In this document: positions 1 to 60,633 of the stretch, piece after piece
Numbering within the stretch: position 1 is the first letter of the stretch
Layout: each line of letters begins with the position of its first letter
Source of the DNA: an uncultured Rhodospirillaceae bacterium
GTDB taxonomy: Bacteria > Pseudomonadota > Alphaproteobacteria > UBA8366
NCBI GenBank assembly: GCA_913043025.1
Contig: CAJWLM010000015.1
Location: 1-60,633, forward strand
DNA length: 60,633 nucleotides
Direction of reading: 5' to 3'
Notes under the pieces: generated by a model
Seen by the model: only the letters and a program-made list of their open reading frames with translations
The model's database searches: none
Told to the model about the DNA's origin: nothing
Translations under genes and position numbers: made by a program

Positions 1-1
1 A

Positions 2-649
2 TTTGAAGTCATGATTACGCGACCGGAAGGGTCAAGGCATTTAGCCAACCGAATACTCTTGCCAATGTTTGGTGAACACAATGTCCTTAATGCACTAGCT
101 GCCATCGCAATCGCTACGGAGCTAGAGATTGATGAAAAAATAATTTTAAAAACACTAGCCGGTTTTGAAGGGGTTAAACGTCGCTTCACAAAAATAGGCC
201 AAACAGGTGGCGTCACGATTATCGATGATTACGGGCACCATCCAGTTGAGGTTAATGCGGCACTAAAAGCTGCTCGATCAGCAAGCCAAGGAAGTATTAT
301 CGCATTGATCCAACCACACCGCTTTAGCCGGATTAAAGAACTATTTGAAGAGTTTTGCACATGCTTTAATGATGCGGATACAGTTATCATTGCTGATATT
401 TATTCTGCGGGTGAAGAACCGATCCCAGGGATAGACAAATTGGCTCTTATTAACGGCATCAAGTCACGCGGCCACAGAAATGTTTTGGCTCTAGAGAAGC
501 CCAGTGAATTACCGGCGCTGATACATTCAATTACTAATGCGGGCGATTTAGTTATCTGCTTAGGGGCAGGTAACATCACTACATGGGCGGCGGACCTGCC
601 TAGTTCCCTCGCTGAACACCAAGCAGCCGCGGGCAAGGTGGATCAATGA
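2..649 (+). CDS. murC: UDP-N-acetylmuramate--L-alanine ligase, C-terminal part
   Basis: MurC adds L-alanine to UDP-MurNAc, the first cytoplasmic step of the peptidoglycan stem peptide. Only the last ~215 codons are here; the reading frame is open to the left edge. The fragment covers the end of the ATP-binding domain and the C-terminal Mur ligase domain. Visible family signatures are FGEHNVLNALAA near the start and DDYGHHPVEVNAAL about a third of the way along, the latter strongly characteristic of MurC. The stop overlaps the murB start by four bases (ATGA), so the two are translationally coupled at the head of the mur-ddl-fts run. The first Met in frame (position 11) is internal and not a real start. 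Confidence 0.95.
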   Translation, partial: FEVMITRPEGSRHLANRILLPMFGEHNVLNALAAIAIATELEIDEKIILKTLAGFEGVKRRFTKIGQTGGVTIIDDYGHHPVEVNAALKAARSASQGSIIALIQPHRFSRIKELFEEFCTCFNDADTVIIADIYSAGEEPIPGIDKLALINGIKSRGHRNVLALEKPSELPALIHSITNAGDLVICLGAGNITTWAADLPSSLAEHQAAAGKVDQ

Positions 650-1584
650 TAATGTCCCAAAAATATAGTGAGGGTAATACACCCAAACACTTCCCTCCTG
701 TGCGTGGAGAATTGCTTTTTGGCGAAGACTTGGCTCGTTATGCCTGGTTTCGGGTAGGTGGTCCTGCCGAAGTTCTCTACCGCCCAGCCGACACCGCAGA
801 TCTCCAAAAGTTTCTTCAAAATGTTCCGGCAAAGCTCTCAATCACTGTTATCGGGGTCGCGTCAAACCTGCTTATCCGGGACGGAGGTGTTCCTGGCGTA
901 GTGATACAGCTGCGCAAGCCATTTAATACAATCTCGCTCGCCGAAAATACCATCACGGCGGGAGCCGGAGCCCTTGATATAAGTGTTGCACGATTTGCGC
1001 TCTCCAATGGATGCAGGAATTTGGAATTCCTGTCAGGGATCCCCGGCACCATCGGTGGAGCTCTGCGCATGAACGCAGGTGCTTATGGATCTGAAATTAA
1101 GGACATTCTTATTAATGCAGAGGCTATTGATAGAGAGGGCAATATACATACGGTAAGCAATGATGAACTTCAGCTTACTTACCGCCACTGTCACGCACCT
1201 AAAGACTGGATATTCCTTAAAGCGACCTTGGCTGTAGTCCCCGGTAAAAAGGAAAAAATAGCTGCTAAAATGGCTGAGATTGCTGAAGCTCGTGTGCATA
1301 GCCAACCAATAAGACAACGCACGGGAGGTTCGACATTTAAAAATACTCTTGAGAAACCAGCTTGGCAGCTTATTGATGAAGCTGGATGCCGTGGGCTACG
1401 CGTGGGCGAGGCTCAGGTTTCTGAGCACCACTGTAACTTCCTTATCAATTGCGGCCGCGCGAAAGCGTATGACCTGGAACAACTTGCCATCGAAGTACGC
1501 CGCAGAGTCCACGAGCAATCGGGATTACTGCTGGAATGGGAACTTGATCGAATTGGCCGTGAAGAAGAGGAGGCCGGTTCGTGA
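646..1584 (+). CDS. murB: UDP-N-acetylenolpyruvoylglucosamine reductase
   Basis: MurB is the FAD- and NADPH-dependent cytoplasmic reductase that turns UDP-GlcNAc-enolpyruvate into UDP-MurNAc. The 312-residue protein begins with the FAD-binding region (AWFRVGGPAEVLYRP near residue 30), has the family signature GIPGTIGGALRMNAGAYG near 130-147, and carries the RQRTGGSTFKN segment near 220 that supplies the catalytic serine region. The C-terminal MurB fold follows. Length is normal for the shorter alphaproteobacterial type. The ATG at 646 overlaps the murC stop and a second ATG lies two codons in (652); either could be used. The 3' end overlaps the GTG start of ddl by four bases. Confidence 0.96.
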   Translation: MIMSQKYSEGNTPKHFPPVRGELLFGEDLARYAWFRVGGPAEVLYRPADTADLQKFLQNVPAKLSITVIGVASNLLIRDGGVPGVVIQLRKPFNTISLAENTITAGAGALDISVARFALSNGCRNLEFLSGIPGTIGGALRMNAGAYGSEIKDILINAEAIDREGNIHTVSNDELQLTYRHCHAPKDWIFLKATLAVVPGKKEKIAAKMAEIAEARVHSQPIRQRTGGSTFKNTLEKPAWQLIDEAGCRGLRVGEAQVSEHHCNFLINCGRAKAYDLEQLAIEVRRRVHEQSGLLLEWELDRIGREEEEAGS

Positions 1585-2504
1585 GGCAAAATAAAGATAA
1601 ACACATAGTAGTATTGAAAGGGGGTTGGTCTGCCGAACGAAAAGTCTCTTTGGACAGTGGCAAAGCATGTGCCAACGCACTTAAAAAAATAGGCTACAGG
1701 GTAACCGAGGTCGACATCAAGCGCGACTTAGCTCAACTTCTAGACGCTCTCAACCCCAAGCCGGATATTGTTTTCAATGCACTTCATGGAAGATATGGTG
1801 AGGATGGCTCAATACCCGCTATTCTTAATATCCTAGAGATACCTTATACACATTCTGGGCTGCTACCTTCAGCACTAGCTATGGATAAATTCCAAGCAAA
1901 ACAGCTACTGCTATCAGCTGGAATACCGTTCCCAACCGGCACTATTGCAGACCGCGAAACCCTTGCCTGTCGTCTTCCTATTGATCCGCCGATTGTTGTG
2001 AAGCCAATAAACGAGGGCTCGAGCGTAGGAGTCCAAATTATTCGCGAAAATGCATCTTTTGTCGATTTTGAGCAATGGCAGGAAGGCCAAAAATTACTAG
2101 TTGAAGAATTCATCCCCGGGCGCGAACTAACTGTAGCAGTGATGGGTAATAAAGCTCTAGGGGTCACTGAATTACAGCCCAAATCAGATTTTTATGACTT
2201 TGAAGCGAAGTATACCGATGGGAAGACAGTACATAAATGCCCTGCTCTTATCGACGGTAATGTTTCAGCTGCAGCTATGAAGTATGCAGAATTAGCGCAT
2301 AAAGTTCTGGGCTGTAGAGGAATAAGTCGATCCGACTTTCGCTACAACGATACTGCTGGAGAACCCGGAAAACTCTTTATGTTAGAGGTCAATACTCAGC
2401 CTGGCATGACGTCACTTTCACTTGTGCCAGAGCAAGCTGCTATGGCTGGCATAAGTTTTGCTGGGTTAGTTGATTGGATGGTTAAGCAAGCGAGGTTTGA
2501 TTAG
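1581..2504 (+). CDS. ddl: D-alanine--D-alanine ligase
   Basis: Ddl makes the D-Ala-D-Ala dipeptide for the peptidoglycan stem, using two ATP-grasp half-domains. The 307-residue protein has the N-terminal VLKGGWSAERKVSLDSG segment (binding of the first D-Ala), the NALHGRYGEDGSIPAIL motif near 65-80, VVKPINEGSSVGV near 140 (ATP lysine and serine loop), and the metal/D-Ala site FMLEVNTQPGMTSLSLVP near 270. The start is a GTG overlapping murB by four bases; the stop overlaps the GTG of ftsQ by one base (TAGTG). This tight packing indicates one transcript from murC through ftsQ at least. Confidence 0.96.
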   Translation: MRQNKDKHIVVLKGGWSAERKVSLDSGKACANALKKIGYRVTEVDIKRDLAQLLDALNPKPDIVFNALHGRYGEDGSIPAILNILEIPYTHSGLLPSALAMDKFQAKQLLLSAGIPFPTGTIADRETLACRLPIDPPIVVKPINEGSSVGVQIIRENASFVDFEQWQEGQKLLVEEFIPGRELTVAVMGNKALGVTELQPKSDFYDFEAKYTDGKTVHKCPALIDGNVSAAAMKYAELAHKVLGCRGISRSDFRYNDTAGEPGKLFMLEVNTQPGMTSLSLVPEQAAMAGISFAGLVDWMVKQARFD

Positions 2505-3367
2505 TGAGACGCACTAGAGATGAAAATACCAGTAAGAACGTTGAGAAAGCTACATCTGTTCAACTTAAAAGGGTTTTGATGGTTCCTTTACGCGCCAAAA
2601 CAATGCTTCTCTCAATCACAGCTCTAGTCATTCTGATTAGTTGTGGTGCTGGTATCGCGGTAATTAGGTATACAGAGTCGGGCAATGCCCTGTTTAACAC
2701 GGTTAATCGAATCAAGAGGGATACCGCAACCGCACTTGGACTCACCATCAATGAGGTTTTAGTCACTGGAAGAAATGAAATATCTCGGAGTGAACTACTA
2801 ACAGCCCTGAAAATCCGGCGAGGAGACCCGATCCTTGGGTTTGACCCGCATGCGGCACGTGAACGCCTGCTATCTATTGGCTGGGTTGCAGATGCTGATG
2901 TTCAGAGACGGTTACCGAATATTATATATGTGCGCATTATTGAACAAAAACCTGCGGCCATATGGCAGCACAATGGCAAATTTCAATTAATTACTCGGAA
3001 TGGCCAGGTAATTAGCAAGAAGATTTCAACGCGGCATAGAGCTTTGAAAGTGCTAGTCGGAGAAGACGCACCTACATACGCTGCAGAATTAATAAAAATG
3101 CTTGAGACAGAGCATGATTTAATGAGGCAAGTCACTCACGCAACTCGAGTAGGCTCCCGACGTTGGAATCTACTTCTAAAACAAGGGATTGATATCCGAC
3201 TACCAGCGGAACATGCCGAAACAGCATGGCGCTATCTCGCAACTTTGCAGCGAAATCATCGGATCTTACAACAAAAAATCCGGGCGGTGGACTTACGTAT
3301 ACCCAATCGATTGACAGTTCAGGTTTTACAGAAACAAAGGACTGAACGAGCCGGGAATGAAACATGA
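2504..3367 (+). CDS. ftsQ: Cell division protein FtsQ
   Basis: FtsQ is the single-pass inner-membrane divisome protein that links early and late division factors. A short basic cytoplasmic tail is followed by one membrane segment near residues 33-52 (TMLLSITALVILISCGAGI), then a POTRA domain (GLTINEVLVTGRNEISRSEL..., residues ~75-145) ending with the typical IIEQKPAAIWQ strand, then the FtsQ beta domain to residue 287. The usual start is the GTG overlapping the ddl stop. An in-frame ATG at 2579 (MVPLRAKTML) would give a protein lacking the first 25 residues and cannot be excluded. Position between ddl and ftsA is the classical one. Confidence 0.93.
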   Translation: MRRTRDENTSKNVEKATSVQLKRVLMVPLRAKTMLLSITALVILISCGAGIAVIRYTESGNALFNTVNRIKRDTATALGLTINEVLVTGRNEISRSELLTALKIRRGDPILGFDPHAARERLLSIGWVADADVQRRLPNIIYVRIIEQKPAAIWQHNGKFQLITRNGQVISKKISTRHRALKVLVGEDAPTYAAELIKMLETEHDLMRQVTHATRVGSRRWNLLLKQGIDIRLPAEHAETAWRYLATLQRNHRILQQKIRAVDLRIPNRLTVQVLQKQRTERAGNET

Positions 3368-3402
3368 GGCCGAACAAAATTATCGGTAAACATAGGAGTT
3401 AA

Positions 3403-4647
3403 TTGGTCTTGGCACAAGATGAAGTGATAAGTGCATTGGATATTGGCAGTAGCAAACTTACCTGTTTTATCGCCGAGAATGACTCCATTGCTGGCCTAAG
3501 AGTGCTTGGAATAGGTCACCATGCAAGCAGCGGAGTGAAGGCAGGTAATATTGTAGATATGGACTCGGCTGAAAGGGCTGTACGAGCAGCAGTGACAGGC
3601 GCTGAAGAGATGGCTGAGAAAACAGTTCGCAAAATTACTGTGAACATGAGTGCAGGCCTAATGCAAAGTTCAGTAAGTGAGCACCGTGTACCTGTAAGCG
3701 GTGCGACAATTTCAGAAAGCGATCTCAACAAATTATTGATGGAATGTAGATCAACACAAGATACACAAGACCGCGCCCTTGTTCATGCTATCCCTATCGG
3801 ATTCGATGTTGATGGGGAATCCGGCATACATGACCCTCGAGGTCTGCACGGCCGAGAGCTTGGTGTGAAAATGCATAGTGTTTCTATCACCACCTCGGCA
3901 TTACATAATCTTGCGACCTGCATTTCACGTTGCCACCTAGAGTTGCGTGATCTTGTTATAACGCCATACGCGGCGGGCCTTGGGTGTTTAGTCGAAGACG
4001 AGTTAGACCTCGGGGCAACCATCGTTGACATAGGCGCAGGCACTACTAGCCTTGCAATCTTTTTTGACGGTGCTCTCATTCACGTGGACTCAATCCCAGT
4101 GGGAGGTTGGCATATAACCAGCGATATCGCCCGCGGTCTGTCAACTCCTATTAATCAAGCTGAGCGCATTAAAACACTGTATGGAAGCTGCGAAGGCGTG
4201 CCATCAGACGAGCGCACTATGATTGCTGTCCAGCAAATTGGAGAAGATGATGAGATTGCACCAGAGCAGGTTCCCAAATCCATGCTAACTGGAATTATAA
4301 AGCCGCGTGTCGAAGAGATACTCGAAATGGTGCGCTCCCAGCTCTTAGCGAGCGGGCTCGACAAAATTGCCGGGCGCCGTGCGGTTCTTACCGGAGGAGC
4401 CTGCCAATTAGAAGGCATTCCTGAATTGGCATCAAAAATCCTTAAAAAACAGGTGCGCATAGGGCGCCCTCGCGGTATTGGAGGACTAGGCGACGCTATG
4501 GATGGCCCAGCTTTTTCTGTGAATGCGGGCTTATTAGCCTTCGCCATCAATGATCAAGGTGAAATAAGACAAATAGCAAATGAAACCTACACAACAAGTG
4601 GTAGCCTACTCGGCCGCCTTGGAGGTTGGTTACGTGAAAACTTCTAA
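3403..4647 (+). CDS. ftsA: Cell division protein FtsA
   Basis: FtsA is the actin-fold ATPase that tethers FtsZ filaments to the inner membrane. Visible are the phosphate-1 loop ISALDIGSSKLTCFI, the SHS2/1C insertion (KITVNMSAG..., roughly residues 80-165), the phosphate-2 loop TIVDIGAGTTSLAIF near 208-222 and the adenosine loop AVLTGGACQLEGIPELA near 328-344. The final residues LLGRLGGWLRENF form the amphipathic membrane-targeting helix. AGGAG at 3394-3398 serves one of two TTG codons: 3403 (gap 4) or 3409 (gap 10). There is no ATG alternative before the first conserved strand. It lies 35 bases after ftsQ. Confidence 0.95.
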   Translation: MVLAQDEVISALDIGSSKLTCFIAENDSIAGLRVLGIGHHASSGVKAGNIVDMDSAERAVRAAVTGAEEMAEKTVRKITVNMSAGLMQSSVSEHRVPVSGATISESDLNKLLMECRSTQDTQDRALVHAIPIGFDVDGESGIHDPRGLHGRELGVKMHSVSITTSALHNLATCISRCHLELRDLVITPYAAGLGCLVEDELDLGATIVDIGAGTTSLAIFFDGALIHVDSIPVGGWHITSDIARGLSTPINQAERIKTLYGSCEGVPSDERTMIAVQQIGEDDEIAPEQVPKSMLTGIIKPRVEEILEMVRSQLLASGLDKIAGRRAVLTGGACQLEGIPELASKILKKQVRIGRPRGIGGLGDAMDGPAFSVNAGLLAFAINDQGEIRQIANETYTTSGSLLGRLGGWLRENF

Positions 4648-4698
4648 CCTCCCATACAAGTTTCGTATGTTTTCTTATGTTCGAGAGAACAACGGAAT

Positions 4699-4726
4699 GC
4701 CAGCTAACGCTGGTAACCCCTGGCAC
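4699..4726 (+). other. Small inverted repeat in the ftsA-ftsZ gap
   Basis: The ~100-base gap contains CCAGC-taac-GCTGG, with an overlapping alternative TGCCAG...TGGCA pairing over the same bases. The two pairings are mutually exclusive, which could modulate readthrough or ftsZ leader structure, but no T-tract follows. This is seen in the sequence; any function is inference. Confidence 0.3.
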
Positions 4727-4749
4727 TGCAAAATAGAGTGGAGGCTCTG

Positions 4750-6618
4750 ATGACCATTAAGTTATCGATGCCAATTTCAGAACAACAACTGAAACCAAGG
4801 ATCACAGTAATCGGTGTTGGCGGCGCGGGTGGAAACGCTGTCAACAACATGATTAGCTCGAGCCTTGAGGGCGTAGAATTTCTCGTTTGTAATACAGATT
4901 CACAAGCGCTTGATCAATCAATCGCAGAAAATAAACTGCAACTCGGGGTGTCTATTACCCAAGGCTTGGGGGCAGGCGCCCGACCTGAAGTTGGTCGAGC
5001 AGCAGCTGAAGAAGTGCTTGATACCATCCTCGATCAGGTCATCGGAAGTCATATGTGCTTCGTTACGGCAGGTATGGGTGGAGGTACGGGCACCGGAGCA
5101 GCTCCCGTCATTGCTCGAGCAGCAAGAGAAAACGGAATGTTGACGGTCGGTGTCGTTACCAAGCCATTTCACTTCGAGGGCGCCCAACGCATGCGTACCG
5201 CAGAAGAGGGAATCGAAGAATTAGCACAGTACGTTGACACTTTGATTATTATTCCAAACCAGAATCTTTTCCGAATAGCAAATGAAAAAACTACGTTTGC
5301 CGAAGCCTTCAATATGGCTGACGAGGTCCTTAATTCTGGCGTTCGTGGCGTCACTGATCTTATGGTTATGCCCGGTTTGATCAATCTAGACTTTGCGGAT
5401 ATTCGCACTGTAATGAGCGAAATGGGTAAAGCAATGATGGGTACGGGTGAGGCCGAAGGCGAAAGTCGTGCTATAGATGCAGCAGAATCCGCTATCTCAA
5501 ATCCATTACTTGATGACATTACAATGGAGGGGGCCAAGGGTGTGCTTATCAACATAACAGGCGGCCCAGATATAACACTATTTGAAGTGGATGAGGCGGC
5601 AAACCGTATCCGACAGGAAGTCGATGACAATGCTAATATTCTCTTTGGGTCGACATTTGAAGATACCATGGAGGGGAAAATTCGCGTTTCAGTTGTAGCA
5701 ACAGGCATTGATGCCAATTCATCAGCTCAAACGCTACCTCAGCCGCAACCGATAGTGGAAGAAAACGTGCAGTCCCAGCCCGGCCGAGCCTTAGAAGAGA
5801 ACAGGACCTCAATCGTTGAACCCACGCCGATTGAATTAGCGGTGGAGGCTGCCAAACAATTGGATTCGAACGAAGCACCTCATTCGGAAGTTGCGCCAGA
5901 ACGGCTTGAACAGCCTCAAAAAGACGAAGGGTCAATATTAACGCCAACATCCACGCCAGAAAAGGTTGAAATCAATCAAAATCTGGGTAGCTCCGAACCT
6001 GTAACACGTGACCCATTCATTCCTCCCTTACCGGTAGATATTGGGGTATCGCTAAGCGAAGAAAATAAACTTGACCCATTCAGCGAAGCTGACTTTACAA
6101 ATGCACAAAGCATTAAGGATCCATCACGGAAAAGAAAACGCCCCAGTTTGTTTAAAAGACTAACAGGAGCAGCAAAGCGTGAGGAAGAATCTGAGCGTTT
6201 GGCAATGGCAGCAAAACTCAACCGCCAGCATGCAAAGACAACGGCAAGAGAACCGATATCTTCGAAAGTAGCAGATTCCTATGCCATTTCTTCTTCAGAA
6301 AGTGCCACTGAACCAACTGTGTCAGCACCAAAATCAGAGACTACAACAGACGGACCTTCCCATTCAAAAAGTAGCTCACTGCCTGACATGCAAGTTGAAG
6401 AAATATCAGTCACTACCGCAGTTCCAAAAATAAAAGCTGAGCAGAGCTCGCCTCCAGCGCCTGTCAGCTTACCGCAACAAGTGCCTGTACCCAGTCCGGT
6501 CACTTCATCCCCGAAGGAATCGACGACGGAAGCCACTCAAACCGATCAATTCTCTTTATCGCAAGCTGAAACAGAGATGCTCGAAATACCGGCCTTCCTT
6601 CGTCGGCAGGCAAATTAG
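4750..6618 (+). CDS. ftsZ: Cell division protein FtsZ with long C-terminal linker
   Basis: FtsZ is the tubulin-like GTPase forming the Z-ring. The globular core (about residues 15-325) has [15 protein letters not shown], the tubulin signature GGGTGTG at 110-116, and the T7 synergy loop [12 protein letters not shown] linker of roughly 280 residues rich in Ser, Pro, Glu and Thr follows, with one basic patch ([20 protein letters not shown]), then the conserved tail peptide [12 protein letters not shown] that binds FtsA and other partners. At 622 residues it is much longer than the ~390 of most bacteria but fits alphaproteobacterial FtsZ. ATG 4750 is chosen because GGAGG at 4740-4744 sits five bases upstream; the GTG at 4738 overlaps that site. 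Confidence 0.96.
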
Positions 6619-6645
6619 GAATCATTAACGACTCAACACATGATA

Positions 6646-6680
6646 GTTAGCAGCCGCGCAAGTTCAGTGCGGCTGCTAAC
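6646..6680 (+). terminator. Strong hairpin after ftsZ
   Basis: GTTAGCAGCCGC and GCGGCTGCTAAC form a perfect 12-bp stem around an 11-base loop, starting 28 bases after the ftsZ stop. No T-run follows, so it is not a textbook intrinsic terminator. It may end or attenuate transcripts, or protect the 3' end of ftsZ mRNA from exonucleases. Confidence 0.55.
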
Positions 6681-6864
6681 ATCCCGACATTGGAGAAACA
6701 AATAGTAACAAAGAGTGATTTGAGGACTAAAGCGGAGGTTGTTAAACAAACGTTAATTACTCGGTAACACTTTTAATGAAAGCTCGAAGGTGTAACCGAG
6801 CCATCACGTTGGTTTAGGGCTATTTTGCAAAATTAATGCATCAGTAACACCTTTTGGAACAAAC

Positions 6865-7794
6865 ATGCGCCAAACAACAATACAAAACGAAGTTCATTGC
6901 TCCGGCATAGGCCTTCACTCTGGCAAAGAAGTTTCAATGTCACTCCATCCAGCGGAAGCAGATACTGGTGTTATCTTTCGGCGTCTTGATGTCCCAGGCA
7001 ATAGATCAGAAATACCAGCCCTTTTTGATCATGTCGTTGATACTCGGTTATGCACTACACTCGCCAACGATAGAGGTACTTCAGTTTCAACAGTTGAACA
7101 CCTTATGGCTGCATTGTCTGGGTGCCAAATTGATAATGTAATCGTCACTATCAGTGGAAGCGAAGTGCCAATTATGGATGGCAGTGCAGGACCCTTTGTG
7201 TCTCTTATTGAGTGCGCCGGGATTGTAGAATTAGACTCCCCGCGAAACATAATTCAGATATTGCATGAAGTCTCAGTTAATGAAGAAAATGGTAGAGCAA
7301 CCATTTCCCCAACAGACCATCAGCGCTCAAGTCTAAACATCAACTTAAATATTGATTTTGAAAATGCAGCAATAGGGTATCAAACATTTTTCATTAACCT
7401 GTCATCTTGGAGTTTCAAACAGGATATATGCCACGCGCGTACATTCGGATTTTTAGAGGATGTAGAAGCGCTTCGCCAAGCAGGCCTCGCACAAGGTGGT
7501 TCACTTGATAATGCAATTGTTATAAGCGAAAACGAGATCCTTAACAAAGATGGCTTACGATACGACGATGAATTTGTTCGGCACAAGGTGCTAGATTGTA
7601 TTGGAGATTTGTACTTGGCTGGCAAGCAGATTGCTGGGTGTTTTTCCGGAGATCGCACCGGGCACGGCATCCATAACAAGTTACTGCGTTGTTTATTCGC
7701 AGATCGTGAGGCTTGGAGATTAGTCCCAATGGATGAATTAACGGAAATTCGTGCACCGCATTGGAATGTCGAGAGCCAAAGAGCAATCGCCTGA
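6865..7794 (+). CDS. lpxC: UDP-3-O-acyl-N-acetylglucosamine deacetylase
   Basis: LpxC is the zinc deacetylase that commits UDP-acyl-GlcNAc to lipid A, so the organism has an LPS outer membrane. The start IQNEVHCSGIGLHSG is typical. Zinc ligands are in place: H79 in STVEHLMAAL, H240 and D244 in RHKVLDCIGDLYLAG; the catalytic histidine is H267 in GHGIHNKLLR. CHARTFGFLEDVE near 189-201 is another family signature. Length (309) is normal. It is separated from ftsZ by 246 bases containing the hairpin at 6646-6680, so it probably has its own promoter. Confidence 0.97.
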   Translation: MRQTTIQNEVHCSGIGLHSGKEVSMSLHPAEADTGVIFRRLDVPGNRSEIPALFDHVVDTRLCTTLANDRGTSVSTVEHLMAALSGCQIDNVIVTISGSEVPIMDGSAGPFVSLIECAGIVELDSPRNIIQILHEVSVNEENGRATISPTDHQRSSLNINLNIDFENAAIGYQTFFINLSSWSFKQDICHARTFGFLEDVEALRQAGLAQGGSLDNAIVISENEILNKDGLRYDDEFVRHKVLDCIGDLYLAGKQIAGCFSGDRTGHGIHNKLLRCLFADREAWRLVPMDELTEIRAPHWNVESQRAIA

Positions 7795-7956
7795 TTGGTA
7801 ATCTGCCACAGTACCAGGCAACCATCAGATAAACCTGTTAGTATGAATATGTTTAATGAAATGGTAAGGGTGTTATAGCTTAATGCAAACTTACTGCATA
7901 TCGCTCCTTTATTGTCATTAAATGAATAAATTTGCCTAACAAAGGTCTAAATCTTT

Positions 7957-8823
7957 ATGAAAGTGAGACACAGCCTCCCCTATTCTTTAAGAATTTGTAT
8001 GTTGCCTGCCGTGTTAGTCCTTACCGCTACTTTTTTAATCGGATGTAGCGATACCATGGACTCTATATTCGGCAAGCCCGAGGAAGAAAAAAAACTAGCT
8101 CCACGAACAGTAGAGCAAATTTATAATGACGCTATGGACCACTTGCACGGGGGCTGGTACGAAACAGCTGCAGAACAGTTCGACGAAGTGGAACGTCAAT
8201 ACCCTTATTCTGCTTGGGCGACAAAATCCCAACTCATGGCTGCATATTCGCAATATCTTAAAAACCACTACGATGATGCCATAATTTCGCTAGATCGTTT
8301 TATTGAGCTGCATCCGGGGAACCGTGATGTAGCCTATGCTCATTACTTAAAAGCGCTGAGTTATTACGAACAAATATCTGACGTAGGGCGAGACCAAAAA
8401 ATGACACAGCTAGCGCTCAAATCACTTAAAGAAGTAGTACGCAGGTATCCAAAGACGCCGTATGCACGCGATGCGCGCATAAAAATTGATCTAACAACTG
8501 ACCACCTTGCCGGCAAAGAAATGAACATTGGTCGATACTATCAACGCAAAGGTGAATTTCTTGCTGCGATAAATCGCTTCCGACGTATTATTGAGCGTTA
8601 TCAGATGACAAGCCATACTCCCGAGGCACTGCACCGTCTAACAGAATGCTACCTTGCTCTTGGCATTACTGATGAAGCGCAAATGGCAGCGGCAGTATTA
8701 GGGCACAACTATCCTGGCAATTCCTGGTACAAAGACAGCTTTGCCCTCCTAGAAGGACAAAGGCTCCGACCTCTTAAAAAAGACGGTTCATGGCTTAGCT
8801 GGATGTGGGATTGGGCATTATAG
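7957..8823 (+). CDS. bamD: Outer membrane assembly lipoprotein BamD
   Basis: BamD is the essential TPR lipoprotein of the BAM complex that inserts beta-barrel proteins into the outer membrane. A basic, hydrophobic signal peptide ends in the lipobox LIGC, making Cys30 the lipidated residue. Five TPR-like helical repeats follow, starting at EQIYNDAMDHLHGGWYETAAEQFDEVERQYPYS (given here only as the first repeat, residues ~54-86) and including YPKTPYARDARIKIDLT. Length (288) fits the YfiO/ComL family. It stands 163 bases after lpxC and is followed 10 bases later by recN, an arrangement common in Alphaproteobacteria. Confidence 0.93.
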   Translation: MKVRHSLPYSLRICMLPAVLVLTATFLIGCSDTMDSIFGKPEEEKKLAPRTVEQIYNDAMDHLHGGWYETAAEQFDEVERQYPYSAWATKSQLMAAYSQYLKNHYDDAIISLDRFIELHPGNRDVAYAHYLKALSYYEQISDVGRDQKMTQLALKSLKEVVRRYPKTPYARDARIKIDLTTDHLAGKEMNIGRYYQRKGEFLAAINRFRRIIERYQMTSHTPEALHRLTECYLALGITDEAQMAAAVLGHNYPGNSWYKDSFALLEGQRLRPLKKDGSWLSWMWDWAL

Positions 8824-8833
8824 GGGTGATATC

Positions 8834-12564
<3,731 letters not shown>

Positions 12565-12652
12565 AATCATATTTTAAGTGTTTTCTCGAAAAGAAATTTT
12601 TGACACCGCTAGGAATACAAAAAATGCGCCCGACAGGAGTGTGCTTTACACA

Positions 12653-14686
12653 TTATGACTGCAGTGGTTGTGTTGCACTCTTTAACCATTGAGCTGTTTC
12701 GGAGTCTACCATTGGCTCAATCAATTGACGCACTACCGAATGGTAATTGTCCAGCCATTCTATTTCACTCGATGTGAGCAATGATAGTTCTACCAGACGT
12801 GTATCTATTGGGACACATGTCAGAGTATCGAAACCTAGCCATGCTCCCACACCGCACCCATTTTCATCACGATTGCAGACTACGACAAGGTTTTCAATTC
12901 TCACGCCAAACTCACCAGACTTATAAAATCCAGGTTCATTAGAAATGATCATGCCAGCTTCAAGTGGTACTCCACCAGATACTTTAGAAATCCGGTGAGG
13001 ACCTTCATGAACGCATAAATAGGAACCAACCCCATGGCCAGTTCCATGATCGTAATCTAGCCCTACCTTCCACAACGGTAACCGCCCAAGAATATCAAGC
13101 TGGCTTCCGCGGGTACCGACAGGAAACTCAGCCGAAGCAACGGCAATATGCCCTTTCAAGACCCTCGTAAAACGATCTCTCTTTTCACAAGACGGTCTGC
13201 CGCCATCTGAACCCTCTATATAAACAGTACGAGTTACATCAGTAGTACCATCTAAATATTGGGCGCCGGAGTCAATCAAATACAAATCACCGGGCTCAAG
13301 GAGTTTGTTAGTTTGCGGTGTCACATCGTAGTGGACGATTGCGGCGTTAGCACCCGCACCAGATATTGTTCTGAAGCTAAGATCGCGAATCAAGTCGCAA
13401 CGAGACCGGCATTCTTTTAATTTCTCACAGGCACTGATTTCCGAAACTTCCCCCCTAGGTGCCATTTTGTCGAGCCAGGCCAAAAAATTAACCATTGCAA
13501 CACCATCTCGGATATGGGCCGCACGCGAGCCGCTTACTTCAATATTGTTTTTGCAAGCCTTAGGCAGCGAACAAGGGTCGTTCCCCTTAATTACACGTAC
13601 CCCGGAATTCTGCAGGACAGACACCAAGTAAGCGGGTGCTACGGTTTTGTCTACAACGACCGTTTCGAGCTTAACTCCGATTTCCTGAAGAAAGTGTCCA
13701 ATACGGCCGATATCATCGATAATAATTTCTTTGCGTAATGTCTCCGCCACTTCCGGCAGTAATTTTCTTTTATCGATAAACCAATGTACATCTTCATTTG
13801 CAAAGATAACTAAAAAAGAGAGGGCAAGCGGTGTATTAGGTACATCGCCACCACGTATGTTTAGCATCCAAGCTATCGAATCTGGGCTTGTAATCAGCGC
13901 AGCATCCTGATTTGCTTGTAACAAGCCGCTCGAAATAAACCTACGCTTCTCTCGTGACGATTTTCCAGCAAAACGGATGTCGTGGTTGGTGACAGGGGCT
14001 AAAGGTGGTGCCGGTTGATTATCCCAGACTGCATCGATCGGATTCTTTTCGACCGAAACAAATTCGGCGCCTATCTCAATAAGCTTCTGCTGATAATTAT
14101 CCCGTGTTGTATCGGTTATTAACCAAGAATCAAAAGCCAACCGAGAACCTTTTCTGAGATTATTAGCTGACCAAGTCCACGGGCTCATTTTGGATATGTT
14201 AAAAATATCATATATCAAAGGATCAACCTGATTACCTATTTGCAGAGTATAACGCCCATCTACAAAGATCGCTGCTTTATCGATTAGAACCACAGCCACA
14301 CCGGCTGAACCGGAAAACCCAGTTAACCATCTGAGCCTCTCACTATGCACCGGCACCGATTCGCCCATAAATGCGTCGGCACGAGGCACAACGAAGCCGT
14401 CGAATTCTGAAGCCCGAAGTCTTTCACGTAGCTTCGCAACCCGATCTTTAGGCGCTGGCCCTGCGTTGAACTCGGATTCGATATGAGCAGCTAACTCGTC
14501 CCGAGCAGATACTAATACGTTTTTCAATGAGGAACTTGCATTCGGCGCGATCAGCTCAACCCAATCGCATTCCGCTAGTTGGTCAGGCGTAGCGGCTATC
14601 CCAGCAAGAAAGCCTTTAAGCGCAGAAGAATCTATCTCTAGACCAGACTTGCGAACTGCTTCAATTGCTATTTTTAATTTTGACAT
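12653..14686 (-). CDS. pepP: Xaa-Pro aminopeptidase (M24B) with N-terminal extension
   Basis: This metallopeptidase removes N-terminal residues preceding proline. It has two creatinase N-terminal-like domains (first begins KLRERLRASEFDGFVVPRADAFMGE near residue 85) and a pita-bread M24 domain with the metal ligands in YLIDSGAQYLDGTTDVTRT, DYDHGTGHGVG, ISNEPGFY and GVRIENL. At 677 residues it is about 75 longer than usual because of an N-terminal segment (residues 1-75) without recognisable domain, starting MSKLKIAIEAVRKSGLEIDS. The start is credible: its ATG follows the prmA TGA directly with no gap, indicating coupled translation from the upstream gene. Confidence 0.9.
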   Translation of the reverse strand: MSKLKIAIEAVRKSGLEIDSSALKGFLAGIAATPDQLAECDWVELIAPNASSSLKNVLVSARDELAAHIESEFNAGPAPKDRVAKLRERLRASEFDGFVVPRADAFMGESVPVHSERLRWLTGFSGSAGVAVVLIDKAAIFVDGRYTLQIGNQVDPLIYDIFNISKMSPWTWSANNLRKGSRLAFDSWLITDTTRDNYQQKLIEIGAEFVSVEKNPIDAVWDNQPAPPLAPVTNHDIRFAGKSSREKRRFISSGLLQANQDAALITSPDSIAWMLNIRGGDVPNTPLALSFLVIFANEDVHWFIDKRKLLPEVAETLRKEIIIDDIGRIGHFLQEIGVKLETVVVDKTVAPAYLVSVLQNSGVRVIKGNDPCSLPKACKNNIEVSGSRAAHIRDGVAMVNFLAWLDKMAPRGEVSEISACEKLKECRSRCDLIRDLSFRTISGAGANAAIVHYDVTPQTNKLLEPGDLYLIDSGAQYLDGTTDVTRTVYIEGSDGGRPSCEKRDRFTRVLKGHIAVASAEFPVGTRGSQLDILGRLPLWKVGLDYDHGTGHGVGSYLCVHEGPHRISKVSGGVPLEAGMIISNEPGFYKSGEFGVRIENLVVVCNRDENGCGVGAWLGFDTLTCVPIDTRLVELSLLTSSEIEWLDNYHSVVRQLIEPMVDSETAQWLKSATQPLQS

Positions 14687-15586
14687 TCATGCCTTCCGCG
14701 CGAGAACACCTTCTGGTCTTTTAAGAAGTAAGGTGACCCAATCACCTAGTCGATAGGTTTTTACCAATAATAGCCCGTGTCCACGATAAGCATTCAAAAC
14801 CGCTGATCTTTGATGGGACAAGAGGCCAGAGAGCACAATAAAACCCGACCTTTCGATGTGTCCGGCTAAATTTGCCGCCAATTTAATTAAAGGCCCCGAT
14901 AAGATATTGGCAATAATTAGGTCGAACGGTCCTGCTTGCGCAGCCCACCGTCCTGCTAAACCATTACTTTCCTTCACAGTCACGTAGGCATGAACCCCAT
15001 TCATACGTGCATTAGCACGAGTGACTTTTACAGCCTCAGGATCAATGTCCACCGCCATTATTTTTTTTGTCCAGTTTTTTGCTGCTGCAATAGACAAAAT
15101 ACCCGAGCCGCATCCGAGATCAAGAATTCTTTTAGGGCGAAAATTTCGAGCTAATCTCGATAACATTAGGAGACAACCAGCGGTACTCTCGTGCTCGCCG
15201 CTACCAAAAGCTGTTGCCGCATCAAGCCAAATTACTTTGTCATTTGCCGGAACTGTACCCTTATAGTGGGTTGGACAAATATAAAATTTCCCTAGGCGTT
15301 TCGGCTCAAAAGATGCACGGTTTTCCGCCAACCAATCTGTTTCAGGTAGTGGCTCACAAATTATATTGGGCTCATTAACCCCTGCAGCAGCTGCTGCAAT
15401 GGCTATCGCAGCAGTAAGGCTTGTTCTGTCGGGTATGGTTGCCGAGTAAGAGACCAACTGCCAACAGTCACTACCCTTCATCTCAAAACTACTGGTAGCG
15501 ATTGAGAAGGATTTCAGGGCCCCCTCGAAAATATATGCGGTAGCCCGCGGTATCACTAATTCAATTTTCCAAAAAGTCTGCTTCAC
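14687..15586 (-). CDS. prmA: Ribosomal protein L11 methyltransferase
   Basis: PrmA uses SAM to methylate lysines and the N-terminus of ribosomal protein L11. The SAM-binding motif I is ILDLGCGSGILSIAAAK near residue 155, preceded by the substrate-domain linker and the family-typical stretch IWLDAATAFGSGEHEST. The motif IIANILSGPLIKLA near 220 matches the N(I/P)L-type catalytic motif of PrmA. Length is 299. It is followed immediately by the aminopeptidase gene on the same strand, and separated from the uvrD-like gene upstream by 223 bases. Confidence 0.94.
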   Translation of the reverse strand: MKQTFWKIELVIPRATAYIFEGALKSFSIATSSFEMKGSDCWQLVSYSATIPDRTSLTAAIAIAAAAAGVNEPNIICEPLPETDWLAENRASFEPKRLGKFYICPTHYKGTVPANDKVIWLDAATAFGSGEHESTAGCLLMLSRLARNFRPKRILDLGCGSGILSIAAAKNWTKKIMAVDIDPEAVKVTRANARMNGVHAYVTVKESNGLAGRWAAQAGPFDLIIANILSGPLIKLAANLAGHIERSGFIVLSGLLSHQRSAVLNAYRGHGLLLVKTYRLGDWVTLLLKRPEGVLARKA

Positions 15587-15663
15587 GATGCAATATCCGC
15601 CTTTCTAGAAATCTGATCCTGTTCAAAAAGGTTTGGAGTTAATGAACAAACAACTGCGCGTGT

Positions 15664-15685
15664 AAAAAATCCGAAATTAATTTCG
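15664..15685 (-). terminator. Possible intrinsic terminator downstream of uvrD
   Basis: On the minus strand the palindrome CGAAATTAATTTCG (15672-15685) is followed by GATTTTTT. The stem is short and AT-rich but sits about 125 bases after the uvrD stop and before prmA, a sensible place to end that transcript. The rest of the uvrD-prmA gap shows no gene. Confidence 0.4.
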
Positions 15686-15809
15686 AGAATAACTAGCACT
15701 CTTGTAGTTAGTAAATCCTTACTATGCTTCGAATTGCACCACAAATGACAGAAGTCATCCTGAGGACTTACTCGATACCTTCTTAAACCAAGGCCTGTAT
15801 GAATTTCGG

Positions 15810-18098
15810 CTAGTGTTTTTTTACAAAAGCTGCAATGACCTTTTTTGTACCCGCTCTATCAAATTCAATAGTTAAGTGGTCACCCTCCAAATCTGAAATG
15901 ATGCCCATCCCAAACTTCTGGTGAAAACACCGATCACCCTTACTAAAATTATCGCTACTTTCCTGCTTGTTATTCACATCTACATCGATCAACGGTAATC
16001 CAGGGCCACGTTTCTGGAACCTCAACCAACCAGGACCACCGGACGGAGTTTCATTGACTGAGGGTCGGGATCCCACTGAATTATCGGCCATATCAAGTCC
16101 ATTGCCGTATTGTACTTTCTCACATTCCATCTCAATATGCTCTTGGGGTAACTCTTTAATAAAACGAGACGGAATAGCGCTATGCCATTGATTATGTATG
16201 CGTCTATTGGCGGTGAAACTTATCCACAGATTTTTCTTTGCGCGAGTGATTCCAACGTAAGCAAGACGCCGTTCCTCTTCCAATCCAGCCAATCCATCTT
16301 GATCCAAAGATCGCTGATGTGGAAAGAGCCCTTCTTCCCAGCCAGGCAAAAAAACACTGTCGAACTCCAGACCCTTAGCACTGTGAAGGGTCATAAGATT
16401 AACCATGTCATCTTCCGAGTTATCAGAATTATCCATAACAAGGCTCACGTGCTCTAAAAAGTTTGCAAGTGAGTCGTAATCTTCTAACGCCGCGATCAAC
16501 TCCTTGAGGTTTTCTAACTTTCCCGGAGCTTCTGGCTTCTTACTATTTTTCCAAAATTCAGTATAACCAGATTCATCTAATACAATCTCAGTTAGTTCAA
16601 TGTGAGGTAAATTTTCTGCCATTGCACGCCATCGATCTATATTGTCGATGAATCGCCTCAGAGCATTCCGCGAAGAGGGCTTAAGTTCATCAGATTCAAC
16701 GAGCTTTGTTGATGCTAAATAAAGAGAGACTTTGAGATGGCGTGCAAGGCTGTGCACTGCTTGCACTGTTGCCGTTCCAATTCCACGAGCTGGCTTGTTC
16801 ACAATCCGTTCAAAAGCAAGATCATCGTCCTGCATGTTAATAACCCGAAGATAGGCGATCGCGTCTCTTATTTCCTCACGTTCATAAAAGCGCGGACCCC
16901 CGATCACGCGATATGGTACTCCGAGCGTTATGAAACGTTCCTCAAACTCGCGAGTCTGAAAGCCAGCACGAACTAAAATTGCTATCTCGTTAAGATGATG
17001 TTTTTTTCGTTGCAGTGCTTCTACTTCGTCCGCTATCGAACGCGCCTCTTCCTCTCCATCCCAAAGGCCCTGTATTTTAACTTTTTCTCCGTGTTTAGCT
17101 TCAGTCCATAGCGTCTTACCAAGGCGGCTTTTGTTATTTGTGATAAGCTCTGATGCTGTCCCAAGGATATGCGATGTGGATCGATAGTTTTGCTCAAGAC
17201 GTATAACTTTTGCGCCTGAGAAATCAGTCTCAAACTTCAAAATGTTTCCCACCTCAGCACCACGCCAACCATAAATCGATTGGTCATCATCACCGACACA
17301 GCAAATATTCCTATGTTTTTGAGCCAAAAGCCTTAGCCATAAATACTGTGATACATTAGTGTCTTGATATTCATCCACTAAGATAAAACGGAATAAATTT
17401 TGGTACTTGGTTAAAACTTCAGGCGACCGGTTGAATATGGTTAAGCAATGCAGTAGCAAATCTCCGAAATCCACAGCATTCAAAATTTGTAAACGGTCCT
17501 GATATTGTGCGTATATCTCTATTGCACGTCCATCAGCCAGCTCGCCTGCTTCACCTGAACCGACTTTCTCCGGAGGAAGGCCTTTATCTTTCCATCGCTG
17601 GATCGCGTTCGTCAATACACGAGCAGGCCATCGTTTATCATCAATGTTTTGAGCCTTAAGGATTTGTTTAAGTAATCTGATTTGATCGTCGCTATCTAAG
17701 ATTGTGAAGTTTGTCTTGAGCCCCACAAGTTCAGCATGCTTACGCAGAATTCGCACTCCAAGTGAGTGAAAAGTACCAAGCCAAAGCCCATCAACCGCGC
17801 GCCCAATCAAGTTTGCCAACCGCCTTTTCATTTCTCGGGCGGCTTTATTGGTAAATGTCACAGCAAGCACCTGATATGGGCTAGCACGACCCTTGCTAAG
17901 GATATGTGCAAGACGTGTTGTAAGAACACGCGTTTTGCCAGTGCCAGCGCCAGCCAGCACAAGCACTGGACCGTCTATTGCAGCGACCGCCTGTCCCTGC
18001 TCCTCATTAAGGCCAGTCAAAAAATCAATTTGGTGTTGTTTCTGGATGCCACCCGAGTGCGGATGATCTAAGGGGTCGTAGTCTAATGGTTCAGTCAT
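15810..18098 (-). CDS. uvrD: ATP-dependent DNA helicase UvrD/PcrA
   Basis: A superfamily 1A 3'-5' helicase for nucleotide excision and mismatch repair. Motifs in order: the Q motif LNEEQGQAV, Walker A VLAGAGTGKTRVL (near 50), Ia VTFTNKAAREMK, II FILVDEYQDTN, III VGDDDQSIYGWRGA, IV IRLEQNYRST, V VNLMTLHSAKGLEFDSVFLPG, VI EERRLAYVGITRAKK. A Tudor-like C-terminal domain (FSKGDRCFHQKFGMGII...) ends the protein, as in PcrA/UvrD. The 762-residue length is normal. It is monocistronic or the end of a short unit; the thioesterase gene lies 76 bases upstream. Confidence 0.95.
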   Translation of the reverse strand: MTEPLDYDPLDHPHSGGIQKQHQIDFLTGLNEEQGQAVAAIDGPVLVLAGAGTGKTRVLTTRLAHILSKGRASPYQVLAVTFTNKAAREMKRRLANLIGRAVDGLWLGTFHSLGVRILRKHAELVGLKTNFTILDSDDQIRLLKQILKAQNIDDKRWPARVLTNAIQRWKDKGLPPEKVGSGEAGELADGRAIEIYAQYQDRLQILNAVDFGDLLLHCLTIFNRSPEVLTKYQNLFRFILVDEYQDTNVSQYLWLRLLAQKHRNICCVGDDDQSIYGWRGAEVGNILKFETDFSGAKVIRLEQNYRSTSHILGTASELITNNKSRLGKTLWTEAKHGEKVKIQGLWDGEEEARSIADEVEALQRKKHHLNEIAILVRAGFQTREFEERFITLGVPYRVIGGPRFYEREEIRDAIAYLRVINMQDDDLAFERIVNKPARGIGTATVQAVHSLARHLKVSLYLASTKLVESDELKPSSRNALRRFIDNIDRWRAMAENLPHIELTEIVLDESGYTEFWKNSKKPEAPGKLENLKELIAALEDYDSLANFLEHVSLVMDNSDNSEDDMVNLMTLHSAKGLEFDSVFLPGWEEGLFPHQRSLDQDGLAGLEEERRLAYVGITRAKKNLWISFTANRRIHNQWHSAIPSRFIKELPQEHIEMECEKVQYGNGLDMADNSVGSRPSVNETPSGGPGWLRFQKRGPGLPLIDVDVNNKQESSDNFSKGDRCFHQKFGMGIISDLEGDHLTIEFDRAGTKKVIAAFVKKH

Positions 18099-18174
18099 CG
18101 GAGAATGCGGTAGGTCGGCGAAATGGATTGATTATGCCCTGTCATTTATTAGATACTCACCGATCAATGCTAAC

Positions 18175-18675
18175 TTATTTCTGCCTAATGCCAATAGTTC
18201 GGCCCACCAATTGTGGACAATCCAAAGATTTGTGCATTTCGCATACGTTACTAACCCTGGCCTGAATATCGGGCGCCATTGGTGCTATTCTTCGCGTTTC
18301 CATGTTCATATGCATAGAAAGAACCTCGTTGGTAGCAGCTAAAAATGATTCCTCGGCGTGATACATCTCATGAAAATAATGCAGCGCTTTGTTACTGCAA
18401 TCAATTAGCCGCGTTTCAATACAAAATGCTTCCCCTAGTCTCAATTCACGTTTGTACGATACATTCATATCAACCGCAAAAGTAGATACCTTGTTCTTAA
18501 GTTTGTAGTCACTAGAGAGACCTACAAAGTTAAATAACGCGTCGGTGGCGAAATCGAAGGCTAGAACGTAATATGCAACGTTCATGTGATTATTGTCATC
18601 AATCCATTCTTTTTGAACAGTACCACTATATGAGTTGAGAGGCGTAGGTACTGTATTAAAATCCTTTATTGCCAT
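18175..18675 (-). CDS. Hotdog-fold thioesterase (4HBT family)
   Basis: A 166-residue acyl-CoA thioesterase-like protein. The segment WIDDNNHMNVAYYVLAFDFATD near residues 25-46 carries the N-H-M-N signature of 4-hydroxybenzoyl-CoA thioesterase-like hotdog proteins, with the central helix after it and the YKRELRLGEAFCIETRL strand pair later. It resembles carnitine/betainyl-CoA thioesterases associated with alphaproteobacterial carnitine breakdown, but none of those genes is nearby, so the substrate stays open. It lies 45 bases after metH on the same strand and could be co-transcribed with the methionine operon. Confidence 0.8.
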   Translation of the reverse strand: MAIKDFNTVPTPLNSYSGTVQKEWIDDNNHMNVAYYVLAFDFATDALFNFVGLSSDYKLKNKVSTFAVDMNVSYKRELRLGEAFCIETRLIDCSNKALHYFHEMYHAEESFLAATNEVLSMHMNMETRRIAPMAPDIQARVSNVCEMHKSLDCPQLVGRTIGIRQK

Positions 18676-18720
18676 CTGATATTGCCCTTGGAGTATTGTC
18701 GGATCACAGCGGTTTTATCG

Positions 18721-21700
18721 TTAAATAGCATAACCGAGATTGGGTGCCAGGAAACGTTCTGCATCAATACGAGATAATCTCCGCCGCTTCGCATAATCTA
18801 GCACTTGATCTTCTCCTATTTTGCCAATACCAAAATATCGTGCCTCAGGATGAGCCAAGTAATAGCCAGAGACAGACGCTGCAGGCATCATTGCAAAGCT
18901 TTCTGTGAGACTTACTCCCGCATTTTTTTCTGCATCCAGGAGCCGGAAGAGGCCAGGTTTGTCACTGTGGTCGGGGCAAGCTGGATACCCCGGCGCGGGT
19001 CGGATGCCTCTATACTTCTCGCGAATCAACCCTTCATTGTCTAAGGTTTCATCTGGCGAGTAGCCCCAAAATTCCGTTCTGACTCTTTCGTGCATTCGTT
19101 CGGCAAAAGCCTCGGCTAACCGATCAGCAAGCGCCTTTAATAGGATATCATTGTAGTCATCATGATCAACAGTAAATTGAGCGATTTTTTCTTCTATGCC
19201 AATACCAGCTGTTACTGCAAACCCACCTATATAATCTGCCACTCCCGTGTTTGCTGGCGCGATAAAATCAGCGAGTGAATAATTTGGGCGTCCCGCTCTC
19301 TTTTTCATCTGTTGACGTAAGAAAAAGATTCGTGTGCGTTCATTTTTACGGGCTTCATCGTCATAAACAATCACGTCATCCCCGTCACTATTAGCAGGGA
19401 AAAACCCGATAACGCCTCTAGCCGCGAGCCAGTTTTCCTTAACTATCTTTTCCAGCATTTCGTTTGCATCACTATACAACCCGCGGGCTACATCCCCCAC
19501 AACCTTATCGTCAAGAATGTCAGGAAAAATTCCAGCTAGTTCCCAGGTTCGGAAGAACGGTGTCCAATCTATCCTTGGGACTAATTCACTGAGATCGTAA
19601 TTCTCAAATGCTTTAAGCCCAAGGAAACTTGGTCGCATACAACCCTCCCAGTCAAGTGCCGGACATTTAGCCCTAGCTTCTGCTAAACTAAAACGTTTGC
19701 TAGCTCGATCATTGCCATTATAATTTTTTAAAGTAGCTTCATTGTCTGCCGCGATCTCAACAAGATACTGCTGTCGCAGAGTCTCGCTTGTGAGGCTAGT
19801 TGCCACCGCTACTGATCGAGACGCATCTAACACGTGCTTCACGGGCCCGCTATATTTAGGTGCAATTTTTACAGCAGTGTGCACCTTTGATGTAGTAGCG
19901 CCTCCAATGAGCAAGGGAACATTCATGCCAGTACGTTCCATCTCTAGCGCTACTCCGGTCATCTCTTCAAGAGACGGAGTGATCAAACCGCTTAGACCGA
20001 TAATATCAACTTGTTCGTCACGAGCAACTTCAAGTATTTTCTGGTAAGGAACCATCACACCAAGATCTAATACCTCAAAGTTGTTACACTGCAAAACAAC
20101 TCCAACTATATTTTTACCTATATCATGCACATCACCTTTAACTGTGGCGAGGAGAATTTTACCCTTTGTCCGTGAATTGGAACCTTCAACTTTTTCCGCA
20201 TCAATGTAGGGTAATAAAAGAGCCACTGATTGCTTCATAACGCGCGCACTCTTCACTACCTGTGGAAGAAACATCTGCCCAGATCCGAACAAGTCACCGA
20301 CTACGTTCATACCCTCCATCAACGGCCCCTCAATCACTTCAATGGGCCGATCATGCTTAAGACGCGCTTCCTCGGTATCTACTTCGATATATTCATTTAC
20401 GCCATTTACCAACGCATGCGTCAAACGCTCGCCAACGGTGCCATCACGCCATGACAAGTCTGCTTTTTTTTCTTTCTTATTGCCCTCAACCTGATCTGCA
20501 ATCTCGAGAATACGATCGGTCGCATCTACATTGCGAGCAAAAATCACATCCTCAATGCGCTCACATAAATCATTTGGTAGATCGGCGTAAACGCCCAATT
20601 GCCCTGCATTAACTATACCCATGTCCATGCCTGCTTCCACTGCGTGGAAAAGAAAAACAGCGTGCATAGCCTGCCGTAAAGGTTCGTTCCCTCGAAACGA
20701 AAAGGATAAATTACTCACACCGCCGCTCACCTTCGCATATGGCAATTGTTTTTTTATGTCTCTAGTTGCTTCTATAAAATCTAGCGCATAACGTGAATGT
20801 TCCTCGATGCCGGTAGCAACGGCAAAAATATTTGGATCAAAAATTATGTCCTCAGGTGGAAATCCAACTAGTTTGGTCAAAATTTTATAAGAGCGTTCAC
20901 AAATCTCGAACTTTCGCTCTCGATTATCAGCCTGCCCCGATTCATCAAAGGCCATCACAACAACCGCAGCTCCAAATCTACGAATCATTCTGGCTTGCTC
21001 AATAAAAGGCTTATCCCCTTCTTTTAAACTGATCGAATTTACTATTCCTTTACCTTGGATACATTTTAAACCGGTTACAATTACATCCCACTTCGAAGAA
21101 TCAACCATGATTGGAATGCGCGAGATATCTGGCTCCGAGGCGATAAGTCGAAGGAATGTTCCCATTGCTTCTTTCGCGTCAAGCATAGCCTCGTCCATAT
21201 TGACATCGACTATCTGTGCACCGTTCTCAACTTGATCACGAGCCACGTCCAACGCTGCTGTATAGTCGCCGTCCATAATGAGTTTTTTAAATCGAGCTGA
21301 TCCTGCAACATTTGTGCGCTCACCAACATTGACAAAGCCTGTAATGTCATCGAGCTGCATGGGCTCAAGGCCTGCCAGAGTGCATACGTGGGGATCTATC
21401 GGAACCTTCCGGGGGGTTATCCCACGTGTCGCTTCAACAATTGCTGAAACATGCTCCGGTGTAGTGCCGCAACACCCACCAACAATATTGACAAGTTCAC
21501 TTTCAGCAAATTCGGCCAAAGCATCAGCCATAAATTCTGGGGTATCGTCATAGGCACCAAATTCATTAGGCAAACCAGCATTGGGATGGACACTAACAAA
21601 GGTATTCGCCATATTCGCTATCTCTTGCACGTGCGGCCTAAGTGCTTCAACGCCAAGCGCACAATTAAAGCCAATGCTCAACGGTTGGGCATGGGCGACG

Positions 21701-22590
21701 GAATGCCAGAAAGCCCCCGCAGTCTGACCAGATAAAGTTCGCCCAGATGCGTCAGTGATCGTGCCGGATATCATGATTGGAAGTCTCGTTCCAAGTCGGT
21801 CAAAAAGCTCTAACACTGCATAGATCGCAGCCTTGCAATTTAAGGTATCAAAAACAGTTTCTATAAAAATGGTATCAGCACCACCATCTATTAGTGCACG
21901 GGTGGAGAGAGAGTAATCACTCACCAATTCGTCAAAATTTATATTTCGAAAGCCAGGATCATTTACATCCGGTGATATTGAGGCTGTTCGACTTGTTGGA
22001 CCGAGCACCCCAGCAACAAACCTTGGATGTGAAGGGTTTTCTCTCAGAGCATCATCGGCAACCTGACGCGCGAGACGTGCGCCTTCGTAGTTAAGCTCAT
22101 AAACAAGCTCCTGCATACCGTAATCTGCTTGAGAAGTACCTGTAGAGTTGAAGGTGTTTGTTTCAATAATGTCTGCACCAACCGCGATAAAATCTCTGTG
22201 GATGTCCGTGATTAAATCCGGTTGCGTCAACGTCAAAAGGTCATTATTTCCTTTTAAGTCCAAGTTCCAATCGGCAAAACGCTCGCCTCGGAAATCCTTC
22301 TCTTCTAATTGGCGCTGCTGAATCATGGTGCCCATAGCACCATCCAAAATAAGTACGCGTTCACGCAGTAACTTGGCTAATTCCTCGCTACGATCAGTTG
22401 GCTCTGCAATCTTTTGCGGATTGAAATTACCTGTGTCCAGCAAGGGCTCTGAGAGAATCTTCTGAGGGACAGCATCACTTGTCGCTTCAGCGACCGCTGA
22501 AATATGCTCTGGTGCAGTGCCGCAACATTCACCAGCAACGCAGTCAGTAGGCTTTACAATTTTTTGCGGATTAAAGTTACCCGTGTTCAT
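18721..22590 (-). CDS. metH: Cobalamin-dependent methionine synthase MetH with unusual N-terminus
   Basis: MetH transfers the methyl group of 5-methyltetrahydrofolate to homocysteine through cobalamin. Domains: homocysteine-binding barrel (from [10 protein letters not shown] near 81; zinc cysteines in GFNCALG and [10 protein letters not shown] near 370), pterin barrel, B12 cap, B12-binding domain with [14 protein letters not shown] (the His is the lower cobalt ligand), and the C-terminal reactivation domain ([12 protein letters not shown] binds SAM). The domain set is complete. The 1289-residue length includes an odd ~67-residue N-terminal extension made of degraded copies of the zinc-site end of its own first domain. 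ATG overlaps the metF stop by one base (TAATG). No other plausible start lies before the first domain. Confidence 0.97.
22391..22588 (-). repeat. Direct repeats at the metH 5' end, including a copy of metH's own zinc-site region
   Basis: Two imperfect direct repeats of about 48 bases (22391-22438 and 22541-22588), 150 bases apart, both encode TGNFNPQKI followed by PTD. Between them, 22476-22536 matches metH's own homocysteine-domain end at 21423-21483: I count 50 of 61 bases identical, ten of eleven differences being transitions. The encoded copy reads [17 protein letters not shown] against [17 protein letters not shown]. The copy is in frame (offset 1053 bases). Confidence 0.85.
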
Positions 22591-23459
22591 TATCTGATCT
22601 CGCCCGCCGGTTCGTTATTGCATCCAAGATTATGACAAATTTCGAGTGTTAGGTCGGCCTGGTTTAAAGTGTAAAAGTGAAACTGCTCAACACCGCCAGA
22701 TTTGAGATCCTGACAAAGTTTTGTAGCTATGTCAGCGGCAATTGCTTTACGTGATTCTACATCATCATCCAGACCAACAAATCGTTCAGCTAACCACAAC
22801 GGAACTTCGGTTCCACACTTTGCGGCAAAGGACTTTATACGAGCCAAATTAAAAACTGGAATAATGCCTGGGATTATTGGAATTGAAATACCTGCAGCCG
22901 CGACTTTATCTCGATAACGGAAGTAGTGTTCGGGGTTAAAGAAAAACTGGGTTATTGCCTGTTTTGCACCGGCCTCTGTTTTCCGTTTAAGCATTTCTAT
23001 ATCCGCAGCTGGTGACGGGGACTCCGGGTGCGTTTCAGGATAAGCTGCCACAGTTATTAAGAAATCACCGATACCCTTTATTCCTGCCGTCAATGCGGCA
23101 GCATTTTCATATCCCCTCGGATGCGGTTTATAACATCCGCCTGAGCCATCGGGTGGATCGCCTCTCAACGCTACGATATGTCGAACACCTACCTCCCAAT
23201 ATCCTCGAATTACCGTATTTACCTCTTCAACCGTTGCCCCCACACAAGTTAAGTGCGCCGCAGGTTCAAGCCCAGTCATTTCTTGCAAATGCTTAACTGT
23301 TGCGTGAGTTCTATCCCGTGTGCTTCCTCCCGCCCCGTATGTTATTGAGACAAATTTCGGTTTTAAGGGGGCTAACAGGCTTACCGCTTTCCAAAGACTT
23401 TTCTGCATTTTTTCTGATTCCGGCGGGAAAAATTCAAAACTTACATTGATCTTGCTCAT
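22590..23459 (-). CDS. metF: Methylenetetrahydrofolate reductase MetF
   Basis: MetF is the FAD-dependent TIM-barrel enzyme that makes 5-methyl-THF, the methyl donor for MetH. The start [14 protein letters not shown] holds the conserved active-site Glu; [16 protein letters not shown] and [10 protein letters not shown] are MTHFR signatures, with the folate-binding [16 protein letters not shown] near 190. ATG 23459 is chosen (289 residues) because AAGGGA lies just upstream and it overlaps the previous stop by four bases; the longer frame from 23504 would add a cysteine-rich leader with no homology to the family. The stop overlaps the metH start, so the C1-transfer pair is coupled. Confidence 0.95.
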
Positions 23460-24418
23460 GAATATTCCCTTTCGTGCTTGGCAGCACTTTTCACAGCTGG
23501 CCATAATTTAATTTTCAACGGGCTACCGGAGAGCGTAACCGCAGATCGACGCTCAAGTCCCGCCTCTTCTTGCCATGTGAGCATTTCCTCGTCCGCAAAA
23601 CCTAGCCATTTGTGCCCCCGCTCCTCAGCTAGATTAGCCTCTTGGTGTGTCGTAAAATCAATCACAACTATTCTGCCACCGTCTCGCAGTACCCTCGAGG
23701 CCTCACGCAGTGCGTTGCCCGGACTTTCTGCATAGTGCAGAACCAGGTGGAACGTTATGAGATCAAAGCTTTCATCGCTGAATGCAAGACCATTCATATT
23801 TCCATGCCGAACGTAGCAGTTTTTTATCCCCGCGCGCTCCAAATTTACCCTCGCCACAGCCAACATATCTCGCGACATGTCAATGCCAATACCAGCCTCC
23901 ACTTTTGGGGCAACCATTTCAAGGATTCTACCAGTGCCCGTCCCGATATCTAGAAACTGGCGGACTGATGTTTGGGGCCACAAGGCCTCAAAGGCATGTT
24001 CGACCTGACTGTCATCTATATGCAATGCACGTATTGCATCCCATTGAGCTGCGTTACGATTAAAAAACTCCAAAGCTTTTGAAGCTCGATTCCTTTTCAC
24101 CCCATTGAGACGCGTAACATCGTTAGAGATAAGATCGTCATCAAATGGCACCGAAGACACCAAGGTTTCCAGTAATTCGGTCCATTTACCAGATTCTGAA
24201 AGCCGGTAGTAGGCGTGAGTTCCCTCCCGAAAACGGGTCAGAAGACCTGCGTCAACTAGAACCTTTAGATGCCTAGATATTCTAGGCTGGCTTTGCCCAG
24301 TTATTTGCATGAGTTCACTTACCGACAATTCGCCCTCGCGACACAGGAACAAAAGCCGAAGGCGAGTTTTTTCCGCTGCGGCTCTTAAAGATTGCAATAG
24401 ATTATCTATCTGATTCAT
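23456..24418 (-). CDS. ArsR-type regulator fused to a SAM-dependent methyltransferase
   Basis: The first ~95 residues are an ArsR winged helix (EKTRLRLLFLCREGELSVSELMQITGQ, then the recognition helix SQPRISRHLKVLVDAGLL). Residues ~115-320 are a class I methyltransferase with FLDIGTGTGRILEM (motif I), VEAGIGIDMSRDML and FDLITFHLVLHYAESP. No metal-binding cysteine pair (CxC) is seen in the DNA-binding helix, so metal sensing is unlikely. Being the first gene of the metF-metH operon it most likely senses SAM or S-adenosylhomocysteine, as described for ArsR-family SahR regulators; that is inference. ATG 24418 is preferred over TTG 24433. The stop overlaps metF by four bases. Confidence 0.9.
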   Translation of the reverse strand: MNQIDNLLQSLRAAAEKTRLRLLFLCREGELSVSELMQITGQSQPRISRHLKVLVDAGLLTRFREGTHAYYRLSESGKWTELLETLVSSVPFDDDLISNDVTRLNGVKRNRASKALEFFNRNAAQWDAIRALHIDDSQVEHAFEALWPQTSVRQFLDIGTGTGRILEMVAPKVEAGIGIDMSRDMLAVARVNLERAGIKNCYVRHGNMNGLAFSDESFDLITFHLVLHYAESPGNALREASRVLRDGGRIVVIDFTTHQEANLAEERGHKWLGFADEEMLTWQEEAGLERRSAVTLSGSPLKIKLWPAVKSAAKHEREYS

Positions 24419-24444
24419 GAACTTTATTTCCAATGTGCTTCATC

Positions 24445-24473
24445 AATATATAAACATATCGTTATGTAGTAAA
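24445..24473 (-). promoter_or_regulatory. Putative promoter with operator in its spacer, methionine operon
   Basis: On the minus strand TTTACT (24468-24473) and TATATT (24445-24450) are 17 bases apart, a sigma-70 layout. The spacer contains the inverted repeat ACATA-ACGA-TATGT (24454-24467), about 36 bases before the regulator's ATG. A repressor bound here would block polymerase directly, which suits autoregulation by the ArsR-methyltransferase protein. The rest of the 325-base gap to mlaA (24419-24743) is AT-rich; I saw no recognisable SAM or SAH riboswitch. Confidence 0.5.
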
Positions 24474-24743
24474 GGAAAATGAAAAGATTGGATTACTTGT
24501 ATCATCCATATTGCATGATATTTTTGCAACACAGGGCACAAAGATAAAGTATTCACTGTGCGGCCGCTTTTATTTTCGAACCCACTTGTTATAATAATAT
24601 CACTGTTTTGGTATCGTTTGCATTTCGAAGTAGTTCGTGTGATGTTATGCATGAGGGTGCGGAGATTTTAGACAACGATATTTATTGTATGTGCGGTTTG
24701 ACACGAATTAATCGGTTTGAGCCTGCGACTGAGGGGTTTTGAA

Positions 24744-25559
24744 GTGGCAATAAACAACAAAATAAAAGATTTGGGTGGTTTCCGCTTTCTAGCTGTTTTG
24801 CTAGCGGCATTAACACTCTCTAATTGTGCCGGTAAGCCGAGCGATGGAACAAATGATCCCTTCGAAACGGTCAATCGCGAGATCTTTGATATTAATATGT
24901 CACTGGATAAAGCGATCTTGAGGCCAATTACTCAGGCTTATGTCGATGTCATACCGGACCCGATTCGTGACATGGTGAATAACCTGCTGTTTCACCTGAA
25001 AGAACCGGTGACCCTTGCCAGCGATATTTTGCAAGGTGAGTGGGATAGGGCTGGTCAAACAACCGCTCGCATAGTTGGAAATACCGCTATAGGGTTCGGC
25101 ATGTGGGACGTAATGGGATCTTCCGGTGCCAAAGGACATAAAGAAGATTTAGGACAGGCGCTGGCTGTTTGGGGAGTGCCAGAGGGTCCGTACTTAGTGT
25201 TGCCGATTCTGGGGCCTTCAAATATTCGTGATGGTGCAGCCGAGTTGGCGCAATCGTTATATGATCCGGTCGATTTCGTTACAGACACGTATTTGGATTA
25301 CGATACTAATTTTTATGTGTCAAACTCACGCACGGTGTTCACAGCGATAGACAAGCGTGCGCAAGTGCTAGGTAAACTTGCAGAGCTTGAAAAAACTTCT
25401 TTAGATTTCTACGCCACCATACGTAGCTTATACCGTCAAAAGCGTGCGGACGAAATACGTAACGGTGAATCTGGAGATGCGGTTCCAATACCAGAAATTA
25501 CACTGGAGTTGGATGAGCCCTTGCTTAACGAGCCGATTGCGCAGACAAACAAAAAATAG
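24744..25559 (+). CDS. mlaA: Outer-membrane lipid-asymmetry lipoprotein MlaA (VacJ)
   Basis: MlaA removes misplaced phospholipids from the outer leaflet of the outer membrane and hands them to periplasmic MlaC. The signal peptide ends in LSNC, giving a lipidated Cys28. The MlaA domain starts NDPFETVNREIFDINMSLDK and contains GNTAIGFGMWDV and the hallmark WGVPEGPYLVLPILGPS. The C-terminal ~50 residues are variable and acidic. GTG 24744 is chosen because GAGGGG (24731-24736) is seven bases upstream; a TTG at 24717 is less likely. mlaC follows directly, but the MlaFED transporter genes are not in the window. Confidence 0.92.
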   Translation: MAINNKIKDLGGFRFLAVLLAALTLSNCAGKPSDGTNDPFETVNREIFDINMSLDKAILRPITQAYVDVIPDPIRDMVNNLLFHLKEPVTLASDILQGEWDRAGQTTARIVGNTAIGFGMWDVMGSSGAKGHKEDLGQALAVWGVPEGPYLVLPILGPSNIRDGAAELAQSLYDPVDFVTDTYLDYDTNFYVSNSRTVFTAIDKRAQVLGKLAELEKTSLDFYATIRSLYRQKRADEIRNGESGDAVPIPEITLELDEPLLNEPIAQTNKK

Positions 25560-25583
25560 GTTAATTGGTTTTCATAATACTGC

Positions 25584-26312
25584 ATGAAACGATTAGTTTC
25601 CTTTACGCTCGTCCTTTTTTTAATGGAGATGGCTGATTTAAGTTGTCTAGCCGGTCCCCCCAAGCTATCGCCGACCCCCTCTGAACCGGGCGCCTTTATC
25701 GAAAACCTGGGAAAAAGAGCAATCAAATTGCTCGGGGATAAATCGGCTTCAGAGCAACAACAGAGAAGTGGGTTTAGAGCACTACTTCGAGAAGGTTTCG
25801 CCACTAGAGCTATTGGCTTTTTCGTAATCGGAAAATACAGACGCTCCAGCAGCCGGTCCGAGATTAACGAATTCGTCACTACCTTCGAAAATTATATTGT
25901 AGAATTATACTCATCTCAGTTTCGTAATTATTCTGGCCAATCCTTTCAGGTAGCTAAAGTACAAGCTACCAGCCGTCCCTCGGACTTTATCGTTACGACA
26001 CATATTCTTCGGGCCAACGGCGAATTAATTTTCAAAGTAGCTTTTCAAGTCCGCCAGCGCAAAGGGAAGCCAAGTAAAATACTTGACGTCAAAATCAAGG
26101 GCGTGAGCATGATTTTAGCTCAACGCGATGAGTTTACGGCGTTTATCTCCCGTCATGATGGTAAATTGAGAGCGCTTGTTGAGGTGCTCAAAAAACGTAT
26201 TGGAAACCTTAAAATAAAAAGACAGCAAACTGTCAACTATTCTACTGAACCAACAAGTAGTAACTTACCATCCGAGGGTGATGGAGATGTTAAAAGCCGG
26301 ACGATACAATAA
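25584..26312 (+). CDS. mlaC: Phospholipid-binding periplasmic protein MlaC (Ttg2D family)
   Basis: MlaC ferries phospholipids between the outer-membrane MlaA complex and the inner-membrane MlaFEDB transporter. It has an N-terminal signal peptide (MKRLVSFTLVLFLMEMADLSCLAG) and the Ttg2/MlaC fold: FATRAIGFFVIGKYRRSS matches the conserved F-D-x-x-x-x-x-x-x-L-G-x-x-W region of the family, followed by FVTTFENYIVELYSSQF and a beta sheet ending GVSMILAQRDEFTAFI, where most homologues read G-V-S-x-x-x-x-x-R-x-E-F. The protein is 242 residues with a short disordered tail. It starts 24 bases after mlaA, so the two form a unit; it is convergent with ettA. Confidence 0.9.
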   Translation: MKRLVSFTLVLFLMEMADLSCLAGPPKLSPTPSEPGAFIENLGKRAIKLLGDKSASEQQQRSGFRALLREGFATRAIGFFVIGKYRRSSSRSEINEFVTTFENYIVELYSSQFRNYSGQSFQVAKVQATSRPSDFIVTTHILRANGELIFKVAFQVRQRKGKPSKILDVKIKGVSMILAQRDEFTAFISRHDGKLRALVEVLKKRIGNLKIKRQQTVNYSTEPTSSNLPSEGDGDVKSRTIQ

Positions 26313-26337
26313 TAGAAGCCCTGCGCCCCTCTCGAGT

Positions 26338-28017
26338 TTAGCGGGTCAACGGCCTATACTTAATTCTATGTGGCTGATCAGCTTCAGCACCTAATCTTTT
26401 ACGTCGATCAGCCTCATAGTCCTGATAGTTACCTTCAAACCACGTTACCTGACTATTTCCTTCAAAAGCCAGAATATGAGTAGATATTCGATCGAGGAAC
26501 CAACGGTCGTGACTAATAACAAGCGCAGAACCTGCAAAATTTTGGATAGCTTCCTCAAGTGCACGCAAAGTATCCACATCTAAATCATTAGTTGGCTCAT
26601 CAAGTAACAAAAAATTAGCGCCAGACCTGAGCATCTTAGCAAGGTGGACCCGGTTTCGTTCACCACCGGAGAGTTGCCCAACCTTTTTCTGCTGATCTTG
26701 TCCCTTGAAATTAAAGGCTCCGACATACGCTCGGCTTTGCATTTTCTTTTTGCCTAAGTCAATCTCAGCTTCTCCTTGTGCTATTTCTTCCCACACGTTT
26801 TTGTTGTCATCAAGAGTATCGCGGCTTTGATCAACGTAACCGAGTGCTACCGTCTCACCCAATCGTATATCGCCAGAATCAGGATTCTCCTGTCCGGTAA
26901 TCATACGCACAAGAGTCGATTTACCGGCACCATTTGAACCTACTACGCCCAATACCCCTCCTGCCGGCAGCTTAAAATGAAGCTTCTCAATTAATAGGTG
27001 ATCACCAAATCCTTTGCAAAGGTCATTAGCCTCGACAACAAAATCACCAAGCCGGGGGCCGGATGGAATAATTATTTGTGCTGAGCCTGGTTCACGTTCC
27101 TCACTCTCAGCTAATAGCTTCTCATAGGCCGTTATGCGGGCCTGTGATTTAGCTTGACGCGCCCGCGGGCTAGCATTAATCCACTCCCGTTCACGAGAAA
27201 TAGTACGTGCCCTTGAAACCTCCGACCGCTCCTCTTGTTCAAGACGTTTTTGTTTCTGTTCTATCCATGCGGAGTAGTTGCCTTCATAGGGAATTCCACG
27301 ACCGCGATCAATCTCAAGAATCCAACCAGTGACATTATCTAAAAAATAGCGGTCATGAGTAACCATAATCACAGTCCCCTCGTATTCACGAAGGTGCCGT
27401 TCCAGCCACGCTACCGATTCTGCATCAAGATGATTTGTTGGTTCATCTAACAACAGAAGATCTGGCTTTTGTAGCAGTAACCTGCATAGAGCGACCCGGC
27501 GACGCTCACCACCCGAAAGGGTGGTCACATCAATACCACTTGGGGGACAGCGAAGCGCATTCATTGCAATTTCTATTGTGCGTTCAAGATCCCAAGCATC
27601 AGCCACATCTATTTTTTCTTGTAATTCAGCCTGTTCTTCAATGAGCGTATTCATTTCAGACTCTTCGGTGACCTCACCAAGCCTTTTATTAACGGCTTCA
27701 AACCGGTCAACGAGCTCTTTCTGTGCTCCAAGTCCCTCTAAAATATTCTCCTCTACCGTCTTTGAAGGATCGAGTTCAGGTTCTTGTGCCAAAAGTCCCT
27801 TTGTTATCCCCTCTGCCGCCCAAGCCTCCCCAACAAATTCTGTGTCGGTGCCTGCCATTATTCTCAGAAGGGTTGATTTCCCGGCACCGTTATAACCAAG
27901 CACCCCTATTTTTGCCCCCGGAATGAATGAAAGCGTGATATCTTTTAAAACTTCCCTGTTACCAGGAAAGGTCTTGCTCATTTGTTTCATCACGTAGACG
28001 TATTGATAAGAATTCAT
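26338..28017 (-). CDS. ettA: Energy-dependent translational throttle protein EttA (ABC-F)
   Basis: EttA binds the ribosomal E site and gates elongation by cellular energy state. It is a soluble tandem ABC protein of 559 residues: first Walker A GYNGAGKST, signature LSGGERRRVAL and Walker B LLLLDEPTNHLD; then the linker rich in charged residues (KQKRLEQEERSEVSRART); second Walker A GSNGAGKST, signature LSGGERNRVHL and FLLLDEPTNDLD. The sequence MKQMSKTFPGNREVLKDI at the start and the C-terminal RIKYRPLTR match EttA. It stands alone, with a 401-base gap upstream holding inverted repeats. Confidence 0.95.
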   Translation of the reverse strand: MNSYQYVYVMKQMSKTFPGNREVLKDITLSFIPGAKIGVLGYNGAGKSTLLRIMAGTDTEFVGEAWAAEGITKGLLAQEPELDPSKTVEENILEGLGAQKELVDRFEAVNKRLGEVTEESEMNTLIEEQAELQEKIDVADAWDLERTIEIAMNALRCPPSGIDVTTLSGGERRRVALCRLLLQKPDLLLLDEPTNHLDAESVAWLERHLREYEGTVIMVTHDRYFLDNVTGWILEIDRGRGIPYEGNYSAWIEQKQKRLEQEERSEVSRARTISREREWINASPRARQAKSQARITAYEKLLAESEEREPGSAQIIIPSGPRLGDFVVEANDLCKGFGDHLLIEKLHFKLPAGGVLGVVGSNGAGKSTLVRMITGQENPDSGDIRLGETVALGYVDQSRDTLDDNKNVWEEIAQGEAEIDLGKKKMQSRAYVGAFNFKGQDQQKKVGQLSGGERNRVHLAKMLRSGANFLLLDEPTNDLDVDTLRALEEAIQNFAGSALVISHDRWFLDRISTHILAFEGNSQVTWFEGNYQDYEADRRKRLGAEADQPHRIKYRPLTR

Positions 28018-28418
28018 TTTCGTTAAGCACCTTAATGGTCTGCAGTTATGGTGTCTTAAACAAAGCGCATTCTTGTTTCAACTGCGCTTTGAATAAATAA
28101 CCCTCAGAATTTTGAGGGTAAGTATCTAACCCTGTCTCTGAGGAGTTCGAAGACTGACTTCAAAGTGTCCGCTTTAGAAGCTCCTCTAAAAAGTACAACT
28201 CATCTAAAAATTGGATGACTATCATTATTCTCATGTATGCAAACCGCCGCCATCTTTTTGTGAGAAAGACCGGTTTATTATGATGTGGAGTAAAAGGAAA
28301 TTTATCTGGCGATCACACAGGAACCTCGTAATAATAACATAGTATTTTTTTGTTTTAAATGACACTTTGTGATGTATCTCAGTATCCGCACCCTGATTTT
28401 TGATGTAGGGATTAGTGA
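28018..28418. other. 401-base intergenic region with three inverted repeats
   Basis: Between divergent ettA and the TauD-like gene I find no coding region. Three inverted repeats stand out: CAAAGCGCA/TGCGCTTTG (28061-28069 with 28083-28091), CCCTCA/TGAGGG (28101-28106 with 28113-28118) and GAGGAG/CTCCTC (28140-28145 with 28181-28186, extendable with a bulge). None is followed by a clear T-run. They could be part of the ettA leader, a small RNA or palindromic repeats; function is unknown. Confidence 0.5.
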
Positions 28419-29315
28419 ATGATTTTTCATACTCGTACTCTTTCTGATAATCTTGGGCTTGAAATACTTGATTTAGATCTCTCAAATATTGACGAATCAA
28501 GCTTTGAACGTTTAAGGGCATTGTGGCAACAAAATCCACTCCTCTTACTTCGGCGCCAAAATCCTACAGATGAAGAATTTCTTGGATTTAGTCGACGTTT
28601 CGGTGAAATTGACGTAGTCATAGGAGGAAGTCGACCCAGCACCCAAAATCCTGAGCTCCTTTACGTTTCTAATCTCTCGACAAGCGATGGTAAACCAATA
28701 GGAGGCCTTGGTAATAGCGAATTGGTCTGGCACACCGATCAGATTTACAGAGAAAACCCAGCCACTGGATCGATATTTTATGGCGTTGAAATGCCACCCG
28801 GAACAGGGAAAACATCTTTTTGCAGTACTGCAGCAGCTTATGATGCGCTCCCCACTCGACTAAAAAATCGCGTTGATGACTTAAAGTCAATATGCAGGTA
28901 CGGAACTAAAAAACCGCTTTCTAGTTTAATGAGAAGCCAAATTGATAAAACCTGGCGGCGTAGTGTTAAATCCCAAGAAGAACTAAAGGTCATTGAGAAG
29001 CGAACACCACCAGTAAGCCACCGCATGGCACTTGAAAACCAGATAACCGGGCAGAAGTCTCTATATTTTTCTCCGAATCACACTGAAACAATTGAGGGAC
29101 TCGACCACGATCTGGGCCAAGAGCTTATAGATGAGTTGATTGAAAATACCATTAGAGATGACTTCATCTATATTCATGATTGGCGGAATGGTGATATTAT
29201 ATTGTGGGATAATGCCCGGCTCCTACACCGTCGCGATAGCTTCGATAACACACTACCACGCTTCGCTAAAAGGACTTCGGTTTTCATGAATCCAAATTAC
29301 TTCGCGGTCCCGTAA
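28419..29315 (+). CDS. TauD/TfdA-family Fe(II)/2-oxoglutarate dioxygenase
   Basis: A 298-residue member of the taurine dioxygenase family, which hydroxylates small organic acids using iron, O2 and 2-oxoglutarate. The facial triad is visible as H-x-D in ELVWHTDQIYRENP (near residue 105) and the distal histidine in ARLLHRRDSFDNT (near 270); the 2-oxoglutarate arginine is probably in LPRFAKRTSVF. The substrate cannot be told; there is no sulfonate or phenoxyacetate transport gene beside it. AGGGAT precedes the ATG by a suitable distance. The next gene on the same strand begins 48 bases later, so the two may be co-transcribed. Confidence 0.85.
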   Translation: MIFHTRTLSDNLGLEILDLDLSNIDESSFERLRALWQQNPLLLLRRQNPTDEEFLGFSRRFGEIDVVIGGSRPSTQNPELLYVSNLSTSDGKPIGGLGNSELVWHTDQIYRENPATGSIFYGVEMPPGTGKTSFCSTAAAYDALPTRLKNRVDDLKSICRYGTKKPLSSLMRSQIDKTWRRSVKSQEELKVIEKRTPPVSHRMALENQITGQKSLYFSPNHTETIEGLDHDLGQELIDELIENTIRDDFIYIHDWRNGDIILWDNARLLHRRDSFDNTLPRFAKRTSVFMNPNYFAVP

Positions 29316-29363
29316 CAAAGGTGAAGGCACGACGAGCCGACATTACAACCAAGAAAGTTTTTC

Positions 29364-30392
29364 ATGACTGTAAATACACAAGTTCTTCTTAAATCACGCC
29401 CCGCCGGGAAACCGACAATAGATAATTTCGAAATCATAGACACAACAATTCCGGGCATTAAAAATGGTCAGATTCTAACGCGCACCATATATCTCTCACT
29501 TGATCCTTACATGAGAGGAAGAATGAGCGACGCCAAATCTTATGCTGAGCCAGTACCGGTAGGCAGTATAATGATTGGTGGTGCTGTTGGTATTGTAGAG
29601 GAATCAAAAAATGACAAGTTCGAAGAGGGGGATATCGTTGTAACCCATACGGGCTGGCAGTCGCATGCAATTTGCGACGGGCGCGGGGTGAGGAAACTGA
29701 CTCCATCATCTGCTCCTATTTCAACAGCACTTGGAGTGCTTGGTATGCCGGGAATGACATCATATGTGGGGCTTAAACATATTGGTCTGCCCGTGGAGGG
29801 CGAAACATTGGTAGTGGCCGCAGCAACTGGTCCGGTTGGGGCCACAGTGGGCCAAATCGCAAAAATAAAGGGATGTAGGACTGTCGGCATTGCCGGCGGA
29901 GCTGAAAAATGTGCCTATGCTGAAGATGAACTTGGCTTTGACGCTTGTATCAATCATAAATCCAACAATTTCACAGATGAACTGGCTGCAGCCTGCCCAA
30001 ATGGCATTGATATTTATTGGGAAAATGTAGCCGGTCCTGTTCTCGAGGCAGTAATACCACACCTCAATTTCTTTTCACGTATACCCGTCTGTGGCCTAAT
30101 ATCTCAGTATTCAATGACTGAACTACCCAGCGGAAAGGACTATTTGCCACTTTTAATGCGCTGCATACTTACGAACCGAACCAGAGTACAAGGGTTCATC
30201 GTCACCGATTACAATACCGATTTTAAGGAATTCATATCAACAATGACTAGCTGGGTCGAAAGTAAACGCGTTATTTTTAAAGAGCATCGTATAAGAGGCC
30301 TCGAGAGTGCACCTGAAGGCCTATTAGAATTGTTAGAGGGGAATAATTTTGGGAAAACAATAGTTGAGGTATCTGAAGATCCCACTGTTTAA
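29364..30392 (+). CDS. NADP-dependent medium-chain oxidoreductase (CurA / leukotriene B4 dehydrogenase-like)
   Basis: A zinc-free MDR enzyme of 342 residues that reduces alpha,beta-unsaturated carbonyls with NADPH. Signs are the N-terminal LSLDPYMRGRMSDAKSY (typical of this subfamily), GMPGMTSYVGL, and the nucleotide-binding AAATGPVGATVGQIAKIKG, where most relatives have AASGAVGSVVGQ; the G-x-x-G-x-x-x-G spacing is kept. No structural-zinc cysteine cluster is present. Lipid peroxidation yields such enals, so it could be a detoxifying enzyme beside the peroxiredoxins, but this is inference. It is convergent with the first selenoprotein gene, 47 bases away. Confidence 0.85.
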   Translation: MTVNTQVLLKSRPAGKPTIDNFEIIDTTIPGIKNGQILTRTIYLSLDPYMRGRMSDAKSYAEPVPVGSIMIGGAVGIVEESKNDKFEEGDIVVTHTGWQSHAICDGRGVRKLTPSSAPISTALGVLGMPGMTSYVGLKHIGLPVEGETLVVAAATGPVGATVGQIAKIKGCRTVGIAGGAEKCAYAEDELGFDACINHKSNNFTDELAAACPNGIDIYWENVAGPVLEAVIPHLNFFSRIPVCGLISQYSMTELPSGKDYLPLLMRCILTNRTRVQGFIVTDYNTDFKEFISTMTSWVESKRVIFKEHRIRGLESAPEGLLELLEGNNFGKTIVEVSEDPTV

Positions 30393-30439
30393 TCGGCTGC
30401 ACGTAAATCAAATTGCGTATGTCCACCCTCAATCGAACG

Positions 30440-30883
30440 CTAGATGTCGGCCAAAACAGCGCTTGGATGTCCTAGGGCGTCCTCTACCTCAAAAGTTTTT
30501 CCTACAACCCCGTCAGTGTCTACTAGAATAGAGATTCGAGTGGCCTTCTCCTGATCCGGACTGGATGCAGCACCGTACGCAATCGCTACAGACCTATCAG
30601 CATCAGAAAGAAGGACGCCCGAGTAACCGATTTCGGCACTCCACTTCTTTAAATCTTCCGGTGTACTGAAGGTTATACCTAATAACTCAGTATTTTTGTG
30701 CGCATATTCTTGGATTCGATCACGGAACCCCTGAATTTGCTTGCTTCATCCACCACCAAAAGCCCGTGGGAAAAACCATATCAAAACTTTCTTTCCCACA
30801 TAATCTGAGAGACAAACTTTATCACCATTTTGGTTGGGCAATGTGAATGGTGGGGCTGGGGTTCCTACTTCTGGCAGTGCCAT
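30440..30883 (-). CDS. Selenocysteine peroxiredoxin 1 (in-frame TGA at codon 46)
   Basis: Read with TGA as selenocysteine, this is a complete 147-residue Bcp/PrxQ-like peroxiredoxin: MALPEVGTPAPPFTLP, NGDKVCLSDYVGKKVLIWFFP, PRAFGGG-U-SKQIQGFRDRI, then LLGITFSTPEDLKKW, LLSDADRSVAIAYGA, and ATRISILVDTDGVV with the conserved arginine. The single TGA (30746-30748) falls exactly at the peroxidatic cysteine; the rest of the frame is open to TAG at 30440. The usual Pxxx(T)xxC motif has Gly instead of Thr (PRAFGGGU). No cysteine sits where PrxQ keeps its resolving residue; the only Cys is C24. The Shine-Dalgarno is weak (AGAAGAAA). Conventional gene callers split or miss it. Confidence 0.88.
30712..30730 (-). 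promoter_or_regulatory. Bacterial SECIS-like hairpin in peroxiredoxin 1
   Basis: Sixteen to 34 bases after the UGA the mRNA reads GGGUUC-CGUGAUC-GAAUCC: a 6-bp stem (one G-U pair) with a 7-base loop having G at its second position. The distance and loop G match described bacterial SECIS rules. The same block is present at the same distance in the neighbouring gene. Confidence 0.8.
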
Positions 30884-31002
30884 ATTTTCTTCTTTCTACT
30901 GTCTAACGAAAATGAGATAGCCGCATTTCTTTTAAAAGCATATGAATTACTCAAGACTAATATGACAGATTACGCTTCTCGTCATCAATTATAGAACTAC
31001 GG

Positions 31003-31446
31003 CTATGTTAAATCCTGTAATACTTCATCCGGGTGTTCCGCAGGTTTCACAGGCGAGTAGACTTTTACAACACGACCATCGGAATCAATTAGTACTGATA
31101 TACGTCCTGCCTTGTCTGCCCCCGCTTCAGCTGCGCCGTAAAGGCTGGAAACAGCCCCATCTTGATCGCTTAAGAGATCAAAGGGAAAGTCGAATTTATC
31201 CTTGAACGCCTTGTTATCGTTGGTGCTATCAAAACTAATGCCAAAAATCTCACAGTCTTTTGCTTTGAAAAGTTGGATTCGATCACGGAACCCTTTACCT
31301 TCAATCGTTCAACCCGGAGTATCAGCTCTCGGATACCACCACAGTAAAATATTTTTTCCGTCGTAATCTGCTAATCGTACATTTAGCCCATCTTGATTGG
31401 GTAAAACAAACTGAGGCGCCATTGATCCTTTATCGAGTAATACCAT
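31003..31446 (-). CDS. Selenocysteine peroxiredoxin 2 (in-frame TGA at codon 46)
   Basis: A second 147-residue peroxiredoxin with one in-frame TGA (31309-31311) at codon 46. It reads MVLLDKGSMAPQFVLPNQDG, NILLWWYPRADTPG-U-TIEGKGFRDRI, IFGISFDSTNDNKAFKDKF, FDLLSDQDGAVSSLYGAAE and AGRISVLIDSDGRVV to a TAG at 31003. The active site P-x-x-x-T-x-x-U keeps the canonical proline and threonine. No resolving cysteine follows U46 within a few residues; one Cys occurs near 68. GGAGGA lies about nine bases before the ATG, a strong ribosome site. It precedes peroxiredoxin 1 on the same strand by 119 bases, a tandem paralogue pair. Likely role: reduction of hydroperoxides in the cytoplasm. Confidence 0.9.
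31275..31293 (-). promoter_or_regulatory. Bacterial SECIS-like hairpin in peroxiredoxin 2
   Basis: Identical to the element in the neighbour: GGGUUC-CGUGAUC-GAAUCC at +16 to +34 after the UGA. The 21-base identity (31273-31293 versus 30710-30730) includes third codon positions of GFRDRIQ, whereas shared residues elsewhere use different codons (for example PRA: CCG AGA GCT here, CCA CGG GCT there). Confidence 0.82.
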
Positions 31447-31790
31447 TACAAATGTTCCTCCATAAATATGATGGGTCTGGTTTAGAGTTTAACGGTGAAG
31501 CAAACAGTTGAAAAGCAATTTTGATTCAATTGGGTCACAAGCTAATATGGCTCTAACAAATCATGGCATAATAACAAACGTATTAATCACCAAATCGAGG
31601 GTTCCATGTAAGATGTATCGCCACACAACACTCATTTCTGAATATGTGATCGTTCTTTGACACGACGACAAAGCGCTTCTTACTTTTTCGAATACGCTTT
31701 AAACTGTTGAGTGTGCGATTTAATTATTCATGACTTGTGCTGTTAAATACTTCAAAATCCATATTTAACCACTCAATAAGGAGGGTAGAA
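31447..31790. other. Intergenic region between peroxiredoxin 2 and the hydrolase gene
   Basis: This 344-base gap separates divergent genes and must hold both promoters. It is AT-rich. I found no open frame with coding character, no TGATCC-type RpoE site and no clear sigma-70 pair for the peroxiredoxin side. Confidence 0.5.
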
Positions 31791-32513
31791 ATGCAACATA
31801 AAATCGAGAATTTGACTGTCAACAATAGCCAAATGGAGTTGTTTACATTTTTACCCGAGGGTGAGGGCCCGCATCCTGGCCTTGTTGTCGCGATGCACCT
31901 GCCGGTCGGCCATACTGGTATAGAAAATGATAAATTCACGCTGGACGCATGCAAACGCTATTGTGATGCAGGTTATGCAATTGCTTGCCCGTTTATTTTT
32001 CATTACTGGCCAAAAGAAGCAGAAATGAAAATAAAAAGAGATGAGTTTCGGGACGATCGTGTCATAGATGATTGTAAAGCGGCATTTGATTGGCTTGCCA
32101 AAAATGAAAATGTGGATGCTCAGCGTATAGGGATAGTCGGCCATTGTTGGGGTGGCAGAGTTGCGTGGGTGAGTGCGGTAAATAATCCCGAATACCGAGC
32201 ATGCACCATCTTCTATGGCGGACGTATCAAATTGCCGATGGGAGAGAATGCCCGGAAACCAATTGAGCTTGCAAATCAGATGCCTTGTGCTGTTTTGGGA
32301 TTATTTGGCAACGAAGATGAAGGGCCTTCGCCAAAAGATGTTGACGATTATACCGCTGCTCTCAGTGCGGCGGGTATTGAACATGAATTTCATAGGTACG
32401 ATGGCGCGGGGCATGGTTTTCAAGATTCGTACGCTGAAGACCGTTATAATGAAGAAGCAAGTGAGGATGCGTGGGGCAAGGCCATAGCTTTTTTCAACTC
32501 CAAGCTTAAATGA
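31791..32513 (+). CDS. Dienelactone hydrolase family protein
   Basis: A 240-residue alpha/beta hydrolase of the dienelactone hydrolase family. The nucleophile is cysteine in IGIVGHCWGGRVAW (G-x-C-x-G, near residue 120), and the catalytic histidine is in YDGAGHGFQDSYA near 210. Members hydrolyse dienelactones in aromatic catabolism or other esters; no aromatic-degradation genes are nearby, so the substrate is unknown. ATG 31791 is chosen because AAGGAGG (31778-31784) is six bases upstream; the frame extends further 5' to a TTG at 31737 without such a site. The next gene begins about 70 bases on. Confidence 0.85.
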   Translation: MQHKIENLTVNNSQMELFTFLPEGEGPHPGLVVAMHLPVGHTGIENDKFTLDACKRYCDAGYAIACPFIFHYWPKEAEMKIKRDEFRDDRVIDDCKAAFDWLAKNENVDAQRIGIVGHCWGGRVAWVSAVNNPEYRACTIFYGGRIKLPMGENARKPIELANQMPCAVLGLFGNEDEGPSPKDVDDYTAALSAAGIEHEFHRYDGAGHGFQDSYAEDRYNEEASEDAWGKAIAFFNSKLK

Positions 32514-32582
32514 GTACGCGAGTTATAGGTTGCCGGCTGTATTCATGCGATTATTCGCGCGGATACTCACATAGCTCCGGGC

Positions 32583-33101
32583 ATGCGAGGCAAAATGGCG
32601 GAAATAGAAAAATACCTTGAATCTTATTGGGCATTCCTTCTTGTTTTTTCAGCGGGCTGTACATTTGGTTACGTTATCGCAAATAATATGCGGATCACTG
32701 AAATTGCACTTGATCTGTGGCAAGATGGTGCGAAAGAATGCGTACCTTTTTTGACGCCGCCATGGAATGGTCCATTAAAATTTTGCAGTATTCTTTTAGC
32801 ACTTTGGATTATTTACGCAGAATCGAAAAGTCTTGGAAGTGAGACCTGGCTATATGGAATTACATGTTTTTTAATTGGGTTCGCTACCATATACGGTTGG
32901 ATTGGAGATCGTTCAAAAACTGATAGATGGCTGCCGGGCATGCACTCAAGACTTGTACTGCGTTACGGCCAACTGAAGACTATGGGTCAACGGCAGAAGG
33001 CAGATACTTTAAGAGTACTCGAAACGAAATTCGTCATGCGATATCCTCAATACCACCGTTATGCTTTAGATAAAAAAGCTTCCGGACCATTCAAAGGATA
33101 G
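32583..33101 (+). CDS. Small membrane protein of unknown function
   Basis: I do not recognise this 172-residue protein. It has three probable membrane segments: YWAFLLVFSAGCTFGYVIA (near 15-33), FCSILLALWIIYAES (near 67-81) and LYGITCFLIGFATIYGWIG (near 88-107). A basic, soluble C-terminal tail of ~65 residues follows (RLVLRYGQLKTMGQRQKADT...). A second ATG at 32595 with GAGG a few bases upstream may be the true start. It follows the hydrolase on the same strand. Confidence 0.65.
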   Translation: MRGKMAEIEKYLESYWAFLLVFSAGCTFGYVIANNMRITEIALDLWQDGAKECVPFLTPPWNGPLKFCSILLALWIIYAESKSLGSETWLYGITCFLIGFATIYGWIGDRSKTDRWLPGMHSRLVLRYGQLKTMGQRQKADTLRVLETKFVMRYPQYHRYALDKKASGPFKG

Positions 33102-33204
33102 CATTATTGCCGTCTCGGACTGATCCACGGATAACCAAGTCGACGGGACAAACGGTTCGATACGGGTACGAGATAGTAAGCAGAGCTGCCATACATATCG
33201 TTAC

Positions 33205-33870
33205 CTAATTACCTATAAAAGGATTAAGAAAACGCCCTACGGAACCGGTCAATGATACAGGTGCCTCAGCAACAACGAGACAAATACAGTCTTTTCCAGC
33301 ATCTGCCATGGGCTGATGCTCTTCGCCCTCTCTCATTTCAACCATGTCACCACGGCTAAAGTGACCAGCCTCATCAGTGAAGGCCCCATCTAGTACTAAA
33401 GTCCACTCACTACCACCATGATCGTGGGACGGGACTTTCTTACCACCGCGTATAGCCAGCATGTAGCACTCAAATTTGTCGTGAATTTCCAACAATGGAA
33501 TTTTTTTAATTCCAAATCCAGCCCACTGCCACACGTCTTTATTATCTACTTCTCCACAATAATCGCTCAACGGTTGTGGTATCCCAGCCTTGGGTTCATC
33601 TGATCGCGTACCAATTGATGTATCATGGCAAGTTTCAACATCCAAAAAATCATCGAGTGATGCAAGTGTCTCTGACTTGAGCTCACGACTAATTTTTTCC
33701 GAGCCGCAATTGCTAACAAAGGCACCACCGATAGCTTCGTAGTCTGCAACTTTGCGTCTGCAACTCGGGCATAACGCAAGGTGAGTTGCGATTAAAAGGC
33801 TCATGGGCTCTGATGCCGCGCCACTAGCATAATCTAACAACAATGCGTCGTTTGGATGATGAGTTATCAT
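33205..33870 (-). CDS. chrR: ChrR-type zinc anti-sigma factor
   Basis: ChrR holds RpoE inactive until singlet oxygen or related oxidants release it. The N-terminal anti-sigma domain has the zinc ligands H5 (MITHHP), H30, C34 and C37 (THLALCPSC). The C-terminal cupin has H149, H151, E155 and H185 (VPSHDHGGSE..., GEEHQP); as I recall, these four are spaced exactly as in the Rhodobacter sphaeroides ChrR cupin metal site, shifted by eight residues. Length 221. The ATG overlaps the rpoE stop (ATGA), the normal sigma/anti-sigma coupling. Confidence 0.92.
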   Translation of the reverse strand: MITHHPNDALLLDYASGAASEPMSLLIATHLALCPSCRRKVADYEAIGGAFVSNCGSEKISRELKSETLASLDDFLDVETCHDTSIGTRSDEPKAGIPQPLSDYCGEVDNKDVWQWAGFGIKKIPLLEIHDKFECYMLAIRGGKKVPSHDHGGSEWTLVLDGAFTDEAGHFSRGDMVEMREGEEHQPMADAGKDCICLVVAEAPVSLTGSVGRFLNPFIGN

Positions 33871-34529
33871 ATGTCTAACTCCGTTAAGGTCTTTTTTAAT
33901 CGTTGAAAAGCTAGCCTAATACGAGATTTAACAGTTCCAAGAGGCAAACCAGTTTGTGCTGCGATTTCAGCGTGAGATTTTTCTTCAAAAAAGGCGTATT
34001 TTAGAATTTCCTTCTGCTCATCAGGCAACTCATTGATTGCCTCAGAAATACGGGTCGATGTTTGTTTCGCAAATAAAATATCGTCTGACCGGTTCGGAGG
34101 ATCATTTACCATAACCGGATCGTTGACATCCGGCTCGGGACGATTTTCTTTCCTTATAAGATCAATTCGTGCATTACGCGCGATAGTAAACACCCAAGTT
34201 GTTACCTTGCCTTTTTTCTGATCAAACTGACCGGCATATCTCCAAATCTTGATCATTACTTCCTGTGTCAGGTCATCTAATGAAACCTCGGAAGTCCCAT
34301 TTTTTCTCAAAAATCCTTTGATTTTAGGCGCAAGATGATCAAACAGGTATCCAAATGAAATTTTATCTCTCTTCTCCGCGACCAATGACAACCAGTGAGC
34401 AAGGCGCTCGTCATCACTACCCCTCCCTGTGACCGATGGCTGGTGAGAAGACATACCGTCTACAAACCCGTTCAACTCAACAAAATCCGAGCGGGATGTA
34501 TCAAATTGTGGTGTATATTCAAATGACAT
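33867..34529 (-). CDS. rpoE: ECF sigma factor RpoE (ChrR-controlled)
   Basis: An extracytoplasmic-function sigma factor of the ChrR-partner group. Region 2 is seen as FGYLFDHLAPKIKGFLRK, DDLTQEVMIKIWRYAGQFD and TWVFTIARNARIDLIRKE; region 4 as LPDEQKEILKYAFFEEKSHAEIAAQTG and the recognition helix LPLGTVKSRIRLAFQRLKK. The listed 220-residue form carries ~25 extra N-terminal residues. The promoter-like site at 34535-34563 would start transcription at about 34528, so this ATG would either open a leaderless mRNA or be skipped in favour of ATG 34454 (MSSHQPSVTG), which gives a size normal for the family. It likely activates itself and the divergent lipid cluster. Confidence 0.92.
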   Translation of the reverse strand: MSFEYTPQFDTSRSDFVELNGFVDGMSSHQPSVTGRGSDDERLAHWLSLVAEKRDKISFGYLFDHLAPKIKGFLRKNGTSEVSLDDLTQEVMIKIWRYAGQFDQKKGKVTTWVFTIARNARIDLIRKENRPEPDVNDPVMVNDPPNRSDDILFAKQTSTRISEAINELPDEQKEILKYAFFEEKSHAEIAAQTGLPLGTVKSRIRLAFQRLKKTLTELDI

Positions 34530-34534
34530 ACGTA

Positions 34535-34563
34535 TAAAACGTTAAACAATTCCATTTGGATCA
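34535..34563 (-). promoter_or_regulatory. RpoE-type promoter of rpoE-chrR
   Basis: Minus strand: TGATCC (34563-34558), 17 bases, GTTTTA (34540-34535), with AC just before it. TGATCC is the known -35 element of Rhodobacter RpoE promoters. It lies back to back with an equivalent site for the divergent operon. Confidence 0.75.
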
Positions 34564-34583
34564 CCTTCATGTTTTCTTTTTTT

Positions 34584-34612
34584 TGATCCAACCGTGTTAT
34601 TCCGACGTTTCA
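34584..34612 (+). promoter_or_regulatory. RpoE-type promoter of the lipid-modification operon
   Basis: TGATCC (34584-34589), 17 bases, GTTTCA (34607-34612). Spacing and the bases ACGTTT match the rpoE site. Predicted start of transcription is near 34619, 20 bases before the flavin oxidoreductase ATG. Confidence 0.75.
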
Positions 34613-34638
34613 GTAAATACATAAGATTTCTAGTTTAA

Positions 34639-36003
34639 ATGTCAAAAGTAAATCCCAAAAAAATGAAAATAGCCGTTATAGGGGGGGGAATTAGTGGCCT
34701 CGGTTGCGCCTGGAGTTTATCAGCTCGCCATGATGTAACACTTTACGAGCGCGAAGCACAATTTGGCGGGCATGCTAAAACAGTTGTTCTTAACAACCAG
34801 GGCAACAATACCCCAATAGACGTTGGCTTTATTGTCTACAATCAACATAATTATCCCAACCTTGTTGCGCTCTTTGATCATTTAGGTGTTCAATCGGAAC
34901 GCAGCAACATGTCTTTTAGCTTCTCAAATCGTGAGCAAGATATAGAGTATGAAGGTAGTCTTCGTGGGTTTTTAACCCAGCCAAAGAACCTTTTAAAAAA
35001 ACGCTACAGGAGTATGCTTTTTGACATTGTAAGGTTTTTTCGTGAGGCAGAACAATTTCTGACCGACACAAATGCTGCTAGCGTGAGCCTTGGAGCATAT
35101 CTAAAAAGCGAAAAATATTCTGATGGCTTCATCTATGATCATTTATTACCAATGGGCGCTTCGATATGGTCGGCAAAATGCTCTGACATGTTGTCATTTC
35201 CGGCTGCGACCTTTATTAACTTTTTCAAAAATCATGCATTACTTGAGCCAGGCGCACGTCCTCAATGGAGGACGGTGTCCGGAGGCAGCGAACAATACGT
35301 CAAAAATCTGCTCTCGACCTTTGCCGGCACACCCAAGTTAAATTTTAGGGTAGATTCTATTGCGCGAGATTGTGATAGCCTTGTTATCAAAGGTGATGAT
35401 AAACAGACTCGTTTCGATGCTGTCGTTTTCGCTTGCCATGCTGATCAGGCTTTGGAAATTCTGGGAGAACAGGCAACGACCACACAACGAAAAATCCTAT
35501 CCTCGTTTCGTTACGAAAACAACCTAGGAGTTTTGCACCGAGACCCAGCTTTGATGCCGAATCGACGCCGCGCATGGGCGAGTTGGAACTTTATATCCGA
35601 CAGCAGTGTTTCCACTGAGAATATCGATCAAACAAAGTCTGTATGTGTGACTTATTGGATGAATAAACTCCAAAATATCAAAAGCCCCGAAAATCTTTTC
35701 GTAACTTTGAACCCAACTCAGTCAATTGAAGACAACAGAATTATCGACAAATTTAATTATGCGCATCCTCAGTTTGACCACAAAGCCTTAGCTGGCCAGC
35801 GTGATCTTCCAAAAATACAGGGTCAAGGTGGTCTCTGGTTTTGCGGCAGTTATTGTGGCAATGGATTCCATGAAGACGGCTTAAGAGCTGGCCTCGAAGT
35901 AGCCGAAGCTTTAGGCTCACCAGCGCCCTGGATTGCTGATGCTATGCCCAAATCAGCAACTACTGCGAATACTTCTCAACCATTCGTCAAAGCCGAGCGA
36001 TGA
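34639..36003 (+). CDS. FAD-dependent oxidoreductase (amine-oxidase-like) of the RpoE lipid cluster
   Basis: A 454-residue flavoprotein with the dinucleotide fold IAVIGGGISGLGCAWSLSA and YEREAQFGGHAKTV (residues ~10-50), and a C-terminal FAD contact GLWFCGSYCGNGFHEDGLRAGLEVAEAL. It belongs to the family found beside Cfa-like genes and often named cyclopropane fatty-acid or furan fatty-acid biosynthesis proteins. In Rhodobacter sphaeroides the gene next to rpoE is of this type and the region has been linked to furan fatty acid formation (Ufa proteins); I do not assign which Ufa step this catalyses. A lipid-chain desaturation or oxidation is the likely job. The stop overlaps the next ATG by four bases. 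Confidence 0.85.
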   Translation: MSKVNPKKMKIAVIGGGISGLGCAWSLSARHDVTLYEREAQFGGHAKTVVLNNQGNNTPIDVGFIVYNQHNYPNLVALFDHLGVQSERSNMSFSFSNREQDIEYEGSLRGFLTQPKNLLKKRYRSMLFDIVRFFREAEQFLTDTNAASVSLGAYLKSEKYSDGFIYDHLLPMGASIWSAKCSDMLSFPAATFINFFKNHALLEPGARPQWRTVSGGSEQYVKNLLSTFAGTPKLNFRVDSIARDCDSLVIKGDDKQTRFDAVVFACHADQALEILGEQATTTQRKILSSFRYENNLGVLHRDPALMPNRRRAWASWNFISDSSVSTENIDQTKSVCVTYWMNKLQNIKSPENLFVTLNPTQSIEDNRIIDKFNYAHPQFDHKALAGQRDLPKIQGQGGLWFCGSYCGNGFHEDGLRAGLEVAEALGSPAPWIADAMPKSATTANTSQPFVKAER

Positions 36004-36821
36004 AAATACGTGCACTTAAAAATCTTAGTTCGTGTTTGTACTGGGGTAGGGTCATGCACTTTAGACTTTGTCCTTCCCAGCATCGTTTTACATATCGAGT
36101 ATTTTGGTTTTTATTTGATTTGGATGAATTGCAAGCGCTTGACCGTAATCTAACATTTTTCGCGCATAATCGCTGGAGTATTTTATCTTTTTACAATAGC
36201 GATCATGGCCCACGGGATGGCACTTGCCTAAGGAGTTGGATTAATCAACATTTAGAGACAGCGGGAATTAATTTACGCGGCGGATCCATTAAACTGCTGT
36301 GTTTTCCTCGTATATTTGGTTTCGTATTCAACCCCCTCTCTATATGGTATTGCTATGACAATAATGGTTTATTGCGTGCGATTTTATATGAAGTGCGCAA
36401 CACATTTAATGAAAGTCATAGCTATCTTATTAAAATTGACTGCCCGACACTATCTTCTATCCCCCCTCATGTTGTGCAAAAACGTTTTTATGTGTCTCCG
36501 TTCGTTCAAATGGCTTGTACCTACACATTCCGGTTAACAGAACCCAAGAACGCAGTTACCTTGCATATCCGTCAATCGGATGAGAAAGAAACAGTCCTAC
36601 TTGCCACAATGATTGGTAAACAAAAAAGTCTCGATGCCAGGAACTTGGCGTTGTCGATCGTTGCATTTCCACTTATGACTATCAAGGTGGTTGCCGCTAT
36701 TCATTGGGAGGCACTTAAGCTCTGGACAAAAAAGGTACCACTGGTTCCTAAACCCTCTCCTCCAAAAAATACTGTCACGATTGGGCGAATTGGCTCAGAC
36801 AAACAAACGATTTCTGCGTGA
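36000..36821 (+). CDS. DUF1365 family protein
   Basis: A 273-residue protein of the DUF1365 family, which almost always accompanies the flavoprotein and Cfa-like genes. Family marks are YWGRVMHFRLCPSQHRFTYRVFWFLFDLDEL near the start (residues 14-44), SIKLLCFPRIFGFVFNPLSIWYC near 95 and VRNTFNESHSYLI near 125. No catalytic motif is established to my knowledge. It is coupled to the upstream gene by an ATGA overlap and followed 12 bases later by the Cfa-like gene, so the three proteins are probably made together and act on the same membrane lipids. Confidence 0.88.
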   Translation: MKIRALKNLSSCLYWGRVMHFRLCPSQHRFTYRVFWFLFDLDELQALDRNLTFFAHNRWSILSFYNSDHGPRDGTCLRSWINQHLETAGINLRGGSIKLLCFPRIFGFVFNPLSIWYCYDNNGLLRAILYEVRNTFNESHSYLIKIDCPTLSSIPPHVVQKRFYVSPFVQMACTYTFRLTEPKNAVTLHIRQSDEKETVLLATMIGKQKSLDARNLALSIVAFPLMTIKVVAAIHWEALKLWTKKVPLVPKPSPPKNTVTIGRIGSDKQTISA

Positions 36822-36833
36822 CAGGAGTCCGAA

Positions 36834-38048
36834 ATGGCAGGCACAAATTTCGAGAGTACGATTATGACAAACGAACGCAGTGGTAAAAAATTCATCGAAC
36901 GCCTGGGTAATGCTATCACATTTGGTCGTCTCACCGTTAAAACGCGTAAAGGCGGCACTTACCGTTTTGTTGGTGAAGAAGATGGGCCCGACGCTGAACT
37001 TGTAATCAAAAAACCGGGTTTTGCTCGGAAACTTTTTACTGGCGGTGATGTTGGTTTCGCAGAAGCATACATGGAGGGGATCTGTGATACAACTGACCTG
37101 ACTGCGCTAATCCAACTAGGGGCTCTAAATGAAGATGTTGCGTGGGCCAATTTTCTGAAAGGTATCCCTGTCTTCCGATGGCTCGCTCGTTTCGGGCATG
37201 CTTTACGTGCGAACAGCCGTCGTGGTGCTAAACGCAACATCAAAAGCCATTATGACCTTGGCAACGAATTTTATGCGTCATGGCTCGATCCCTCAATGAC
37301 ATACTCTTCCGCAGTTTATCCCGAAAGCACCGCCTCTCTCGAAAAAGCTCAGGAACACAAATATCATTTACTTCTAAGTGAACTTAATGTGGACGCATCT
37401 CACCATATCTTAGAAATTGGGTGCGGTTGGGGGGGATTCGCGATCCATGCGGCCAAGACGACAGGCTGTAAAGTAACCGCCCTGACAATTTCACCAGCGC
37501 AATGCAACTTCGCGAAACAGAATGTATCAAGATTAGGACTTGAGGGACAAGTTAGAATTAAGCTGTGCGATTATCGTGATATGGATGAAAAATTTGACCG
37601 CATAGTTTCCATAGAGATGCTAGAGGCAGTCGGAGAGGCCTATTGGGCAAGCTACTTTGAAAAATTTAATACATTATTGCAGAGTGGCGGTCGCGCAGCT
37701 GTTCAAGTCATTACCATAGATGAAGCATACTGGCACAGGTACCGCCGGAATCCCGATTTTATTCAGCAATATATTTTTCCAGGAGGCATGCTTCCGACTA
37801 TTGGGAGATTGCAACAAGATGTCCAAGCCGCAAAACTAAACTGGGAGAGTTGCAGTAAGTTTGGGGCAGATTACGCCAGAACGCTCAGGACTTGGTGCGA
37901 GACCTTCGATAGAAAGTGGCCTCATATTCAAACTTTGGGGTTCGATGAGCACTTTCGCCGCATGTGGCGATACTATTTTTGTTATTGCGAAGCTGGTTTC
38001 AACATAGGCCGGATTGATGTCGTCCATGCAATTTTGAGTCGAGACTGA
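36834..38048 (+). CDS. Cyclopropane-fatty-acyl-phospholipid synthase family methyltransferase
   Basis: A SAM-dependent enzyme of 404 residues that adds a C1 unit to unsaturated acyl chains of membrane phospholipids. The N-terminal lipid-binding domain ends near residue 115; YDLGNEFYASWLDPSMTYSSAVY near 140 and the SAM site ILEIGCGWGGFAIHAAKT near 190 are classic, with IVSIEMLEAVGE carrying the active-site Glu and FIQQYIFPGGMLP the later signature. In this context the product may be a methylated unsaturated chain (UfaM-like) rather than a cyclopropane; sequence alone does not decide. An internal ATG at 36864 is an alternative start. Confidence 0.92.
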   Translation: MAGTNFESTIMTNERSGKKFIERLGNAITFGRLTVKTRKGGTYRFVGEEDGPDAELVIKKPGFARKLFTGGDVGFAEAYMEGICDTTDLTALIQLGALNEDVAWANFLKGIPVFRWLARFGHALRANSRRGAKRNIKSHYDLGNEFYASWLDPSMTYSSAVYPESTASLEKAQEHKYHLLLSELNVDASHHILEIGCGWGGFAIHAAKTTGCKVTALTISPAQCNFAKQNVSRLGLEGQVRIKLCDYRDMDEKFDRIVSIEMLEAVGEAYWASYFEKFNTLLQSGGRAAVQVITIDEAYWHRYRRNPDFIQQYIFPGGMLPTIGRLQQDVQAAKLNWESCSKFGADYARTLRTWCETFDRKWPHIQTLGFDEHFRRMWRYYFCYCEAGFNIGRIDVVHAILSRD

Positions 38049-38051
38049 TTA

Positions 38052-39422
38052 ATGAGGAATTCGGTAAAAAGTGATAGCGCTCATATGCATAACGCAAAGT
38101 TAATAGCTTACGGTCAAATGGGCTTGCCACTAGCTGGGATAAGCCTCCCACTTTATGTGTATTTGCCAACATTCTACTCCACAAGTGTGGGGTTAAGTTT
38201 GACAACTGTTGGTTTGGTATTGTTGGCTACGCGCATTTGGGACTTTGTTAGTGATCCATTAGTGGGCGTACTTTCGGACCGAATAGGTGAACATAAAAAC
38301 CGGCGAAAAAAATGGATCATAGCAGGGAGTCCGATATTCCTTGCAGGTTTACTATTGCTTTTCATGCCATTAAGGGGCGCAGGGGCAACATATCTATTGT
38401 TAGTGAACGTGATTTTCTATCTAGGCGTCACAATGGTTACAATACCCTACTTGGCTTGGGGAGCCGAATTGGCAAAAGGGTATCACGAGCGTAGTCGCGT
38501 AACGGGTATCCGCGAGTGCTTTGTGATAGTTGGGACAATTCTAGCAGCTGCCATCCCCTATCTGGCAGGTGATGACATGCGCTCTGCAATGCAAATATTT
38601 GCAATATCTATAACACTGATATTTATACCAAGCGTTGTTTTGTTGATCATAACAACTCAAGACCCTGTCGCGCAGAGCTTGCCAAATTGGACTTGGCGGA
38701 CCTCTCTAAAAACTATTTCCCAAGACGAATCTTTTAGAAGATTATTGTTTGCTTATTTCATGAATGGATTTGCAAACGGGCTACCAGCCACTTTATTTAT
38801 TTTGTTTGTCAGTCACAGGCTTGGGGCTCCAGATGAGGTCGGCCCTCTTTTGATACTTTATTTCGCTTGTGGTATTTTTGGCATCCCAGGCTGGTTAGCC
38901 CTTAGCCGTCGCATCGACAAACATCGTGCATGGTCCGCAGCAATGGTGACTGCTTGTATTTGCTTTCTCTCTGTACTCTTTTTAAAACAAGGTGATATTT
39001 TTCACTTTGCTTGTATTTGTGCGCTCACTGGTTTTTGCCTAGGTGCTGACCTCACTTTACCACCATCAATTCAGGCAGACATCATAGCACAGGATAGTAT
39101 AAAAAGCGGGGAGGATAGAGCAGGAGCTTTTTTTGGCTTGTGGAATTTTGCCACTAAACTTGCTTTAGCGGGGGCAGTGGGCATTTCATTTCCATTACTT
39201 GAGTGGTCTGGCTTTAACGCGCAAATTACCGATCAAACAGAGAATGGATTATTAATGTTGACCCTGCTCTATGGCGGCCTACCTATATTGTTTAAGATAG
39301 GAGCAATATTATTGATATTGAGGCACAGCATAAATAAAGATGGGTTTAACAACGGGGATAATCATGAAGAAAATATTATTTCTCATTCTCCCAGCCTTAG
39401 GGCTCCTGACCGTGGGATGTAG
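38052..39422 (+). CDS. MFS transporter, GPH (glycoside-pentoside-hexuronide) type
   Basis: A 456-residue permease with about 12 membrane segments. The GPH mark DPLVGVLSDRIGEHKNRRKKWIIAGSP is in the loop between helices 2 and 3 (residues ~70-97), and TIPYLAWGAELAKGYHERSRVTGIRE is also typical. A transporter of this type sits in the same place in the Rhodobacter RpoE-regulated cluster, where a sugar seems an unlikely substrate; a lipid or amphiphile is possible. It starts three bases after the Cfa-like gene. Its last ~20 codons overlap the start of the next gene by 59 bases in another frame. Confidence 0.88.
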   Translation: MRNSVKSDSAHMHNAKLIAYGQMGLPLAGISLPLYVYLPTFYSTSVGLSLTTVGLVLLATRIWDFVSDPLVGVLSDRIGEHKNRRKKWIIAGSPIFLAGLLLLFMPLRGAGATYLLLVNVIFYLGVTMVTIPYLAWGAELAKGYHERSRVTGIRECFVIVGTILAAAIPYLAGDDMRSAMQIFAISITLIFIPSVVLLIITTQDPVAQSLPNWTWRTSLKTISQDESFRRLLFAYFMNGFANGLPATLFILFVSHRLGAPDEVGPLLILYFACGIFGIPGWLALSRRIDKHRAWSAAMVTACICFLSVLFLKQGDIFHFACICALTGFCLGADLTLPPSIQADIIAQDSIKSGEDRAGAFFGLWNFATKLALAGAVGISFPLLEWSGFNAQITDQTENGLLMLTLLYGGLPILFKIGAILLILRHSINKDGFNNGDNHEENIISHSPSLRAPDRGM

Positions 39423-39945
39423 CAAAATGAAAATTGAAGACTTCGAAGGTAAACAACCAAAATTTGTTTTAGAGCAATATTTCAGTGGCAAAACCCGCGC
39501 GTGGGGGATAGTCAAGGATAGGTTTGGGAATATTCGCCGGCAGTTCACAGTTGACATGACGGGAACCTGGGATGGGCAAGTCCTTACACTCGATGAGTCG
39601 TTCAACTATGATGACGGTGAAACTGATAACCGTGTTTGGAAGATCCGCAAAATAGGTGCCCACGACTACGAAGGTGAAGCAGAGGATGTTGTTGGCAAGG
39701 CGGTTGGAAAAGCTTATGGCAGTGCGTTGAATTGGTCCTACATTCTTGCTTTGAAAATTAGCGGGCGCACTTGGAATGTGACTTTTGATGACTGGATGTT
39801 TTTACAGCCAAATGGAGTGTTGTTCAATAGTGCGGAAATGAGTAAATTCGGAATTACGATTGGTGAAATTACTTTATTTTTCAAAAAACCGGATGAAAAA
39901 AGTCAAGCGAGCGTTGAAGATATTTTCGCCGTTGCTGCTGAATAG
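39364..39945 (+). CDS. DUF3833 family lipoprotein
   Basis: A 193-residue protein with a lipoprotein signal peptide MKKILFLILPALGLLTVGC (Cys19 lipidated) and a lipocalin-like beta-rich DUF3833 domain: YFSGKTRAWGIVKDRFGNIRRQF, TWDGQVLTLDESFNYDDGE and GSALNWSYILALKISGRTW. It is a constant member of the RpoE lipid cluster; function unknown, perhaps carrying a lipid product or precursor in the periplasm. ATG 39364 is chosen because the signal peptide starts there and GGGGAT is a few bases upstream; an ATG at 39340 would add eight residues. It overlaps the transporter gene by 59 bases. Confidence 0.88.
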   Translation: MKKILFLILPALGLLTVGCSKMKIEDFEGKQPKFVLEQYFSGKTRAWGIVKDRFGNIRRQFTVDMTGTWDGQVLTLDESFNYDDGETDNRVWKIRKIGAHDYEGEAEDVVGKAVGKAYGSALNWSYILALKISGRTWNVTFDDWMFLQPNGVLFNSAEMSKFGITIGEITLFFKKPDEKSQASVEDIFAVAAE

Positions 39946-39965
39946 CATTAGACAACGTCAGGATT

Positions 39966-40736
39966 TTAAGCGGAAAAAAGGCGTTTTGTAATAAAAAAGA
40001 ACCATTTGTACGGCATATACTTTAGTAACTTCATTATTATTGAGAAGCGTGTTGGGAAAGTAATCTCGAATTTGTTAGAACTCAGTCCTTTGTAAAGAGC
40101 GTTGACTGCGTCTTCTACCTCCATCAGAAACGGCATTGAAAATTTATTTTTTGCGGTCAGTGGCGTTTTTACAAAACCCGGGTTAATAACCTGTAACTTT
40201 ATTCCGTATGTAGAAAGTTCTGGGTGAAGTGACTCTGTGAGATTTATGAGAGCTGCCTTTGATGCCCCATAAGCTGCAGCTCCAGGAAGTCCAACATACC
40301 CAGCCAGAGAGGATACGACAGCAATTGCGCCCGCACTCCGTAGACGCATTTTACCTATTAAGGGATGCAAACAGTTTACTGTTCCGACAAAATTGAGCTG
40401 CATTAACGCTGCAACATTTTTCCCGCATGTTGTCTTGGCAGTATCGGCAACATAAGTTCCGGCATTGAGTACTGCCAAGTCTATTGCACCGCAGCTAGTT
40501 TCGATCCTGTCTAATAGCACACATATTTCATGATTGTCTGTCACGTCAGCGGCGAATGGATATATGACGCCCGGGAGCATTTTCGATTCCTCCGCTAATG
40601 CATTTAAGTTTGCCACGGAGCGAGCTGTAGCTGCTACAGTCCATTCCTCAGAAGCCATCTTAAGCGCTAAGGCGCGACCGATACCTGAGCTAGCACCGGT
40701 AATCCAAACAATTTTGGGTTTCGTTATCACAGGCAT
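39966..40736 (-). CDS. Short-chain dehydrogenase/reductase of the RpoE lipid cluster
   Basis: A classical SDR of about 256 residues: cofactor motif WITGASSGIGRAL, NAG motif VLNAGTY, catalytic Ser in AIAVVSSLAGYVG and Y-x-x-x-K in AAYGASKAALINL. The C-terminal MPYKWFFFITKRLFSA is basic and hydrophobic and could touch the membrane. An SDR of this kind ends the homologous Rhodobacter cluster, but here it is on the opposite strand, tail to tail with the DUF3833 gene. ATG 40736 is preferred to the TTG at 40742. Followed upstream by a secreted protein gene on the same strand (gap ~46 bases), so these two may share a transcript. Confidence 0.88.
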   Translation of the reverse strand: MPVITKPKIVWITGASSGIGRALALKMASEEWTVAATARSVANLNALAEESKMLPGVIYPFAADVTDNHEICVLLDRIETSCGAIDLAVLNAGTYVADTAKTTCGKNVAALMQLNFVGTVNCLHPLIGKMRLRSAGAIAVVSSLAGYVGLPGAAAYGASKAALINLTESLHPELSTYGIKLQVINPGFVKTPLTAKNKFSMPFLMEVEDAVNALYKGLSSNKFEITFPTRFSIIMKLLKYMPYKWFFFITKRLFSA

Positions 40737-40782
40737 TGTCAACAGTGGCTAAGTTGTCGCTGTAATCGGCTCAGCATTAATT

Positions 40783-41475
40783 CTAGTCCTCCTTAATGGG
40801 ACTACGTTCAAGAGCGTAGCTGAATTCGGCGCCGCCTACTTGGAAAGCTGTTTTAATCCAATTCCCGGTTTGAGAATACCAAAGGGAAAGGTCCAAGTCG
40901 CCAGTTATGACAAAATGTCTAGCAGAAATATCAGCGCTGGGGGTAACAAGCACAGTGTCGTCTAACTCCTTTATGGTAACATCAAGCAACTTCCCATGTT
41001 GTGTATCCAAAAGAACTGATTGTGCAGTAGTTATTTGCGACCAGTAACTGGTAGGAATTATCGTGGCGGGCGCTACGAAGTCCCCACTAGAGCTCGAAAC
41101 CTTGAACACGCCCTCTTCAGCTTTCCCTCTCACCCAGTGTTTTTCGCCATCATCATCAGTCTCAGTCTTTATGGAGAGCAGCTTACCATCCCGCCAAATT
41201 TCTGTGTTGCGATGTTTGTACGTGTAAATGGGAATAAATAGCACCTGAATATTAATGTCGATCTCTATGTCGACATGCAAATTACGACCGATTTTGTGAA
41301 AATTGACAGTGTGACGACCGACTTTAGACCCGTCCTGATTAATCTGAAATGCGATTGATTTGAGCTCTTTCCCATAGACCCCGCTGAACGCCAATCCAAT
41401 TATAAAAATAAAACAAATAAAAGTAATTGGTTTAAAAACTCTAACTAACCGATCTAAAAAAATATTTTTCTTCAT
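40783..41475 (-). CDS. Secreted beta-rich protein, DUF6134-like
   Basis: A 230-residue protein with an N-terminal signal (KPITFICFIFIIGLAFSGVYG, residues ~16-36) and a body with alternating strands: AFQINQDGSKVGRHTVNF, LHVDIEIDINIQVLFIPIYTYKHRNTEIWRDG and SWSQ-like ITTAQSVLLDTQHGKL. It resembles the DUF6134 family of alphaproteobacterial periplasmic proteins, a weak recognition from memory. GAAGGG lies just before the ATG. It precedes the SDR gene on the minus strand. Function unknown; association with the RpoE lipid cluster suggests a periplasmic role in the same process. Confidence 0.7.
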   Translation of the reverse strand: MKKNIFLDRLVRVFKPITFICFIFIIGLAFSGVYGKELKSIAFQINQDGSKVGRHTVNFHKIGRNLHVDIEIDINIQVLFIPIYTYKHRNTEIWRDGKLLSIKTETDDDGEKHWVRGKAEEGVFKVSSSSGDFVAPATIIPTSYWSQITTAQSVLLDTQHGKLLDVTIKELDDTVLVTPSADISARHFVITGDLDLSLWYSQTGNWIKTAFQVGGAEFSYALERSPIKED

Positions 41476-41550
41476 TAGTCCCTTCTATAAGAGAAAACTC
41501 TCTTGCACAGAGTCCGATGATTATCCTATCGATGTCAAAGTAAGATTAGT

Positions 41551-41579
41551 TGATCCAGAGCCATTTACAATACGTATCT
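41551..41579 (+). promoter_or_regulatory. Third RpoE-type promoter
   Basis: TGATCC (41551-41556), 17 bases ending AC, GTATCT (41574-41579). It matches the two sites at 34.5 kb in hexamer, spacing and the ACGTnT core, and predicts a transcript start near 41586, just before the ribosome site of the next gene. Confidence 0.65.
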
Positions 41580-41601
41580 TTCATATATGAGGAGAAGTAA
41601 C

Positions 41602-42042
41602 ATGAAGATTAATGGTCCTATGTCCCTCTCTGAAATTGAGGAACACCTAAAAATTACTAATCTTCCTCTGCGCTTGGCCGCAAACTCTCCAAAAGGTTGG
41701 CCCATGGTGGTTTCACTTTGGTTTGTTTACGACGGCGGTACGTTATTTTGTGCTACGAAACGTCAGGCCCGTATCGCGAATAGCATCGCACAGTCACCTC
41801 GGTGTGCCTTCGAGATAGCCAGAGAAACTGCACCTTATTTCGGGGTGCGTGGGCAAGGCATTGCTTCCTTATCTAGCGAGAATGCAAACGAGATGCTTGA
41901 ACGGCTTGCTGATAGATACATCACTGAAGATAAGGCACAGTTCAAAAAGTGGTTATTAAAATCTACTGAAGATGAAGTCGTTATAAGCATTCGGCCTGTT
42001 ACATTTCATAGTTGGGATTACCGAAAGCGCATGGCAGCCTGA
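41602..42042 (+). CDS. Pyridoxamine 5'-phosphate oxidase-like FMN-binding protein
   Basis: A 146-residue split-barrel flavoprotein-like protein: LRLAANSPKGWPMVVSLWFVYDGGTLFCATKRQARIANSI spans the FMN-phosphate-binding strands (residues ~25-64), followed by GQGIASLSSENANEMLERLADRY. Such proteins are often F420/FMN oxidoreductases or heme-utilisation-like proteins of unknown substrate. ATG 41602 is chosen over 41587 because AGGAG (41590-41594) is seven bases upstream and the RpoE-type promoter would start the mRNA at about 41586. The SDR gene follows 52 bases later on the same strand, so both may be part of the oxidant response. Confidence 0.82.
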   Translation: MKINGPMSLSEIEEHLKITNLPLRLAANSPKGWPMVVSLWFVYDGGTLFCATKRQARIANSIAQSPRCAFEIARETAPYFGVRGQGIASLSSENANEMLERLADRYITEDKAQFKKWLLKSTEDEVVISIRPVTFHSWDYRKRMAA

Positions 42043-42094
42043 CGTGCCAGCGTCGATGGTTTCTTAAAGCACCTAAGATTGGAGAGAACAATAT

Positions 42095-42814
42095 ATGGAT
42101 TTTAGTGATGAGATGCGTGTGGCTGTTATTGGTGCCTCTGGAGGGATTGGTTGTGCTCTAGCCGACCAGCTGGAAAATGACCCGCGAGTTTCTCAGCTAT
42201 ACCGTATAAGCCGGTCCAAAACCTGTGGCGATACAGTAATGATGAATTACGATGATGAAAAAACTATTTCAACTGCGGCTGAGTTAATCAATGAAGATGG
42301 GCCATTGGATCTCGTGATCGTTGCTTCTGGACTTCTCCATAATAGTAACGGATTGTACCCTGAAAAGACTTTTAGAGGCCTTGATCCAGTTTCCCTCGAG
42401 AAGCTTTATCGAGTAAATGTGATTGGACCTGCACTAGTCGCAAAACATTTTATTCCACTTCTATCGCCTGACCGTAAAAATGTTTTCGCGACTCTAGGAG
42501 CCCGTGTTGGAAGCATTACAGACAATAACATGGGTGGGTGGTATGGTTACAGGATGGCTAAAGCAGCACTTGTTATGCTAACCCGTACGCTTGCGATTGA
42601 AAGTGCTAGGCGTAACTCATACACAGTTTGCGTTGCGCTCCACCCAGGCACCGTCAATACCGCACTATCCAAACCTTTCCAACGGTCAGTACCGGAAAAC
42701 AGTTTGGTATCGTCTTTAGATGCCGCGGCTAACTTGATCAGTGTTATTGATGGCGTTGACCCTGATCAGTCAGGGCATCATTTAGCATGGGACGGTACGC
42801 GAATACCATATTAA
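42095..42814 (+). CDS. SDR family NAD(P)-dependent oxidoreductase (CsgA-like)
   Basis: A 239-residue short-chain dehydrogenase of the CsgA-like group. VAVIGASGGIGCALADQL is the cofactor loop and DLVIVASGLLHNSNGLYPEK replaces the usual NAG segment; YGYRMAKAALVMLTR supplies Y-x-x-x-K, and VALHPGTVNTALSKPFQ follows as in this subgroup. The position that usually holds the catalytic serine reads ATLGARVGSITDN, where a Ser is one or a few residues displaced; activity is therefore likely but not certain. It sits directly downstream of the FMN-binding protein, probably in the same RpoE-controlled unit, and ends 16 bases before the tRNA gene on the other strand. Confidence 0.83.
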   Translation: MDFSDEMRVAVIGASGGIGCALADQLENDPRVSQLYRISRSKTCGDTVMMNYDDEKTISTAAELINEDGPLDLVIVASGLLHNSNGLYPEKTFRGLDPVSLEKLYRVNVIGPALVAKHFIPLLSPDRKNVFATLGARVGSITDNNMGGWYGYRMAKAALVMLTRTLAIESARRNSYTVCVALHPGTVNTALSKPFQRSVPENSLVSSLDAAANLISVIDGVDPDQSGHHLAWDGTRIPY

Positions 42815-42830
42815 GAAGGAAGAGTTTAAA

Positions 42831-42908
42831 TGGTGGGCCCGGCAGGACTTGAACCTGCAACCAAACCGTTATGAGCGGTTTGCTCTAACCAAATTGAGCT
42901 ACGGGCCC
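42831..42908 (-). tRNA. tRNA with CAU anticodon, probably tRNA-Ile2
   Basis: A complete cloverleaf of 78 bases including an encoded 3' CCA. The acceptor GGGCCCG pairs with CGGGCCC; D arm has TAGCTCAATTTGGTTAGAGC; anticodon stem AACCG/CGGTT encloses CTCATAA, anticodon CAT; T arm GCAGGTTCAAGTCCTGC. The first acceptor pair is G-C, so it is not initiator tRNA. The variable/T-arm sequence TTGGTTGCAGGTTCAAGTCC resembles isoleucine-2 tRNA (lysidine-modified CAU) more than elongator Met tRNA, but the two are hard to tell apart by eye. Confidence 0.93.
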
Positions 42909-42941
42909 AAGAAGACGTGAATACCCTCAAGTTTATAGGTA

Positions 42942-44951
42942 CTAGTAATCCAAAAAACTACGCAGCTTGCGAGACCGACTTGGATGCTTCAATTTTCGCA
43001 GTGCTTTTGCTTCTATTTGGCGAATACGCTCTCGAGTGACTGAGAATTGTTGTCCAACCTCCTCTAGTGTATGGTCAGTGTTCATCCCAATTCCAAACCG
43101 CATACGAAGCACTCTTTCCTCTCTTGGAGTCAAACTGGAAAGAACGCGTGTGGTGGTTTCACGAAGGTTAGAGTGAATAGCAGCATCAGAGGGCAGAATA
43201 GCATTTTTGTCTTCAATAAAATCGCCGAGATGACTATCTTCCTCATCACCAATCGGAGTTTCCAAGCTTATGGGCTCTTTCGCGATTTTAAGTACCTTGC
43301 GCACTTTCTCGAGTGGCATATGAAGTTTCTCAGATAGCTCCTCCGGCGTCGGCTCTCGACCTATCTCATGAAGCATCTGACGCGACGTTCTTACCAATTT
43401 ATTTATAGTTTCAATCATGTGCACAGGGATACGTATCGTACGTGCTTGATCCGCTATTGAGCGCGTAATTGCCTGACGAATCCACCACGTTGCATATGTC
43501 GAAAATTTATAACCGCGACGATACTCAAACTTGTCGACCGCTTTCATTAGGCCAATGTTTCCTTCTTGTATAAGATCAAGAAACTGAAGGCCCCGGTTGG
43601 TATATTTTTTCGCAATTGATATCACAAGACGAAGATTAGCCTCGACCATTTCTTTTTTGGCCCGGCTAGCCTCCCGTTCTCCCTGCTGCACAGACTGGAC
43701 GATGCGACGGAACTCAGGCAAAGGCATGGAAATCTCGCTAGCAGTCTCAGCAATCTCTCCCCGCAATGTTGAAACATCCTCGCTATGCTTTCGAACAAAG
43801 CTCTGCCAAGGCCGTTTGCGTAAACCTTTTAAATAATCAAACCAGTCAGGATTTAATTCATGGCCAAAATATTGCTCCATGAATGTTTCACGCTCGACAC
43901 CACAATTTACGGCCATCCGTAAAATACGTCCCTCACGTCGGTTAAGGCCCTTGTTTAAGTCGTAGAGTTGATGCACCAATTGCTCGATCCGAGAGTTATT
44001 CAGTTGTACATCCTCCATCAGTACTACTAGTGTCTTTCGGTGCCGTTCATAAGTGCGCTCAGTCGATTTCGAGACCTCTTTTCCGCTCTGGATCATGTTA
44101 AGCCGCTTATCCTGAGCGCGGTTTAACTTGGTGTAGACAGAGCTAATCTCTTTAAACTTTGATAAAATATCAGGTTTCAGTGTTTCTTCCATCGCAGCCA
44201 ACGATACAGAAACCTCATCGTCATCGTCATCGTCATCAGTTTCTTCGTCCTCCGAAGTGCTCTCCCCGTCCTGATTATCTGAAGACGTGTTATTGTGTGC
44301 AGATGTATTTGCGCTGTTATCACCTGAGTTGTTATTAGCCGCAGTCGGCGGAGGGGACCCATACGCCGCCCCATAAGTACTGTCTAAATCTATAATGTCT
44401 CGAAGCAGGACTTCGCCCTCTAAAAGAGCTTCCTGCCAGCGCGCGATAGCACGCATCGTAAGTGCACTTTCGCACAACGACCCTATCATTTTTTCGCGAC
44501 CTGCCTCTATTCTCTTAGCAATAGCAATTTCACCCTCGCGCGACAGCAACTCCACACTACCCATTTCGCGTAAATACATTCTTACCGGATCATCTGTGCG
44601 ACCAATGTCGTCGTCAGAGAGATTTCCGGCCACAGGCGATTCCTGCTTTTCACTGCTTGCCCCCTCTGTAGACCCAGCATTTTCTCCAGATTCCTCGGTC
44701 TCAATCACATTTATATCCATTTCCGCAAAAAGGGTCATCGTGTCTTCAATTTGTTCGGGAGATACCTGCCCCTGAGGCAACGCCTTATTTAGTTCATCAA
44801 TCGTTATGTAGCCACGTTCCTTAGCTTTCGTAATAAGCTTTTTCAAAGCTGCACGCCCCATGTCCAACAGAGGACTGTCCACAGCTTCGGCGTTAGGATT
44901 ACCATTCGCCTTTTGGTTCTTGGTTTTTTTGGCTGCCACTGCCTTTGCCAT
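42942..44951 (-). CDS. rpoD: Primary sigma factor RpoD (sigma-70)
   Basis: The housekeeping sigma factor. Region 1.1 ([23 protein letters not shown]...), region 1.2 ([18 protein letters not shown]), a non-conserved insert with an acidic run ([16 protein letters not shown] near residues 235-250), region 2 ([45 protein letters not shown]), region 3 and region 4 ([47 protein letters not shown]). Length ~669 is usual for Alphaproteobacteria. ATG 44951 is used; a GTG lies one codon earlier. It follows dnaG on the same strand (53 bases), the conserved dnaG-rpoD pairing. Confidence 0.97.
44212..44238 (-). repeat. TCATCG tandem repeat in rpoD
   Basis: Four near-perfect copies of TCATCG on the plus strand encode the aspartate run in the non-conserved region of RpoD. 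Being a multiple of three it changes length without shifting frame. A simple coding microsatellite. Confidence 0.8.
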
Positions 44952-45007
44952 CACCTAATGCTCCCAATCGCATTTTTAGTTTAATGTTTACTAGTAGAGA
45001 TTTTTTA

Positions 45008-46879
45008 CTAATCAAAATCGACTTCGTTACCAACTAACATATCAGCCGTTTCGTCTTCCATTACCCGCTTGAAAGCCAGAAAACGACGTTCACTTTCTTC
45101 GGTCCCATCGCCGGCAGCAACCCTGCCACTGGCCAATACCTCTTGCTTGCGCCTAGCCTGCGTAAATAAGTTCAATGTCTGTTCAAACCCTTTCCGAGCG
45201 CGGCTCAATAATTCAGTATAATCGTCGTTGCCGTCCGATGCGTCACGAGCAAACGCCGCATGTGACATTACCTCCCTACTGCCCAACGAAGTAACTATTT
45301 TTTCAAATCCCTGTGCATAGAGGTGGCTTTTTAAATCATCTGCGTCAAGCCCCTGCGATTTTGCATACCAGTGATGAATTTCCCGAAGCAATTTGTCAAG
45401 GTCCGGCGATAAGGTTATTTCTGACAGCACTTCACTAAACTCATCTAGGAGGATAGGGAAATTTAGAATCGTCGCAAGCAGGACCTGCATCCGCCGAGAC
45501 CGCATTGCGGCAACATTTGCTCTTAAATTACCTGTAGACGGTTGCTCGACCCTTCGAGAGTAGTCGACCGAGCGAATAAATTGACCTTTTTGGGAGTTAC
45601 CGCTTACCCGTTTATTTCGGAAGACCTGCCAGACTCTATCTCTAAAAATTTGCCTATAGTGCTGTTGCACACTGCCATCAGCGATCACTGAAACTCTCTT
45701 TTTAAGGCGGACCTCTAAATCTGCGCGCCGCTCGGGTGTTTCAAGCGTTTTTAACGTATACTCATAAGCCCAAAGCATATCAACGAGAGGCTTCGCGCTA
45801 GTTATAACATCCGAGATTGCTCGCGGTCCTTGTGCCGCAATCAAACTATCTGGGTCGTCGCCTGCCGGCAGATAAGCAAACTGAACTGAACGTCCTGGCC
45901 TTAACAATTCTAATGAACGTTCAGCAGCTTTCATAGCAGCACGTGCACCAGCAGAATCGCCATCAAAACACAGTACCGGCTCCGAATTCAACCTCCAAAT
46001 TTCTTCCATTTGATTTTCCGTTAAAGCCGTGCCCAGAGGCGCCACTGCCCCTTTAAAGCCCGCTCGATCTAGCGCAATCACATCCATGTATCCCTCGACA
46101 ACAATAACAGGATGACCCTCGTGAGCAGCTTGGCGCGCATTGGCGAGATTATATAATGTGCGACCTTTGCTAAAGAGAACTGTATCTGGTGAATTAATAT
46201 ATTTGGCAGCCTTTCCATCTCCCATTAAACGTCCGCCGAACCCTATAACCCGCCCACGGCGATCTGTTATTGGGAAGAGAACCCGATCACGGAAAAAGGC
46301 ATAAGCCCCCTGCCCGTTATCGGACGCTCGAAGCAGCCCACACTCCAGTAGTGAGCTCTCGGAAATACCTGCCTTCCTAAGCGCCACGTGCATTGCATTC
46401 CCCGGTGGCGCATAACCCAAACGAAATTTTGAAATAGTCTCGACATCCAGTCCTCGCCCTTCAATGTATTTTCGCGCATGATCTCCGCACCGTTCTAGTA
46501 AGCTTTGTTGGAAAAACCCACATGCTAAATCCATTACTTCATGTAACCCCGACCGCCGGTTACTTTTGGCCCGCTCAGCAGCCGTCTCCCGAGGAACTTC
46601 TAGCCCGGCATCACGGGCAAGCTTTTCAACAGCCTCCGGAAAGCTCAGTCCCTCCACAGCCATAATAAAAGAAAAAATATCTCCATGCTTTCCGCTAGAG
46701 AAACAATGATAAAAACCCTTGTCATCATTCACGGTAAACGAAGGCGTTTTTTCATTGTTAAAGGGACTTAGACCAACGAACTCGCGACCTTGTTTTTTTA
46801 AATTTACCCGCTTCCCACAAATCTCTGAGACTGGCAACCTGGTCCTGATTTCGTCAAGAAAATTTGGTGGGAAGTTCAT
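45008..46879 (-). CDS. dnaG: DNA primase DnaG with degenerate zinc ribbon
   Basis: DnaG makes RNA primers at replication forks. The N-terminal CHC2 domain reads REFVGLSPFNNEKTPSF and KGFYHCFSSGKHGDIFSF, where the canonical C-x-x-H and C-x-x-C zinc ligands are Ser, Asn, Cys and Ser: three of four are replaced. The RNA polymerase domain is intact: GYAPPGNAMHVAL, RDRVLFPITDRRGRVIGFGGR, ILVVEGYMDVIAL-type VIVVEGYMDVIALDRAG (TOPRIM Glu), PVLCFDGDSAGARAAMKA (DxD region). The C-terminal third is the helicase-binding domain. Such ligand-poor primases do exist in Alphaproteobacteria as I recall, so this need not be a defect. Gap to yqeY is ~100 bases. Confidence 0.95.
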   Translation of the reverse strand: MNFPPNFLDEIRTRLPVSEICGKRVNLKKQGREFVGLSPFNNEKTPSFTVNDDKGFYHCFSSGKHGDIFSFIMAVEGLSFPEAVEKLARDAGLEVPRETAAERAKSNRRSGLHEVMDLACGFFQQSLLERCGDHARKYIEGRGLDVETISKFRLGYAPPGNAMHVALRKAGISESSLLECGLLRASDNGQGAYAFFRDRVLFPITDRRGRVIGFGGRLMGDGKAAKYINSPDTVLFSKGRTLYNLANARQAAHEGHPVIVVEGYMDVIALDRAGFKGAVAPLGTALTENQMEEIWRLNSEPVLCFDGDSAGARAAMKAAERSLELLRPGRSVQFAYLPAGDDPDSLIAAQGPRAISDVITSAKPLVDMLWAYEYTLKTLETPERRADLEVRLKKRVSVIADGSVQQHYRQIFRDRVWQVFRNKRVSGNSQKGQFIRSVDYSRRVEQPSTGNLRANVAAMRSRRMQVLLATILNFPILLDEFSEVLSEITLSPDLDKLLREIHHWYAKSQGLDADDLKSHLYAQGFEKIVTSLGSREVMSHAAFARDASDGNDDYTELLSRARKGFEQTLNLFTQARRKQEVLASGRVAAGDGTEESERRFLAFKRVMEDETADMLVGNEVDFD

Positions 46880-46978
46880 ATATATATACCGAGTGTAATA
46901 CTAGCTAAGTTGCCCAGTTTTGGTTTAACCCGAAATAAGTCAGCAAGCCTACTCCCACGACAATCAATCGCGCAACCT

Positions 46979-47434
46979 CTAAGCCAAGCTTTGTTTGACC
47001 ATTGCGCTTGCCTTGCTGAAATCCATTCTACCCGCATAGCGTTCGCGGAGCGCGGACATAACTGAACCCATTTCCTTGAGACTCGACGCATTGAGTTCCT
47101 TGACCATCTGAACGACTGCAGCTTTTATTTCTGTTTCAGCCATCTGTTCTGGCATAAAAGATTCAATGATCTCAATTTCTTGCATTTCACGTGCCGCAAG
47201 TTCCGGGCGATTGCCTTTCTTATATAAAGCAGTGCTGTCGCGCCGTTGCTTTACCATTGTTTGCAAAAGCTGAAGTATCAAATCATCACTAATGCCATCG
47301 GGATTGCCCTTAGAACGCGCCGCTATGTCTCGGTCTTTTAGAGCCGCCAATATCAATCGGACGGTCGAAATAGTGCAGTTTTCTTTTGATTTGATGGCTT
47401 TTTTCAACGACTCGTTGAGCTCTACGCGCAGCAT
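46979..47434 (-). CDS. yqeY: GatB/YqeY domain protein
   Basis: A 151-residue helical protein of the YqeY family, related to the tail domain of GatB that contacts tRNA. It starts MLRVELNESLKKAIKSKENCTISTVRLILAALKDRD and carries DDLILQLLQTMVKQRRDSTALYKKGNRPELA and EIIESFMPEQMAETEI, all family marks, ending with GSVMSALRERYAGRMDFSKASAMVKQSL. Stand-alone function is unclear; a role in tRNA amidotransferase activity is supposed. In Alphaproteobacteria it commonly lies between carA and dnaG, divergent from carA, as here. Confidence 0.93.
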   Translation of the reverse strand: MLRVELNESLKKAIKSKENCTISTVRLILAALKDRDIAARSKGNPDGISDDLILQLLQTMVKQRRDSTALYKKGNRPELAAREMQEIEIIESFMPEQMAETEIKAAVVQMVKELNASSLKEMGSVMSALRERYAGRMDFSKASAMVKQSLA

Positions 47435-47685
47435 ACTATCTCCCCTCCCAATTTTATTCCTAAAACCGTAACCAATCTAGTTTACTAGTGCAACCTTTTG
47501 AAAATAATTAACATGCTGATAAATATGGGTTTTTATATTTTCTTGCTTTTGACTCGATCGATCAATTACTTTTAAGCTTTATGTTTTTGTCACACCTGTT
47601 GATTTTTTACGTCATTGTGAGCTAGGTCCGTGTCTTATAACCATAAGAAATTTGTGGCGCCTGCCCTTTAAAGAGTAAAACCCAT

Positions 47686-48870
47686 ATGGCCGTTGCATTA
47701 AATTCGTCGTATATTCCGCCGCCCCAGGCAACGGGAGTTTTAGTTTTAGAAGATGGTTCAGTAATGTGGGGGCTCGGAGCTGGAGCGCAGGGAGAGACGC
47801 TCGGCGAAATATGCTTCAACACTTCGATGACTGGATATCAAGAGATCATGACAGACCCCTCATACGCGGGTCAGTTAATCTGTTTCACGTTCCCCCATAT
47901 CGGCAACATTGGCACAAACAATGAAGATATCGAATCCGTAACTCCCGCGGTACGAGGCTGCATAATCAGGGCGGACATCACTGAACCTTCCAATTGGCGT
48001 TCAACCCAAAATTTCAGCCAATGGATGAAAATTCACAAATTGGTGGCACTGACTGGCCTCGATACTAGAAAGCTTACCAGACATATTCGAGATAAAGGCG
48101 CTACTAATGGCCTGCTAATACACAGTCAAAAACGAAATTTTGATATTCGCAGCGCAATAGAAAAAGCGGCGTCCTTTAATGGTCTCAAAGGCATGGACCT
48201 CGCGAAAGAGGTTAGCTGCCAGAATAGTTACGAATGGCACGAGGGCATTTGGTCGCCAGCAAAGGGAAGAACTACTGCTCCCCCATCTCAGTATCACGTA
48301 GTTGCGATCGATTACGGTGCAAAACATAATATTCTTCGGTGCCTCGCTCAACTCCATTGCAAAGTTACGGTTGTACCAGCGACGACAGATGCAACAACTA
48401 TTCTGGATTTAAAGCCTGATGGCATTTTTCTTTCTAATGGCCCAGGAGACCCTGCAGCAACGGGGGTTTATGCGGAACCCACCATTAAAGAATTGCTTCA
48501 TGCAGAAAAACCGATGTTCGGCATCTGCCTAGGGCACCAGCTTCTTGCACGTGCCCTAGGAGCCAAGACAGAAAAAATGCATCACGGCCATCGAGGAGCA
48601 AATCATCCAGTTAAAAATATGACAAACGGCAGAGTTGAAATAACGAGCCAAAACCACGGATTTGTCGTGTTAAAGGACTCCCTTCCGGATAATGTTATAG
48701 TAAGTCATGTATCATTATTCGACAACAGCCTCGAAGGCATACAACTCAAAAATAGACCCGTATTTTCGGTGCAATACCACCCCGAAGCGTCGCCGGGGCC
48801 ACAAGATAGCCAATACCTATTTCAAAATTTCATTCAAAACATAGACAAAGAGTCCAAAATCCGTGCCTAA
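47686..48870 (+). CDS. carA: Carbamoyl-phosphate synthase small subunit
   Basis: CarA is the glutaminase subunit that feeds ammonia to CarB for arginine and pyrimidine synthesis. The N-terminal domain ([35 protein letters not shown], residues ~18-50) is followed by the class I amidotransferase domain: [43 protein letters not shown] with the nucleophilic cysteine, and [14 protein letters not shown] with His/Glu of the triad. Length 394 is normal. The carB GTG begins eight bases before its stop. The 251-base gap upstream is shared with divergent yqeY; no attenuator or PyrR-like site was recognised. Confidence 0.97.
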
Positions 48871-51800
48871 ACGTACCGATATTAAGTCAATCTGCATTAT
48901 CGGGGCTGGACCCATCGTCATTGGGCAAGCTTGTGAGTTTGACTATTCGGGAACACAAGCATGCAAAGCGCTACGAGACGAGGGATACCGAGTAATACTA
49001 ATAAACTCTAATCCCGCCACGATTATGACTGATCCCGAAACAGCCGATGCTACTTATGTTGAACCAATCACACCCAAAACTGTCGCAAAAGTGCTTGAGC
49101 GTGAGAAACCCGATGCTGTTTTACCAACTATGGGAGGACAGACAGCACTCAATACCGCACTCGACCTTTTTCATGACGGCACCTTAAAACGACTTGGCGT
49201 CGAATTGATCGGAGCAAGAGCCGACGTAATAGCTAAAGCTGAAGATCGCAAATTATTTCGAGAAGCGATGACAAAAATCGGACTCCAAACACCACGAAGT
49301 GCGCTGGTCAATAATTTGGGGGACGCTTGTGAGGCGATGAAGGAGATAGGATTGCCCGCTATTCTGCGTCCATCTTTTACACTTGGTGGTACAGGTGGGG
49401 GAATCGCATATAATCGTCAACAATATATGGAGTTGTTGGAAACAGGCCTGCGCGCATCTCCTACTTCTGAAGTGTTGGTAGAAGAGTCGGTGCTCGGGTG
49501 GAAAGAATTTGAGATGGAGGTAGTTCGGGATAACCGAGATAATTGTATTATAATCTGCTCTATCGAAAACATTGATCCGATGGGTATTCATACCGGGGAT
49601 TCAATTACTGTCGCGCCAGCTCTTACACTCAGCGATAAGGAATATCAAATCCTACGCGATGCTTCGATTGCATGCCTTCGAGAAATAGGTGTCGACACCG
49701 GCGGCTCTAACGTACAATTCGCGATCAATCCAGAAAATGGCCGTATGGTTATCATTGAGATGAACCCACGAGTGTCACGTTCATCAGCATTGGCCTCAAA
49801 AGCTACCGGCTTTCCTATCGCAAAAATTGCCGCCAAACTAGCCATAGGATACACACTTGACGAATTGACCAATGACATAACCGAAGTGACACCCGCAAGT
49901 TTTGAACCGACAATTGATTACGTTGTTACAAAAATACCGCGTTTTACGTTTGAAAAGTTCGCAGGTGCAGAGCCCACACTAACTACAGCTATGAAGTCAG
50001 TTGGTGAAGCAATGTCAATAGGTCGAAGTTTTGCGGAAAGCCTTCAAAAAGCCCTGCGTTCGATGGAGACAGGCCTTTCGGGCTTTGACGAGGTAACGCT
50101 GGCTGGAGCCAAGAATAATGATAAGAGCAAAATGTTAGGAGCATTACGCCAACCGATACCCTTTAGAATTCTCCTAATCGCACAAGCATTCCGACATGGT
50201 CTGAAAATAGACGAAATTCATGAAGCCTGCAGGGTCGACCCGTGGTTTCTAAGGCAGATAAGTGATGTTGTCGAAGCCGAAGCGGCGATTGTACAAGCAG
50301 GGTTACCCAAAAAAGCCCCGGATTTCCTTCGAATCAAAAAACTTGGGTTTAGTGACTCCCGGCTAGCCAAATTATTAAAAACATCTGAACATATAGTAAC
50401 TAAGGCACGTCTTAAATTGAATGTAGAGCCTGTTTTTAAACAGATAGATACGTGCGCAGCAGAATTCCCATCGAAAACACCTTACCTTTATTCCACCTAT
50501 GAGGGTGACGGGTTTGCGCCAGCCGAGACTGAGGCTGAAGTTTCAGATCGTAAAAAAGTTATAATTCTTGGTGGTGGCCCGAATAGGATAGGCCAAGGTA
50601 TTGAATTTGATTATTGTTGTGTACATGCTGTCTATGCGCTGCGAGATGCAGGTTACGAAACCATCATGATTAACTGTAATCCAGAAACTGTATCAACAGA
50701 CTATGATACTTCTGATAGGCTTTATTTTGAACCTTTGACTGCGGAAGATGTCATCTCAATTATCCGTGCTGAGCAAGAAAAAGGGAAATTGGTAGGAGTG
50801 ATAGTTCAGTTCGGTGGTCAGACCCCACTTAAGCTCGCCAATGCCCTAGAGAAGGTTGGAGTGCCTATCCTTGGGACATCACCTGATGCAATTGATTTGG
50901 CTGAGGATCGATCGCGCTTCCAGCGTCTTTTAAAGACACTTGAACTGCTACAGCCAGATGCGGGAACCGCGACCTCACTCCCAGAAGCGCGCAAAATTGC
51001 AACAAAAATTGGTTACCCGGTTTTATTGAGGCCATCTTATGTGCTTGGTGGCCGGGCAATGGAATTGATCCATGATGAAACTGAATTGAAACGCTACATG
51101 ACAACGGCAGTGCGTGTTTCCGGCGATCATCCAGTTTTAGTGGACCACTTTCTCGCTGGTGCCATTGAGGTTGACGTAGACGCGCTGTCTGACGGCGAAG
51201 AAGTAGTGATCGCGGGCATCATGGAACATATTGAAGAAGCAGGCATTCATTCCGGTGACAGCGCATGCTCCTTGCCACCACATTCCCTCTCAAGCGACAT
51301 CATTACCGAAATTAAAAGGCAAACCAAAGAACTCGCTATGGCTCTCGGTGTTGTCGGGCTAATGAATGTACAATACGCAATCAAAGATAAAAAAGTATTT
51401 CTAATAGAGGTCAATCCGCGTGCAAGTAGAACAGTTCCCTTCGTTGCAAAGGCTACAGGTGTACCTATCGCTAAAATTGCTGCGAGATTAATGACTGGAG
51501 AAAAAATAAAAGACTTCCAATTCGGCTCGGCTGCAAACTCTAATCATGTAGCAGTAAAAGAGGCAGTGTTTCCATTTGCGCGTTTCCCAGGGGTCGATGT
51601 GGTACTTGGCCCCGAGATGAAATCCACTGGTGAAGTTATGGGTATCGACTGCGATTTTGGCCGTGCATTTGCCAAATCGCAATTAGGAAGTGGCATCAAG
51701 CTTCCGAAAACTGGCTGCGTTTTCATCTCAGTCAAAGACCAAGATAAAAGCTTATTTGTTGAGCCTGCACGCGAATTAATGAAACTTGGCTTCACTTTGA

Positions 51801-52105
51801 TCGCCACCCGAGGCACCGCACGGTTCTTGGCTGCAGCAGGCTTGCCAATCAGCAACGTCAATAAGGTTACCGAAGGACAACCGCATGTTGTAGATGCGAT
51901 GATTAATGGTGATGTGCAACTTGTGTTTAACACCACCGAAGACGTTCAAGCTATCAAGGATAGTTTTAGCATCCGGCGTACAGCTCTTTTGCATTCGGTA
52001 CCCTATTACACGACATTTGCTGGTGCTCGCGCGGCAATCATGGCAATCACGGCGATAAAACAGGGGACACTTGATGTGGCACCGTTGCAATCCTACTTCA
52101 ATTGA
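48863..52105 (+). CDS. carB: Carbamoyl-phosphate synthase large subunit
   Basis: CarB makes carbamoyl phosphate from bicarbonate, ammonia and two ATP. Both halves are intact: first ATP-grasp ([39 protein letters not shown]), oligomerisation domain, second ATP-grasp ([37 protein letters not shown]), and the C-terminal MGS-like allosteric domain ([29 protein letters not shown]). [22 protein letters not shown] and [22 protein letters not shown] start each half. 1080 residues, normal. The GTG start overlaps carA by eight bases in another frame, so the subunits are co-translated. Confidence 0.98.
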
Positions 52106-52208
52106 ATAGGGTGTACAACCATCTCTTATTCCACGAAGAATATGGTAAAATATATCCTTTTGGGTGTATGATAAGAGTTTGCGCAGATAAATAAACTGGT
52201 GATTCAAA

Positions 52209-52682
52209 ATGGAACGCTTCCCAATTACGGCCGATGGAGCATCTCGGATGCAAGACGAGTTACGAAATCTTAAGGCAGTTGACCGCCCTGCAATAATCAA
52301 AGCTATAGCAGCAGCGCGTGAGCATGGAGATTTATCCGAGAATGCGGAATACCACGCTGCACGTGAGCAACAAAGTTTCATTGAAGGACGAATCATGGAG
52401 CTTGAAGATAAAACAAGTCGCATGGATATAATCGACGTTAAAGCTTTAAAAGGAAAACAGGTAAAATTCGGGGCAACGGTCACTGTTGCCGACGAAGATA
52501 CAGACGAAAAGTCAACATTCCAGATTGTTGGCGAGTATGAGGCTGACCCAGGTAACGGTCGTATATCGGTAACGTCACCAATCGCTCGTGCATTAATTGG
52601 AAAATCAGCAGGTGATAGCACAGAAGTAAACACGCCCCGCGGTCAAAAAGATTATGAAATCATAAAAGTGGGCTACAAATAG
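52209..52682 (+). CDS. greA: Transcription elongation factor GreA
   Basis: GreA rescues backtracked RNA polymerase by stimulating transcript cleavage. The N-terminal coiled coil has [50 protein letters not shown] (residues ~15-65), with the acidic tip D-L-S-E-N-A-E-Y conserved. The C-terminal FKBP-like domain contains [30 protein letters not shown]. Length 157 is standard. It follows carB by about 100 bases, the usual alphaproteobacterial carAB-greA order; no terminator is seen between them. Confidence 0.97.
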
Positions 52683-52933
52683 TACCATCCACAATAATTT
52701 CATATGTTATGTATCAGAGGCATGTTCTTGAAGGTGCGTTTACTGAGCAGATAAGATGTCCTTTTCAATCAGAAATCTGTTTTGGCTATTATCATGGTGT
52801 TGTATTAGGGTAGGGCCACGGATCGCTAATATGCATAGGTAAAAGCTTCTATTTCCAGCAATGAAATTCACGGGGCATTTGTATCTGCTGCTGCGGTAAA
52901 ATTTTTGTTTGTAACTATCGAAAAAAAGCTGTG

Positions 52934-53437
52934 TCAATCCAACGCAGTGCTAATAATATCCATATCTTTTTCAATTGGCACGCCGAAGTCCTGTTTCGAA
53001 GCTCTTATAGCTAATGCCGACTTAACATGACTCACATTAGGAGCGGCAGTAAGGGTGGAAGTTAAAAAATTATTGTAGGACTCCCAATCACCGGCCACAA
53101 CACGCAATAGAAAGTCCGTATCACCTGCGAGCATATAGCAATCCCGTACTTGCGGCCACCCCTCAACCAACGCCTCAAATGCAGCAAGGTCGTTGTCAGC
53201 TTGGCTTTTGAGACCAACCTGTGCAAAAACTGTCACTCCATAACCAAGCATTTCACCATCAATGTCCGCATGATAACCGCGGATGACGCCAGATTTCTCA
53301 AGTGCTCTAACACGCCGCAAACACGGCGGAGCGGAAATTTTCGCACGACGTGCTAAGTCTACGTTAGTCATGCGTCCACTAGCCTGTAAATCTTGTAAGA
53401 TACTCAAATCAATATTGTCTAACTTAACCCTGCCCAT
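52934..53437 (-). CDS. Lrp/AsnC family transcriptional regulator
   Basis: A 167-residue feast/famine regulator. The N-terminal winged helix is clear: LDNIDLSILQDLQASGRMTNVDLARRAKISAPPCLRRVRALEKSGVI. The C-terminal RAM ligand-binding domain follows (VTVFAQVGLK, VRDCYMLAGDTDFLLRVVAGDWESYNNFL). It matches the general Lrp type that senses amino acids, but no operon of obvious target genes is beside it; it is divergent from the ELM1-like gene with a 113-base gap, which it may control. A 251-base gap without recognisable genes separates it from greA. Confidence 0.92.
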   Translation of the reverse strand: MGRVKLDNIDLSILQDLQASGRMTNVDLARRAKISAPPCLRRVRALEKSGVIRGYHADIDGEMLGYGVTVFAQVGLKSQADNDLAAFEALVEGWPQVRDCYMLAGDTDFLLRVVAGDWESYNNFLTSTLTAAPNVSHVKSALAIRASKQDFGVPIEKDMDIISTALD

Positions 53438-53550
53438 AGCGATGTTCCTTTTTTATCGCGCAATAATATTACAAAGATTAAGATGTGCGAAACATTATTT
53501 AGACTGAAATGACACGACGCTAACGAAGCAACAACGGATCTGTAAAGCCT

Positions 53551-54534
53551 TTGCCTATCACTTCTCTCTCAATCTGGACATTGACCGATGGTAAAATCGG
53601 TATGGCTAATCAGTGCCTTGGGTTAGCCGAAGCATTGCTTGGTTTAGTTAATAAAGGAACCATTGTAGAAAAAGTCATCCTCCCAAAAGCACCCTGGAAA
53701 TGGCTGCCGGCCAGAATGTGGCCCTCTTCTATAGATTGCGCAGGTCCTGGTAGCGATGCGATCGAAATGCCATGGCCGGATGTTGTTATCGGCTGTGGAC
53801 GTAATGCCGTAGGTCCCGCTCTGGCGATCAAATCGCGGAGTTCTGGCGCAACATTCATCATTCATGTCCAACACCCTCGAGTAAAAATATCGCATTACGA
53901 CTTAATTTCTGCCCCAATCCACGATGGACTGCATGGTAAAAATGTCATTCAGGTTAATGGATCCATGCACCGTGTCACACCTCAAATGCTTACATCTGCA
54001 TCACGTCAGTTTTCAGAAATAATTGATCCATTGCCCCACCCCAGAATCGCAGTTCTCATTGGCGGAAGTAATAGTAGTTATAACATGACTGCTGGGAACA
54101 TCAGGCGTATTGCATTAGACTTGCTGGCCATCAACAAACAAACGGGGGCCGGGCTGATGATAACTACATCACGGCGGACAACTGCGGCCAATACCGAAAT
54201 TCTACGCAATGCGATAGAGAATATTCCAAATGTTTTTTGGAATGGGAAGGGCGAAAACCCATACTTTGCTTTTCTCTCCGCCGCTGATGCGATCATTGTA
54301 ACATGCGACTCTGTCAACATGATTACAGAAGCAGCTGCTTCAGGCAAACCATTACTTATAGCTGAGCTTGAGGGGCAAAATCGCAAGTTTGAAGCCTTTC
54401 ATCAGTCGCTTTATCTTCAAGGTATTGCTAGACCATTTAAAGGTTATCTGGAAGATTGGAGCTACCAGCCCCTAAATGAACCAGCGAGGGTAGCAAAAGA
54501 AGCACTGCGGCGTATCGAAGCAGCTCAAAGATAA
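53551..54534 (+). CDS. ELM1/GtrOC1-family protein (DUF1022)
   Basis: A 327-residue member of the family named after plant mitochondrial fission protein ELM1, common in Alphaproteobacteria. It begins SIWTLTDGKIGMANQCLGLAEALLG, has VVIGCGRNAVGPALAIKSRS, IAVLIGGSNSSYNMT and the C-terminal ADAIIVTCDSVNMITEAAASGKPLLI, which recalls nucleotide-sugar-binding glycosyltransferases of GT-B fold. A glycosyltransferase-like role in surface polysaccharide or lipid has been suggested for the family, not proven. The start is TTG with a weak ribosome site. It heads a three-gene run with the 2OG oxygenase and a large unknown protein. Confidence 0.85.
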   Translation: MPITSLSIWTLTDGKIGMANQCLGLAEALLGLVNKGTIVEKVILPKAPWKWLPARMWPSSIDCAGPGSDAIEMPWPDVVIGCGRNAVGPALAIKSRSSGATFIIHVQHPRVKISHYDLISAPIHDGLHGKNVIQVNGSMHRVTPQMLTSASRQFSEIIDPLPHPRIAVLIGGSNSSYNMTAGNIRRIALDLLAINKQTGAGLMITTSRRTTAANTEILRNAIENIPNVFWNGKGENPYFAFLSAADAIIVTCDSVNMITEAAASGKPLLIAELEGQNRKFEAFHQSLYLQGIARPFKGYLEDWSYQPLNEPARVAKEALRRIEAAQR

Positions 54535-54625
54535 TACTCTTCACTGCGTTTCACTTACTAAAGTAGCTCCGTTATGCTATCAAAATGATAACGAATTATA
54601 CAACAACTACGGTCAAGTATGTCCG

Positions 54626-55258
54626 ATGTTAAATTTCGCGGCCTTTCGTGACATGCCTCTCGAGCACGCCCCCTTTGATCACTTGATAGTCCCAAATTTT
54701 ATTTGCGATACGGCTCTCGCCGATATAAATGAAAGTTTTCCTGCAATTCATCATCCGGGCAGTTTCCCAATAAGCGCTCTAAAAATAGATGGGGCTTTTA
54801 AAAATTGCGTTGATCAACTCAGGGGAAAAGAGTTCGAACAGGCAATAGCCGAGAAATTCTCGATTGACCTTTCAACCCGGCCAAATATGTTGACAATCCG
54901 GGGACAATGTCGAGCTCAAGATGGAAAAATACACCGTGACTCTGGCGGGAAAATTATTACTGTACTAGTTTATCTGAATGGGCACTGGGATCAATCGGGC
55001 GGGCAGCTTCGTCTTTTACGCTCAGAAAATGATATCGAAGACTATACAGTAACAGTTCCACCCGTCGCAGGGACGTTGCTTGCCTTCCGTTGTTCCGATA
55101 ATGCGTGGCATGGACATAAATCGTATGTGGGAGAACGGCGTTCCATGCAATTAAACTGGGTGAGAGGCCGCCCCTATTTGTGGAGGGAAGCATTACGGCA
55201 TAATTTATCCGCGATATTAAAAAATTTTGGTGGCCGGAATGCGGCAAGCAAAAAATAA
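54626..55258 (+). CDS. Fe(II)/2-oxoglutarate-type oxygenase
   Basis: A 210-residue double-stranded beta-helix protein related to prolyl-4-hydroxylase-like oxygenases. The iron triad is visible: H-x-D in KIHRDSGGKIITVLVYLN (near residue 108) and the distal His in DNAWHGHKSYVGERRSMQLNW, with R a few residues later for 2-oxoglutarate. The N-terminal part FRDMPLEHAPFDHLIVPNFI resembles cell-surface-linked 2OG oxygenases next to glycan genes. It lies between the ELM1-like gene and the 638-residue protein on the same strand (gaps 91 and 12 bases). Confidence 0.85.
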   Translation: MLNFAAFRDMPLEHAPFDHLIVPNFICDTALADINESFPAIHHPGSFPISALKIDGAFKNCVDQLRGKEFEQAIAEKFSIDLSTRPNMLTIRGQCRAQDGKIHRDSGGKIITVLVYLNGHWDQSGGQLRLLRSENDIEDYTVTVPPVAGTLLAFRCSDNAWHGHKSYVGERRSMQLNWVRGRPYLWREALRHNLSAILKNFGGRNAASKK

Positions 55259-55270
55259 AATGGATACAGA

Positions 55271-57187
55271 ATGGCCCTAAAAATTGAAACATTCAGTAAT
55301 AAGACCGGCGGTTTCAGCGCTTTCAAAGCTATTGGCCACCCATTGGTCGTGAAAAAAGCAGTGGCCTTGATAACTCAGCTCGCTGAAAGCGGGCCAATAG
55401 CAATCTTTGATCCGCAGGGACTAGCAAATGCTTTCGCTGAGGTACATGACTGCAGTCGGTTGCAAATAAACGGCTGCTATGTACAAGACGTTGAGATGAT
55501 AGGCACTAAGATTTTCGGACTAGAGGCACAATCCATCACCAAATTATCTCCGAGCATGGCGGATACAATTTTTGTTGTCACCTTTGACGCCGCGAGGGTA
55601 ATAGAAAATATTAGTCACATTTTAGGCTCCAATGCAAAAATCTTCAGTCTCGATGATATGCGTCTTGAGGATACGATGCTTACCAATCCACGCCGTTATC
55701 TGGACCCGTTGAATTTCGCGACAAATTTTGCATTTTTCAGAGACACTGAGACAAACCACACTCGCCTAGTAAGCGCTAATTATTGGGCGGGTTACGGGGC
55801 TAAAGATGCAAAGATTTGGTGTAGGCTTTTTAGCAGCACAGGCGACGTTCTCGCAGACTGGGAGCATTGCTTGGATGATAAAGTTTCTACGATTGTTATT
55901 GACTCAGTAGAAATACGTCATCGATTTAAACTAAACGACTTTTCAGGCCAGCTATTTCTTCATGTTGTAGGTGCGGCTGGCCATGACGTTGTAAAATATG
56001 CGCTCGATACTTACGGTAATGATGAAACGGCGCTCTCATGCACACACGACGCTAATGCATGGCCTGCAGACTTATATGGCGGCCTGCCAGCCCCGAATTT
56101 GGGCGAGAAAGTGGTGCTTTGGGTGCAAAATAGTCATCCTTGTCCAATCACAAAGGGTGCAATTGGACTAAATCGGATGGGCGATAAAGATATAGTTTGG
56201 CTCGACAAAGAAATACCTGCATTTGCCTCCTTCCCATTGGATATTTCAAGTCTGCTACCCGATGTAAAATGGCCGGCCCAGATTGAGATAAATGCTGGCA
56301 AACATTTTGTCAGACCACGTTATGAAATAACAACAGCCCAAGGTAGGAGCCGCATAAGCCATCCTAATGTAGAGCGCAGTGACCTAAAAACTGACGCCAA
56401 AATTCCAGGGCTTAATACCCATTTGGGTAAGGGTTACCTCTTGCCGGCCCCAATACTTCCCTGCAAACGGTTCAAGACGACAATTCTTCCAACTCCCATG
56501 GCTACTAATCAGGAGAATTTACCGGTCGCAGCTGTCGCTTATGACCATCAGGGTAATGAGATTGCGCGACATACTTTCGGATGCTTAAAACGAAATCACG
56601 ATGAATATTTAGATGCCGATCTTTGGTTAGGAAGCGACCTAGAGCATTGTTTAAAGGCTGGTTATGGCCACGTCGAATTAGTTTATGACTTCTCTGATGG
56701 TGGTGAGGCAGATGGATGGCTTCACGGATTATTCCGTTATGAGGATCGGCATAGCGGGCACGCCGCGGAGACCAGCTTCGGAGCACACATCTTCAATAGT
56801 ATTCTCACGTATAAAGATGAACCACAATCGTATGCTGGCCCCCCGCCTGGGCTGAGCACTCGCCTTTTTCTTCGTGCCGGACGCAAACCGCAGGACGCAT
56901 TATGTCACCTAATCTATCCCGCCTCCACTCCATGGCATAAATTCAGTCGAACAGAGCTAATCTTGCACAACCAAAGCGGCCAGATCATTGCAACCGAGAA
57001 CATTAATATTCCGTGTGGAGGATCATTGCATTTTCGTTATAGTGAAAGCTTTGACAGAGCCAGTATCGCAAAGGCTGGAGATGATTCCTACGTGCTCATC
57101 CGGGATACGACTTGTCGGCTTTTTGGATATCATGGGCTTACTGACCGCGAAAATAGTTTTAGCCTAGACCACATGTTTGGTTTCTAA
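55271..57187 (+). CDS. Conserved hypothetical protein, 638 residues
   Basis: I do not recognise a characterised family. The N-terminal ~130 residues look like an alpha/beta nucleotide-type fold (GPIAIFDPQGLANAFAEVH, YVQDVEMIGTKIFGLEA, SMADTIFVVTFDAARVIENI), resembling the start of sugar-sensing or epimerase-like domains. The remaining ~500 residues are beta-rich, with repeated Ig-like or jelly-roll-like stretches (NYWAGYGAKDAKIWCRLFSS, RTELILHNQSGQIIATENINIPCGGSLHFRYSE). There is no signal peptide or membrane segment. It is 12 bases after the 2OG oxygenase, so probably the same transcript. A role with a glycan or surface molecule is only context inference. Confidence 0.75.
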   Translation: MALKIETFSNKTGGFSAFKAIGHPLVVKKAVALITQLAESGPIAIFDPQGLANAFAEVHDCSRLQINGCYVQDVEMIGTKIFGLEAQSITKLSPSMADTIFVVTFDAARVIENISHILGSNAKIFSLDDMRLEDTMLTNPRRYLDPLNFATNFAFFRDTETNHTRLVSANYWAGYGAKDAKIWCRLFSSTGDVLADWEHCLDDKVSTIVIDSVEIRHRFKLNDFSGQLFLHVVGAAGHDVVKYALDTYGNDETALSCTHDANAWPADLYGGLPAPNLGEKVVLWVQNSHPCPITKGAIGLNRMGDKDIVWLDKEIPAFASFPLDISSLLPDVKWPAQIEINAGKHFVRPRYEITTAQGRSRISHPNVERSDLKTDAKIPGLNTHLGKGYLLPAPILPCKRFKTTILPTPMATNQENLPVAAVAYDHQGNEIARHTFGCLKRNHDEYLDADLWLGSDLEHCLKAGYGHVELVYDFSDGGEADGWLHGLFRYEDRHSGHAAETSFGAHIFNSILTYKDEPQSYAGPPPGLSTRLFLRAGRKPQDALCHLIYPASTPWHKFSRTELILHNQSGQIIATENINIPCGGSLHFRYSESFDRASIAKAGDDSYVLIRDTTCRLFGYHGLTDRENSFSLDHMFGF

Positions 57188-57201
57188 AAAAGGTCGCTAG
57201 G

Positions 57202-58113
57202 ATGGCAATCGACTGGGACAAACTCCGTGTTTTTCACGCAGTCGCAGAGGCTGGAAGTTTTACCCATGCCATGAATACTTTGAATTTAAGCCAATCAGCA
57301 ATTAGCCGACAAATAAGTACACTAGAAACCAGCCTCGAAAATACTTTGTTTCATCGCCACGCGCGTGGTTTGATGCTCACCGAGCACGGAGAGAATCTCT
57401 ACCGAACGACCCATGACGTTTTCCATAAACTCGCCATGGTTGAGGCCCAAATTACGGAAGATAAAAAACGCCCGAGTGGGCCTTTGAAAATTACTACCAC
57501 TGTGGCACTTGGATCGCTATGGCTCACTCCGCGAATAAAAGAATTCATAGACACCTACCCGGAAGTCGAGGTGCATTTAGTTTTAACCGATGGTGAACTT
57601 GACCTCAGCATGCGAGAAGCTGATATCGGGATTCGACTCTCACCACCACGACAACCGGACCTCATTCAAAGGACCCTAATGCCGGTGAGATCACATGTCT
57701 ATGCATCGCCAGAATACCTTAAAGAAAAGGGCACTCCTCAAACGCCCGAAGAGCTGGACAACCACAGATTGATAGTTTATGGCCGCGACTTGTCGCCTCC
57801 GGTCCCCTCCATAAACTGGCTACTCGACTTGGGTGCAAAGACAGGACAAAAAAGAGAACCCGTGCTTACCGTAAACAATCTTTACGGCGTTTATCGAGCA
57901 GCACGCGGTGGGCTTGGCCTCGCGGGCCTACCCGATTATATGATCGCGCATGATAGCAATTTGGTAAAAGTTTTGCCTCAATTCGGTGGGCCGGAAATTC
58001 AAGCTTTTTTTGTTTACCCAGAGGAATTACGCCACTCAAAAAGAATAGCGGTCTTCAGAGAGTTCCTGCTACGCCAAGTGGTTCAGACACCCTTTCAGTC
58101 CTCCCCAGGCTAA
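57202..58113 (+). CDS. LysR-family transcriptional regulator
   Basis: A 303-residue LysR regulator. The N-terminal helix-turn-helix is WDKLRVFHAVAEAGSFTHAMNTLNLSQSAISRQISTLE with the following wing LENTLFHRHARGLMLTEHGENLY; the C-terminal co-inducer domain is a type 2 periplasmic-binding fold (LKITTTVALGSLWLTPRIKEFIDTYPEVEVHLVL). It follows the unknown protein by 14 bases on the same strand, so it may be expressed with that unit or regulate it. Target and ligand are not evident. Confidence 0.93.
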   Translation: MAIDWDKLRVFHAVAEAGSFTHAMNTLNLSQSAISRQISTLETSLENTLFHRHARGLMLTEHGENLYRTTHDVFHKLAMVEAQITEDKKRPSGPLKITTTVALGSLWLTPRIKEFIDTYPEVEVHLVLTDGELDLSMREADIGIRLSPPRQPDLIQRTLMPVRSHVYASPEYLKEKGTPQTPEELDNHRLIVYGRDLSPPVPSINWLLDLGAKTGQKREPVLTVNNLYGVYRAARGGLGLAGLPDYMIAHDSNLVKVLPQFGGPEIQAFFVYPEELRHSKRIAVFREFLLRQVVQTPFQSSPG

Positions 58114-58178
58114 CGTCTGTTTCGCTAAGAATGGCAGTAAAATAAATAGCTCAATTCCGTGGCAGAAAATATGGAGTT

Positions 58179-58190
58179 AGGGACGTCCCT
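58179..58190. repeat. Perfect 12-base palindrome AGGGACGTCCCT
   Basis: It lies in the convergent gap between the LysR gene and msrP, followed by GGTCCC and AAAAAA. It could be part of a terminator or a protein-binding palindrome; no T-run fits the plus strand well. Confidence 0.4.
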
Positions 58191-58290
58191 GGTCCCAAAA
58201 AACAAGGGTCAAAGTTTAATTACAGACCAAGTGCCTCAATTCGAATGGATCTTACACTATCCATGATATTGTTTTCACCTAATGTTACAA

Positions 58291-59274
58291 CTAACGATAT
58301 AGCTCGGAACCCAATTTTCGGCTCATTCCAGTGTACAAACTAGCTACAAAATCCCCATACCCGTTATACATTAATGTGGGAACTCTATTTGCGTTCCCGA
58401 GAGGCCGTTCAGTTGCTTGGCTCCAACGCGGATGATCAACCGACGGATTGACGTTTGCCCAGAAGCCGTATTCCCCACCTTGCGCCTTCTCCCAAAATGT
58501 TTTTGGACGATCTCTTACAAAGGTAAACCTTGTAATTGATTTAATTGACTTAAATCCATACTTCCATGGAACCACAAGACGTAATGGAGCTCCATTTTGT
58601 TTGGGGATAGGCTTGCCGTAGATGCCGGTTGCGATAAAGGACAACTCATTCGCAGCTTCAGCCATGGTAAGACCTTCTACGTATGGCCAATCATACCATG
58701 TTTGGCGAACACCTGGCATGTATGCATCGTCTGCGATTGTTTCCATTCTAAGATATTTTGCATCCGAAGTGGGTTTGGCAAGATCAAGTAATGCACGTAA
58801 TGGAAACCCGCTCCAAGGCACAATCATTGACCAAGCTTCAACACAACGAAAACGGTACACCCTCTCTTCGAGTTGCACTTGTCGCAACAAACCGTCCATA
58901 TCAATTTTAGTTACTTTCTCAACTTCACCGTCAATGAGAATTTCCCAGGGGTCAATTTTCATAGACTGGGCAGCAGGCGCGATATTTTTATGACTTCCGA
59001 ATTCATAGAAATTGTTATAGCGGGTGACTAAGCTCTCTTCTGTCACAGGTCGATCCAACGCGTATTGTCTGTTTCGTGCAACCGGATACGGGTTTGCTTT
59101 CGACTTGACATCTATACTGGCCATAGAGGGGCTTGATTTAAAAAAAGTGCCCACACCCATCGAGGCTCCAAAAAACCCCATTGCCTTTACGAGCTTTCGT
59201 CTAGCTAAAAATGTTTTTTCATCAGTCGTGGAGTGTTCTGCTAGATCCCAACAGTACCTTCGCTTTATCAGCAT
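58291..59274 (-). CDS. msrP: Periplasmic protein-methionine-sulfoxide reductase, molybdenum subunit MsrP (YedY)
   Basis: MsrP repairs oxidised methionines in envelope proteins using a molybdopterin cofactor. A Tat signal is present (ARRKLVKAMGFFGASMGVG, twin Arg 25-26). The Mo-ligating cysteine is C144 in YRFRCVEAWSMIVPWSG, with PLRLVVPWKYGFKSIKSI further on as in YedY. Length 327 is typical. The usual membrane partner MsrQ is not adjacent; it is either elsewhere or the electrons come from another source. The role fits the oxidative-stress character of this half of the window. Confidence 0.94.
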   Translation of the reverse strand: MLIKRRYCWDLAEHSTTDEKTFLARRKLVKAMGFFGASMGVGTFFKSSPSMASIDVKSKANPYPVARNRQYALDRPVTEESLVTRYNNFYEFGSHKNIAPAAQSMKIDPWEILIDGEVEKVTKIDMDGLLRQVQLEERVYRFRCVEAWSMIVPWSGFPLRALLDLAKPTSDAKYLRMETIADDAYMPGVRQTWYDWPYVEGLTMAEAANELSFIATGIYGKPIPKQNGAPLRLVVPWKYGFKSIKSITRFTFVRDRPKTFWEKAQGGEYGFWANVNPSVDHPRWSQATERPLGNANRVPTLMYNGYGDFVASLYTGMSRKLGSELYR

Positions 59275-59308
59275 TCCAAAAACTCCGTTAATTTAACCTT
59301 TTGAACTT

Positions 59309-59367
59309 AATTAGTGGGGTTTGTCTCCAATGCAACATGCCAATTGTATTAGTTGAATTAGTGGGGT
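59309..59367. repeat. 12-base direct repeat between msrP and the DUF6445 gene
   Basis: AATTAGTGGGGT occurs at 59309-59320 and 59356-59367, 47 bases apart start to start, in the 198-base gap between two divergent genes. Paired sites at nearly 4.5 helical turns may be operator halves or promoter elements. Confidence 0.5.
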
Positions 59368-59472
59368 GCCGTTTTCAGTAATTTTACTTTACACCAGAGG
59401 CTTGGCACCCCTTTATAGACCCCAAAAATGAGTGCGGACAGACTTACAACGAACCAATTGAGGAGCATCTCA

Positions 59473-60222
59473 ATGTTTCCGTTCAAACCAGCTGAAGCTT
59501 TCGCCGTCAACAAAGACCTAAATATTGAAATACTTACACTAGAGGGCACTGATAATACTGTGGTTATAGCGGATGAATTTTACCAAAATCCAGATATCGT
59601 GAGAGATATTATTCTACAAACCCCATATCCTGTTTGGAAGGATCAGCCAGATACACGAAACTTTATCGATTACTATGATTGTCGCCAGTCTCAAAAAATA
59701 CCATACTTGGAGGCCCAACAAGCAGTGAAGCAAATTGCTGAGCAATTTCTCCACATACAGGTTCACTCCCCTGCCACCTTTTTCAATAGCAATATATTCC
59801 GGCTCATATGCGATCAACCCAAAAATAGTCAAGCTTACCCCCATGATGATGGAAATCTTGTTACCGCCTTAGTGATGCTTAATACTAAACAAGAATGTTC
59901 TGGAGGAACTGCCTTTTATCGATCGAAAAAACCACTGCTTGATCGTATGCCCGCTGATCCGACTATTCATGAGGCAATTCACAAAACTATTTTTACTGAA
60001 AAAAACTATGAAACGGGTAGCAATTATTTTATGGAAAATTACGAACAATATTGGGAAGTACTTGGTATCGTTCCTATGGTCTACAACCGTCTCCTAGTAT
60101 ATCCCGGTGTTATGTTTCATGGTGCGTGGCATGAGCACAATTCATTCAAAGATTATTATCGGATTAACCAGGCTATGTTTATCGGCGATGTTACTTACGA
60201 TAACAAGTTCTGGGACAAATAA
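59473..60222 (+). CDS. DUF6445 family protein, 2OG-oxygenase-like
   Basis: A 249-residue protein of the DUF6445 type. VVIADEFYQNPDIVRDIILQTPYPVW starts the domain; SQAYPHDDGNLVTALVMLNTKQECSGGTAFYRSK contains an H-x-D pair, and YPGVMFHGAWHEHNSFKDYYRINQAMF a later His and Arg, the layout of Fe(II)/2-oxoglutarate oxygenases. No function is established to my knowledge. ATG 59473 is chosen because AGGAG (59461-59465) is seven bases upstream; a longer frame reaches 59428. Confidence 0.78.
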   Translation: MFPFKPAEAFAVNKDLNIEILTLEGTDNTVVIADEFYQNPDIVRDIILQTPYPVWKDQPDTRNFIDYYDCRQSQKIPYLEAQQAVKQIAEQFLHIQVHSPATFFNSNIFRLICDQPKNSQAYPHDDGNLVTALVMLNTKQECSGGTAFYRSKKPLLDRMPADPTIHEAIHKTIFTEKNYETGSNYFMENYEQYWEVLGIVPMVYNRLLVYPGVMFHGAWHEHNSFKDYYRINQAMFIGDVTYDNKFWDK

Positions 60223-60633
60223 CCAATTGGTTAGAGAAAATGCGCCCAGAGCCTGTTTGTGAAGGTGCCGGGCAGTCCTGCTGCCGTGAATAAAAGGTAT
60301 CACCAAAAATCGAATTCCTATTGCTTATTTTGTTTTGCACAATCTGCTTTTAGCGCGATACGAAAACTCCGGATTGATTGCGTTAATTGATAAAACCCTC
60401 GCTGCTTAAAATTTCTTAAATCATAAAAATTATAATTGTTTGGGTTTGAATTAAAACAAGTTCCGGCCTTCAGATTATTCGGTAGAGAGGTTTGAAGCGA
60501 CACAGACCGTCATAGGATCGCAAACGGTGAGGTTTATGGACAAATCCGAGCCCTTCCCACCTTAAATACCCCAGATTTCTGCCATCCTTGATACATGTGA
60601 CTGATTTGCAACAGTGTGGGATAAGAATTCGGC
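60223..60633. other. Right-hand end without a supported gene
   Basis: The last 411 bases carry a small hairpin GGCAG-tcctg-CTGCC (60271-60285) that may lie in the 3' end of the preceding gene's transcript. A 61-codon minus-strand frame (60318-60503) has some protein-like composition but no recognisable homology or ribosome site, so it is not called. Confidence 0.4.

Follow-up and report, generated by a model that had tools for sequence, protein, structure and literature searches.

Known selenocysteine-containing peroxiredoxins

Selenocysteine (Sec) peroxiredoxins of the 'TxxU' type have been described from marine metagenomes, i.e. the Sargasso Sea in 2005 and the GOS data in 2008, and reviews cite a Sec-peroxiredoxin of Eubacterium acidaminophilum from 2001. 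Members of this Prx TxxU family (COG1225 Bcp/PF00578) have a PxxxTxxU motif, a peroxidatic Sec and a bSECIS hairpin right after the UGA codon, all of which recur in copy A described below. The family motif is worded as T/SxxU/C in the accessible text of PMC1794560, and the accessible part of PMC8533274 describes the motif Thr as essential and replaceable by Ser, not by a residue without a hydroxyl group. Other peroxiredoxin-like selenoproteins named in the available portion of PMC13188914 (i.e. UxxC, UGC, UxxS, VPGU and Prx-SUH CxxU) have a Sec motif or position other than that of the two copies studied here, and the GxxU entries in its table, as far as that table is accessible, are a radical SAM protein and TsoC, with no peroxiredoxin among them. 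The literature drawn on, in the parts available to us, comprises PMC2398784, PMC13188914, PMC9312934, PMC1794560, PMC10298544, PMC9402790, PMC8533274, PMC1088965 and PMC5302317.

We compare with this family a locus of an uncultured Rhodospirillaceae bacterium, which lies in the window (i.e. the whole 60,633-nt stretch of DNA that was analysed). As judged from its sequence, the locus almost certainly holds two neighbouring selenoprotein genes, copies A and B. Copy A is a member of the selenoprotein family reported since 2005. Copy B shares the peroxiredoxin fold with the family, as predicted from its sequence, but its motif falls outside the family pattern. An earlier note on positions 31003-31446 had announced an unannotated selenoprotein: 'unannotated' is plausible, but a selenoprotein of this kind had been on record since 2005.

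Two neighbouring frames with an in-frame TGA

The features of the two frames are listed below in window positions.

31003..31446, minus strand: copy A, putative Sec-containing PrxQ/Bcp-type peroxiredoxin (147 aa, motif P-R-A-D-T-P-G-U)
31005..31003, minus strand: TAG stop of copy A
31309..31311, minus strand: codon 46 of copy A, an in-frame TGA aligned with the peroxidatic Cys (5enu alignment, homologues)
31456..31461, minus strand: GGAGGA motif 9 nt ahead of the copy A start codon, likely its ribosome-binding site
30440..30883, minus strand: copy B, second putative Sec-peroxiredoxin (147 aa; motif P-R-A-F-G-G-G-U, with Gly in place of the catalytic Thr)
30442..30440, minus strand: TAG stop of copy B
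30746..30748, minus strand: codon 46 of copy B, likewise an in-frame TGA

Copy A runs from ATG to TAG as 147 codons plus stop, with a single TGA at codon 46 in the reading PRADTPG-U-TIEGKGFRD, and GGAGGA (31461-31456) stands 9 nt ahead of the ATG; both had been claimed in the earlier note. That note left the strand unstated. The plus strand of 31003-31446 has many stops and the coding strand is the minus strand. The gap that it reported in standard gene calling is also present, and extends over copy B: no standard-code ORF of at least 80 aa was found from 30393 to 31736. Copy B, which is absent from that note, starts 119 nt past the stop of copy A, and the two copies are 44% identical. Among 5000 random frames with the composition and length of copy A, 2 had no more than one stop; for frames modelled on copy B the count was 8 of 5000.

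Selenocysteine decoding in the host genome

The genome assembly to which the window belongs (3.08 Mb, 65 contigs, 97.4% complete) contains all four Sec-decoding genes that the earlier note had proposed to look for, each above its cut-off: tRNA-Sec (selC; 71.2 bits, cut-off 47, anticodon TCA), selA (579 bits, cut-off 268), selB (442 bits, cut-off 242) and selD (309 bits, cut-off 125). The first three are consecutive on contig 4, in the order selA-selB-tRNA-Sec. The selD gene is part of a longer frame.

L148 2153-4417, minus strand: fused selD (754 aa; selD C-terminal, Pyr_redox_2 N-terminal)

This arrangement of selD behind a pyridine nucleotide-disulphide oxidoreductase domain resembles the Ndh-SelD fusions described from ocean metagenomes in the accessible text of PMC2398784.

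A genome-wide reassignment of TGA to an amino acid other than Sec would account for the open frames and for nothing more. This reading is refuted by TGA serving as a stop, since 5 of the 11 genes near the Sec-peroxiredoxins end in an ordinary TGA. Furthermore, the residue aligned with the TGA is Cys, not Trp, in 5enu and in 19/19 non-Sec frames, which also bears out the earlier placement of Sec at the peroxidatic Cys, and the genome has tRNA-Sec (TCA), selA, selB and selD. We give reassignment a negligible probability.

The distribution of Sec-peroxiredoxins follows that of selA across the order. Both are present in 20 of 43 genomes and both are absent in 21, i.e. they agree in 41/43; the exceptions are G009, with selA only (84% complete), and G008, with a Sec-peroxiredoxin only (64% complete). 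Counted by family, Sec-peroxiredoxins and selA each occur in 10/11 genomes of f1, 11/11 of f3, 0/14 of f2 and 0/7 of f4; one partial selA match in G042 (43.7 bits) lies below the cut-off. The Fisher p value of 5e-10 for this co-occurrence ignores kinship, and the independent events behind it are few because families f1 and f3 have both genes and families f2 and f4 neither.

Conservation of the hairpin downstream of the TGA

Each TGA is followed by a candidate bSECIS hairpin.

31275..31293, minus strand: putative bSECIS hairpin of copy A (GGGUUC-CGUGAUC-GAAUCC; loop 21 nt past the TGA)
30712..30730, minus strand: the same putative bSECIS hairpin in copy B

The sequence GGRTTCCGTGATCGAATCCAR after the TGA is nearly fixed among homologues, synonymous sites included (67 distinct frames; 71 distinct 50-nt stretches). 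Hairpin statistics were computed on the 71 distinct 50-nt stretches without N. Although synonyms are available, Phe is coded by TTC in 71/71 and the first Arg by CGT in 70/71. The six stem pairs are intact in all 71, and sliding the pairing partner by one base lowers the pairing to 67% or 49%. Copies A and B are identical in 21/21 nt at the hairpin core, which codon-shuffled pairs match in 9/20000 cases; outside the hairpin (columns 1-107), residues shared by the two copies have identical codons in 15/40. Taken singly, the stem of either gene says little, since about 14% of codon shuffles retain all six pairs (2782/20000 for A, 2815/20000 for B). RNAalifold assigns to covariation 0.3 of 6.9 kcal/mol, almost all of it from one pair, and the case for the hairpin, drawn from aligned sequences, is one of conservation, not covariation. 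In L186, a homologue fetched later, the outermost hairpin pair is broken.

The bSECIS model given in the accessible part of PMC13188914 has a loop of 3-9 nt with a G within its first two positions, a stem of 4-16 bp, a distance of 16-37 nt from the UGA and a minimum free energy (MFE) of at most -7.5. The hairpin of copies A and B fits this model as far as that text sets it out, with a 7-nt loop (CGUGAUC), a 6-bp stem, a distance of 21 nt and 50-nt-stretch MFEs of -9.3 (A) and -14.5 kcal/mol (B); the hairpin alone has -4.6 kcal/mol. The Rfam model SECIS_1 (RF00031) had no match in the host genome, nor in any of 14 control genomes. When the window was scanned against Rfam with gathering cut-offs, one tRNA and nothing else was returned.

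Retention of the TGA among homologues

Within the family, 10/11 genomes gave a match; a single TGA is the sole stop in 18 of the 23 matches, and the remaining 5 are stop-free. Within the order, matches were found in 40/43 genomes, comprising 35 (from 21 genomes) with one TGA and no other stop and 34 without any stop. A scan of genome_contigs yielded 56 loci, with TGA at column 46 in 51 and Cys in 5; its peptide patterns covered some of the residues (GFRDRIQ) encoded by the SECIS, which biases it towards Sec members. The profile searches of order and class are free of this bias. In a second set of 21 genomes, reached via the scan loci, 31/43 matches carry the TGA, and 29 of these 31 have no further stop; of the two exceptions, a copy B relative has an additional TAG and a more distant type an additional TAA.

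Pooling gave 146 loci and 98 distinct frames (58 groups at 90% identity). At column 46, where the earlier note had proposed to look for Cys or Sec in homologues, 79 of these frames have one TGA and 19 have Cys; the frames had been cut at TAA/TAG beforehand, so that L090 (which has a TAG) entered shortened, and L140 is partial. One branch separates Sec frames from Cys frames (98/97; SH-aLRT 99 in a second tree). The two kinds stand on opposite sides of it, and therefore no Cys member falls within the Sec clade among the rows used. The pairwise dN/dS between G000 and G010, of the same genus, is 0.13 for copy A and 0.12 for copy B (0.09 and 0.10 downstream of codon 59), and between G001 and G002 it is 0.15 for both copies (0.11 for A and 0.18 for B downstream of codon 59).

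These data bear on the possibility that an ordinary Cys peroxiredoxin has suffered a nonsense mutation here, or that the TGA stems from a base-call error. The lesion is single, TGC and TGT are one base away from TGA, and one B homologue elsewhere carries a TAG as well, as such an origin would allow. However, 35/35 Sec-type matches of the order search share the TGA and have no other stop, where the earlier note had counted scattered stops and frameshifts as evidence against a selenoprotein. In addition, there are 79 distinct frames with the TGA, it stands in two tandem genes, selection past it is purifying, and the hairpin is kept at synonymous sites. Occurrence of the same codon in independent assemblies refutes a pseudogene or sequencing error, which we regard as extremely improbable. 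The frames are best read as selenoprotein genes.

Several other loci are recorded here. A more distant Sec-peroxiredoxin with the motif AFTGG-U-TxxC occurs at L169, L170, L171 and L172 (G053, G052, G057 and G058, respectively), which are in neither tree; it has a Cys four residues past the Sec, lacks GGGTTCCGTGATCGAATCC after the TGA and, in L171, also has a TAA. A separate tandem of A-type Sec-peroxiredoxins (TPGU and TYGU), at L062 4004-5041 in an Immundisolibacterales MAG, shares the hairpin sequence. The L037 frame of a same-family genome (G004) is identical in reading to L046, titled Alphaproteobacteria. L045, from a MAG titled Phycisphaerae, is nearly identical to L046 and L037, and both it and L075, from a MAG titled Flavobacteriales, group with alphaproteobacterial sequences; these two are probably misbinned contigs.

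Family assignment and predicted fold

Both copies match PF00578 (AhpC-TSA) well above its cut-off of 26 (103.8 bits for A and 99.7 bits for B). Copy A has the complete PxxxTxxU motif (P39 R A D T43 P G U46), and copy B departs from PxxxT/SxxU at position 43 (P39 R A F G43 G G U46). Neither copy reaches the NCBIfam models PrxU (NF040737; 50.6 bits for A and 34.4 for B, cut-off 270) or PRK09437 (114 and 88.8 bits, cut-off 140). Copy A, being far under the PrxU cut-off, is assigned to the short PrxQ type and not to the PrxU equivalog.

A sequence search of solved structures with copy A gave Sulfolobus Bcp1 (3drn) as top match; the 3drn chain has Ser at the TGA column, where 5enu has Cys. Predicted models, with Cys modelled for Sec, have pLDDT values of 95.9 (A) and 95.3 (B). 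The best fold match of model A is again Bcp1 3drn (41% identity, TMq 0.90), and the best matches of model B include Bcp4 3hjp and AhpE (TMq 0.85, 33% identity). Both copies are thus predicted to fold as PrxQ/AhpE-like peroxiredoxins.

Copy A shares the active-site Pro, Thr and Arg with PrxQ/Bcp thiol peroxidases (e.g. Sulfolobus Bcp1 3drn and Burkholderia 5enu), but differs from them in having Sec for Cys, Lys51 and no general second Cys. Lys51 occupies what we take to be the position of the resolving Cys in PrxQ. Copy B resembles AhpE, a 1-Cys peroxiredoxin of Mycobacterium tuberculosis, in its predicted fold and in its single catalytic residue. AhpE is Cys-based and has an active-site Thr, whereas both copies here have Sec and copy B has Gly for Thr.

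Residue columns were compared among 56 A and 17 B frames, after frames with X or with fewer than 136 residues had been dropped. No general second Cys column besides 46 was found in this set. The best other candidate is column 93, with Cys in 14/56 A and 10/17 B frames; such a Cys could act as resolving residue in the 10 B frames that have it, but not in the copy B of the window, which has Ser there. Apart from column 46, the window's copy A has one Cys (65) and its copy B one (24). Copies A and B thus lack the resolving Cys by which 2-Cys PrxQ proteins are recognized. Since a conserved resolving Cys is missing from both, they probably work with a single selenocysteine and depend on outside thiols for recycling.

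The copy B lineage

At position 43, the pooled distinct Sec frames have Thr in 60 and Gly in 19, and the 19 distinct Cys frames have Thr in 18 and Ser in 1. Four further distinct B frames (L173/L181, L178, L180 and L182) have Phe42-Gly43, and Gly43 is present in 23/23 distinct B frames, all with the TGA. Copy B sequences form a single clade (11 rows, 100/100). The clade recurs in the second tree with 22 rows and SH-aLRT 100 when columns 42-45 are excluded; that tree was built without the short L090 frame and without two AhpC-like Cys rows on long branches. Fixed or nearly fixed differences between A and B (56 A and 17 B frames) include T43G, S71T, D73S/N, N78L and F81W, which appear to be located around the active site. 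In its peroxidatic pocket, the B type still has Pro39 and Arg115.

A B-only profile applied at 1e-42 to 385 genomes of the class had a match in 10, of B type in 7, and all 14 matches have the TGA, one with a TAG as well. No Cys version of copy B was found in these 385 genomes, with up to 10 candidates scored per genome. In addition to the Sec TGA, the B copy of G043 (L174/L183; same place in G361) has a TAG in frame, which reflects either decay or an assembly error. With GxxU, copy B lies outside the T/SxxU/C wording of PMC1794560 as given in its accessible text, and the literature searched, mostly open-access and exclusive of supplements, contains in its accessible parts no description of a Thr-less (Gly) Sec-peroxiredoxin.

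One possible role for copy B is that of a resolving or reductase partner of A, which would take up oxidizing equivalents via a diselenide or selenenylsulfide and pass them to a thiol system, without activating peroxide because it lacks the Thr. A and B stand in tandem in four genomes of two genera (G000, G010, G001 and G002), and 14 of the 21 Sec-peroxiredoxin genomes of the order have both types. Neither copy has a general second Cys, and B has lost the Thr and retained Sec and Arg, which would also suit a partner. However, A and B are unlinked elsewhere (87 kb apart on one contig in G003, on separate contigs in others), and several genomes have one type only: A in 4 and B in 3 of those 21, several of which are incomplete. 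In the second set of 21 genomes, 4 have both types and 17 are without B. B was also found without A in G175 and G366, where the B-only model at 1e-42 may have missed A. On balance we find a partner role unlikely.

Alternatively, copy B may be a non-peroxidase thiol/selenol oxidoreductase that uses the peroxiredoxin fold for disulfide, sulfenate or persulfide chemistry. Selenium compounds react with peroxides without the help of a catalytic Thr, which argues against this alternative, as does the retention of Pro39 and Arg115 in the pocket. The B-specific changes T43G, D73S/N, N78L and F81W speak for it, together with the constancy of Gly43 at a position from which PMC8533274, in its accessible part, bars residues without a hydroxyl group. 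We consider a non-peroxidase function doubtful, although a better candidate than a partner role.

Genomic surroundings

The neighbourhood of the two genes includes an ECF-type sigma factor and a ChrR-cupin protein, with an amine oxidase, a DUF1365 protein and a cyclopropane-fatty-acid synthase type enzyme on the other side.

33205-34529 (minus strand) and 34639-38048 (plus strand): cluster from ECF sigma/ChrR to cyclopropane-fatty-acid-synthase-type enzyme, about 2-7 kb from the Sec-peroxiredoxins

The cluster presumably corresponds to an RpoE-ChrR response to singlet oxygen and organic peroxides, which it resembles. Because of the nearby ECF sigma/ChrR pair, an RpoE-type promoter pattern was sought; none lies near the Sec-peroxiredoxin genes, and the window holds 2, with 2.8 expected. 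A promoter and terminator scan of 30390-31800 found no terminator and one promoter-like site, on the opposite strand, which is fewer than in shuffled sequences. The 20 largest clusters of flanking ORFs consist of the peroxiredoxin itself, antisense-looking frames or frames from few loci, and none is put forward as a partner gene.

Proposed mechanism and significance

We propose that SelB and Sec-tRNA would insert Sec at codon 46 of both frames. Copy A is very probably a one-Sec peroxidase. Its selenolate would attack the O-O bond of the peroxide, aided by Thr43 and Arg115, and yield a selenenic acid, which would then form a selenenylsulfide and be reduced by an outside thiol of the glutathione, thioredoxin or glutaredoxin type, completing a one-Sec cycle.

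Copy B would represent a distinct conserved paralogue lineage with a pocket rebuilt around Gly43. We give about even chances to copy B being peroxidase-like with an oxidant or reductant other than that of A, selenium supplying the reactivity otherwise provided by the Thr hydroxyl. More tentatively, and at somewhat less than even chances, selenium may have removed the need for the catalytic Thr in this branch and so given rise to a P-x-x-x-G-x-x-U site, present in several families of one class, that reduces peroxide by a chemistry novel for peroxiredoxins or carries out another redox reaction, possibly partnered with A. The explanation as a whole, i.e. the selenoprotein pair, the catalytic cycle of A and the peroxidase-like reading of B, is held with high confidence, and no higher because the less certain reading of copy B is included.

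Copy A belongs to a marine selenoprotein type known for about twenty years, yet it is missed by standard-code frame finding and scores below every curated NCBIfam cut-off. The copy B lineage has a conserved Gly where the accessible text of PMC8533274 calls Thr essential and replaceable by Ser only, and every B match found has the TGA. Copy B may therefore serve as a natural test of whether Sec can stand in for a catalytic hydroxyl and, more broadly, of what selenium buys an enzyme.
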